From contig JAJYYI010000097.1 of the NCBI GenBank assembly GCA_021801125.1, positions 1-41,485 on the forward strand: a stretch of DNA of 41,485 nt. The letters are read 5' to 3'. This document shows positions 1-41,485 of this stretch, piece by piece. The position numbers and the translations under genes are program-made. This DNA is from Deltaproteobacteria bacterium (lineage in GTDB: Bacteria; Desulfobacterota; Binatia; Binatales; Binataceae). How positions within the stretch are numbered: position 1 is the stretch's first letter; each line of letters starts with the position of its first letter. The notes below the pieces were generated by a model, which had not been told where the DNA came from, ran no database searches, and saw only the letters and a list, made by a program, of their open reading frames with translations.

Positions 1-121
1 TGGCGCTTGAATAGAATGAACGCGCCGCCTGTCGAAGTGGCCCTTTTTGCGCAGAGGCCCTAAGCCTGGCCTCAGCAGTTTCACGCGGCGAGCGCTTTGG
101 CACCCGCTCGAAGGAGCGTCG

Positions 122-1594
122 ATGTACAACTACGGCTTTGCGTCGTATGCGTCGAAGGAAGATTTCCTCAACCGGTCCAAGACTTTTTGGAATCCCGGGA
201 AGACCCAGTTCTGGAAGGACTTCGGCATCGATCTGGTGATCGACCGCCGCGAAGAATACTTCCTTTACGACATCACCGGCAGGCGCCTGATCGACGTGCA
301 TCTCAACGGCGGCACGTACAATTTCGGCCATCGCAACCCGGAGCTGGTCGCGACGCTGATCGAGGCAACCAAACGTTTCGACATGGGGAATCATCACTTC
401 CCTTCTGTGGCGCGCACGGCCCTGGCCGAAGAGCTGGCCAAGGTATGCTCCGGCGAGTTGCAGTACACGGTTTTCGCAAGCGGCGGCGGCGAGGCGATTG
501 ACATCGCGATCAAGACCGCGCGGCACGCCACACGGCGGCGGAAGATCGTCTCGATCATCAAGGCTTATCACGGCCATACTGGTCTTGCCGTATGCGCGGG
601 TGACCGGCGCTTCTCGAGTTTGTTTATGAGCGAGGGCTCACCGCAGCACTTCGCGCAGGTGCCCTTCAACGACCTTGACGCGATGGAGCGCGTGCTCAGG
701 CGGCGCGACGTGGCCGCGGTTTTGATGGAGACGATTCCCGCGACGTACGGCTTCCCGATGCCGAAGGAAGGCTATCTGCCCGGGGTCAAGGCGCTATGCG
801 AGAAGTACGGCACGCTTTACATCGCGGACGAAGTTCAGACCGGGTTGATGCGCACCGGCCAAATGTGGGGAATTACGAAATACCGTGTTGAGCCGGATAT
901 TCTGGTTTCGGCCAAAGGAATCGGCGGAGGCATATATCCACTTGCATGCACGGTGATCGGCAGGCGCCATGCGGGCTGGCTCAAAGAGGACGGCTTCGGG
1001 CACATGTCCACGATGGGCGGCGCGGAACTCGGCTGCATCGTGGCGCTCAAGGTGCTGGAGATTTGTCAGCGGCCTGAGGTCCGTTCGTTCGTTGATTACA
1101 TATCCGAGCTCATCGGGCTCGGCCTGCGCGAGATACAAGCTCTATACCGCGACTTCTTCGTCGGGATTCGCCAAAACGGCCTCGTCATGGGGTTGGAATT
1201 CAATCATCCGCGTGGGGCGATGTACGTGATGAGAGCGCTGTACCGCAACGGAGTCTGGGCGATCTTTTCCAGCCTTGATCCTCGCGTGCTTCAGTTCAAG
1301 CCGGGCATTCTGATGTCGCACGAGTTGTGCGAAGAGCTGCTCGATAGGGTCGAGGTGTCGATCGGCGAGGCGCGGCGCGAAGTGCAAGGATTACGCGCGA
1401 AGGAGCACGCCCAGAATGTGCGGCGAACCTCTGGGCGCACGCGCGCGCAAGGGTTGAGCGAAAAGAACAACCCTTCTGGACTTGCGCTTGGCCAAGGTCG
1501 GCGTAGGGCTGCGGCCGAAAAGCGCGGGAAAACGGGTTCCGATTCCAAGGCCCGAAGGGCTGCGCTCGCGGGGGCTTCCGTTGTCGAGAGTTAA
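122..1594 (+). CDS. Class III PLP-dependent aminotransferase with a basic C-terminal tail
   Basis: A fold-type I, subgroup III aminotransferase, which moves an amino group between an amine or omega-amino acid and a keto acid using pyridoxal phosphate. Visible motifs are the phosphate-binding SGGGEAID segment, DEVQTG with the cofactor-contacting Asp236, and SAKGIGGG with the Schiff-base Lys265. I start at the ATG at 122 because AAGGAG (111-116) sits 5 nt upstream; a TTG at 47 would add 25 residues that do not look like the family. The enzyme part ends near residue 425. About 65 more residues rich in Arg, Lys and Ala follow and have no family counterpart I recognise. The next gene, an acylating-type aldehyde dehydrogenase homologue, starts 33 nt downstream, so the two are probably co-transcribed and may once have handled an amine and its aldehyde. 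The substrate cannot be told from sequence. Confidence 0.85.
   Translation: MYNYGFASYASKEDFLNRSKTFWNPGKTQFWKDFGIDLVIDRREEYFLYDITGRRLIDVHLNGGTYNFGHRNPELVATLIEATKRFDMGNHHFPSVARTALAEELAKVCSGELQYTVFASGGGEAIDIAIKTARHATRRRKIVSIIKAYHGHTGLAVCAGDRRFSSLFMSEGSPQHFAQVPFNDLDAMERVLRRRDVAAVLMETIPATYGFPMPKEGYLPGVKALCEKYGTLYIADEVQTGLMRTGQMWGITKYRVEPDILVSAKGIGGGIYPLACTVIGRRHAGWLKEDGFGHMSTMGGAELGCIVALKVLEICQRPEVRSFVDYISELIGLGLREIQALYRDFFVGIRQNGLVMGLEFNHPRGAMYVMRALYRNGVWAIFSSLDPRVLQFKPGILMSHELCEELLDRVEVSIGEARREVQGLRAKEHAQNVRRTSGRTRAQGLSEKNNPSGLALGQGRRRAAAEKRGKTGSDSKARRAALAGASVVES
1445..1487 (+). repeat. Inverted repeat inside the aminotransferase 3' end
   Basis: AAGGGTTG (1449-1456) and CAACCCTT (1468-1475) form a perfect 8-bp stem with an 11-nt loop. 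GCGCAAG (1445-1451) and CTTGCGC (1481-1487) offer an alternative outer pairing. A hairpin like this is unusual inside a coding region and lies within the atypical basic tail. It may be a former intergenic hairpin that became coding after loss of an earlier stop codon, which is inference. Confidence 0.5.
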
Positions 1595-1627
1595 GCCTTT
1601 GACGAAGCTTCGAAAGAGAGCTCAGGC

Positions 1628-3073
1628 ATGAGCGAACCTATTACGTCCGAGACCGGGGCCCGCGCCTCTTCATACGCCGGACGGGCCCGCATGATGGTCG
1701 AGCGAGCGCGTTGGGCCGTGGGCGCGTTTTCCCGCCTAGATCAGGAGCAGACGCTGAGAATCGCGCATGCGGCCGCGGAAGCCGGCTTTGCCCGCGCGCG
1801 ATACTACGGCGAGGAAGAATTGCACGAAACCGGCTTCGGGGTTGCCGCCCACAAGCAGGTTCAAAACGAGTTAAGCACGCGGGGCGTGGTACAGTATTAC
1901 AGCGACGATCTTCTAGTCGGCACGCGCTCCAACCCCGCCGGCAAGTCGGTTTCTGTGGCTCGGCCGGCCGGTGTGGTGCTTGCGCTAATCCCGTCGACCA
2001 ACCCGGTCTCCATCGCTCTCTTCAAGGTGATCTGCGCCTTGATGACGCGCAACGCAATTATCGTAAGCCCGCATCCCAGCGCGATATCCTGCGCGGTTAG
2101 CGCCGTGCGGCTGCTGGCGAGCGCCGCGATACGGGCCGGCGCGCCCGACGGCGCAATCCAGGTGCTCGACGAACCGAGTTGGGGGCTTAACGAGGCGATT
2201 ATGCGCGACCCTGGCGTCGACGTAATTCTCGCCACCGGAGGAGCGAGCCTGCTGCAGGCCGCCTATCGCTCCGGCAATCCGACGATCGGCGCCGGACCAG
2301 GCAACGTGCCGGTGCTGGTTGATTCCACGGCCGATCTGGCCAGAAGCGCCAAGCGTATTGCGGAAAGCAAGGCCTTTGACAATTCACTTTTGTCCGCCAG
2401 CGAATCCGTATTGATCGTGGAGGACGCGATAGCGGAGCGGTTGCTCGAACGTCTGAAATCCGAAGGCGGACATTTGTGCACTGCAGCCGACGCCGTGCGG
2501 CTGCGCCAGTGCCTGTTCCCAGCCGGCGCCTTTGAAAAGGCGGCCACGGGGAAGTCGGCTGCGTGGATTGCCGAACGCGCGGGCATTCGCGTAAAGCCCG
2601 ACACCAAAGTACTTCTCGCACCCTTTGATCTGGCGGTGCCTGAGGAACCACTGTGCCATGAGAAGCTTTGCGCGGTGCTCGGCTTTTGCCGTGTGCGCGA
2701 CGCCGAGGCTGGGATCGATGTCGCCCGCGCGGTGTTGCGCTGCGCCGGCGGCGGCCATTCAGCGGCCATTCATAGCCGTGATCCGGCAACGATCATGGCA
2801 TTCGCCTCGGCCTTGAAGGCGCTGCGAATTGTGGCTAACGGGCCGTGCGTTACCCAGGTTGCCGGCTCTAATGTTGTAGGCGCTCCTTCGGTCGTGATCG
2901 CTACCGGTTTTTGCGGGCACGGCGTGCTTGGTCAAAGCCTCGGGCCGCATCACTTAGTGCACTGGTCGCGCATTGCGTACAGCGACGATACCGCAGAGTC
3001 GCTCGGATATCACGGCGAGCCGGTGTGCACGCGCGCGCGCTCGGCCTCCCAGTGCTTCTGTCAGCGTGCTTGA
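1628..3073 (+). CDS. Acylating-type aldehyde dehydrogenase homologue lacking the catalytic cysteine
   Basis: The 481-residue protein resembles the CoA-acylating aldehyde dehydrogenases (EutE, PduP, the N-terminal half of AdhE), which oxidise an aldehyde to an acyl-CoA with NAD. Family landmarks are the substrate-pocket segment around IPSTNPVSIALFK (residues 121-133), the nucleotide-binding stretch ILATGGASLL...GAGPGNVPV (200-229), HEKLCAVLGF, GGGHSAAIHS and a C-terminal GPHHLVHW. In the family the nucleophilic Cys lies in an FDN-x-x-x-C-A-S-E motif. Here the motif reads FDNSLLSASE, with Ser256 encoded by TCC at 2393-2395, so normal thioester chemistry is not expected. There is no iron-alcohol-dehydrogenase half, so it is not AdhE. 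It follows the aminotransferase by 33 nt and converges on an AraC-type regulator. It could be a pseudoenzyme, or carry out an NAD-dependent step that does not need Cys. Confidence 0.8.
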   Translation: MSEPITSETGARASSYAGRARMMVERARWAVGAFSRLDQEQTLRIAHAAAEAGFARARYYGEEELHETGFGVAAHKQVQNELSTRGVVQYYSDDLLVGTRSNPAGKSVSVARPAGVVLALIPSTNPVSIALFKVICALMTRNAIIVSPHPSAISCAVSAVRLLASAAIRAGAPDGAIQVLDEPSWGLNEAIMRDPGVDVILATGGASLLQAAYRSGNPTIGAGPGNVPVLVDSTADLARSAKRIAESKAFDNSLLSASESVLIVEDAIAERLLERLKSEGGHLCTAADAVRLRQCLFPAGAFEKAATGKSAAWIAERAGIRVKPDTKVLLAPFDLAVPEEPLCHEKLCAVLGFCRVRDAEAGIDVARAVLRCAGGGHSAAIHSRDPATIMAFASALKALRIVANGPCVTQVAGSNVVGAPSVVIATGFCGHGVLGQSLGPHHLVHWSRIAYSDDTAESLGYHGEPVCTRARSASQCFCQRA

Positions 3074-3122
3074 AAGTGCGCCCTTGCCAGCGACTCGTCG
3101 CCGCGTTCCCGAGTTCCGCCCT

Positions 3123-4193
3123 CTACAACGCCTGTTCCTGCTTGCTTTGCGCTGTGACCAGCAAGTGCCGATAGCGCGCGGGGCTCATCCCGGTCCATTG
3201 GCGGAAGGCGCGAGTAAAAGCGCTCAGTTCCGAGTACCCGAGCATTAGCGCGACTTCGGTGACCGGAAGCGCCGGCTCGGATAGGTAGCGAAGCGCGAGC
3301 TGGCGTCGAGCATCACGCACGAGTTCCTGAAAGCTAAGATCGAGTTCGCGAAGCCGCCGATGCAGCGTCCAGCTGGTGAGGCCGAGTTCGGAGGCCACTT
3401 TTTTTATGCGCGGGTTGCCGTTGTCGAAATGCGTTTCGATCTTCTGCCGCACCATGGCGACCAGGTCGTCGGGGCGCGGCCGAGTGCGCCGTTTGCGCAT
3501 GAACGGCTCGATCAGGCTGAACAAGTATGGGTCGGGGTTGGGCATTACACCTTCGAGATCGGAGCGCCGGAAGACGATTGAGTTGATACGTTGGGAAAAT
3601 ATAACGGGCGCCTCGATGAGCGCTTCGTGTTCCTTGGGCTCCGACGGTCTGGAATGCTCGAAGTGGATTTCGAGCGGCTTCCAACGCGCGCCGTAGCAGT
3701 GCCTGAAAATGTTGGTAAACATGCCGAGCGACAGCTCGGCATCCTGGCGCTTGCGCGAAATCGAAGGGTCATGGATCTGGTAGTCAAGATGGAGCAACTC
3801 GCCTTCCTGCCGCAGAGCCAGCGTCGAACCTTGTTGGTGTGCCGGAAAATACTCGCACAGATTGCGCAGTCCTGACGCCATCGTGGGCGAGTTGATGGCA
3901 AGGTAGCCCAATGCGCCGAGTCGTTTCGGTTGGAAGCCGTGGCCGAATCGCAGGCCGAAATTGTCATACTGCGTTTGCCGCGCAGCTTCCTCGAACAGCT
4001 CGCAGTACTGTTTGAGACTGAGTTCGTTAAGCGGGCTGTCGAGCGCCGTTGTATCTATTCGCGCGATCCCAAAGATACGATCGACGTCTCCGCCCATTCG
4101 CCTGATCATATCGATGACGCCGTTGGCGGCTGATGCGAGGACCTGCGGCGGAATAGCCCGAACTTCGCTGGGTTCTTCTCGCTTCACATTCAT
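3123..4193 (-). CDS. AraC-family transcriptional regulator
   Basis: A 356-residue regulator with an N-terminal ligand-sensing domain of the OruR/ArgR-like AraC type (about residues 15-215) and a C-terminal AraC/XylS DNA-binding domain with two helix-turn-helix motifs (about 255-350). The second motif includes ALRYLSEPALPVTEVALML and FTRAFRQWTGMSPARYR, the classic AraC signature. Regulators of this type usually respond to small amino-acid or lipid-like molecules and activate a nearby catabolic operon. It is convergent with the aldehyde dehydrogenase homologue with about 50 bp between them, so control of that operon is a reasonable guess but the sequence does not prove it. The ATG at 4193 fits the family length. 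Confidence 0.9.
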   Translation of the reverse strand: MNVKREEPSEVRAIPPQVLASAANGVIDMIRRMGGDVDRIFGIARIDTTALDSPLNELSLKQYCELFEEAARQTQYDNFGLRFGHGFQPKRLGALGYLAINSPTMASGLRNLCEYFPAHQQGSTLALRQEGELLHLDYQIHDPSISRKRQDAELSLGMFTNIFRHCYGARWKPLEIHFEHSRPSEPKEHEALIEAPVIFSQRINSIVFRRSDLEGVMPNPDPYLFSLIEPFMRKRRTRPRPDDLVAMVRQKIETHFDNGNPRIKKVASELGLTSWTLHRRLRELDLSFQELVRDARRQLALRYLSEPALPVTEVALMLGYSELSAFTRAFRQWTGMSPARYRHLLVTAQSKQEQAL

Positions 4194-4394
4194 CGCGGGT
4201 CTCTCGCTATCTCGTTCACCCTGCTAGCGAACGCTGCAAAAAATCAGGGTGATTCAATCCGCCGGAAATGACGATGCTACGCCGGCGGCGTTATTGAGCA
4301 GGCGCTGTGCCAGTCCGTGGAGCCGAGGCAATGTCCACAGCGCGCGCCGTGCCAACCCAACAAATCGACCTCTTCCTCCTGCTGGCTTCTCTTT

Positions 4395-4415
4395 TTACAT
4401 CGCAAAGCGATGTAA
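4395..4415. repeat. Perfect 9-bp hairpin palindrome
   Basis: TTACATCGC and GCGATGTAA form a perfect 9-bp stem around the 3-nt loop AAA. The left arm is preceded by a run of five T that overlaps its start, so on the minus strand the hairpin is followed by A/T-rich bases. It could be a terminator for leftward transcription, an operator, or a remnant of a mobile-element end. No gene ends next to it. Confidence 0.6.
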
Positions 4416-4826
4416 GTCACGGCTTGTTCGTGTCGGCGCCACCCGATCGTACAAATGGCCGAGGTCGCGGCAGGGTCAGTGGCTGGTGCGTGGGCGATAT
4501 GAACCGTAGGCGAGTGCACGGAAAAAGGGCAGCAGTTGCGCGAAGAAAGATCGATTCAGGAGCATCGGAGAAAAGTGCTCATAAGCGTTTACCAAAGTTG
4601 ATTCGCAAACGGCAGCTAGCGCTGAGGCTACCGCGCTGCACCGATGTCAGCCTCGACGCGTTTAAGGGCCCGAGCGCAACGCCCTAATTGAAGCGTCGGG
4701 TGAGACGAAAGCCGCGCCGATCATGCGCCTGGGCGTTCTGTCTCTCCCCCTTCTTCTCGCAATTACCCTTGCCTGGGCGGTGCGCTGGTATTAGACTACT
4801 GTAGAAATCCTAAGGTCAGTTTGAAT

Positions 4827-4843
4827 CAATTAGCGTGTAATTG
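4827..4843. promoter_or_regulatory. AT-rich inverted repeat, possible operator
   Basis: CAATTA and TAATTG are separated by GCGTG in an AT-rich pocket some 310 bp upstream of the sugar transferase start. A dyad of this size would suit a dimeric regulator. No good sigma-70 promoter pair can be assigned around it, so the call is weak. Confidence 0.25.
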
Positions 4844-5152
4844 CGTTAACCTAGGGTCTATGTGGCGTGCGATTCGAGCTTTTTTCGGGTGCGCGTTCTC
4901 GTTGGCGCAGGCTAGGGCTGGTTGATGCGGTAGCCCCGAAGTGAGCTGGTTTTGCACTGCGCCGTCGTAGCCTTGAGGGCTTGACGTAAATTCCCCAGGC
5001 AGCGCGGGTCTTGCTGGCGTGCCGGCTGTGTCGGATGAGACTGACTATTGGTGCCTGCCAGCGAGTATCTGTCACGGTGCGGGCACGTGATGGGTGTCGA
5101 GAACTCGGGCTCCCTCGCGTGCAGGTTGTCCGTTAAAAGCATGGGGTGGTAG

Positions 5153-6547
5153 ATGCGTTTATTCACGCCGAAGGCGCTCGGCAGGCGCTGGGCCGCGCTG
5201 ATATGCGGCGACATTCTCGGGGCGACTCTGCCGGTCCTGCTGGGTTTTTCGGTGCTCACCGCGCCTACACGCGCGCAGCTCACACATGAGCGGGCGCTCC
5301 TTGATACGCTCCTGCTGGGCTTGTTCTGGATATTCGCGCTGTATCTGCAAGACCTCTACGTCATCGAGCGACCGCTGGCTCCGCTTCGGGTCGTGGTCTC
5401 CGTATTCGCCGCAACCGTCACGGTTTGCGTGCTGATTGGCGTGGGCGCCGTTGCGCTGCCGATGCTTAGCCTGGGCAGGCGCTTTTACGTCGCTTACCTT
5501 AGCGGATCGTTGATCGCGATTTGCGTCTGGCGCACCGCGATTTACCAGTTTTTTTCGCGACGAATTAAGATTCGCGTGATGATCGCCGGCAACGGAAGCC
5601 GTTCCGATCTCGTGCTTGAGCAGTTGCGCCGCCACGAGCATCTGGGATACGAACTGCTGGGTTTCATCGAGTGGTCGAACGGAGCGACTCCTCCCGCGAT
5701 GACCAGCAGGCGAAACGGAAAACCGGTCCACACGGTCTTGTCACTAGAGTCGCTGGCGGCAGAAAACGGCCTCGACAGCTTGGTTATCTCCGACGATGAC
5801 GAACATCCTTTTCCGGTGCGGGAACTGCTTCGCCTTCGAGTGAGCGGCGTCGAGGTGCTCGACTGCGATTCATTTTACGAGCGGATCGTGGGCAAGCTGC
5901 CGGTTTCGCTGTTGCGCGAGTCGTGGCTCGTCTCGGCTCCGGGCTTTTTGCATCCGAGCTGGCTTCAGCATATTAAGCGGCTAATCGACGTCCTGGGGGC
6001 CCTCGCCCTGTTGGCGCTTACGACGCCGGTGATGGTCCTGGCGGCGATCGCGATCAAGCTCGATTCGCCCGGCCCGTTGTTCTACACTCAGGAGCGGGTC
6101 GGCAAGGACGGTCGCAGATTCAAATTGTATAAGTTCCGCTCGATGCACCATAGGCGCAAAGGCGAGAACGACGCGATATGGACGGCCGGGGTTGACCCAC
6201 GTGTAACACGCGTAGGGCGAATCCTTCGCCGGCACCATATCGACGAACTGCCCCAGCTCTTCAACGTGCTGCGCGGCGACATGAGTCTGGTCGGGCCGCG
6301 CCCCCAGCATCCGGAATGGGTCGAAACGCTATGCCGCGAAGATCCATTTTACGAATGGCGCCATTTCGTCTCACCGGGGCTCACCGGATGGGCGCAGGTG
6401 TCTTACCCATACGGGGCCAGCGTCGGCGACCATCGCGAGATGCTCTGCTACGATCTCTATTACATCAAGAATTGGTCGCTGGCCTTCGACACGCAGATCA
6501 TTTTGCAGACGTTCAAAGTCGTACTTTTCGGTCGCGGGGCTAGATAG
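5153..6547 (+). CDS. Polyprenyl-phosphate glycosyl-1-phosphate transferase (exopolysaccharide initiation)
   Basis: The enzyme transfers a sugar-1-phosphate from a nucleotide sugar to undecaprenyl phosphate in the inner membrane, the first step in making an exopolysaccharide or O-antigen-like chain. The 464 residues contain several N-terminal membrane segments (about residues 10-125), a central Rossmann-like domain (about 135-250, starting IRVMIAGNGSRS) and the C-terminal bacterial sugar transferase domain from residue 273. The latter shows its membrane helix, the SPGPLFYTQERVG segment, KLYKFRSM, DELPQLFNVLRGDMSLVGPRP and SPGLTGWAQV. The C terminus (FKVVLFGRGAR) resembles the TIGR03013-type transferases linked to exosortase-associated polysaccharide loci. 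No partner glycosyltransferase lies nearby. The start is the ATG at 5153; an ATG 12 nt upstream runs into a stop. Confidence 0.9.
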   Translation: MRLFTPKALGRRWAALICGDILGATLPVLLGFSVLTAPTRAQLTHERALLDTLLLGLFWIFALYLQDLYVIERPLAPLRVVVSVFAATVTVCVLIGVGAVALPMLSLGRRFYVAYLSGSLIAICVWRTAIYQFFSRRIKIRVMIAGNGSRSDLVLEQLRRHEHLGYELLGFIEWSNGATPPAMTSRRNGKPVHTVLSLESLAAENGLDSLVISDDDEHPFPVRELLRLRVSGVEVLDCDSFYERIVGKLPVSLLRESWLVSAPGFLHPSWLQHIKRLIDVLGALALLALTTPVMVLAAIAIKLDSPGPLFYTQERVGKDGRRFKLYKFRSMHHRRKGENDAIWTAGVDPRVTRVGRILRRHHIDELPQLFNVLRGDMSLVGPRPQHPEWVETLCREDPFYEWRHFVSPGLTGWAQVSYPYGASVGDHREMLCYDLYYIKNWSLAFDTQIILQTFKVVLFGRGAR

Positions 6548-6552
6548 CTTCG

Positions 6553-6570
6553 CGGCAGCGCTAGCTGCCG
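6553..6570. terminator. Hairpin between convergent genes, likely bidirectional terminator
   Basis: CGGCAGC (6553-6559) and GCTGCCG (6564-6570) form a perfect 7-bp stem with a GCTA loop in the 44-bp gap between the sugar transferase and gyrA, which converge. There is no T tract, so its efficiency is uncertain. Confidence 0.55.
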
Positions 6571-6591
6571 GCGACGGACGGCGCGCGCAGA

Positions 6592-9141
6592 CTAATCTTC
6601 TTCAGCTAAATCGCCGTTGGCGCCGTTTTTGCCGTTAGCGTCTCGCCCGTCGTCCACTTCGCGCTCGGCCAGCCTTGCGGTTGCGACCACCTTTTCGTTC
6701 GGTTCCAGCTTGACCAAGCGCACGCCCTGGGCGTTGCGTCCGGTCAAGCGCACGCTCTTTGCTGCAAGGCGAATGAGTTTGTTGCCGCCCGTGATCAGCA
6801 TCACGTGGTCGTCGGCGCCGACCTGGCGCACGCCGACGACTTTGCCGGTCTTCTCGGTGACGTTCATGGTGATCACGCCCTTGCCGCCCCGATGCGTCAG
6901 GCGGTATTCGGCCACGCGAGTGCGCTTGCCGAAGCCGAGTTCCGAGACCGACAGCAGGGTCTCGTCGTCCCGCGCCACGGCCATCGAGACGACCTCGTCC
7001 GCGACCAGTTCCACAGCGCCGTCGCGCTCGGCGCCGTGAGAAGTCAATTCCATCCCGATCACGCCTTGCGTATCGCGCCCGGTGGGACGGACTTCGTCCT
7101 CATTGAAGCGAATCGCCTGACCCTCGCGCGTGGACAACACGATCTGCTGATTGCCGTCCGTGATCCGGACGCCGACAACTTCGTCGCCTTGCTCCAGATT
7201 GATCGCGATGAGGCCGTTGGAGCGCACGTTGCTAAATTGGCTAAGCTCGGTTTTCTTCACTCGGCCGTTGCGCGTGGCGAAGAAGACGTATCGATGATCC
7301 ATCTCGCGCGGCACCGGAATGAGAGCGGAAAGCCGCTCCTCTTTGCCAAGGCTGAGCAGGTTGGCAATCGATCGGCCTTTTGCCGCGCGTCCGCCTTCAG
7401 GAAGTTCGTACGCCTTTAGCGCGTACACCTTGCCGGCGGAGGTGAAAAAGAAGAGTTGCGCATGTGTGCTGACGATCTCGAGATGCTCGACAAAGTCCTG
7501 TTCCGCCGTAGCCGCGCCGATCAAGCCGCGCCCGCCGCGCCGCTGCGTGCGATATAGCGACTTCGGCGTGCGCTTGATATAGCCGCTGTTGGTCACCGTT
7601 ACGACGACGTCTTCCTCGACGATCAGGTCTTCGATGGAAAGCTCGCCTTCGGCTTCCACGATCTGCGTACGCCTTTCGTCGCCGAACTCGTTTTTGATCT
7701 CCGTGATCTCGGCGCTAAGCAGTTTGAGCAGTTCTCGTTCGTCGCTAAGAATCACCTGGAAACGAGCGATGTTCTCCTCGGTCTCACGATGTTCCGCTTC
7801 GATTTTTTCACGTTCGAGCGAGGTTAACCGTCTGAGCGGCAAGTCGAGGATCGCTTGAGCTTGGATCTGACTTAGCTTGAACCGCGTCATCAACTGGGTG
7901 CGCGCGGTCTCCGTGTCCTTGGCCGCGCGTATCAATTTGATTACGGCGTCGAGGTCGCGCAGCGCGATCAGGAGACCGGCCAGGATATGCAGGCGCGCCT
8001 CGGCCTGGCGCAGGTCGAATAACGTCCGGCGCGTGAGCACGACCTTGCGATGGTTGATGAACGCCAGTAGCATCTCGCGCAGGTCGAGCTCGCGCGGGCG
8101 CCCGTCCTGGATCGCCATCATGATGAGCCCGTAGCTCTCCTGCATCGGGGTGAGCTTGTAGAGCTGGTTGAGGACGACGCGGGGCTCGGCGTCGCGCTTA
8201 AGCTCGATCGCGATGCGCATCCCGTCGCGGTCCGACTCGTCGCGCAGGTCGGCGATCCCCTCGATCCGCCGGTCGTTGACCAGCTCGGCCACGCGCTCGA
8301 TGAGGCGCGTCTTGTTAACCTGGTAGGGAATCTCGCGCACGATTATCGAGCTGCGTCCGGTGCGCTTGTCGGTCTCGATAACGGCAAGGGCGCGGATGGT
8401 CAGGATGCCGCGCTTGTTTAAATAGGCCTGTCGAACCGCGTTGCGCCCGAGTAGCTGGCCGCCGGTGGGGAAGTCGGGGCCTGGAATGATGTCGAGCACC
8501 GCATCCAGCGGAAGGTCAGGATTTTCGATCAGCTTGAGCAGGGCCTGGCACACCTCGTCCAGGTTATGCGGCGGGATATTTGTCGCCATGCCGACGGCGA
8601 TGCCGTCGGCGCCGTTGATAAGCAGATTGGGAATCTGGCCGGGCAATACCGCGGGCTCGTCTTGAGAGCCGTCGAAATTCGGGACGAAATCGACCGTCTC
8701 CTTGTCGATATCCGCCAGCATCCGCTCCGCCAGCCGCGTAAGCCGGCATTCGGTGTAGCGATACGCTGCTGGGGGATCGCCGTCGATGGAGCCGAAATTA
8801 CCCTGTCCGTCGATCAGCGGGTAGCGCATGCTCCACGGCTGCGCCATCCGAACCAAAGCGTCGTAGACCGCAAGGTCGCCGTGCGGATGGTAGCGTTTGA
8901 GCACCTCGCCGACGACGCCGGCGCATTTGGAATAGCGCCGATTTGCCAGCAGCCCTTCGCGGAACATCGCGTAAAGGATTCGCCGATGGACCGGCTTGAG
9001 TCCGTCGCGCAAGTCGGGCAACGCGCGCCCGATATTCACCGACATCGCGTAGTCCAGGTAGGACTGACGCATGTCGTCTTCGATGTTCAGCAAAGCCGGT
9101 TCGTGATGAATTGGTTCGTTTCCGTTTGGAGTTCCAGCCAT
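6592..9141 (-). CDS. gyrA: DNA gyrase subunit A
   Basis: Breaks and rejoins DNA in the gyrase A2B2 complex that introduces negative supercoils. At 849 residues it has the winged-helix and tower domains with YHPHGD, the catalytic tyrosine Tyr129 in [10 protein letters not shown] (E. coli Tyr122), and a C-terminal beta-pinwheel with a GyrA box reading QRRGGRG at residues 533-539 (canonical QRRGGKG). The box and the adjacent gyrB support GyrA over ParC. The tail is acidic. The quinolone-resistance region reads HGDLAVYD: Leu90 (codon at 8874-8872) stands where E. coli has Ser83, while Asp94 corresponds to Asp87. Leu at this site is a classic fluoroquinolone-resistance residue, so low intrinsic sensitivity is predicted. 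The gene follows gyrB with 120 bp between them. Confidence 0.97.
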
Positions 9142-9261
9142 GTTTAACTATTTCTCTATGGAAATTCGGCGCCGTGCGCCCGCTCCTTCGCTTAGGAAAA
9201 AATGGAGCAACAGCGCCAGAGCCGCCGGCGTCAGTCGAGTTTCAGCACGCCGCGCATTCGC

Positions 9262-11778
<2,517 letters not shown>

Positions 11779-12066
11779 TCAGGTAAAGCCGAACAATGTT
11801 GCGAGACAAAAAAAATAAAACGCAATTATTCAGACATATCAACGCGCTGGAAGTTTCGAAAAGTTCGGATTTTGTGTGCGTCAAGGGGCCGCAAAAAGAC
11901 TCTGAAGTCGAAACTGGAACGAGTCGTTTTAGCACGCAATTTTAGTGGCGAAGCACTGGCGCCTGGGTGGCTCTGGAAATGCGCGGACGGGCCCACCACC
12001 CCGCGCCTTCATTTAGGCCGTGATTCGCTCACCCGCGAGAAGCGCCCGGCCGATGGCGGCCTCCGC

Positions 12067-12111
12067 AATGACCGAGGCCCCCCTGAATTAGCGGCCGTAA
12101 CGGTCATTTTT
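12067..12111 (+). terminator. Orphan intrinsic-terminator-like hairpin
   Basis: AATGACCG (12067-12074) pairs perfectly with CGGTCATT (12101-12108), and the T run continues to 12111. The loop contains two self-complementary GGCC blocks that can extend the stem. This is terminator-like for plus-strand transcription only; the minus-strand reading has no T tract. The nearest plus-strand gene upstream ends more than 5 kb away, so it would end an unannotated transcript. Confidence 0.45.
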
Positions 12112-12140
12112 AGTTGACCACGCGATTCGAAAGGCGAAGC

Positions 12141-12165
12141 GGAGACCGCCATTGCGAAGGTCTCC
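12141..12165. repeat. 7-bp inverted repeat
   Basis: GGAGACC (12141-12147) and GGTCTCC (12159-12165) form a perfect stem with an 11-nt loop, 29 bp after the orphan terminator-like hairpin. No T tract follows. Function unknown. Confidence 0.4.
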
Positions 12166-12440
12166 AATTGGCGAGAGCATGGAAACGGTTCGACGATAGT
12201 TCCTCTCCAGGCTATATCTTAGCCGAAAATCGAAGCATCAATGGCACTTTCGTTCCCCCGAATCGATGAGGCGCGTGCCCAAGGTGAGGACGATGGGCGC
12301 AAGCGAACGAGGAACCTTAGGCTGGGCAAACACGATGGGAAAAATTCATCGAATAAAAGCTCTTGTAAAGAATAGCAAAAACCGCTTCCATAAGCAGAAG
12401 TTTAACGCCCGCAAAGTTGAAGCACGGAGGAGCGTTGAAA

Positions 12441-12710
12441 TTGAAGATAAGAATGCCTGCGCGGCTGTTGTCCTTGATGTTTTTAGCATGCTGTCTCATT
12501 GGCGCTGCGGCGACAGGGACTAAGGCTTTTGCCCAGGGCGCCGGAGCGCCTGAGGCGACGCCTGGCGGTGCTACCCAAGGCCAGCAACACGAAGATCACG
12601 AAAAAGAACGGTCCGAGAAGAAAGAGCACGCTCACAAGCAGAAGAAACATCGTAGCCACAAGCACAAGCATCACCATCACGAGAAAAAAGAAAAAGGAAA
12701 GGAAAACTGA
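12441..12710 (+). CDS. Small secreted histidine-rich protein
   Basis: An 89-residue protein with a clear Sec signal peptide (basic start, hydrophobic core LLSLMFLACCLIGAA, cleavage expected after AFA). The mature part is almost entirely His, Lys and Glu, with 11 histidines in about 42 residues, including a run of four. Such tails bind Ni, Zn, Cu or Co in known chaperones and storage proteins, so a periplasmic metal-binding role is plausible but inferred. I choose the TTG at 12441 because GGAGGAG (12426-12432) lies 8 nt upstream; the ATG at 12453 is the alternative and would shorten the signal peptide by four residues. The gene stands alone, upstream of two more exported proteins. I recognise no named family. 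Confidence 0.7.
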   Translation: MKIRMPARLLSLMFLACCLIGAAATGTKAFAQGAGAPEATPGGATQGQQHEDHEKERSEKKEHAHKQKKHRSHKHKHHHHEKKEKGKEN

Positions 12711-13103
12711 AGATGGTCATGCTGCCGCGCTGCTCCTGATTAAGGCGTCTATAACAGCCATGATATGAAGACCGAGCGAACTGCGGCGGGCGTTGAGGTC
12801 AAACGTTGTGGCTTTGCCGACTTGCCAGCGAGGCACACTGGCGCTGGCTGCGCGATTGAGCGAACACAATCCGGTTGCGCTGGGATGTATGGTGGATAGC
12901 AGAGCAGTCAGCCGGCGCGGGCCCTTCAAGGCCAAGGCATGAACTTACCCGAGTCGCGCTCCGGTCCCGAAGGCTCAACTTTTTCCTCTCGCGACGGCGG
13001 TGTCGGCTTCGCGCGGACACGTTTTGGGCGCGCGGTATGGCCTGCGAAGTTGTCAACGACACCTGGAAAGCTTGAAACTGTGGCGAGGCCGTGATGCAGT
13101 AGC
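12711..13103. other. Intergenic region, nothing recognised
   Basis: These 393 bp between the His-rich protein gene and the next secreted-protein gene contain only short open frames on both strands without recognisable products. I see no strong hairpin or promoter. Confidence 0.5.
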
Positions 13104-13808
13104 ATGATTATGAAGCACGCGGCAATAAGCGGAGCGGCTGCGCTGCTGGCGAGCCTGCTGGTAAGCGTTGCGTGGGCGCAGAACGCTGAAAAGGCGGGTG
13201 CAAGCAACGCTGCTACCAGCGCGGCCACCAAGACAGCCGGCAAAGAAACGACGTCCTCGACGCTGATAAACGGCCCTGAGACCCACTTTCGTGCGGCACG
13301 TACCGCCTTCGACAAGGGGGACCTCGGTGCTGCAGGCCATGACATTCGTCAGGGCGCCGCGTTGATCAGAATTGAGGCGAACCGCTCCAACATCACCGAC
13401 GAAACGGACCTGCTGACCTCAGCGGCGGAGTTGGAGACCCTGGCGGGCAACGTGGCGCAAGGCAGCGTAAGTTCGCCCTATGATCTGAGTCGCGCTTTTG
13501 CCCGGGCCGATCTTGCCTTAGCGCGCCATTACCATATGCTGGCCCAGGAGTCGTTGCATCAGAAAAACACTAAGGAGGCCGCGGTTTGGCTCGGCGCCGC
13601 CACCGACTACGTTAACGACAGCGTGGCGTGGAACTCCCGTCAATTAGAGGAAAGCGGTAGCCCGGTGGTTAAGAAAATGCGCGCTCTGCAAAAGAGCCTG
13701 CAGGAGAAGATTTCCGCCGGAACTCAGGCGGCGTCGCAAGAAACGGCAAGGGGGCTCGACGCTCTGGGCAAAGACCTCCAGCAACTGGCCCAGAAAATAT
13801 CTCCGTAG
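13104..13808 (+). CDS. Exported alpha-helical protein of unknown function
   Basis: A 234-residue protein with a Sec signal peptide (GAAALLASLLVSVAWAQ, cleavage expected after AWA). After a low-complexity Ala/Thr/Ser linker (about residues 30-55) come predicted amphipathic helices with an FRAARTAFDKGDLGAAGHDI segment and a coiled-coil-like C terminus (about 185-232). The 'small helix, growing load' pattern faintly resembles the YfdX family but I would not assign it. It probably works in the periplasm. A second ATG two codons in (13110) is an equally good start, because neither has a clear ribosome binding site. The His-rich protein gene and the lipoprotein gene flank it in the same orientation. 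Confidence 0.7.
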   Translation: MIMKHAAISGAAALLASLLVSVAWAQNAEKAGASNAATSAATKTAGKETTSSTLINGPETHFRAARTAFDKGDLGAAGHDIRQGAALIRIEANRSNITDETDLLTSAAELETLAGNVAQGSVSSPYDLSRAFARADLALARHYHMLAQESLHQKNTKEAAVWLGAATDYVNDSVAWNSRQLEESGSPVVKKMRALQKSLQEKISAGTQAASQETARGLDALGKDLQQLAQKISP

Positions 13809-13908
13809 CGACGCTGAAGCGCGCGCCCTCGCAGCCAGGCTTGCCTTGATGCTCCAAGGCACTTGGCTGTAGCCCAACTTTTTAGGTGGCTATTAACAGC
13901 GCGGGCAA

Positions 13909-14433
13909 ATGACAGGCAGCTATTCAGCGCCGGCAACGTTAGCCTTTCGCTCCGTGATTCGGGGCGCATGTTTGCTGGCCGGCTTGACGCTAGCCGGATG
14001 CGGCGGCTTGCCTCAACTCCGTCAGTCATTTACGCCTTCCGGCGAACTCACTGCGCAGCAACGCACCGAAATCACGGAAAATCGGCTCAAGGCGGCGGGC
14101 TTTAAAGCGATCTCACCAGCAACGCCGGAGGAAATGCGCCACTACCAAAAGCTGCCGCCGATGCAGATCACCTACAGGATCGGCGCCAAGGGAGAGCTGA
14201 CGTACTATTTCAACGACCCGACCTATTGTCATTGCTACTTTTCAGGCAATGACGAAGCTTATCAGCGCTACCAAGGGCAAAAGATCGAGGTGAAGCAGAC
14301 TCGCCAGGGTCGGCGCTCCGACGAGCTTAACGACGCTCAAATGCAGATGCAGCAGATGCAGCTGATGGGGCCGTTCGGAATCGACAGCCCGCTCGGCGGG
14401 AACGGCCCCGGCACCAACCTTTACAGCTATTAG
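13909..14433 (+). CDS. Lipoprotein of unknown function
   Basis: A 174-residue protein with a signal peptide ending in the lipobox LTLAGC, so Cys31 would be lipidated. The mature region contains a short domain around residues 80-125 with YRIGAKGELTYYFNDPTYCHCYF, in which two cysteines flank a histidine (C-H-C). This could bind a metal or form a disulfide. A Gln/Met-rich stretch (MQMQQMQLM) and a Gly/Pro-rich C terminus follow. I do not recognise a family. It lies 100 bp downstream of the exported helical protein gene and may be co-transcribed. The next gene is convergent, with a strong hairpin between. Confidence 0.75.
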   Translation: MTGSYSAPATLAFRSVIRGACLLAGLTLAGCGGLPQLRQSFTPSGELTAQQRTEITENRLKAAGFKAISPATPEEMRHYQKLPPMQITYRIGAKGELTYYFNDPTYCHCYFSGNDEAYQRYQGQKIEVKQTRQGRRSDELNDAQMQMQQMQLMGPFGIDSPLGGNGPGTNLYSY

Positions 14434-14534
14434 GCGTGCGCGCCGCCGCGCTGCGCGCTACAAACCTTTTCGTCGCTTGGACGCGTCCGGCTTGAACGCG
14501 CCGCCATGGCGTGCGGCCTAAGACTATCGGCGTG

Positions 14535-14579
14535 CAGGGCCGGCGCCAACCGCCCGTGGGGGCGGATACGCCGGCCCTG
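14535..14579. terminator. Strong nested hairpin between convergent genes
   Basis: CAGGGCCGGCG (14535-14545) and CGCCGGCCCTG (14569-14579) form a perfect 11-bp stem. Inside it, CCGCCC (14550-14555) and GGGCGG (14560-14565) form a second stem. The structure lies between the lipoprotein gene and the oxidoreductase, which converge, so it is a likely bidirectional terminator although no T tract follows. Confidence 0.65.
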
Positions 14580-14586
14580 TCCGAAG

Positions 14587-15597
14587 TCAGGCGCCGGCCA
14601 ACGCGCGCATAGTGTTCAGAAAGTCTCGCTGATTGGTGCGTGTTGGTCCGACCGGGAAAACCACCGGATGGGTGATGCCGGCGGCGCGAAAGCGCGCGAT
14701 GAAGTCCCGCGCTCGGTCCGCCGTGCCGAAGCTGCCGAGCTTGTCGGCCGACGCGTCGCTGATAGCGGTGGGCGCCTGATCGCGCTGGCCCGCATGCCAC
14801 ATGCGGCGGACCTCCGCCATCTCCCGCTCCATTCCGATGCTAGCGAACATTTTTTGGTACGACTCAACGAACGCGTACGTCGCCAATTCACGCTTGAAGG
14901 CAAGGCGCGCGGCCTCGGCCTCATCGGTCACGCACATGCGTGCGAAAACGGCGTAGTCGAGGTCGTCAGCGTTGCGTCCGGCGGCTTTGGCTGCCTCACG
15001 AACCACGGCAACTTGTTTGGCCACCGCCTCGGCTGGCGAGTAGTTGAGCAATACCCCGTCGGCGACCTCGCCCGCCAGACGCAACATCGGCGGGTTTAGC
15101 GCAGCCAAATAAATACGCGGCGCGCGCTTCTGCAGTATCGGCATCCGCAAGCGCAACTCCGCCTTGTAAACGGCGCCGTCGAACTTAACCCGTCCGTCGC
15201 GGAACAGTTGACGCATGATCTCGACGCATTCGCGCATCGCCGTCAGCGGCTTGCGATATGACGCGCCGTGCCAGCGTTCGACGATGATCGGACTCGACAC
15301 GCCCAGGCCGGCGATCGCGCGGCCTTCGGAAAGCTCGTTAAGCGTTAGAAACGCAGTGCCGAGCACGGCCGGCGTGCGAATTTGGATAGGAACCACGCCG
15401 GTTGCCAGCTCGATCGACCTCGTGTGCGCCGTCAACGCGCCGAGCGCGACCAAAGCGTCGGGACCCGAAACCTCGGGCAGCCAGAGACATGAATAGCCAA
15501 GCGACTCCGCTTCGCGCGCCGTCTCTATCCCTGCGCGGATCGGCTCGTTGGCCAGCGAAAGCATTGCCACTCCCAGTTTCACTTTTGATTCAGGCAT
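14587..15597 (-). CDS. Luciferase-like (LLM-class, probably F420-dependent) oxidoreductase
   Basis: A TIM-barrel flavin- or F420-dependent oxidoreductase of the bacterial-luciferase superfamily. The N terminus (VKLGVAMLSL), the AESLGYSCLWLPE strand-helix, the ELATGVVPIQIRTP segment and GRAIAGLGVSSP match the F420-dependent MER-like branch, but cofactor choice cannot be settled by reading alone. Substrates in this group are very diverse. The start is the ATG at 15597 (336 residues), with GAGGAA just upstream; an adjacent TTG would add one residue. It is a single gene between the hairpin and gspN, in the same orientation as the T2SS operon but without an apparent link to secretion. Confidence 0.85.
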   Translation of the reverse strand: MPESKVKLGVAMLSLANEPIRAGIETAREAESLGYSCLWLPEVSGPDALVALGALTAHTRSIELATGVVPIQIRTPAVLGTAFLTLNELSEGRAIAGLGVSSPIIVERWHGASYRKPLTAMRECVEIMRQLFRDGRVKFDGAVYKAELRLRMPILQKRAPRIYLAALNPPMLRLAGEVADGVLLNYSPAEAVAKQVAVVREAAKAAGRNADDLDYAVFARMCVTDEAEAARLAFKRELATYAFVESYQKMFASIGMEREMAEVRRMWHAGQRDQAPTAISDASADKLGSFGTADRARDFIARFRAAGITHPVVFPVGPTRTNQRDFLNTMRALAGA

Positions 15598-15639
15598 CAA
15601 ATTCCTCGCTGGAGTTTGGTATGACGAAGTTCTTGCGCA

Positions 15640-16491
15640 CTACGAAATCGAGGGCATCATCAAGGGCCCGCGTATCAGGTAAGGGGTTGCGCCCGGCGGA
15701 TGGGGCAGCAGCCGGAGAAACACGCCGAGGCGCGCGCGTCCGGCCGGCGTGGGCGCAAGGTGGCAGGTGACATTGACGGTGCTCAAGTTGAGGCTCGGAG
15801 CCAAGTGCACCGCGCCGTGCGCGTCGAGCGCGAGTTCCGGTCCTCGGCCGTTGAGGCGACGGACGTCGAGCACGCCCGGCTTGAGAGCAAACGCGCCTGC
15901 TAACTCGGTAAAGGTGACCGACAAAATGCCGGTGCCAAACCTGATTCCCACGTTCCTGCCGCTAAATTCCAGGTTTCCCATGGCACTGCCGGTGCCGGCC
16001 TGGCTGAGGTCGAGCAGACCGCGCGCCGAGAGCTTGCCGGTGAGCGAGGTTCCCGTATCGGCTAACCGCGCAAGCTTCGCCAGGTCCAAGGCCGAGGCCT
16101 CAAAGCGCACCGAATAGCTCGCCCCGCCCGTGCGGGCAACAAAAACCTGCGCATGCCCGCCATAAAGTTCGCCGCCGGCCGCCAGCGCCAGTTGGCCGAG
16201 CAATAGTGAAGTAAGGGCAGGCGAGAGCGTTAGCTCCCGACTCTCCAGCCCCGGCCCGCGCGCCGACTGAGCCGCCGAAATCTTGACGTTTTGTAAGCGG
16301 ACCCCAAGCGGCGGTGCGAAATGCGCCTGTGCGTAGCTCAGTCGCAGACCCATGGGCGCAAGCTTAGCCGCCAGCACGTCGGCGTAAGGAAAGTAGGCTA
16401 TCGTGAAGATCAGGAACAACAACAAGCCCCAGAGCGAGTACGCGACGATCATGACGCGCCCAGGGCCGTGGCTGGTTCCGCTATAGCCCAT
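15640..16491 (-). CDS. gspN: Type II secretion system protein N
   Basis: The 283-residue protein has one N-terminal membrane helix (about residues 13-34) followed by an AsmA-like repeating beta-rich periplasmic domain (LGVRLQNVKISA, LTGKLSARGLLDLSQAG, LEFSGRNVGI), as in the GspN form found in deltaproteobacterial T2SS clusters. GspN is an accessory inner-membrane component whose exact role is not settled. Identity is supported by position at the end of the gsp run. A 201-bp gap separates it from gspM, larger than the other gaps here, and a TATAAT-like sequence lies in this gap on the minus strand (about 16650), so it may also have its own promoter. Confidence 0.75.
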   Translation of the reverse strand: MGYSGTSHGPGRVMIVAYSLWGLLLFLIFTIAYFPYADVLAAKLAPMGLRLSYAQAHFAPPLGVRLQNVKISAAQSARGPGLESRELTLSPALTSLLLGQLALAAGGELYGGHAQVFVARTGGASYSVRFEASALDLAKLARLADTGTSLTGKLSARGLLDLSQAGTGSAMGNLEFSGRNVGIRFGTGILSVTFTELAGAFALKPGVLDVRRLNGRGPELALDAHGAVHLAPSLNLSTVNVTCHLAPTPAGRARLGVFLRLLPHPPGATPYLIRGPLMMPSIS

Positions 16492-16692
16492 CTAACCTTC
16501 GCTCAAGCAATGCGCCGGGCGCGCAGTCCGCGCGCGCCACGCCGCGCGATTCGCGCTCGCTGAAGCAACGCTGACGCTGCTTTGACCCAAGGCCGACCGC
16601 CGGCCGAGTCGCGCCGATTACACATCCATCCCCTCGGAATCGTCGTCGCGATTATATCCTGAATGCGCCGAGCGCATCGAGCAGCGCCCGGT

Positions 16693-17331
16693 TCAGCCCG
16701 CCTTGCCCACCGCGAAGCAGCTCAGGTCAACGTCGAAAGCGTGAGGGTTATTAGGGTGCTTCTTTATTCTCAGTTCGGAGACGATCACCGGAGGCGAAAG
16801 ATGCTCGATCTTGTAGAGCGCCTCAACGATCTGGGCGAGGTCGATATTTTCCAGCTTAAGGTCGACGCGATGCTCCATTAATTCGCCGGCCAGCTTCTTT
16901 TCGTTGGGGCTTATCGACGTGATCTTGCTGCGGTCGAAACCCTGCGAGAGCTTCGCCTCGAGGACCGAGAAGAGCGAGAAGTCCTTGCCGGCCGCTAGCG
17001 CGCGGTTCTGCGCCGCGACGACCTCTTGTTGCAGCGTTTTATACGTTTGCACCATCCGGACTACTTCGACCAGGTCGTGTCGTCGTCTTGCGACCTCCGA
17101 ATCCAGTTCGCTGCGGGTGTCGTACAGCGGCTGGACCACGAGGTAATAGGCGAGAACGCCTCCGAGCGCGAATCCCGCGAGCACCAACCCGGCCTTTTCG
17201 CGTGATTCGAGTTTTCGATAACGTGTGCGCACTCGCGCGCTGAGCGGGGCGATGTAGCCGCTGACATATTTGCGCAGCCGCGCCCATTGAGCTGCGAGCG
17301 CAACGATAAATGTCTGCCAAAGCTTATCCAT
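16693..17331 (-). CDS. gspM: Type II secretion system protein M
   Basis: A 212-residue inner-membrane protein: a basic cytoplasmic N terminus, one membrane helix (about residues 48-66, AGLVLAGFALGGVLAYYLVV), a coiled-coil region (about 75-110) and a small ferredoxin-like periplasmic domain that ends the protein. GspM works with GspL to hold the assembly ATPase at the membrane. It starts 3 nt after the gspL stop codon, which implies translational coupling. Sequence similarity within this family is low, so the call rests on topology and gene order. Confidence 0.8.
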   Translation of the reverse strand: MDKLWQTFIVALAAQWARLRKYVSGYIAPLSARVRTRYRKLESREKAGLVLAGFALGGVLAYYLVVQPLYDTRSELDSEVARRRHDLVEVVRMVQTYKTLQQEVVAAQNRALAAGKDFSLFSVLEAKLSQGFDRSKITSISPNEKKLAGELMEHRVDLKLENIDLAQIVEALYKIEHLSPPVIVSELRIKKHPNNPHAFDVDLSCFAVGKAG

Positions 17332-17334
17332 CGC

Positions 17335-18789
17335 TCACTTAGCCTTGACGTCGGCGGTCTTCAGCACCGCGCTGGCCCGGAAGTCGACGCGACCCGACTC
17401 GCTGCTGGCTTTGGCTTCACTCACCGTGATGTCGCCGAACTCGGGTTGCTTGGCCAGCTCTTGCTTGAGCATGCTGATGCTAGCGTAGGAAGCGGCCTGT
17501 CCGGTCAACTTGACGCCGCTTTCGTCAAAGGTGAGTTCGGCCAACTGAATTCCCATCGAAGGCCTTAACGCGCGCGACACGGCGAGCATCACGTCAAGCG
17601 AAGAAGTGCGGCTTCCCTTGCCCCCGAGCATCCAGAGCCGCTTCTGGGATTGCGCGATGGCATGGCGCAGCCCGGGTATTGCGTCCGAGGCTGGCCTGGG
17701 CCCGAGCACGGGAGCGGCGGCAGCAGACACCTGGGCGTTGAGCAGGTTCAGGCGCCGATAGCGCGCCGCGAGATCAAGCGATATATGGAGCGCGCCAAGC
17801 AGGCCAAGCACGCATGCGAACAGCAGCGGAGTACGCCAAGGGCCGAGGTCGGCTCCGCGTCCCATGAAGATGAACTCGCCCTGACGGAAGTTCACCAGTT
17901 CGAAGCCCATGTGAGGATGCTGGCTCAGCAGCATTGCCAGACATCCGGCGAACTCCATGTCCAACGTGGACGCGCCAGCCAGACGATCGGCGCCTACTAA
18001 AGCACGGGCGCTGCGCACCGGCAATGAGAATTCGCTTGCCAACTGCGAGGTCAGTTCGCCGTTCTCGTCCCCGATCACGACGATCTCAGGACTCTCGCTC
18101 TTTAGCGTTTGGTCGTTAAGTGTCTGCCGAAGGGTCTTCAGCGTGGCGGCGTCAAGCGTCTGCGGTCCGCCGGCGCCATTTGCGCTAAGGCTGCCTGCCG
18201 TTACGACGCGGAATGTGCGAGCAACGCCGTCTTTGTCAAGCAAAACCATCGATGCGCTCCATTGCCCCACCTCGAGCACCAATCGGGCTCCGCTGCCTTC
18301 GCCCGATGCCGGCGCGAACAGCGCGGGCAGAGCCAGCGCGCTTACCGTGACGAGCTTGGGATCCAAACCCGCGGCGCCAAGCGTGTTCAGGTGAGCGCGG
18401 AGGTCTTTGCGCCGGACAAAGCACGCCATCACCAGCGTGCCAGCCTCTCGGCGCTCGAACGGCATCAGGCCGACGATCCCTTCGTCCACGGCGAACGGAA
18501 GATGTTCTTCCATCGCGAAAGGAACAGCCTGCTCGAGTTGGCGGCGATTCTTGAACGGAAGCGACAGCAGCCGCTTGGCGACCAGCTCGCCGGGTATGGC
18601 GGATACCGTAATATCCACCGAGCCGACCTGCTCCATCAGGCGATCCAAAGCGGCTTGAGCGTCCGGCTCGGACTCGTGGCGCTCCGCGATGAACGTGCCG
18701 ATCAAGGTCAGCGAGTTCCAGGTGCGTTCGGCCAACGCGGCCTTTACCCAATCGCGCCCGAGCTCGAGAGCGAGAATTCGTTGCGCCAT
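17335..18789 (-). CDS. gspL: Type II secretion system protein L (PilM-like)
   Basis: The 484-residue protein has a cytoplasmic actin-like ASKHA/PilM domain (about residues 1-300; starts RILALELGRDWVKAAL, with SAIPGELVAKRLLSLPF), one membrane helix (about 325-345) and a periplasmic ferredoxin-like domain with a short coiled coil. In the T2SS, the cytoplasmic part recruits the GspE ATPase and the periplasmic part pairs with GspM. It lies between gspK and gspM in the usual order. The N-terminal half could be mistaken for PilM of type IV pili, but the fused PilN-like C-terminal half and the neighbours make it GspL. Confidence 0.85.
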   Translation of the reverse strand: MAQRILALELGRDWVKAALAERTWNSLTLIGTFIAERHESEPDAQAALDRLMEQVGSVDITVSAIPGELVAKRLLSLPFKNRRQLEQAVPFAMEEHLPFAVDEGIVGLMPFERREAGTLVMACFVRRKDLRAHLNTLGAAGLDPKLVTVSALALPALFAPASGEGSGARLVLEVGQWSASMVLLDKDGVARTFRVVTAGSLSANGAGGPQTLDAATLKTLRQTLNDQTLKSESPEIVVIGDENGELTSQLASEFSLPVRSARALVGADRLAGASTLDMEFAGCLAMLLSQHPHMGFELVNFRQGEFIFMGRGADLGPWRTPLLFACVLGLLGALHISLDLAARYRRLNLLNAQVSAAAAPVLGPRPASDAIPGLRHAIAQSQKRLWMLGGKGSRTSSLDVMLAVSRALRPSMGIQLAELTFDESGVKLTGQAASYASISMLKQELAKQPEFGDITVSEAKASSESGRVDFRASAVLKTADVKAK

Positions 18790-18808
18790 CTTTCGACCGA
18801 ACCGCTGC

Positions 18809-19810
18809 TCACTCTTCGTGCCAGCCGTTTAGAACGAGCGGACTCAAACCGTTGCGGGCGACCATCGCGTAGACGAACTTGCGCGTGCCGGCGTAGGTGC
18901 CGAGGCCCGTGATGCTAAAGAAAGTGCTTTGGGTGGTGAAAACGGAGCCGGATTGGCCGAAGCCGCCCGGCGTAAGGCCGCCGGCGCCGGGTGTCTGCAT
19001 CCCGGTAAGCGCGCCGGCGTTGGGTATTAGTTGCGCGACTTGGGCGGGGTTCATGAACGGCTGATTGAGGCGGCTCTCGACAATCGCGGCAGCCATCGAC
19101 GGGTCGGCACCGAGCCCTGCGAGCGTGGCCGCAATCACCTGCGGAGGAGCCGTGTTGATGTTTATCTGAGCCGTGGGTGCCGCGGTTAAATACTGGCGCA
19201 GGACGACGAAGGTCTGGTCGTCCACTCCGCGCACCATGCGCAAATCGTTAATCGTGGGCATCGGCCCGTTTCGCGGCTCGTACGGCGGCGTAAGACCCAG
19301 ATAGAAGTCCGCCTCGGCGCCGTTTACGCTCGGCACGCTGTCGCGGTCAAGCCAATCCACCAGCGCTCCCAGCAGCTCGGGCGGCAATTTAAGCTCCGCG
19401 AAAAGCTGCGCGAGTACGGCCATGAACGGCAAATTGAGCACGCCCGTCACGGGATTCACAAGCTGGTTGATGCTGAGCTTGCCGGTTTCGTCCTCGATTT
19501 TTACGCTTACCGAGCCGCCGTTGACGGGAATGGGCGGCAGGGGAATGTTCCAAATGTCGGTCAAAGCGTCAAACGGCTGCGGGCGCTGCGCGACGAGCCG
19601 CGTGTCCTGCATTATTAAGCTGAGGCCGACCTGGACGCCCGAGCGGGCGAGAAAAGCGGCGCGAATCTCGCTCGCCTGGTTTCCCGCGATACGTGACCCT
19701 AGGGTGGTCGCGGCTGTAAAGTCGATCACCGTCACCGTGATGAGGGTAACGGCTATCAGCGTGGAAAGCAGCGCTACGCCGCGCTGGCGGCTCTTGACCA
19801 AATCTTCCAT
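18809..19810 (-). CDS. gspK: Type II secretion minor pseudopilin K
   Basis: The largest minor pseudopilin, which caps the pseudopilus tip with GspI and GspJ. From the ATG at 19810 it is 333 residues. It has a short leader ending at Gly (residue 11) before VALLSTLIAVTLITVTVIDF, the hydrophobic stretch processed by the prepilin peptidase; like other GspK proteins it lacks the Glu5 of ordinary pseudopilins. The large globular domain contains the helix-hairpin-helix-like repeats seen in the family (DLRMVRGVDDQTFVVLRQYL and ININTAPPQVIAATL). The start lies 2 nt after the gspJ stop codon; a longer reading would overlap gspJ by 49 nt. A Gly/Pro-rich loop near residues 265-285 is the only unusual element. 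Confidence 0.9.
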   Translation of the reverse strand: MEDLVKSRQRGVALLSTLIAVTLITVTVIDFTAATTLGSRIAGNQASEIRAAFLARSGVQVGLSLIMQDTRLVAQRPQPFDALTDIWNIPLPPIPVNGGSVSVKIEDETGKLSINQLVNPVTGVLNLPFMAVLAQLFAELKLPPELLGALVDWLDRDSVPSVNGAEADFYLGLTPPYEPRNGPMPTINDLRMVRGVDDQTFVVLRQYLTAAPTAQININTAPPQVIAATLAGLGADPSMAAAIVESRLNQPFMNPAQVAQLIPNAGALTGMQTPGAGGLTPGGFGQSGSVFTTQSTFFSITGLGTYAGTRKFVYAMVARNGLSPLVLNGWHEE

Positions 19811-19812
19811 CG

Positions 19813-20487
19813 CTATCTTTGCAGGATCGCCATCGCCGGGGTAACCACTGTCGAAAACCAACGGGCGCTCTGATTAGGTCCCGCCAACTCGAGATCGATC
19901 GAAATCGCGCTGGGCAATGCCTGCAAGGCCGGCATGCGCCTGGAATCCCAGCTCTCGTTCCATCGCTTGCCATCGAAGTAGCGCAGGTGCAGCGAGAGCA
20001 CTCGTCGGCTCAGCACCACCGGCGGATTCAGATGCGCGCTTTGCGGGCTGACCAGGAGCGCGCTATGTTCGCTGCGCGCCAGCACGAATGCGCCTCTCGT
20101 TCCCCGGTCGGGCTGGAGCGAATAGGCAACAACCTCCTCGGCTCCCACGCCCAGTAGCGAATGGCGATGAAGCACGTCGAGGGTCGCGAAGGTCACGTTG
20201 TCAATCGCCTGGCCTCCGGCGTCGTGCGCCTCGCCGACCAGAAACACGGAGCTTGGGAAGACGGGTGTCTGGACCGCGCCGCGCAACTCCGCGCTCAACT
20301 GATATATTATCGCGCGGCCTTCCTCGTCCGCCGTCATGTTCTCTTCACCGGAGGTTTTGCTGTGAATCACGGCAAAGAAGGCGCCGAATACCATCGCCAT
20401 GATAAGCCCCATCACCGCTACCGCGAGCATCAACTCGACCAGCGTAAAGCCTGCGCAGGGCGCCGCGCTTGTCTCCGTCGGCTTCAT
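19813..20487 (-). CDS. gspJ: Type II secretion minor pseudopilin J
   Basis: A 224-residue minor pseudopilin with a type IV prepilin signal: leader ending AG, then FTLVELMLAVAVMGLIMAMV, cleaved at the Gly-Phe bond, with Glu5 of the mature protein present. GspJ is part of the GspI-J-K tip complex that starts pseudopilus assembly. Its ATG overlaps the gspI stop codon by four bases, so translation is probably coupled. Confidence 0.9.
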   Translation of the reverse strand: MKPTETSAAPCAGFTLVELMLAVAVMGLIMAMVFGAFFAVIHSKTSGEENMTADEEGRAIIYQLSAELRGAVQTPVFPSSVFLVGEAHDAGGQAIDNVTFATLDVLHRHSLLGVGAEEVVAYSLQPDRGTRGAFVLARSEHSALLVSPQSAHLNPPVVLSRRVLSLHLRYFDGKRWNESWDSRRMPALQALPSAISIDLELAGPNQSARWFSTVVTPAMAILQR

Positions 20488-20984
20488 CCGTTGGGCGGAA
20501 GGGGCAGCGGGTTGTGCAAGAATTCAACCAGCGTGAAAGAGTGGCTGAGGTGCGGCCCATAGGAAACGACGACCGTGACCTTACGCAGGTCGGGAAAAAG
20601 CAAGCTTGACTCGACTGTCCGCTGCCAGCGGAAGTTTGGATAGCGCCCAGGGTGGAAGCTCTGAAAGTCGCCACTGCGGCTGCCTAGGGGCGGAAACTTC
20701 TCCAACTCGGCTCTCGCCATCATTTCCTGCGCCAGTAGCGCGGCGCAAGTCACGTCGCGGCTGCGGACGATGCTGCGCAGATTTTGACGCTGCAGGGTCA
20801 GGAGCGGCAGCAGGGCGATTCCGATCACGGCGAGCGCGACCATCACTTCCAGTAGGGTGAAGCCGCGGCGTCTCTCCTCGAAGCAAACGCCTGTGAGTCG
20901 GTGCTTCGAACGGTCGCCAAGAAGATTCCGCGCAATGGCCATTAGGCTAAGCACGGGCGAGCACAACCGCGGGTAGCGGGTCAC
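20484..20984 (-). CDS. gspI: Type II secretion minor pseudopilin I
   Basis: A 166-residue minor pseudopilin with the prepilin motif RRRG/FTLLEVMVALAVIG. The start is uncertain: a GTG at 20984 overlaps the gspH stop (GTGA) and gives an unusually long leader of about 41 residues, whereas the ATG at 20942 gives about 27. Neither has a strong ribosome binding site. I keep the overlapping start because the gspI-gspJ pair is also coupled by a four-base overlap. Confidence 0.85.
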   Translation of the reverse strand: MTRYPRLCSPVLSLMAIARNLLGDRSKHRLTGVCFEERRRGFTLLEVMVALAVIGIALLPLLTLQRQNLRSIVRSRDVTCAALLAQEMMARAELEKFPPLGSRSGDFQSFHPGRYPNFRWQRTVESSLLFPDLRKVTVVVSYGPHLSHSFTLVEFLHNPLPLPPNG

Positions 20985-21580
20985 GAAGCGGATGCAGCAT
21001 AGATGAGCCGTTTTGCCGGCACATCGCCGCCGATTATCTTAACGCGCCCGGTCAGGGGCGAAAGCGAGAGCGTCATCACGCTGCCGAAGCTTGAAACCAG
21101 ATGGATTACAGCCGGGTCCGTGAATCCCTGGGGATAAAAGCTGCAGGCTATAAAGGCTCCACGCTTGCCCTGGCCGTCGGCGATAATCACGTCGCGGACT
21201 CTGACGCCGGCCGGCAGGGTAACCGGTTCGCCCCCAGGTCGCTTATAAGGACGAAGCTGAGGCTTGGCTGAATAAGGATCGAGCCAGGTTACGAAGTAGC
21301 GATTGCCTTTGAGGTCGAAGTTTAGCTGCAGAACGAGTTTCTGCGCGTTAGCTTGCACGTAGAGAAAGGTTGCTCGGCCGGCGAGCTGGCGAGCTGCGCT
21401 CTTAAGGCGAGCGTCCCGCAAAACGCCCGTATATGGCACTGCCAGCGTTAGCATCAGCGCCATGATGAAAATCACGACGGCTAACTCAATGAGCGTGAAG
21501 CCGGCCTGTGGCGCCGAACCGATACACGGCCAAAATGGCGCGTCGACCCGAGCGGCGACCTTATCGGATTTCAGTTCCAT
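20981..21580 (-). CDS. gspH: Type II secretion minor pseudopilin H
   Basis: A 199-residue minor pseudopilin with the prepilin cleavage motif AG/FTLIELAVVIFIMALML and mature Glu5. GspH joins the pseudopilus shaft to its tip complex. It lies between gspG and gspI, as usual. The leader of 27 residues is longer than average and no strong ribosome binding site is visible, so the true start may be further in. Confidence 0.88.
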   Translation of the reverse strand: MELKSDKVAARVDAPFWPCIGSAPQAGFTLIELAVVIFIMALMLTLAVPYTGVLRDARLKSAARQLAGRATFLYVQANAQKLVLQLNFDLKGNRYFVTWLDPYSAKPQLRPYKRPGGEPVTLPAGVRVRDVIIADGQGKRGAFIACSFYPQGFTDPAVIHLVSSFGSVMTLSLSPLTGRVKIIGGDVPAKRLIYAASAS

Positions 21581-21634
21581 TGAACGAGCAAGGCGTTAGT
21601 GGCGTGCCCAAAGGCGTGGCGACGCTGTCGCGCA

Positions 21635-22069
21635 CTACTGTTGACTCCCGTCGATATCGGCGTTGGTGCCTTCGCCGCCTTCCGCACCGTCGGCGCCGAA
21701 CGACTTCAGCACATATGAACTGCCGTCGCTCTGATAGAAGTATGGGTGATGCCAGGGATCTTCGGGGATTTGGCGCACGTAGCCGCCGGTCTCGTACTCG
21801 GCCGGAATCGGACCTGACGTCGGGCGCGTGACCAGCGCCTGCAGCCCCTGCTCGGTTGTCGGATAGTTCCCGTTGTCCATGTAATAGCGTTCGAGCGCCG
21901 TTTTGATCTCCGCGATATCGGCCTTGGCCTTGGTGACCTTGGCTCTATCGGTGGCGCCGCGCAAGCTCTGCACGACCAAAGTTGCAAGCAGGCCGAGAAT
22001 GAGGATGACCACCATGATTTCGATCAGCGTGAAACCCGCCTGCGGTCGTCGATCTTCTCGTCGTTCCAT
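21635..22069 (-). CDS. gspG: Type II secretion major pseudopilin G
   Basis: The main subunit of the pseudopilus that pushes substrates through the outer-membrane secretin. The mature protein begins FTLIEIMVVILILGLLATLVV after a Gly cleavage site and ends with the conserved GspG region (TTEQGLQALVTRP, PEDPWHHPYFYQSDG, VLKSFGADGAEGGEG), whose acidic loop binds calcium in characterised homologues. I choose the ATG at 22069 (144 residues, 12-residue leader) because GGAGAG lies 7 nt upstream. An ATG at 22090 would add seven residues and has no ribosome binding site. Confidence 0.95.
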   Translation of the reverse strand: MERREDRRPQAGFTLIEIMVVILILGLLATLVVQSLRGATDRAKVTKAKADIAEIKTALERYYMDNGNYPTTEQGLQALVTRPTSGPIPAEYETGGYVRQIPEDPWHHPYFYQSDGSSYVLKSFGADGAEGGEGTNADIDGSQQ

Positions 22070-22092
22070 CGAGCTTCTCTCCATTCTCATCG

Positions 22093-23313
22093 CTATTGCG
22101 CGAGCTGGTTGAGTTGGAAAATCGGTGTTAGCACCGCTAGAATCATAAATACAATTATGCCAGCCATGACCACCGTCATCATCGGCTCCAAGAGCGTGGT
22201 CATCTGCGCGAGCGAGCTGGCGACCTCGCGTTCATAGGCGTCTGCGGCCCGCTCCAGCATCGGCTCCAGTTCGCCGGAGCGTTCGCCGATACGGATCATT
22301 TCGATGAGCATCGGCGGGAACAGGCCCGAGCGGCTCAGCGTGGTGGCCATGCCGTGGCCTTCGCGGATGCTGTCGCGAGCTTTCTCAATCTCGCGAGCAA
22401 GCGTGCGGTTGGTGATAAGAAGTCTGACCGCGTCCAACGCGGTGAGCAGCTGCACGCCGCTGGAGAGCAGCGTAGCCAGCGTGCGGGCCAGGCGCGCCGA
22501 TACGATCTTGACTACCATTGGCCCGATATAAGGCATGCGTAAAATCCAACGGTCGTAAAATTCTCGCCCAGCGTTGGTGCGCAGCGCGGCGGCGGCCGCG
22601 ACTGGCAGGCCGAGCGCCGCGATAACCAATAGTAGCCAGTACTGCGCCATCGTGTTCGAGATCATGAGCAGCACTTGCGTGCTTGTCGGCAGTGCCTGCG
22701 CGGTCTGCGAGAAGACGCTAGTGATCTGCGGCACGACGTAGGCCATCAGGAACGTGACGATTCCCGCCGCCACAATCATCATGATAATCGGGTAGGTAAG
22801 GGCGCCGCGCACCTTGTTGACGAACTCGGCCTGGCTCTCGCTGTAGTCGGCCAGGCGCGCCAGTACGACCTCGAGCGCGCCCGCGGCCTCGCCGGCACGG
22901 ACCATATTGACGTAAAGGCTGGAGAAGACGTGGCCGTGCATCGCGAGCGCGTCAGCCAGCGCCGAGCCTTCGCGCACGCGCTCGCGGACTTGCGAGAAAA
23001 TTGCCCGAAGCATCGGGCGATGCACCTGTTCCGCTAGGGCGGTCAGCGCGTCGACCAGCGGCAGCCCGGCGCCGAGCAGCGTGGCGAGCTGGCGCGTAAC
23101 CAGGGCCAGCTCAGCCGCCGGCACGCGCCTGCGTAAGAAATGGCGTACCGTGGCGGTGCGTGTGGTCGGCGCCGCGGCGGACTGGCTTAAATCGGTGGGA
23201 AAGATGCCCTGCTCGCGCAGCTTGCCGCGCGCGCTGCGAGCGCTGTCGGCGTCAATCACGCCGCCAACGGCGCGCCCGTCGGCCGATAAGCCTCGATACG
23301 CGAAGACCGGCAT
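22093..23313 (-). CDS. gspF: Type II secretion inner-membrane platform protein F
   Basis: A 406-residue polytopic inner-membrane protein with two repeated GspF/PilC domains (about residues 70-190 and 270-395) and three membrane segments, including IMMIVAAGIVTFLMAYVVP and the last MMTVVMAGIIVFMILAVLTP. It couples the GspE ATPase to pseudopilin assembly. The N-terminal FAYRGLSADGRAVGG segment is typical of the family. The gene follows gspE after a 277-bp gap without a recognisable gene and precedes gspG with 23 bp between it and the chosen gspG start. Confidence 0.94.
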   Translation of the reverse strand: MPVFAYRGLSADGRAVGGVIDADSARSARGKLREQGIFPTDLSQSAAAPTTRTATVRHFLRRRVPAAELALVTRQLATLLGAGLPLVDALTALAEQVHRPMLRAIFSQVRERVREGSALADALAMHGHVFSSLYVNMVRAGEAAGALEVVLARLADYSESQAEFVNKVRGALTYPIIMMIVAAGIVTFLMAYVVPQITSVFSQTAQALPTSTQVLLMISNTMAQYWLLLVIAALGLPVAAAAALRTNAGREFYDRWILRMPYIGPMVVKIVSARLARTLATLLSSGVQLLTALDAVRLLITNRTLAREIEKARDSIREGHGMATTLSRSGLFPPMLIEMIRIGERSGELEPMLERAADAYEREVASSLAQMTTLLEPMMTVVMAGIIVFMILAVLTPIFQLNQLAQ

Positions 23314-23590
23314 CGCCTACCCGAGTCCGGCGGATGCCAAGATTAGCTGACCATGCCCACGCGTGTTAATTCGTGGCCTGCGGAAGAACCGGCCGTTCCA
23401 TGATCGTTCGGCGACATGCCGCCAACCTAAGGCGCAACGGTGCACGCGTCAGCTAGAGTTATCCGCCCGCCCATTAGGATAGCCAATAAGCTTAAGCCCG
23501 CGAAACCCCGATCAAGCAACCTTCTGGCGCGCTATTCGACATGCGCCGCACGCCTGCACCGTTCGGCTGCGCGGGAGCTTTAGGCCTTGC

Positions 23591-25309
23591 TCAGATAGCT
23601 TCCTCCTGGGTTACACGCATGAGTTCTTCGAGGGTTGTCTCGCCAGCCAGGATTCGCCGCACTCCGTGCTGGCGCAAAAGCTGCATGCCACGCTCGACGC
23701 AAGTGCGACGGATCGTCGCCGCGTCGGCGTTGCGCATCACCAGCGACCTGATCTCGTCGTTTATCACCATCAGTTCGTAGATTACCGTTCTGCCTCGGTA
23801 GCCCTTGCCGCGGCATTGGCTGCACCCGCCGGGGCGCGCTCGATAAAAAGGGCCCGTATCCTGCAGGTTTGCCAGGTCGACGCGCTTAAGTTGCGCTTCG
23901 TCAGGTGTGTAGGGTTCGCGGCACGCCGGACATACCATACGCACCAGGCGCTGCGCGATCACGGCGAGCACCGAAGAAGAGACGAGAAACGGTTCAACCC
24001 CCATGTCCACCAGACGCGTGAGCGCGCCGAACGAGTCGTTGGTGTGCAAGGTCGAGAAAACCAGGTGGCCGGTCAGCGAAGCGTGAATAGCGATGTCGGC
24101 GGTCTCGCCGTCGCGAATTTCGCCCACCATGATTACGTCAGGGTCTTGGCGCAGAATCGAGCGCAACCCGCTCGCAAAGGTCAGGTTGATCTTCGGGTTG
24201 ACCTGCATCTGGCCTACACCGGGCAATTGGTATTCGATCGGGTCCTCAATCGTGATGATGTTTTTCTCTGGGGAATTGATTCGGGTCAAACTCGCGTAGA
24301 GCGTGGTCGTTTTGCCCGAACCCGTGGGGCCGGTCACCAGGATGATGCCGTGGGCTTGCCGGATTATGCGGTCGAGTCGTTCCAGCACCTCCCCGGTAAA
24401 GCCGAGGTGATCCAGGCTAAGATCAACCAGCGTTTGCGCCCGGTCGAGAAGACGCAACACGATACGCTCGCCAAACGCCGTGGGCAGGCTCGATACGCGC
24501 ACGTCGATGTCGCGCCCTGCAATGCGGAAGCGAATTCGACCGTCCTGTGGCAGGCGCTTTTCGGCAATGTTAAGCCCGGCCATGATCTTAATTCGCGAGG
24601 CGATAGCCGCCTGAAAGCGTTTTGGCGGCGACACGACGTCGTAGAGCATGCCGTCAACGCGGAAGCGGACCACTTGCTTGCGCTCGAACGGCTCGATGTG
24701 TATGTCGCTGGCGCCGTCCTTGGCGGCCTGAGCGAGTAAGCTGTTGACGAACTTGATTACCGGCGCTGCTTCTTCGGACTCGAGCAGATCGCGCGGTTCG
24801 TTTGCCAGCTCGCTTGCGGCTTGCTCGAAAGCTTGCTGGTCCAAGTCCACCATCAGATCTTGGGCATTGCCTTGCGTCCGGTCGTAGCAGCGGTTGATAG
24901 CTTCGGCGATGACGTCCGGTGGTGATACAACCGGGTCAATCTCCTGGCCGAACAACAGCCGCAAATCGTCCAGGGGCTCGAAATTAGAAGGGTTGGCGAC
25001 GGCCAGAGTGACCGCCGTGCCGTCACTGTAGAGCGGCAGCAGGCGGTTTTTCTTGGCGTAATTGATTGGCACCTTGGCTACCAATTCCAGATCGATCGTG
25101 TGCTCGTCGAGGTAAGCCATGAACGGCAACCGGTAGTGCTGCGCTATCGCATGGATGAGCCGCTGCGGCTCGAGCGCCCCCATCTCGACCAACACCTCAC
25201 CGATTTCCTGGCCGGGTTTTCTCATTTCCTCGGCCTTTTCCAGGTCGCCGGGCGAGACCCACGAATGGTCCAACAGAATGCCTTGAACGCTTCTGCGTGC
25301 TGTCGCCAT
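23591..25309 (-). CDS. gspE: Type II secretion assembly ATPase E
   Basis: The cytoplasmic hexameric ATPase that drives pseudopilus growth. From the ATG at 25309 it has 572 residues: a GspE/PilB N-terminal domain (about 15-140), then the ATPase core with Walker A GPTGSGKT (Lys333), Asp box, Walker B (DPDVIMVGEIRD, 389-400) and His box. The zinc-binding tetracysteine module is complete (Cys460, 463, 496, 499), typical of the T2SS/PilB branch rather than retraction ATPases. A TTG at 25360 would add 17 residues. The gene heads the gsp run; no gspC or gspD lies upstream, where a divergent Met-rich protein gene is found instead. Confidence 0.95.
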   Translation of the reverse strand: MATARRSVQGILLDHSWVSPGDLEKAEEMRKPGQEIGEVLVEMGALEPQRLIHAIAQHYRLPFMAYLDEHTIDLELVAKVPINYAKKNRLLPLYSDGTAVTLAVANPSNFEPLDDLRLLFGQEIDPVVSPPDVIAEAINRCYDRTQGNAQDLMVDLDQQAFEQAASELANEPRDLLESEEAAPVIKFVNSLLAQAAKDGASDIHIEPFERKQVVRFRVDGMLYDVVSPPKRFQAAIASRIKIMAGLNIAEKRLPQDGRIRFRIAGRDIDVRVSSLPTAFGERIVLRLLDRAQTLVDLSLDHLGFTGEVLERLDRIIRQAHGIILVTGPTGSGKTTTLYASLTRINSPEKNIITIEDPIEYQLPGVGQMQVNPKINLTFASGLRSILRQDPDVIMVGEIRDGETADIAIHASLTGHLVFSTLHTNDSFGALTRLVDMGVEPFLVSSSVLAVIAQRLVRMVCPACREPYTPDEAQLKRVDLANLQDTGPFYRARPGGCSQCRGKGYRGRTVIYELMVINDEIRSLVMRNADAATIRRTCVERGMQLLRQHGVRRILAGETTLEELMRVTQEEAI

Positions 25310-25725
25310 AAGGCTAACTCTTCGAGAGTCGCCGCTCGGTTCGAGCGGCGGCAGGGGCAACCCTAATCATTGGTGCCGCACCTGAGGTGAGTTCCCATGC
25401 CTATCCTAATCCTCCAGCGTGGCCTGATCGCATCGCTTGCACAAGTAACGATCACGCTCTCGATAAGTGGTGAAACTCATGGCGCGAGCACCGCGCTCAA
25501 GAAGTTTAGTCAGAGAGAATTCGTAAATAATGTTATTATGGTAAAGGGTACAGAATCTAGCGATGGCGACGGCGGTTTGGGACGCCGTTGTCGCATTTCG
25601 GTTGCGCGAAGATAGGACGGCTAAACTCGAAAGCGACAACTGCCGACGTCGCGTGCGGCGAAAAAGCGTCGGCACCCGAATCGCTCGTCATTCGACGGTT
25701 TCAACTGTTTGGGAGGAGGCTAGCC
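25310..25725. other. Divergent promoter region between gspE and the Met-rich protein gene
   Basis: A 416-bp spacer. From about 25500 to 25560 it is clearly AT-rich and contains a small dyad, ATAAT-GTT-ATTAT (25527-25539), with TATTAT at 25534-25539 as a possible -10 element for rightward transcription. No convincing -35 pairs with it. No gene is apparent. The strong ribosome binding site at the right end belongs to the next gene. Confidence 0.5.
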
Positions 25726-26103
25726 ATGACTATACGGACGCGCTTGCTTGCAGTAACGGCTGGTTCGGCCATAGCGTCGTTCTTGGTAATCGCGGTCGCT
25801 AATGCTCAGTCACAATACCAGGGCGGAGGGCAGCAAAGGTCCATGGAAATGCGGGCCGGCGAGCAGATGGGCGGTGGCATGGAAATGGGCGGCATGGGCG
25901 GCATGGGTAAAATGGGTGGCGGAGGTGGAATGGGTGGAATGGGCGGCATGGGATGCATGCAGATGATGCATAAGGAAGTCATGCAGATGATGCAGCACGA
26001 CCCAAAGCTCAGGGGGCGCATGATGGAGTTGCACGGCGAGATGATGCGCACGATGGGCGAGGCGATGATTGAGCATGGGAAAGAGCTGCAGCAGGGAAAA
26101 TAA
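25726..26103 (+). CDS. Small secreted methionine/glycine-rich protein
   Basis: A 125-residue protein with a Sec signal peptide of about 27 residues ending ANA. The 98-residue mature part contains 23 methionines: first Gly-Gly-Met repeats (about residues 45-75), then an Met/His helix with paired methionines (MQMMHKEVMQMMQHD, MMELHGEMMRTMGEAM). Met and His clusters with one Cys are typical ligands for Cu(I) or Ag(I) in periplasmic metal-handling proteins. A metal-binding role is therefore plausible but not shown, and I recognise no named family. The ATG at 25726 has a near-perfect ribosome binding site (GGGAGGAGG, 6 nt upstream), which suggests high expression and rules out a longer reading. 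Confidence 0.75.
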   Translation: MTIRTRLLAVTAGSAIASFLVIAVANAQSQYQGGGQQRSMEMRAGEQMGGGMEMGGMGGMGKMGGGGGMGGMGGMGCMQMMHKEVMQMMQHDPKLRGRMMELHGEMMRTMGEAMIEHGKELQQGK

Positions 26104-26365
26104 CTCGCGCTGCCCGGCTTCTAATAATTAGCCATCTGCGGAGACCACGGCCGCGTTGGGGTCCTCGCGCCCGCCGCCCAAATTTATCCCTAAGGCGGCC
26201 GGCGGGTGTGACGAAGGGCGCAGGTCGTTGCGCGTCGGTTACCGTGGTTTGGAACGCTCCATATTTTGCCGCTCGGGCCAGGGCTGCGACAGAATCCTTG
26301 GCCACGGCGGCGCATATTTATTTAACTCCGCCCCCGCATCCCCACCCGCGCAAAGAGAGGCATAG

Positions 26366-26605
26366 ATGGACGAGAAGCTCAAACTGGTTAAGGGAGGCGC
26401 TCCAAAGCTAGCGCTGGTTTATGGGATGCGCCTGGTGGACTCGGACAAGTTACTGGAAGTTGAGGACGCGCTGGTGCGAGTTGCCGAAGGAGCCGAGAGG
26501 CGGGTGACGATGCATGTCATCGAGGGCAGCAAGGAGCATATACGCCGTCAGTTATTGCAAAGTGTCGAAGCATTTTTCGACCTATTCGAGGACGGCGAGC
26601 CTTGA
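26366..26605 (+). CDS. Small conserved-looking protein of unknown function
   Basis: A 79-residue cytoplasmic protein with no signal or membrane segment. It starts at an ATG preceded by AAAGAGAGG. The sequence alternates a possible beta-strand (PKLALVYGMRLVD) with acidic helices (LLEVEDALVRVAEG, IRRQLLQSVEAFFDLFED), and the codon use looks genuine. It is alone between the Met-rich protein gene and the convergent hisG. I do not recognise a family. Confidence 0.55.
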   Translation: MDEKLKLVKGGAPKLALVYGMRLVDSDKLLEVEDALVRVAEGAERRVTMHVIEGSKEHIRRQLLQSVEAFFDLFEDGEP

Positions 26606-26781
26606 TTCATCCAAAATTCCCGCTGTTTGTTACCTCCCGGTGACGCTTGACCTGACCGCATAAAGTCCCCCGGCAGGGTCCAAGCGGGCGCCGGCGAAGC
26701 CGGGCCGGGCAAAGCGCGCGATTTGGCCGGTCGCGGTAAGGCAAAATTCTCTCGGGAGCGCGGCAGGATCGGTGAACCGCG

Positions 26782-27684
26782 TCAGATGATTTTGTTGAGT
26801 GGAAATTCGATGATCCCGACTGCTCCGGCCGCCAGCAGCTTAGGAAAAAGCTCGCGTACAACCTGTTCGCTGATCACAGTTTCAACGGCCAGCCATTCCT
26901 TCCCTTTGAGCGCCGCGCTGGGATAAAGCTTCGAGACCGTCGGGGCGGTGATCGAGGGTAAAAGCGCGATCACTGAATCGAGGTTTTCCGCGGCGACGTT
27001 CATCTTGATTCCCACGCGGCTTTCGGCGTCAAGCGCGCCCCGCACCAATACGGCGATCTGCTTAATCTTGGCTTGCTTCCACGGATCCGCCCACGCGGCT
27101 TTGTTGGCCGCAAGCTGCGGGCTGGAGGTGAGAAGCTCAGCGACGATTCTCAGCCGATTGGCGCGGATTGAGGAGCCGGTCTCGGTGACCTCGACCGCGG
27201 CGTCAACCAACCCTTCGGCGACCTTGGCTTCGGTCGCACCCCAGGAAAACTCGACGTGAACGTCGACCCCGCGCTCCTTGAAGACTCGGCGGGTGAAGTT
27301 GACCATCTCGGTCGCTATATGCTTGCCGGCGAGGTCCTCCAGCCGCTGAACCGGTGAGTCCTGCGGCACTACGACCACCCATCGGGTCGGCCTTAGCGAG
27401 ACCTTGGAATAAATGAAGCCTTCGACCTCGACCACATCCACGTCGTTCTCCACGATCCAGTCATGCCCCGTGATTCCGGCGTCGAGGGAACCGTCGGCGA
27501 TATAACGGGGCATCTCCTGCGGCCGCAAAAGTCGGCAGGCCAGGGTCGGGTCGTCGATTTTTGGAATATACGAGCGGGCATCCACTGAGATGCGCCAGCC
27601 GGATTTGCGCAAAAGTTCGAGGGTCTGGGCCTCCAGGCTGCCGGTCGGAATGCCAAACTTTAAAACCTGTTCCGGTTGATTCAT
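26782..27684 (-). CDS. hisG: ATP phosphoribosyltransferase, long form
   Basis: Catalyses the first step of histidine synthesis, joining ATP and phosphoribosyl pyrophosphate. The 300-residue protein (ATG at 27684, with AAGAGAA upstream) is the long form: catalytic domains with LKFGIPTGSLEAQTLELL, GITGHDWI and the PRPP loop VTETGSSIRAN, then the C-terminal HisG_C regulatory domain (about residues 220-300) that binds histidine for feedback inhibition. The long form acts without HisZ. It lies 236 bp downstream of hisI in the same orientation, so the two may be co-transcribed; the other his genes are not in the window. Confidence 0.95.
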   Translation of the reverse strand: MNQPEQVLKFGIPTGSLEAQTLELLRKSGWRISVDARSYIPKIDDPTLACRLLRPQEMPRYIADGSLDAGITGHDWIVENDVDVVEVEGFIYSKVSLRPTRWVVVVPQDSPVQRLEDLAGKHIATEMVNFTRRVFKERGVDVHVEFSWGATEAKVAEGLVDAAVEVTETGSSIRANRLRIVAELLTSSPQLAANKAAWADPWKQAKIKQIAVLVRGALDAESRVGIKMNVAAENLDSVIALLPSITAPTVSKLYPSAALKGKEWLAVETVISEQVVRELFPKLLAAGAVGIIEFPLNKII

Positions 27685-27920
27685 TTCTCTTAACACTTCT
27701 CTTAGCACTCGGGGCGCTCGAACTTTGGCGGAGCGCCCTTTTCGTCTTTTTGTATGGATCTCTGATCACTGCAGAAATTCCCTGGCTGCGGCGCGGGCGA
27801 GGTCCGCGAGCGCGACAGCCCGGGTTCTGCCGTGTTGACTCAGTGGCTCATTCGGTCAAGAAAGTAAGCGGGGCAGTGCTTGGAGAACGCTTGGTCCCCG
27901 TTTAGCGTCGTTCCAGGCAA

Positions 27921-28340
27921 CTAGGCGGTAGGTTTTTGGTGGCCGTAGTTGGGTCCATAGCGAGCGGGGTCGACCCTGCGCTCGTCGCTTATCTCCCAGC
28001 GGCCGTCTCGTGCAACGCGAAAGAAGCAGCTTTCATAGCCCTCGGCGCAGGCAACTCCGTCGCCTCGCTGCTCGACGCGCAACAGCAATGTGTCTGCGTC
28101 GCAGTCAAGCCTAATCTCGTGAACGACCTGGAAATTGCCGGACTCTTCGCCCTTGCGCCAAAGCCTGCGCCGGGAGCGGGAATAATAACATGCGCGGCCG
28201 GTCGCCACGGTCTCTTCGAAGGCCTCTCGATTCATGTAGGCGACCATCAACAGGCGCCCGCTGGCGAAATCTTGGGTCACGACCGGTATCACGCCGCCAC
28301 CCTTGTCGAAATCTATCGCGCCACTTAAGTTGGATTCCAT
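27921..28340 (-). CDS. hisI: Phosphoribosyl-AMP cyclohydrolase
   Basis: Opens the adenine ring of phosphoribosyl-AMP in the third step of histidine synthesis. Zinc ligands Cys80, Cys98 and Cys105 and the DCDAD magnesium motif (residues 79-83) are present, together with [18 protein letters not shown]. With the ATG at 28340 the length is 139 residues, about normal for a monofunctional HisI, and no HisE domain follows. A much longer reading from 28484 would overlap the divergent lpxD start and add 48 atypical residues. The C-terminal tail (about 120-139) is slightly longer than in most homologues. Confidence 0.92.
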
Positions 28341-28482
28341 GCTAATTGCCGGATAAAACACCAATTGGTGGATAAAACGAGCCGCCGCTAAGGTTTCATG
28401 TGGGCGAGCCTCAGCCCAAGTATCGGCGAAATCGGGCGGCGATTCAACTTCGGGGCTGGTAAGCCCTCGGTCGAGGCGAAGC

Positions 28483-29511
28483 ATGAAATTGAGCGAGCTC
28501 GCGGAACAGCTCGGACTTGAGCTGCGCGGCGATGGTGAACTCGAGATTGAGGGTCCGGCGACAATCGATCAGGCCGGACCGTCGCTCGTGACTTTTATAA
28601 TCGCGCGCAAATATCTAGGCGTGTTAAGTGAACGGCGGGCTGGTTGCGTGATCGCGCCGCCCGACCTGGCAGGCGAGGTTGGTTGCGCTGCTTTGGTCAG
28701 CACAAACCCTTACGCGGATTTCGCGCGGGCTATGCGCCTGTTCTTTCCGGTGGAGAAGCCCGCGCCCGGCGTGCATCCGAGCGCCCAGATAGCGCCCGAC
28801 GCGGTGATTGGCGAAGATGCCGCAATCGGCGCCTGCTGTGTGATCGGTGCGCGAGCCAGAATCGGTCGCAATGCCGTGATTCATCCGCATGTCACGATTT
28901 ATCCCGGCGTAACGATCGGCGATGACTTTCTCTGTCACAGCCAGGTCTCGATTCGCGAGCGCGTCGAGATAGGCCATCGCGTGACGATTCACAACGGCGC
29001 GGTAATCGGTTCGGAGGGCTTCGGTTTTGTCGAACAAGGGGGCACGCTGGTAAAGATTCCGCAGGTCGGCAAGGTGATAATCGAGGACGACGTCGAGATC
29101 GGCGCCAATGCTACTATCGACCGCGCGACGCTGGGCGCGACGCTTATCCGGCACGCGGTTAAGCTGGACAATCTGGTCCATATCGGCCACAACTGCGAGG
29201 TCGGCGAGCATTCGCGCTTTGCTGCCCAGACCGGCCTGGCAGGTTCGGTCAAGGTCGGACGTTGGTGCGAATTCGGCGGCCAGACGGGCTGTGCGGACCA
29301 TATTCAAATCGGCGATCGCGTCCGCGTGGCCGCTCAATCGGGAATTCCCAACGACGTGAGCGGCGGTTCGGTGATAGCCGGCTATCCCGCGATAGATATT
29401 CGGCGATGGCGCCGGATGGTTGCCGCGCTGCCGCGGCTTCCCGAGGTGATCCGGCGGTTGCGGGCCCTTGAAGCGCGCGCGGAGATCGATCCAGGAGCGG
29501 ACTCGTGCTAA
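28483..29511 (+). CDS. lpxD: UDP-3-O-acylglucosamine N-acyltransferase
   Basis: Adds the second acyl chain to UDP-GlcN in lipid A synthesis, using acyl-ACP in the cytoplasm. The 342 residues have an N-terminal uridine-binding domain (about 1-95), a left-handed beta-helix of hexapeptide repeats (about 97-290) and a C-terminal helical region. The catalytic His is His236 in VHIGHN, and the GFGF segment (residues 179-182) is conserved. Unusually, no other lpx gene or bamA/skp cluster is adjacent: a hydrolase-fold lipoprotein gene follows, and hisI is divergent upstream. The presence of LpxD shows that the organism makes lipopolysaccharide. Confidence 0.95.
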
Positions 29512-29532
29512 ACCGAGTGTTTGTCGTCGAGC

Positions 29533-30381
29533 ATGAACAAATGGCTCTGTAGGGGTTGGAGATGGACCGCGCTGGTTTTCGCGGCGACGCTTCTGGCCTG
29601 TCACAGAGAACCCGCGGCCCAGGGCCCGCCGGGTCTGCGCGTGCGCCCGTTCACCTTTCAGGTGGAGAGCGGCAAAAGCGTTTTCCAGATAGAAGGCTAT
29701 ATAGCCCTGGTGCCGCAAACCGGCCGGGCGCCCGCGGTGTTGATCGTCAATTCCGAGGTTCGCAACGCGCGCCGATGTGTCGAATCGTCCGAATGGCTAG
29801 GGGCGCTTGGTTTTCAGGTCGCCTGCATCAGCATCCCCGGCTCGGGGGCTTCTTCGGGGCCGGGGCGGTTCGTCGGACCGCAGGCTGTTGCCGCTGTGCA
29901 ACACGCGCTTGAACTGCTGGCCCATCGCACCGACGTCGATCCGAACCGAATCGCCGTATGGGGCAGCTTTAACGGTGCGATGGCGGTGGGCTTAGCGATG
30001 GACTCGGAGCTGCGCGTGCGCGCGGTGATCCTGGAATCCGGCACCTACGACATGGTCAAACTTTGGCCAAGCGCGTCTCTGATGGCTAAGCTCAAGATTC
30101 TGCACCAGGTATGGCCTAGCCATCGGGCGCTCGACGAGCGCAGCGTGCTGCCGCATCTGCCGGCTCGCCTTGACCTGAGCGTGCTTATTTTGCACGGCGA
30201 ACGGGACGGCAAGAGTCCGCCGGCCCAAGCGAGGCTTCTGGAGCAGCAACTCAAGGAGCGCGGCGCCTCCGTAAAGGCGTACTACTTCCCCGACGGCGGG
30301 CACGACCTGGGCGCACGGGTGCAAAAGCCCGTGGAGGAGTTTCTGCGCGAGATCTTTGTCGCGCAAAACCAGCCCGGATAG
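29533..30381 (+). CDS. Alpha/beta-hydrolase-fold lipoprotein with an altered nucleophile elbow
   Basis: A 282-residue protein with a short signal peptide and a lipobox LLAC (Cys23), probably membrane-anchored. The hydrolase fold resembles the prolyl-oligopeptidase and dienelactone hydrolase group: VLIVNSEVRNARRC, ISIPGSGASSG, the acid in LILHGERDGKSPP and the His in FPDGGHDL are all present. The nucleophile elbow, expected as G-x-S-x-G after RIAVW, reads GSFNG, with Phe146 (TTT at 29968-29970) at the nucleophile position and a Ser one residue before it. The protein is therefore probably not an ordinary serine hydrolase. It starts 21 nt after lpxD and is probably co-transcribed. An earlier TTG (29521) is a weaker start. 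Confidence 0.8.
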   Translation: MNKWLCRGWRWTALVFAATLLACHREPAAQGPPGLRVRPFTFQVESGKSVFQIEGYIALVPQTGRAPAVLIVNSEVRNARRCVESSEWLGALGFQVACISIPGSGASSGPGRFVGPQAVAAVQHALELLAHRTDVDPNRIAVWGSFNGAMAVGLAMDSELRVRAVILESGTYDMVKLWPSASLMAKLKILHQVWPSHRALDERSVLPHLPARLDLSVLILHGERDGKSPPAQARLLEQQLKERGASVKAYYFPDGGHDLGARVQKPVEEFLREIFVAQNQPG

Positions 30382-30415
30382 GCGCGGTCGGGACGGGCCG
30401 CAATGAATCAGGCGT

Positions 30416-30937
30416 TCAGGCGAGTTCCTCGAGCGCCATGAGCACCGCGTCGACGTGCCCTTCGACCTTGACGCGTGGAAAAATTCGCCGCACCAATCCG
30501 CGCCGGTCAATAATGAAAGTCGTGCGCTCGATCCCCTCGAATTCTCGTCCGTAAAGCTTTTTCCTTTTGTAGACGCCGTAACGGCGCGCGACCTTCGCTC
30601 CGACATCGCTGAGCAGCGGGAAATCGAGCGCGTACTTGGCGGCGAATTTCTCATGGGACGCGGCGCTGTCCGTGCTGATCCCGACGATTGTTGCCCCGCG
30701 CGCGCCGATTAGCTTTTGCCGGTCCCGAAAATCGCACGCTTCTTTTGAACACCCTGCAGTGAAATCCCTGGGATAGAAGTAGAGCACCACGTTGCCCTTA
30801 CTCAGCAGGTCTTGGAGGCTCACCGCATTACCCGAGCCATCCGGCAATTCGAAATCCGGCGCGGGCTTGTTCAACAATGTCGACGCCGGGTGGGCCGGCG
30901 ATACCGACTTAGATTTGCTTCTGGCTTTTCCCGCCAT
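30416..30937 (-). CDS. bcp: Thiol peroxidase of the PrxQ/BCP family
   Basis: A peroxiredoxin that reduces hydrogen and organic peroxides, recycled by thioredoxin. The 173-residue protein carries the peroxidatic Cys63 and the resolving Cys68 five residues later (FTAGCSKEAC), the alpha-type PrxQ arrangement, within YFYPRDFT. An N-terminal Lys/Ser-rich extension of about 20 residues precedes the domain. The ATG at 30937 has GGAG 8 nt upstream; an ATG 24 nt earlier would add eight residues. The upstream spacer carries a strong AT-rich palindrome that may control this gene. Confidence 0.93.
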   Translation of the reverse strand: MAGKARSKSKSVSPAHPASTLLNKPAPDFELPDGSGNAVSLQDLLSKGNVVLYFYPRDFTAGCSKEACDFRDRQKLIGARGATIVGISTDSAASHEKFAAKYALDFPLLSDVGAKVARRYGVYKRKKLYGREFEGIERTTFIIDRRGLVRRIFPRVKVEGHVDAVLMALEELA

Positions 30938-30978
30938 CGCTGCGTCTCCTATGCGCCGCATATTCTTAGCCTTGCTAT

Positions 30979-31025
30979 GTAAATTAATATGTTGTTGATG
31001 TTAATTTACGAAAATTAATTTAAGT
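30979..31025. promoter_or_regulatory. AT-rich palindromic operator candidate upstream of bcp
   Basis: GTAAATTAA (30979-30987) and TTAATTTAC (31001-31009) are a perfect 9-bp inverted repeat with 13 nt between, and a further TTAATTTA lies at about 31016-31023. Three copies of one half-site in a GC-rich genome, some 45-90 bp upstream of the peroxiredoxin start, suggest a transcription-factor binding region, possibly of a redox-responsive regulator (inference). Confidence 0.5.
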
Positions 31026-31059
31026 TTGGTTCAAATAGTTCCTTGTGGTTTTAGTGAGG

Positions 31060-31332
31060 TCAGGCCCGGCCATGCCGTTGGCCTATCCCTGCTTCGCTCA
31101 CCGTTAAACACCCTTTTGTTCGTCGCACCGCTGCGCCAATTGGGATATTGCGCTCGTTCGGGACTGGATCGGCATGGACACAGGCCAAGTCGAGGAAATG
31201 CCTCAACCAAGCCTGGGTGTCCTTCTGCTGGTTGAGTTTCTCGTAGAGGCAGAAAAAACGTCAAAGGCCATAAAAGACGTTGGTAGCATCGTTGACCAAG
31301 GAAGCGCCAGCGTTTAGACTTAACCAGATTTG
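31060..31332 (-). pseudogene. Possible remnant of a degraded coding region
   Basis: Reading the minus strand from 31332, one frame gives QIWLSLNAGASLVNDATNV..., an in-frame TGA at 31263-31261, then 66 more codons (RFFCLYEKLNQQKDTQAW..., NERNIPIGAAVRRTKG) to a TGA at 31062-31060. The third codon positions are mostly G or C, as in the real genes around it, which suggests that this was once coding. It has no start, and I recognise no family. A single base change (TGA to TGG) would join the two parts. Confidence 0.3.
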
Positions 31333-31360
31333 TTATTCCCCGGCCATTTTGCGATTTGCG

Positions 31361-32410
31361 ATGGCAGCCCACGCGGATTTAAGCATATCAGCGCTTCAGG
31401 GTGTGCTTGAGGACTACGGCCTTGGTCGGATAGCGAGAATTGACGAGGCCACCAACGGCGGTCCCGAAATCCATCGCCTATTCGAGACCAGCAAGGGCAA
31501 GTACCTGCTACGCGTGGCTCAAGCAGTCCGAGAGTACGACGTTAAGCGCGAACTTGAACTCCTCGGATTCCTTTCAAAGCACTCTTTTCCATGTCCGTGG
31601 CCGCTACAAGACCGTAATGGCCGCTTTTATCGCGAGCACGAGCGTCGATTCGTGTCGATATATCGCTGGAGCCCCGGCCAGTCCTTCAGCGTTGAGGGGC
31701 TCAACGACGCTCAATTAGAGAGCACCGGCCGGGCGCTGGCAAATTTGCACGTCATCGGCCGCGCCTACAAAAAGGGCATCGATAGTCGTCACAATTTCGA
31801 CCAGGTATCGGACCTGTACTGGCGGCTGCGTCCACGGCTCCCCAGCTTTTTTAGCAAAATTAGCCGCTTGTTAGACGAGGAGTTCGACTATCTGCATCGT
31901 CATCTGGAGCAGCGCCTGCCGAAGGGGGTAATTCACGGCGATCTGTTCGCGGATCGACTTTTGTTTCGGGGAGACCGCCTGACGTCCATTTTGGCTTTCG
32001 AGTCGGCCACGCGTGGAAAGTTTATTGCCGACCTTGCCACTGCGGTAAACGCGCTCTGTTTCGTTGGCGAAAAATACTGGCTGGCGCGTTTCCGGTCATT
32101 GATGCTGGGGTATGAATCGGTACGCGCGCTATCCCTCGCTGAATGGGACGCCTTTCCGAACGAGTTGCGCTACTCGTCGCTGCGTTTGCTGGTAACCGGA
32201 CTGCAGACCTGGTTGAACTGCTCCGGCGTAAGCGACGGCAAGCGCGATTTTCGCGAGTTTCTCGAGCGACTGCGCGTGTTGCGCCGCGAGAAAGACGGCG
32301 GCATGGATGAGCTGTTGATGGCTATGGCGACCGGCTACGATTACCGCAAATACCAGAAGGTCAAGGGCATGGACCGAAACTTGGTCGTGGTCTCGGGCAG
32401 CAACAAGTAG
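31361..32410 (+). CDS. Homoserine-kinase-like (ThrB type II / APH fold) protein missing metal ligands
   Basis: A 349-residue protein of the aminoglycoside-phosphotransferase fold, closest by motif to homoserine kinase type II. It has an N-lobe (about residues 10-105) and a C-lobe with VIHGDLFADRLLF and then ILAFESATRGKFIADLATAVNALCF. Catalytic Asp194 is present, but the two Mg ligands are not: Asn of the HGDLF-x-DN motif is Arg199 and the following D-F Asp is Ala212. ATP-dependent phosphotransfer is therefore unlikely unless another residue compensates. I start at the ATG at 31361; a TTG at 31280 is possible but adds 27 unrelated residues. Neighbours give no pathway: bcp is divergent and metF lies 351 bp downstream. 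Confidence 0.8.
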   Translation: MAAHADLSISALQGVLEDYGLGRIARIDEATNGGPEIHRLFETSKGKYLLRVAQAVREYDVKRELELLGFLSKHSFPCPWPLQDRNGRFYREHERRFVSIYRWSPGQSFSVEGLNDAQLESTGRALANLHVIGRAYKKGIDSRHNFDQVSDLYWRLRPRLPSFFSKISRLLDEEFDYLHRHLEQRLPKGVIHGDLFADRLLFRGDRLTSILAFESATRGKFIADLATAVNALCFVGEKYWLARFRSLMLGYESVRALSLAEWDAFPNELRYSSLRLLVTGLQTWLNCSGVSDGKRDFREFLERLRVLRREKDGGMDELLMAMATGYDYRKYQKVKGMDRNLVVVSGSNK

Positions 32411-32761
32411 AATAGCCGATTGAGCAATTCCACGATTGCATTGAGGCGCCGTGCCCGCGCGGGGGCGAACAACGGCTTGCAACGTGCCGCGACGCCTTCT
32501 CCGATGGGTGACCGCTAGGGCTCAGGCTCGATGCGGCTGCGAAGGAGGGTGGGGACGACAGCGGCACCTGGGCAATTAGCCGGCTGATTTGCGGTGCGGA
32601 TGGTTTGGGCTCGGGTGAGCCGATCCTCCCCGTGACCTTGAGCTTGCGTCTTTCAGGCATCGCGCGGACGCCGCTCAAGGGCGACTCTTGCCTCTCCGAC
32701 CGGTGCCCACAAACGGTCTCGGCTTCAAGCCACATCGCGCGCGCCGGTGTAAGATAAGGCA
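32411..32761. other. Intergenic region upstream of metF
   Basis: These 351 bp contain no convincing gene. One small hairpin, GGCTC-GGGT-GAGCC (32608-32621), with GGAT/ATCC flanking pairs, is visible. I looked for SAM, SAH and tetrahydrofolate riboswitch cores ahead of metF and could not match any. Confidence 0.5.
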
Positions 32762-33712
32762 ATGTCCAAATTAGCTGATACCCTTTACCCCGGGGCATTG
32801 ACTCTCTGGCTTGAAGTAAGCCCGCCGCGCGGGATTAATTCTGAAGCCCTCCTGCGCCGACTCAAGGCGGTTATCGGCCACGTCGACGCGATCAACTTGA
32901 CCGATAACGCGTTGGCCAAAGTGAAGATGTCTCCCTTGGCCTTCGCCTCGATCCTTCAGAATCGATTAGGCCTGCCCGTGGTGCTAAACCTTTCTTGCCG
33001 CGACCGCAATCTGCTTGCGCTTAAGGCGGATCTGTTGGGAGCGGGAGCGCTCAACGTGGGTGCGATCGTGGCGTTGACCGGTGATAAGCTTGCGCCGAAC
33101 GATCAAGGCGACAGGCCGCAAGCCAGCTCGGTTCACGACGTGGACGCGATTGGATTGCTGAACATTATCGGCCAACTCAACCGCGGCGAGCTTGGCGAGC
33201 CCAAGCCGCTTAAGTTCCCGCCCGCGTTGCTCGCCGGCGCGGTGGCGAACCCTAACCGGAAGCGGCTGGAGCACGAGTTCGAGTTGTTGGCGCGAAAAGT
33301 CGAGGCCGGCGCACGGTTCGTCATGACCCAGCCCGTTTTCGACGCCGAGACGGCGTACCAATTCGTGGAACGCGCGCAGGCGCTCAGGGTCGGCATAATC
33401 ATGGGAGTCCTTCCGTTAAAGCGGGCCGCGATGGCAAGCTACATCGCCGCCAAAATCCGCGACCTTGCGCCCACCAGGGCATATTTGGAGAGCTACCAGG
33501 GAATGACGGAGGAGCAGGTGCGGATGCGTTCGGTCGAGCATTGCCTGGAGCTGATGACACGCTTGGCCCCGCAGGTGGCGGGGTTTAACATAATGAGCGG
33601 CGGAGGTCCGTCGCTGGCGATAGAATTGGCGCTTAAATTCAGCCCGCTGCGCGCCAAGCTTAGACGCTCCCTTGCGCCTGCTCCAGCGCAAAGAACGCTC
33701 AAGGGCTTGTGA
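32762..33712 (+). CDS. Methylenetetrahydrofolate reductase family protein
   Basis: A 316-residue FAD-dependent TIM barrel of the MTHFR family, which reduces methylene- to methyl-tetrahydrofolate for methionine synthesis. Visible landmarks are EVSPPRG (the catalytic Glu in the E-x-x-P-P-R motif), INLTDNALAKVKMSP, the NLSCRDRN segment, LTGDK, KVEAGARFVMTQPVFD and GVLPLK. The divergence from E. coli MetF and the INLTDN segment suggest the MetF-like branch common in deltaproteobacteria and actinobacteria, so a related C1 reaction is not excluded. The ATG at 32762 follows AAGG. It is upstream of folE in the same direction, a sensible folate pairing. Confidence 0.85.
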   Translation: MSKLADTLYPGALTLWLEVSPPRGINSEALLRRLKAVIGHVDAINLTDNALAKVKMSPLAFASILQNRLGLPVVLNLSCRDRNLLALKADLLGAGALNVGAIVALTGDKLAPNDQGDRPQASSVHDVDAIGLLNIIGQLNRGELGEPKPLKFPPALLAGAVANPNRKRLEHEFELLARKVEAGARFVMTQPVFDAETAYQFVERAQALRVGIIMGVLPLKRAAMASYIAAKIRDLAPTRAYLESYQGMTEEQVRMRSVEHCLELMTRLAPQVAGFNIMSGGGPSLAIELALKFSPLRAKLRRSLAPAPAQRTLKGL

Positions 33713-33835
33713 CGTCCACTGTGACGCAATGGCGGCGGAAATAATTTCACCACGGCTCTCCTGGGCGCGGCCTGAGGACGCTCGGGCCGCTCGTGAGGCC
33801 GCAACGGCGTCCTTTGGTCGACAAGGTGTTAAGGT

Positions 33836-34405
33836 ATGGCTGCCACTGTTGAATCAGCGCAGCAGGCGGTGAGAAGCCTGCTCGATTTTTTGGGGGAAGA
33901 CCCGGATCGCGAGGGCTTGCGACGCACCCCGGAGCGCGTGGTGAAAGCCTTGCAGTTCCTCACCAAGGGCTACGCCGAGGATCCCAAGCGAGCTATTAAT
34001 GGCGCCTTCTTTGTCGAAGACTACCAGGAAATGATCGTCTGTCGGGATCTCGACTTCTACTCCCTGTGCGAGCATCATCTCTTGCCCTTCATGGGCAAGG
34101 CGCACGTTGCCTACGTGCCGCGAAATCGCATCGTGGGGCTGTCGAAAATCGCGCGCCTGGTAGAAATCTACGCCCGCAGGCTGCAAATTCAGGAACGCAT
34201 GACGACGCAGATCGCCAACACGATCGCCGACCAGCTCGACCCGCTCGGCGTTGCCGTCGTGCTCGAGGCCGAGCATCTGTGTATGAGGATGCGCGGTGTG
34301 GAAAAGCAAAACTCCTGGATTACGACTTCCGCGATGCTGGGGCTTTTCCAGACTCGCTTTGAAACGCGCCAAGAGTTCATGAATCTCTTGAGCAAAGAAA
34401 GATGA
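33836..34405 (+). CDS. folE: GTP cyclohydrolase I
   Basis: Converts GTP to dihydroneopterin triphosphate, the first step of folate and pterin synthesis. The 189-residue protein is the zinc-dependent FolE1 type: ligands Cys78, His81 and Cys149 (SLCEHH and EHLCM) and the N-terminal [15 protein letters not shown] are present. It is complete. It follows the MTHFR-family gene by 123 bp and precedes rpiA by 70 bp, all in the same direction. Confidence 0.96.
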
Positions 34406-34475
34406 ACGTTCTCCGCTGTTCAGCGGCCAGCCGCCGGGTTGATTGCGGCGACGTGGCCTGGGGCGGCGGCGAGCT

Positions 34476-35198
34476 ATGACTAAGGCACGGAGCTTAAGCG
34501 TGTCCGTCAAAGCATCAGACGAAGACCTTGCGGCGCTGGGCGAGTATGCCTTGCGCTACGTGGAGTCCGGCTTTACGGTCGGGATAGGCACCGGCAAGGC
34601 GGCTTCGGCATTCATTCGAGCGTTGGGCCGCAGTGGCCTTAAGATTCGCGCCGTCCCGACCTCCGAGGGCAGTGCCGAGCTGGCGCGCCAGTATGGGATC
34701 GAGCTGGTCCCGCTCAAGGGAGCGCTCGATATCGCCCTCGACGGGGCTGACGAGGTCGATCCGAACCTCGACCTGATAAAGGGATTCGGCGGCGCGCTGT
34801 TGCGCGAGAAAATTGTCGCCGCAGCCGCGCAGTACTACGTGATTTTGGTCGGCGAAGAAAAGCTCGTACCGCGCCTTGGGCAGCGCGGGCGCCTGCCCGT
34901 TGAGGTGCTGCCGTTCGGCGTCGAGCTATGCGCGCGGCGAATCGAGGCGCTCGGCCTGCGCGCGCAGGTGCGGCTTGCCGAGAATGGCAACGCTTTCCGG
35001 ACCGACAACGGCAATGTGATCCTCGACTGCGTTATAGATGAAATTGCCGAGCCTGCGCGTCTGGAGCGGGAACTGGCGGCTATTCCCGGAGTGCTGGGAA
35101 ACGGGCTTTTTGTGGGCACCGCCAACGAAGTGCTGGTCTGCGCCCCAGGAGGCGGCGTCCGCTCGCTTAAGCGCCGGGACGCAAGGAAAATGCATTGA
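34476..35198 (+). CDS. rpiA: Ribose-5-phosphate isomerase A
   Basis: Interconverts ribose 5-phosphate and ribulose 5-phosphate in the pentose phosphate pathway. From the ATG at 34476 it has 240 residues. The active-site residues Asp89, Asp92, Lys102 and Glu111 in DGADEVDPNLDLIKGFGGALLRE keep the spacing of E. coli Asp81, Asp84, Lys94 and Glu103, and the phosphate loop GIGTGKAASAFI is intact. An earlier in-frame start (34443) adds 11 Arg-rich residues and is unlikely. Its TGA overlaps the ATG of the glycerate kinase gene by one base, so the two are translationally coupled. Confidence 0.95.
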   Translation: MTKARSLSVSVKASDEDLAALGEYALRYVESGFTVGIGTGKAASAFIRALGRSGLKIRAVPTSEGSAELARQYGIELVPLKGALDIALDGADEVDPNLDLIKGFGGALLREKIVAAAAQYYVILVGEEKLVPRLGQRGRLPVEVLPFGVELCARRIEALGLRAQVRLAENGNAFRTDNGNVILDCVIDEIAEPARLERELAAIPGVLGNGLFVGTANEVLVCAPGGGVRSLKRRDARKMH

Positions 35199-36649
35199 TG
35201 GCTCCGGCAGGCGGCTCGATCGACGAATTCGCGCGCGAGCGCTTGACGCGGATTTACCGGGATGTCATCAACGGTCTCTCGCCTGCGCGGCTGTTGGGGC
35301 GCGCGCTTGCCGGAGAGAGCGCTGAATTTAGCGAGATTCCCTCGGTAATCGCGGCTGCTTCGCGCCTGTTCGTGCTCGCCGTGGGAAAGGCCGCGCCTGG
35401 GATGGCCCGCGCGCTGGCCGGTTTATGCAGTGATAAGCTGGCGGGCTTGGTCGCGATAGTGCCGCTCAATTCGGGCCAGCAGTTGCATGACGAACTGCGG
35501 ATGCTGACCGAGGGCGAGGACGCAGCCAACCGCAGCAGTCGCGAAGCGGCTGCGCAGCCGTTGCTCCGTGTCTTGGAGGGCGCCCATCCGCTTCCCACGC
35601 CGGCCTCGGCGGAGGCGGGTGCGGCCGCGCTCGACTTTATAGCCCAGGCTGGGCCGCAAGACGTCGTGATATTGGCCCTGAGCGGGGGCGCTTCAGCGAT
35701 GATGGCGCTTCCGGCGCAAGGGCTTACGCTTGCCGACAAGGTCGCTACCACCCAGCTTCTGCTGCGCGCCGGCGCAACTATCCATGAACTCAATGCCGTG
35801 CGCAAGCATCTGTCCGGAGTAAAAGGGGGAAGACTGCTCGATGGCCTTCGCGCGGCGCGAATGATCGTTCTGGCGATGTCCGACGTCGCCGGCAACGACC
35901 CGGCCACGATAGGTTCCGGACCAGCGAGCGCGGACGCCACGACCTACGCCCAGGCGCGCGAGGTGATGAGCCGGCGCGGGGTGTGGGAATCCGTGCCCGA
36001 AGCAGTGCGCCGTCATGTGGAGCGCGGCATCGCGGGCGAGATTCCCGAGACTGTGAAGGACGGAGATCCGCGCCTCAGTCGAGTCAACTTCTTTATTCTG
36101 GCGGACAACGAAACCGCTCTGCGCGAAGCTGAAGCTTCGGCTGTCGCCTTGAATTTTAAGGTTAGGCGTTGGCGTACGCTAGGCGGCGAGGCGCGCGCGG
36201 CCGGGCATGAGCTCGCGTCGTTTCTGGCGCAGCTTGCGCGCACCGATAAGGCCGCGAGCGGAACCGGGCGAAGCGCCTGCGCGTCCGTCACCCCACAGTG
36301 CGTGCTGGCTGGCGGCGAGTGCGTGGTAACGGTGCGCGGCTCGGGGCTAGGCGGGCGCGCGCAGGAAATCGCGCTGGGCTGCGCGATCGAGCTCGCGCGA
36401 ATCGCTCCTGCGGCCAAGGTCGCAATGCTGTGCGCCGGCACCGATGGCATCGACGGCCCGACTGACGCCGCAGGCGCTTTTGCAGGCACCGGCACGGCTG
36501 CAGCGGCTTTAAAGCGCGGTGCCGACCCAAGTTCGTACCTGGAGCGCAACGACACCTACTCGCTATTCGCGCTGACGGGCGACCTCTTTAAGCCCGGTCC
36601 CACCGGGGTTAACGTTGCCGACGTGCTGCTTGCGTTGGTTGATTATTGA
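35198..36649 (+). CDS. Glycerate 2-kinase (MOFRL family)
   Basis: Phosphorylates D-glycerate to 2-phosphoglycerate, linking glyoxylate or serine-derived carbon to glycolysis. The 483-residue protein has the GckA-type N-terminal nucleotide-binding domain (LFVLAVGKAAPGMARAL, ILALSGGASAMMALP, ELNAVRKHLSGVKGGRL) and the C-terminal MOFRL domain (about 370-480: GSGLGGRAQEIALGCAIEL, LCAGTDGIDGPTDAAGAF, LTGDLFKPGPTGVNVADV). The fused start and stop (TGATG) with rpiA implies coupled expression. A region of about 20 residues near 345-365 (TDKAASGTGRSACASV) looks like a lineage-specific insert. Confidence 0.92.
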   Translation: MAPAGGSIDEFARERLTRIYRDVINGLSPARLLGRALAGESAEFSEIPSVIAAASRLFVLAVGKAAPGMARALAGLCSDKLAGLVAIVPLNSGQQLHDELRMLTEGEDAANRSSREAAAQPLLRVLEGAHPLPTPASAEAGAAALDFIAQAGPQDVVILALSGGASAMMALPAQGLTLADKVATTQLLLRAGATIHELNAVRKHLSGVKGGRLLDGLRAARMIVLAMSDVAGNDPATIGSGPASADATTYAQAREVMSRRGVWESVPEAVRRHVERGIAGEIPETVKDGDPRLSRVNFFILADNETALREAEASAVALNFKVRRWRTLGGEARAAGHELASFLAQLARTDKAASGTGRSACASVTPQCVLAGGECVVTVRGSGLGGRAQEIALGCAIELARIAPAAKVAMLCAGTDGIDGPTDAAGAFAGTGTAAAALKRGADPSSYLERNDTYSLFALTGDLFKPGPTGVNVADVLLALVDY

Positions 36650-36660
36650 GCCTCGGGCAG

Positions 36661-36786
36661 AATACCCAGGTGGCTGCTTTTCCCCAGCCGAATCGAGGAC
36701 AGACGGCTCCTCGCACCGCTTACGCCGAGGGTATTGGGAGCGAAAGGCAATCGGAGAACCGCAACCGAGTCGGCTTACGCCAAGGG
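36661..36786 (+). ncRNA. Candidate structured leader upstream of the molybdoenzyme
   Basis: AATACCC (36661-36667) pairs with GGGTATT (36729-36735) and encloses two hairpins, GGCTG/CAGCC (36672-36689) and CGAGGA/TCCTCG (36694-36713), a three-way-junction layout. The 14-nt block GCTTACGCC-R-AGGG (R = G/A) occurs twice, at 36718-36731 and 36773-36786. It lies 96 bp upstream of a molybdopterin-dependent enzyme gene. I could not match it to the Moco or cobalamin riboswitch consensus. Confidence 0.3.
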
Positions 36787-36881
36787 AAGGGTTTGGCCGG
36801 CGCCGTGAATTACGTTGTTCAACTGTGCTGAATCAGCTACGGCTTTCGCGTGGTCTGTCGATGCGCTATTGATAAACGGAA

Positions 36882-37487
36882 ATGAGCAAACGGCCAATTT
36901 CAGAGCAGCTTGCGGCCCGCGTGCCACCCGGTCAGGTCTTGACGGACAAGTTTCCGGTCCTAACCTACGGCCCGACGCCGCCGTTTGATCCCCGCACGTG
37001 GGACTTCCGCGTCTTCGGCTTGGTGGAGATGCCCTTGCGTCTCACCTACGAGGAGTTCCACGCCCTGCCGAGAAGCGAGATGGTTGCGGATTTCCATTGC
37101 GTGACCACCTGGTCGCGGCTCGACAACCGATGGGAAGGGGTGCGGATCGCCGATCTAATGCAGTTGGTGCGGCTTGCTCCCGAGGCGCGCTTCGTGATCG
37201 TCCACTGCGACGGTGACTACACGACTAATCTGCCCCTGCATGAGTTTCTGGACGAAGACACGATGCTCGCGTACCGTCACGACGGTCGCGATCTCGAGCC
37301 GGACCACGGCTATCCTCTTCGGCTGGTGGTGCCGAAGCTCTACGGGTGGAAGAGCGCCAAGTGGGTGCGGGCGTTGGAATTTTCCGCCAACGACCAGCGC
37401 GGCTTCTGGGAGGTCCGTGGCTACCACAATCATGCCGATCCATGGAAAGAAGAGCGCTACTCCTTTCAGGAAGAGCAGGAAGATTGA
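36882..37487 (+). CDS. Sulfite-oxidase-like molybdopterin-dependent oxidoreductase
   Basis: A 201-residue protein consisting of a single sulfite-oxidase-type molybdopterin domain. Cys73 (ADFHCVTTWSRLDNRW) is the expected molybdenum ligand, and the WEGV, HCDGDYTTNLPL, LAYRHDGRDLEPDHGYPLRLVVPKLYGWKSAKWV stretches (residues about 84-165) match the compact YuiH-like group. There is no Tat signal or haem domain, so it is probably cytoplasmic, unlike periplasmic MsrP. The physiological substrate of this group is not well established. The ATG follows CGGA closely. A possible structured leader lies upstream. Confidence 0.9.
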   Translation: MSKRPISEQLAARVPPGQVLTDKFPVLTYGPTPPFDPRTWDFRVFGLVEMPLRLTYEEFHALPRSEMVADFHCVTTWSRLDNRWEGVRIADLMQLVRLAPEARFVIVHCDGDYTTNLPLHEFLDEDTMLAYRHDGRDLEPDHGYPLRLVVPKLYGWKSAKWVRALEFSANDQRGFWEVRGYHNHADPWKEERYSFQEEQED

Positions 37488-37557
37488 GCTAAAGCAGCGG
37501 ACTCGGCGCATCGACCGGCCGATGTTCTCGCTTTAATGGCACCCTTACCGCCGAGGT

Positions 37558-38298
37558 TTGCATCCCGAGACAGCATCGTTAGTGAGCGTTTCGACCCTTT
37601 CCGGCAAGAATGAGAGCGCACGCGCGCTCAAGATAGCAGGTCGACTCGGCGAGCTTTACCCCACAGCCCGCATTACGCTCGATTTCGCGTCACCATGGCA
37701 GTGTCTGGCCGCGGTGATACTCTCGGCGCAATGCACGGATGAACGCGTCAATCGAATCACACCGCATCTTTTCGCAGTCTTTCCCGACGCAGTTTCGACT
37801 GCCGATAGCGACCCCCGTTCTCTGGAAGAAATAATCCGCAGCGCCGGGTTTTTTCGCGCCAAGGCGCGCGCGTTGGTCAAAACCGCCAAAGCGATCGTCA
37901 CGCGTTTTAACGGCGAGGTCCCCTGTGCGATGAGCGATCTGCTGACCCTGCCGGGAGTGGGGCGCAAGACTGCAAATGTTGTGCTGGGTCATGTCTTCGG
38001 CCATCCGGCCATCGCCGTGGACACCCATGTGCGGCGCGTGGCCTACCGGCTTGGGCTGACGCGCCATACCGATCCGGACAAAATCGAGCGCGACCTTGCG
38101 CAGCTTTTGCCCGACGAGCATTGGACGCAGTTTTCAATGCGACTAATCTTGCACGGGCGCAATGTTTGCCGCGCACGTGCCCCGCAATGCGCCGGCTGCG
38201 CTCTCAGCGAGCTTTGCCCGCGCCGCGGATTAGCAAGAGATCGAGCGCGCAGACCGCTTCGCATGAACCGCCGATCCGCTCGTCAAGCTCTTGGCTAG
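37558..38298 (+). CDS. nth: Endonuclease III (DNA glycosylase/AP lyase)
   Basis: Removes oxidised pyrimidines and nicks the abasic site in base excision repair. The helix-hairpin-helix LPGVGRKTA carries catalytic Lys137, with Asp155 in AVDTHVRRV. The [4Fe-4S] ligands are Cys204, 211, 214 and 220 (C-x6-C-x2-C-x5-C). The TTG at 37558 is the longest start; a GTG at 37582 is another, and neither has a clear ribosome binding site, so the first 20 residues are uncertain. An Arg-rich tail of about 25 residues follows the cluster, longer than in E. coli. Confidence 0.94.
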   Translation: MHPETASLVSVSTLSGKNESARALKIAGRLGELYPTARITLDFASPWQCLAAVILSAQCTDERVNRITPHLFAVFPDAVSTADSDPRSLEEIIRSAGFFRAKARALVKTAKAIVTRFNGEVPCAMSDLLTLPGVGRKTANVVLGHVFGHPAIAVDTHVRRVAYRLGLTRHTDPDKIERDLAQLLPDEHWTQFSMRLILHGRNVCRARAPQCAGCALSELCPRRGLARDRARRPLRMNRRSARQALG

Positions 38299-38320
38299 GC
38301 GTCATAGGCGCCTGCCTCGC

Positions 38321-39112
38321 TCAATTATTTACCGGGATCTTGCTGTTAATCTGAGTGAGAAGTTTCCCATTTTGGGTAACCTCCCTATCAATTGCAGCGA
38401 GCTCATCAGGGGTCAACAAATGCAGTGTCCCTTCGTAGGTTAGCTCTGTGTGGCTGCCATCACTGAATGCGGCGTAGATATAGCAATGGGCGTTAAGATG
38501 CTGCTTGTCCACCAAGGTAAGACGAGTTATCTCCTGCTGGCGAACTGACGGCGTGCAAGAGCTGCAAATCGAGTCTACCTTGAACTCGACGCTTGAGGGA
38601 TTTAGCACTTTGACTCCGGTCTTGACCACCGGCCACTTAGGGTTCCCGTAGACACTCGTCTTGAGAAAGACCGTCCCGTTCTGATCGCCGAAGTAGTAGC
38701 TCATGGGAACCACGGGCATCACTACGTTCCCCTGATTTTCGGGCGTTGCCTGAACGCGCACGTGCCCACCCCAGTTGCCGACGAAACCGACGTCCGCTTT
38801 CGGCAGATACATCAAATCGGTCATGGCGCCAGGTCCAGGCGCGGAAGCATGCCACGAGTGGGGCTGCGGTGACGAAGCGGTCGCAAGGATGTTGGAATCA
38901 ACGGAGCTTGCGGACTTCTTACCGGCCCAAGGCCGTTCGTGCCCCAGCATCAGCAGCACGCCTCCCAAGCAGACCAAGCCGACAACTAAGACCAGCAAGC
39001 GCTTGCCTGTTGAGGAAGCCTTGGAGGAAGCCGCGGACAGAAGCGGCGCCCCGCAACCCGGGCAGGCATCAACTCCCGACGCGACACGCGTGCCACATTT
39101 AGTACAAAACAT
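38321..39112 (-). CDS. Zinc-ribbon membrane-anchored protein of unknown function
   Basis: A 263-residue protein beginning with a zinc ribbon (CTKCGTRVASGVDACPGCG: Cys3, 6, 17, 20), followed by a single membrane helix (about residues 38-56, LLVLVVGLVCLGGVLLML). An exported domain of about 200 residues follows, with a Cys-x-x-Cys (SICSSCTP) and beta-rich segments. The layout, a cytoplasmic zinc ribbon plus an external sensor-like domain, is common in uncharacterised proteins of many phyla. The external domain matches nothing I know. It converges with nth. Confidence 0.75.
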   Translation of the reverse strand: MFCTKCGTRVASGVDACPGCGAPLLSAASSKASSTGKRLLVLVVGLVCLGGVLLMLGHERPWAGKKSASSVDSNILATASSPQPHSWHASAPGPGAMTDLMYLPKADVGFVGNWGGHVRVQATPENQGNVVMPVVPMSYYFGDQNGTVFLKTSVYGNPKWPVVKTGVKVLNPSSVEFKVDSICSSCTPSVRQQEITRLTLVDKQHLNAHCYIYAAFSDGSHTELTYEGTLHLLTPDELAAIDREVTQNGKLLTQINSKIPVNN

Positions 39113-39520
39113 GACTTTAATTGAGCGTAATCAATCTCACGCGCGGTTTCCAGATGCTTGGGTTGCGATGCTGTTCTGTCGTGAATGCGCGTGCCGCGTC
39201 TTCATGCCGGCCCCCTTCAACCGTTCTGCCATTCTGAGCTCGACCGGTATGCGCTCGGTTCTGATAACGTGGTTGTCGAGCCCGCATGAGCAGATCGTGC
39301 CGCGGAGCTGCCATGTCTATCAAGCCCATGTCCACAAGGTCGCTCTTAAAATCAACTTTTCCGCGCATCCGCTTAGGCAACAAATGCAGCCGAAAAACAT
39401 TCAGCAGATGTTAACTGATTTTTCCCGGATGACTGCTAATTTGATAAAATGCATTTCCATAGGCTGCTGATTAAAGTTAGGTGAGAAATTTATGGCAGAA
39501 GTTTCGGCAATCAGGAAATC
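39113..39520. other. Divergent intergenic region ahead of the acetoin genes
   Basis: These 408 bp separate the zinc-ribbon protein gene from the acetolactate decarboxylase gene. The last 120 bp are AT-rich (for instance TTTGATAAAATG at 39440-39451) and probably hold the promoter, although I cannot assign a convincing -35/-10 pair. A 13-codon upstream ORF at the right end is listed separately. Nothing else is recognisable. Confidence 0.5.
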
Positions 39521-39533
39521 ATGGCGCACTTAA
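39492..39533 (+). promoter_or_regulatory. 13-codon upstream ORF overlapping the acetolactate decarboxylase start
   Basis: ATG at 39492, preceded by AGGTGAG (39479-39485) at a 6-nt spacing, opens the peptide MAEVSAIRKSWRT and ends in TAA at 39531-39533, 13 nt past the ATG of the next gene in another frame. Its ribosome binding site is at least as good as that of the main gene, so it may affect translation by coupling. Confidence 0.35.
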
Positions 39534-40351
39534 GTTGCAGGCTGCCCGAAGGTTTATGGCGTGCGCTGAGTGAGAAAGCCCAGCGAGATGGAGAACCGGT
39601 TGGCCATATCGTGTCTCGTGCGTTGGCGGCGTATCTGCGGGTTAAACACGCGACGCTCTATCAAGTGTCGACCTCGAGCGCGCTGGTCGAAGGCGTATAT
39701 CAAGGTGCGGTGCGAATCGCCACGCTGCGCCAACACGGCAACCTGGGTCTGGGCACCTTCGACCACCTCGACGGTGAAATGGTGGTCGTGGATGACGAAT
39801 TCTTCCAGGTCCGGTCCGACGGCAGCGTCAGCCGCGCCGCAGACAACTTGCTGAGCCCATTCGCGGTCGTGGTCGATTTCCGGCCCGATCGTTTTCGCTC
39901 GCTGGAGCACTGCGCAAATCTAGCCCAACTGGAGGAAGGCTTCGAAGCGCTGCGCGATTCGCAGAATTTCGTCTTCGCGTTGCGTGTAGACGGCCGTTTC
40001 AGCCATGTGCGCACCCGTGCGATGTGTCGCAGTGAAGAAGGCGCACCGCTGGCCGCCGCTGCCGCACATCAGCCCGAGTTCGAGTTCGGCCCAGCGGAGG
40101 GCACGATGGTGGGTTTCTGGTCGCCGCAGTATATCAAGACGCTTAACGTCCCCGGCTACCATATGCATTTTCTCGACCGCGAGCGCCGACGTGGTGGGCA
40201 TCTGCTGGAATTCGCAGGCGACGGGCTTACGCTCGCTTGCGAGCGAATCTCCAGTCTCATGGTGGCTCTGCCGGAAACCGAAGAATTTGTCAAAGCTGAT
40301 TTCAGCGGCGACCCAAGCGCTGCTCTGGCCTATGCAGAAAAGGCCCATTAA
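39521..40351 (+). CDS. Acetolactate decarboxylase with an N-terminal ribbon-helix-helix-like segment
   Basis: Converts (S)-2-acetolactate to (R)-acetoin. Residues from about 45 to the C terminus match the zinc enzyme AlsD/BudA: LYQVSTSSALVEGVYQG, LGTFDHLDGEMVVVDDEFFQ (Glu86), FSHVRTR, and zinc ligands His214, His216 and His227 with the H-x-H-x10-H spacing of the Brevibacillus enzyme. The first 40 residues are extra. They read as a short strand (LSCRLP) and two helices, the pattern of a CopG/Arc ribbon-helix-helix DNA-binding domain. The ATG follows AGGA at 39512-39515. The acetolactate synthase gene overlaps its last 20 bases, so the two enzymes form an acetoin operon. Confidence 0.88.
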   Translation: MAHLSCRLPEGLWRALSEKAQRDGEPVGHIVSRALAAYLRVKHATLYQVSTSSALVEGVYQGAVRIATLRQHGNLGLGTFDHLDGEMVVVDDEFFQVRSDGSVSRAADNLLSPFAVVVDFRPDRFRSLEHCANLAQLEEGFEALRDSQNFVFALRVDGRFSHVRTRAMCRSEEGAPLAAAAAHQPEFEFGPAEGTMVGFWSPQYIKTLNVPGYHMHFLDRERRRGGHLLEFAGDGLTLACERISSLMVALPETEEFVKADFSGDPSAALAYAEKAH

Positions 40352-41485
40352 AGGAAAGACGACAGCCGCCTCCGAATGGTCTTGCGGCGCGCGCCTGCTG
40401 GTGCGCAGCCTCGAAGCGCAGGGGGTCAAATACGTTTTCGGAATCCCTGGCGCGAAGATCGACCGAGTATTCGAGGAACTGGCCGATTCGACCATCAAGC
40501 TCGTGGTGTGCCGCCATGAGCAAAACGCGGCATTCATCGCCGGCGGTATAGGGCGACTGACCGGCCGCGCCGGAGTTGCGCTCACCACATCCGGGCCAGG
40601 ATGCACCAACCTGGTGACGGGAATGGCGACGGCCAACTCCGAGGGCGACCCGATAGTGGCGATGAGCGGGGCGGTCGCTCTCGGCGACCGGCTTAAACAG
40701 GCTCATCAGTCGCTGGACGCCGTGAGCCTGACGCGTCCGGTAACCAAGTTCGCCGCCGAAGTCGTCTCGCCCACCGCCATTTCGGAGAGCCTTTGTAACG
40801 CGTTCCGAGCCGCGGAATCCGGTCGTCCGGGGGCCGCATTCCTGAGCCTTCCAAGCGACGTCATGAACGCGGAGACCAGCGCCACAGTATTGGCCCCGGC
40901 CAAGACGGTTGCTCTTGGGTCGGCTCCGATGAAAGCCATCAAAGAGACCGCGCGTATGCTCGAGGCGGCAAAGCGGCCGGTCCTGCTCATGGGCATGCTG
41001 GCCAGCCACCCCGAAAACGCCGCCGCGGTGCGCGCGTTGCTAGCTCGTCATCCGATGGCGGCGGTCAGCACGTTTCAGGGCACCGGAGTACTCTCGCGAG
41101 AGGAGCTTGGTTGCTTCGGCGGACGGGTGGGTCTGTTTAGCAACCAGCCTGCGGACCTGCTGTTGGACGCCGCTGACGTGGTGGTCAGCGTGGGCTTCGA
41201 CCCGATTGAGTACGATCCGGCGCTGTGGAACCGAGAGCATACGCACCGAGTGGTCCATATTGACCAGGTGGCGGCTGACTATGATGCCGCTTATCGGCCG
41301 GCCGTCGAACTGATGGGAGCAATCGCCGCAACCTTGAAGGCGCTGACCCGCGAACTCAAGCCGCGTCGCTCGACCGGTCATGAAGCGCTACTCCAAGAGA
41401 TTGCCAGGGAGCGAGAAGCGTTGGCCGCGACAGCCGCCGCTTTGCCTGCCGCACCGGTTCACCCGCTGCGAGTCGTGAATGAGTT
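40332..41485 (+). CDS. Acetolactate synthase, catabolic type (3' end cut by window)
   Basis: A thiamine-diphosphate enzyme that condenses two pyruvates to acetolactate. The 384 complete codons seen include the N-terminal ThDP-binding domain with catalytic Glu63 in CRHEQNAAFIAGG, GIPGAKIDRVFEEL, TSGPGCTNLVTG, QAHQSLDAVSLTRPVTKF and the central domain up to VNE. The sequence resembles the catabolic AlsS/BudB branch, which needs no FAD or regulatory subunit, and the upstream decarboxylase supports that. The ATG at 40332 lies inside the decarboxylase gene (20-bp overlap). The C-terminal ThDP domain continues beyond the window. Confidence 0.9.
   Translation, partial: MQKRPIKGKTTAASEWSCGARLLVRSLEAQGVKYVFGIPGAKIDRVFEELADSTIKLVVCRHEQNAAFIAGGIGRLTGRAGVALTTSGPGCTNLVTGMATANSEGDPIVAMSGAVALGDRLKQAHQSLDAVSLTRPVTKFAAEVVSPTAISESLCNAFRAAESGRPGAAFLSLPSDVMNAETSATVLAPAKTVALGSAPMKAIKETARMLEAAKRPVLLMGMLASHPENAAAVRALLARHPMAAVSTFQGTGVLSREELGCFGGRVGLFSNQPADLLLDAADVVVSVGFDPIEYDPALWNREHTHRVVHIDQVAADYDAAYRPAVELMGAIAATLKALTRELKPRRSTGHEALLQEIAREREALAATAAALPAAPVHPLRVVNE

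Follow-up and report, generated by a model that had tools for sequence, protein, structure and literature searches.

The gene at the right end of the DNA analysed here encodes a predicted acetolactate decarboxylase (ALDC) that carries a ribbon-helix-helix (RHH) domain at its N-terminus. The stretch, referred to below as the window, is the whole of contig C29 (41,485 bases) of a 3.5-Mb genome. The protein is a bona fide RHH–enzyme fusion with a layout comparable to that of PutA, yet it is not a member of the PutA family. Few enzymes carry a fused DNA-binding domain, the textbook example with an RHH domain being PutA. Another, unrelated enzyme with a PutA-type N-terminal module would be a probe of how enzymes gain and lose a role as regulators. 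RHH-ALDC, with copies in numerous genomes and on a plasmid from Ancylobacter polymorphus ZM13, is also a candidate regulator that responds to acetolactate, and a compact one.

The decarboxylase and its N-terminal domain

The gene and its parts are laid out as follows.

39521..40351, + strand: budA, RHH–acetolactate decarboxylase fusion of 276 aa, at the right end of the window (open frame, ATG start)
39513..39516, + strand: AGGA at 4 nt from the budA ATG, probably the ribosome binding site (by eye)
39521..39652, + strand: RHH domain by homology, residues 1-44, with a DNA-facing strand at about residues 3-8 (by alignment), helix 1 at 10-23 and helix 2 at 27-39 (profiles, AlphaFold2)
39656..40306, + strand: predicted ALDC domain, residues 46-262, or 45-262 in the TIGR01252 match (Pfam, alignments)

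The initial annotation had described a complete zinc-dependent decarboxylase at this position, and both the profile matches and the conserved residues bear this out. On the full budA protein, PF03306 scored 242.9 bits over the full-length domain (cut-off 25) and TIGR01252 scored 214.5 bits (cut-off 180.65). AAL_decarboxy was the sole Pfam family above its cut-off. His214, His216 and His227, which we take to be the zinc ligands, were invariant in alignments A1 and A4, as were Glu86 and Arg166, which are presumably catalytic. The nearest structures to a model of the catalytic domain were solved ALDCs, with a TM-score of 0.94 by target length against 5xne_B, at 32% identity. Residues 46-262 are, judged by homology, a full acetolactate decarboxylase, with predicted activity in converting acetolactate to acetoin. 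The likeness to BudA/AlsD proteins (e.g., 5xne, 4bt2 and 6inb) covers the whole catalytic domain and the adjoining acetolactate synthase. The fused segment is the difference: seven solved ALDC sequences matched the budA protein solely from residue 37-45 on. Proline and P5C dehydrogenase domains were absent from RHH-ALDC in the Pfam search, which places it outside the PutA family.

The N-terminal segment had been picked out for a strand-helix-helix pattern of the CopG type. Searched alone, the window's segment matched Pfam RHH_4 at E 0.049-0.068, under the gathering score, and the PHROG family 'Arc-like repressor' at E 4.9e-4. A profile of 8 of the 10 fused segments from the window's class (two near-copies omitted) matched CopG at E 0.003 over residues 1-38. 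In that search, 8ugc ranked above CopG at 1.9e-4, a score that adds up weak matches over repeated stretches, and chains of SUN domains came next at E 0.2-1. A profile of 18 segments, drawn from the 30 then in hand with near-copies thinned manually, matched EndoAI (1.3e-5), CopG (2.1e-5) and VapB26 (1.7e-4). The CopG-family protein 9kkd also lay within E 1.3e-5 to 1.7e-4, and the PutA RHH chains 2gpe, 2jxg and 2rbf were matched at E 0.02. Individually, 12 of the 18 segments matched RHH_1 at E ≤ 0.1 (best 7e-8), while the window's own segment matched RHH_4 only. Because profiles built with relatives match solved RHH proteins, we consider the RHH identity of residues 1-44 settled, with the fold assigned by homology. 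The strand-helix-helix domain is common to this segment and to the CopG, Arc, EndoAI and VapB repressors and antitoxins. Those proteins are stand-alone regulators or antitoxins with no enzyme attached, whereas the RHH domain of the window sits on an enzyme.

Structure prediction, which the initial annotation had proposed as a check, recovered the two helices in both constructs modeled, so the fold is not absent. AlphaFold2 placed them at residues 10-23 and 27-39 of the full protein (segment pLDDT 48-77 by block, from an alignment of 18 rows in which only the window row contained the segment). In the isolated 56-residue segment, run as a single sequence, they fell at 10-23 and 27-53 with a mean pLDDT of 72. 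The strand was not formed in these monomer models; residues 1-9 lacked a partner strand, as expected if the strand pairs only within a dimer. Among the Foldseek matches listed for the isolated model (50 of 143), the best E was 0.16 and none was significant. The chains at the top of that list are nearly all RHH proteins (Arc, CdbA, MatP, CopG, AmrZ, with PutA further down).

Distribution and selection of the fusion

The RHH-ALDC fusion was present in 38 of 404 genomes from four classes, with 34 N-termini read directly and 4 assigned by match range. In the window's class, ALDC was matched in 16 of 148 genomes and the segment was read in 10 of them; the copies of genomes G001 and G028 were without the N-terminal part, and four genomes had an unfused ALDC only. 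The class of genome G241 carried the fusion in 17 of 46 genomes (19 with an ALDC match; that of G538 starts at base 3 of its contig and that of G422 is a fragment). The classes of G463 and G522 carried it in 5 of 155 and 6 of 55 genomes, respectively, and for these 11 the N-terminus was read in 7 and taken from match range in G694, G696, G726 and G730. Across 395 genomes sampled from the phylum, every match that reached the segment fell in these same four classes. Outside the phylum, we found the fusion on plasmid pB of Ancylobacter polymorphus ZM13, the one record that covered the segment among the 15 listed of 171 matching plasmid records. This budA includes an RHH-like segment and, like that of the window, has alsS next downstream; the record's own annotation places the budA start before the segment. 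A Rhizobium match from residue 18 proved on reading to have no RHH segment, and none was seen in 50 genome-contig loci inspected by eye. The search for the same fusion elsewhere, also suggested by the initial annotation, thus turned up relatives in four classes and a plasmid, and we regard the fusion as real because it recurs in many relatives and on the plasmid of another phylum. We found no description of an RHH-ALDC fusion in the literature searched.

We compared the segments of different lineages using 120 N-termini, 29 fused and 91 unfused, which included 48 of the 50 genome-contig loci. A profile of the ten window-class segments matched 19 of 19 fused segments from other lineages at E ≤ 0.15, and 18 of the 19 at E ≤ 0.008, with the best unfused N-terminus at 0.52. 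The reverse profile matched 10 of 10 window-class segments at E ≤ 0.0014 (best unfused 0.083), and the outcome was the same when 5 further fused segments were used (best unfused E 0.063). With unfused ALDC N-termini serving as negatives, this test led us to reject a chance resemblance to RHH domains. A quick tree built from the ALDC domains of 119 rows, which carried long-branch warnings, divided the 29 fused proteins found first among four groups, implying at least 4 changes. Forcing these 29 into a single clade cost 44 log units and was not rejected by the AU test (p-AU 0.062). Recurrent gain and one gain followed by losses are both possible.

The segment is a real part of the protein under purifying selection and is somewhat freer than the enzyme domain. 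Over its 43 codons, the window compared with G003 gave pN 0.22 and pS 0.73, the latter near saturation. The segment had pN < pS in nine pairs that we chose, and its pN exceeded that of the enzyme domain in 7 of the 9. On the strength of this selection and of the presence of the segment in relatives, we rejected a downstream start for budA. The low scores of the window's segment by itself, under the Pfam cut-offs, would suit an artefact in which the true start lies downstream, the segment is untranslated or the resemblance arose by chance. That explanation is extremely improbable in the face of a pN well below pS, the profile matches to solved RHH proteins, and the reading of the same segment in 34 genomes and in a plasmid record annotated with the upstream budA start.

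The DNA face and possible roles of the domain

RHH folds are dimers, and RHH proteins contact DNA through alternate residues of the ribbon strand. In the window, the residues on this DNA face are H3, S5 and R7, all polar or basic. Position 7 was R, K or H in 10 of 10 members of the window's class and no acid occurred at positions 3, 5 or 7, although five of those ten are near-identical copies from genus g16, which leaves about six independent sequences. Profile position 7 corresponds to residue 9 of the PutA chain, provided that the equal-length spans 2-41 and 4-43 are gap-free. Lys9 of PutA reportedly features in the title of a paper on DNA recognition. From these residues, the DNA face of the window's protein looks competent, and DNA binding is plausible for its lineage.

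The G241 class has a different face. Position 5 was acidic in 15 of its 17 segments and position 7 was F or L in 14 of the 17, while the helices and turn persisted. None of the four G241-class genes adjoining alsS had a basic residue at position 7 (S, F, F, F). In G463 and G522, the DNA face was ambiguous (A; T, T, S). Given the residues at positions 5 and 7 of the G241 class, DNA binding is not general to the fusion. It appears doubtful for most of that class, where dimerisation would be the simpler role, and the mostly acidic or hydrophobic face suggests that the domain can persist without DNA contacts.

Trifunctional PutA has the same layout as RHH-ALDC, with an N-terminal RHH domain before a catabolic enzyme, and in both an enzyme domain and a DNA-binding-type domain share one chain, as in trigger enzymes. 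The enzyme parts are unrelated, with proline and P5C dehydrogenase domains in PutA and ALDC here. No counterpart of the PutA membrane switch is known for RHH-ALDC, and DNA binding by RHH-ALDC is putative. Autogenous repression is known for PutA (PMC5293562) and is proposed for RHH-ALDC. When the E. coli PutA RHH domain was fused to a monomeric PutA, the latter became dimeric with its catalytic properties unaffected (PMC5293562).

We give about an even chance to RHH-ALDC being a bifunctional trigger enzyme of the PutA kind, whose RHH domain pairs ALDC subunits, binds DNA and tunes its own operon. In this mechanism, the N-terminal CopG/Arc-type domain would pair two ALDC subunits through an intermolecular β ribbon. 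In the window's lineage, the ribbon (H3, S5, R7) would bind DNA, most likely within the 408 bases upstream of budA-alsS, and the ALDC would thereby repress or tune its own budA-alsS operon. The signal could be acetolactate bound in the ALDC active site. The parts of the proposal differ in strength. Dimerisation through the RHH domain, judged from the fold, is very probable, and DNA binding in the window's lineage is slightly favored. Autoregulation of its own operon falls somewhat short of an even chance, and control by acetolactate as a ligand is speculative. The initial annotation had named self-regulation of the acetoin operon or a simple dimerisation role, and support for these is partial. 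H3, S5 and R7 look competent for DNA binding, but the search upstream yielded no operator with statistical support.

The RHH domain might instead serve solely as a dimerisation module that joins or stabilises two ALDC subunits and has lost its DNA contacts, which we hold to be a substantial possibility though not the expected one. This would fit the dimeric nature of RHH folds, the conversion of monomeric PutA to a dimer noted above, the retention of helices and turn in the G241 class behind a mostly acidic or hydrophobic face, and the position of many fused genes directly behind another gene (see below). The basic residue at position 7 in 10 of 10 members of the window's class (about six independent sequences) argues against it, since such conservation goes beyond the need of a mere dimeriser.

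Returning to the trigger-enzyme proposal, the same data can be read across lineages. Tentatively, and at less than an even chance, RHH-ALDC may form a class of self-regulating metabolic enzyme, a repressor-enzyme that senses acetolactate and controls the acetoin operon in two phyla or more, with one lineage keeping DNA binding and another having stripped the DNA face to leave a dimeriser only. If true, this would provide a natural series from a regulator-enzyme to a plain dimer.

Gene neighbourhood and upstream DNA

The surroundings of budA in the window include the following features.

40332..41484, + strand: alsS/budB, catabolic acetolactate synthase with TPP_enzyme N and M domains, which begins inside the end of budA and is truncated by the contig edge
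38321-39112, - strand: divergent gene upstream of budA, zinc-ribbon protein (PF13240, Pfam), with a hydrophobic segment by eye
36882-37487, + strand: stand-alone sulfite-oxidase-type molybdopterin domain protein (PF00174, Pfam)
39399-39407 (-), 39433-39441 (+) and 39464-39472 (+): three CTGCTRAWT boxes, weak operator candidate, 3 of the window's 4 matches, within 74 bases (39399..39472)

The overlap of budA with a catabolic alsS agrees with the acetoin-operon setting given in the initial annotation. AlsS was the best NCBIfam match of the downstream gene, under its cut-off, with 371 of 556 profile positions present. A full alsS match adjoined the fused gene in 5 of 34 genomes (the window's, G241, G544, G556 and G532), a count made on flanks of sometimes just 0.5-1.5 kb, and G003 had an alsS fragment near its fused gene. 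The budA matches of G001 and G028 and the alsS matches of G001 and G003 were truncated or in pieces (loci L078 for G001, L072 for G003 and L079 for G028). The acetoin locus in the window's family may be decaying, or these may be assembly errors.

The gene context of the fusion was not conserved among genomes. In 7 of the 10 window-class members (G003, G010, G042, G027, G016, G032 and G034), the match is preceded at a distance of about 35 bases or less by the end of a same-strand frame, so that these copies have hardly any space for a separate promoter; the start of the G010 budA lies on the stop codon of the gene before it. In genus g16 (L075, L080), an RND permease is followed by one gene and then by RHH-ALDC, with a gap before RHH-ALDC of 10 bases in G027 and G016 and 295 in G071. 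The gene in between looks like a putative pump adaptor, and an RND efflux neighbourhood is an odd setting for an acetoin enzyme. Nine G241-class proteins have E at both position 3 and position 5; for 8 of these 9, the match begins within 11 bases of the end of a frame of >450 codons.

In the window, budA has a 408-base region of its own between the divergent gene and its start. We found no close inverted repeat in these 408 bases, and a sigma-70 scan upstream of budA returned 0 promoters. An extended -10 element is suggested, by eye only, by TGATAAAAT at 39442-39450. The CTGCTRAWT boxes are no more than a lead as an operator. Their clustering was not significant, since 21 of 300 shuffles and 60 of 690 sliding windows reached it, and in 5 fused relatives the 300 bases ahead of the gene contained none at up to 1 mismatch.

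The RHH domain could also bind DNA elsewhere, acting on other genes or pairing with a stand-alone RHH protein. A region upstream of the window's budA with no supported operator, and a neighbourhood that varies among the genomes with the fusion, are both compatible with this. Autogenous control is common among RHH repressors, which counts against it, and we think it unlikely.

Upstream of budA in G241 (L110), a perfect 10-base palindrome, CCAATATTGG, was seen by eye between promoter-like hexamers, and G363 retains the central part of it.

Another ALDC, this one unfused, is encoded in the window's genome at C35:119152-119784 (L002), and its N-terminus appears signal-peptide-like by eye. Many unfused ALDCs in the loci that we read (cf. 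L138-L148) have lipoprotein- or signal-like N-termini, so some genomes would pair an exported-looking ALDC with a cytoplasmic, RHH-fused one.
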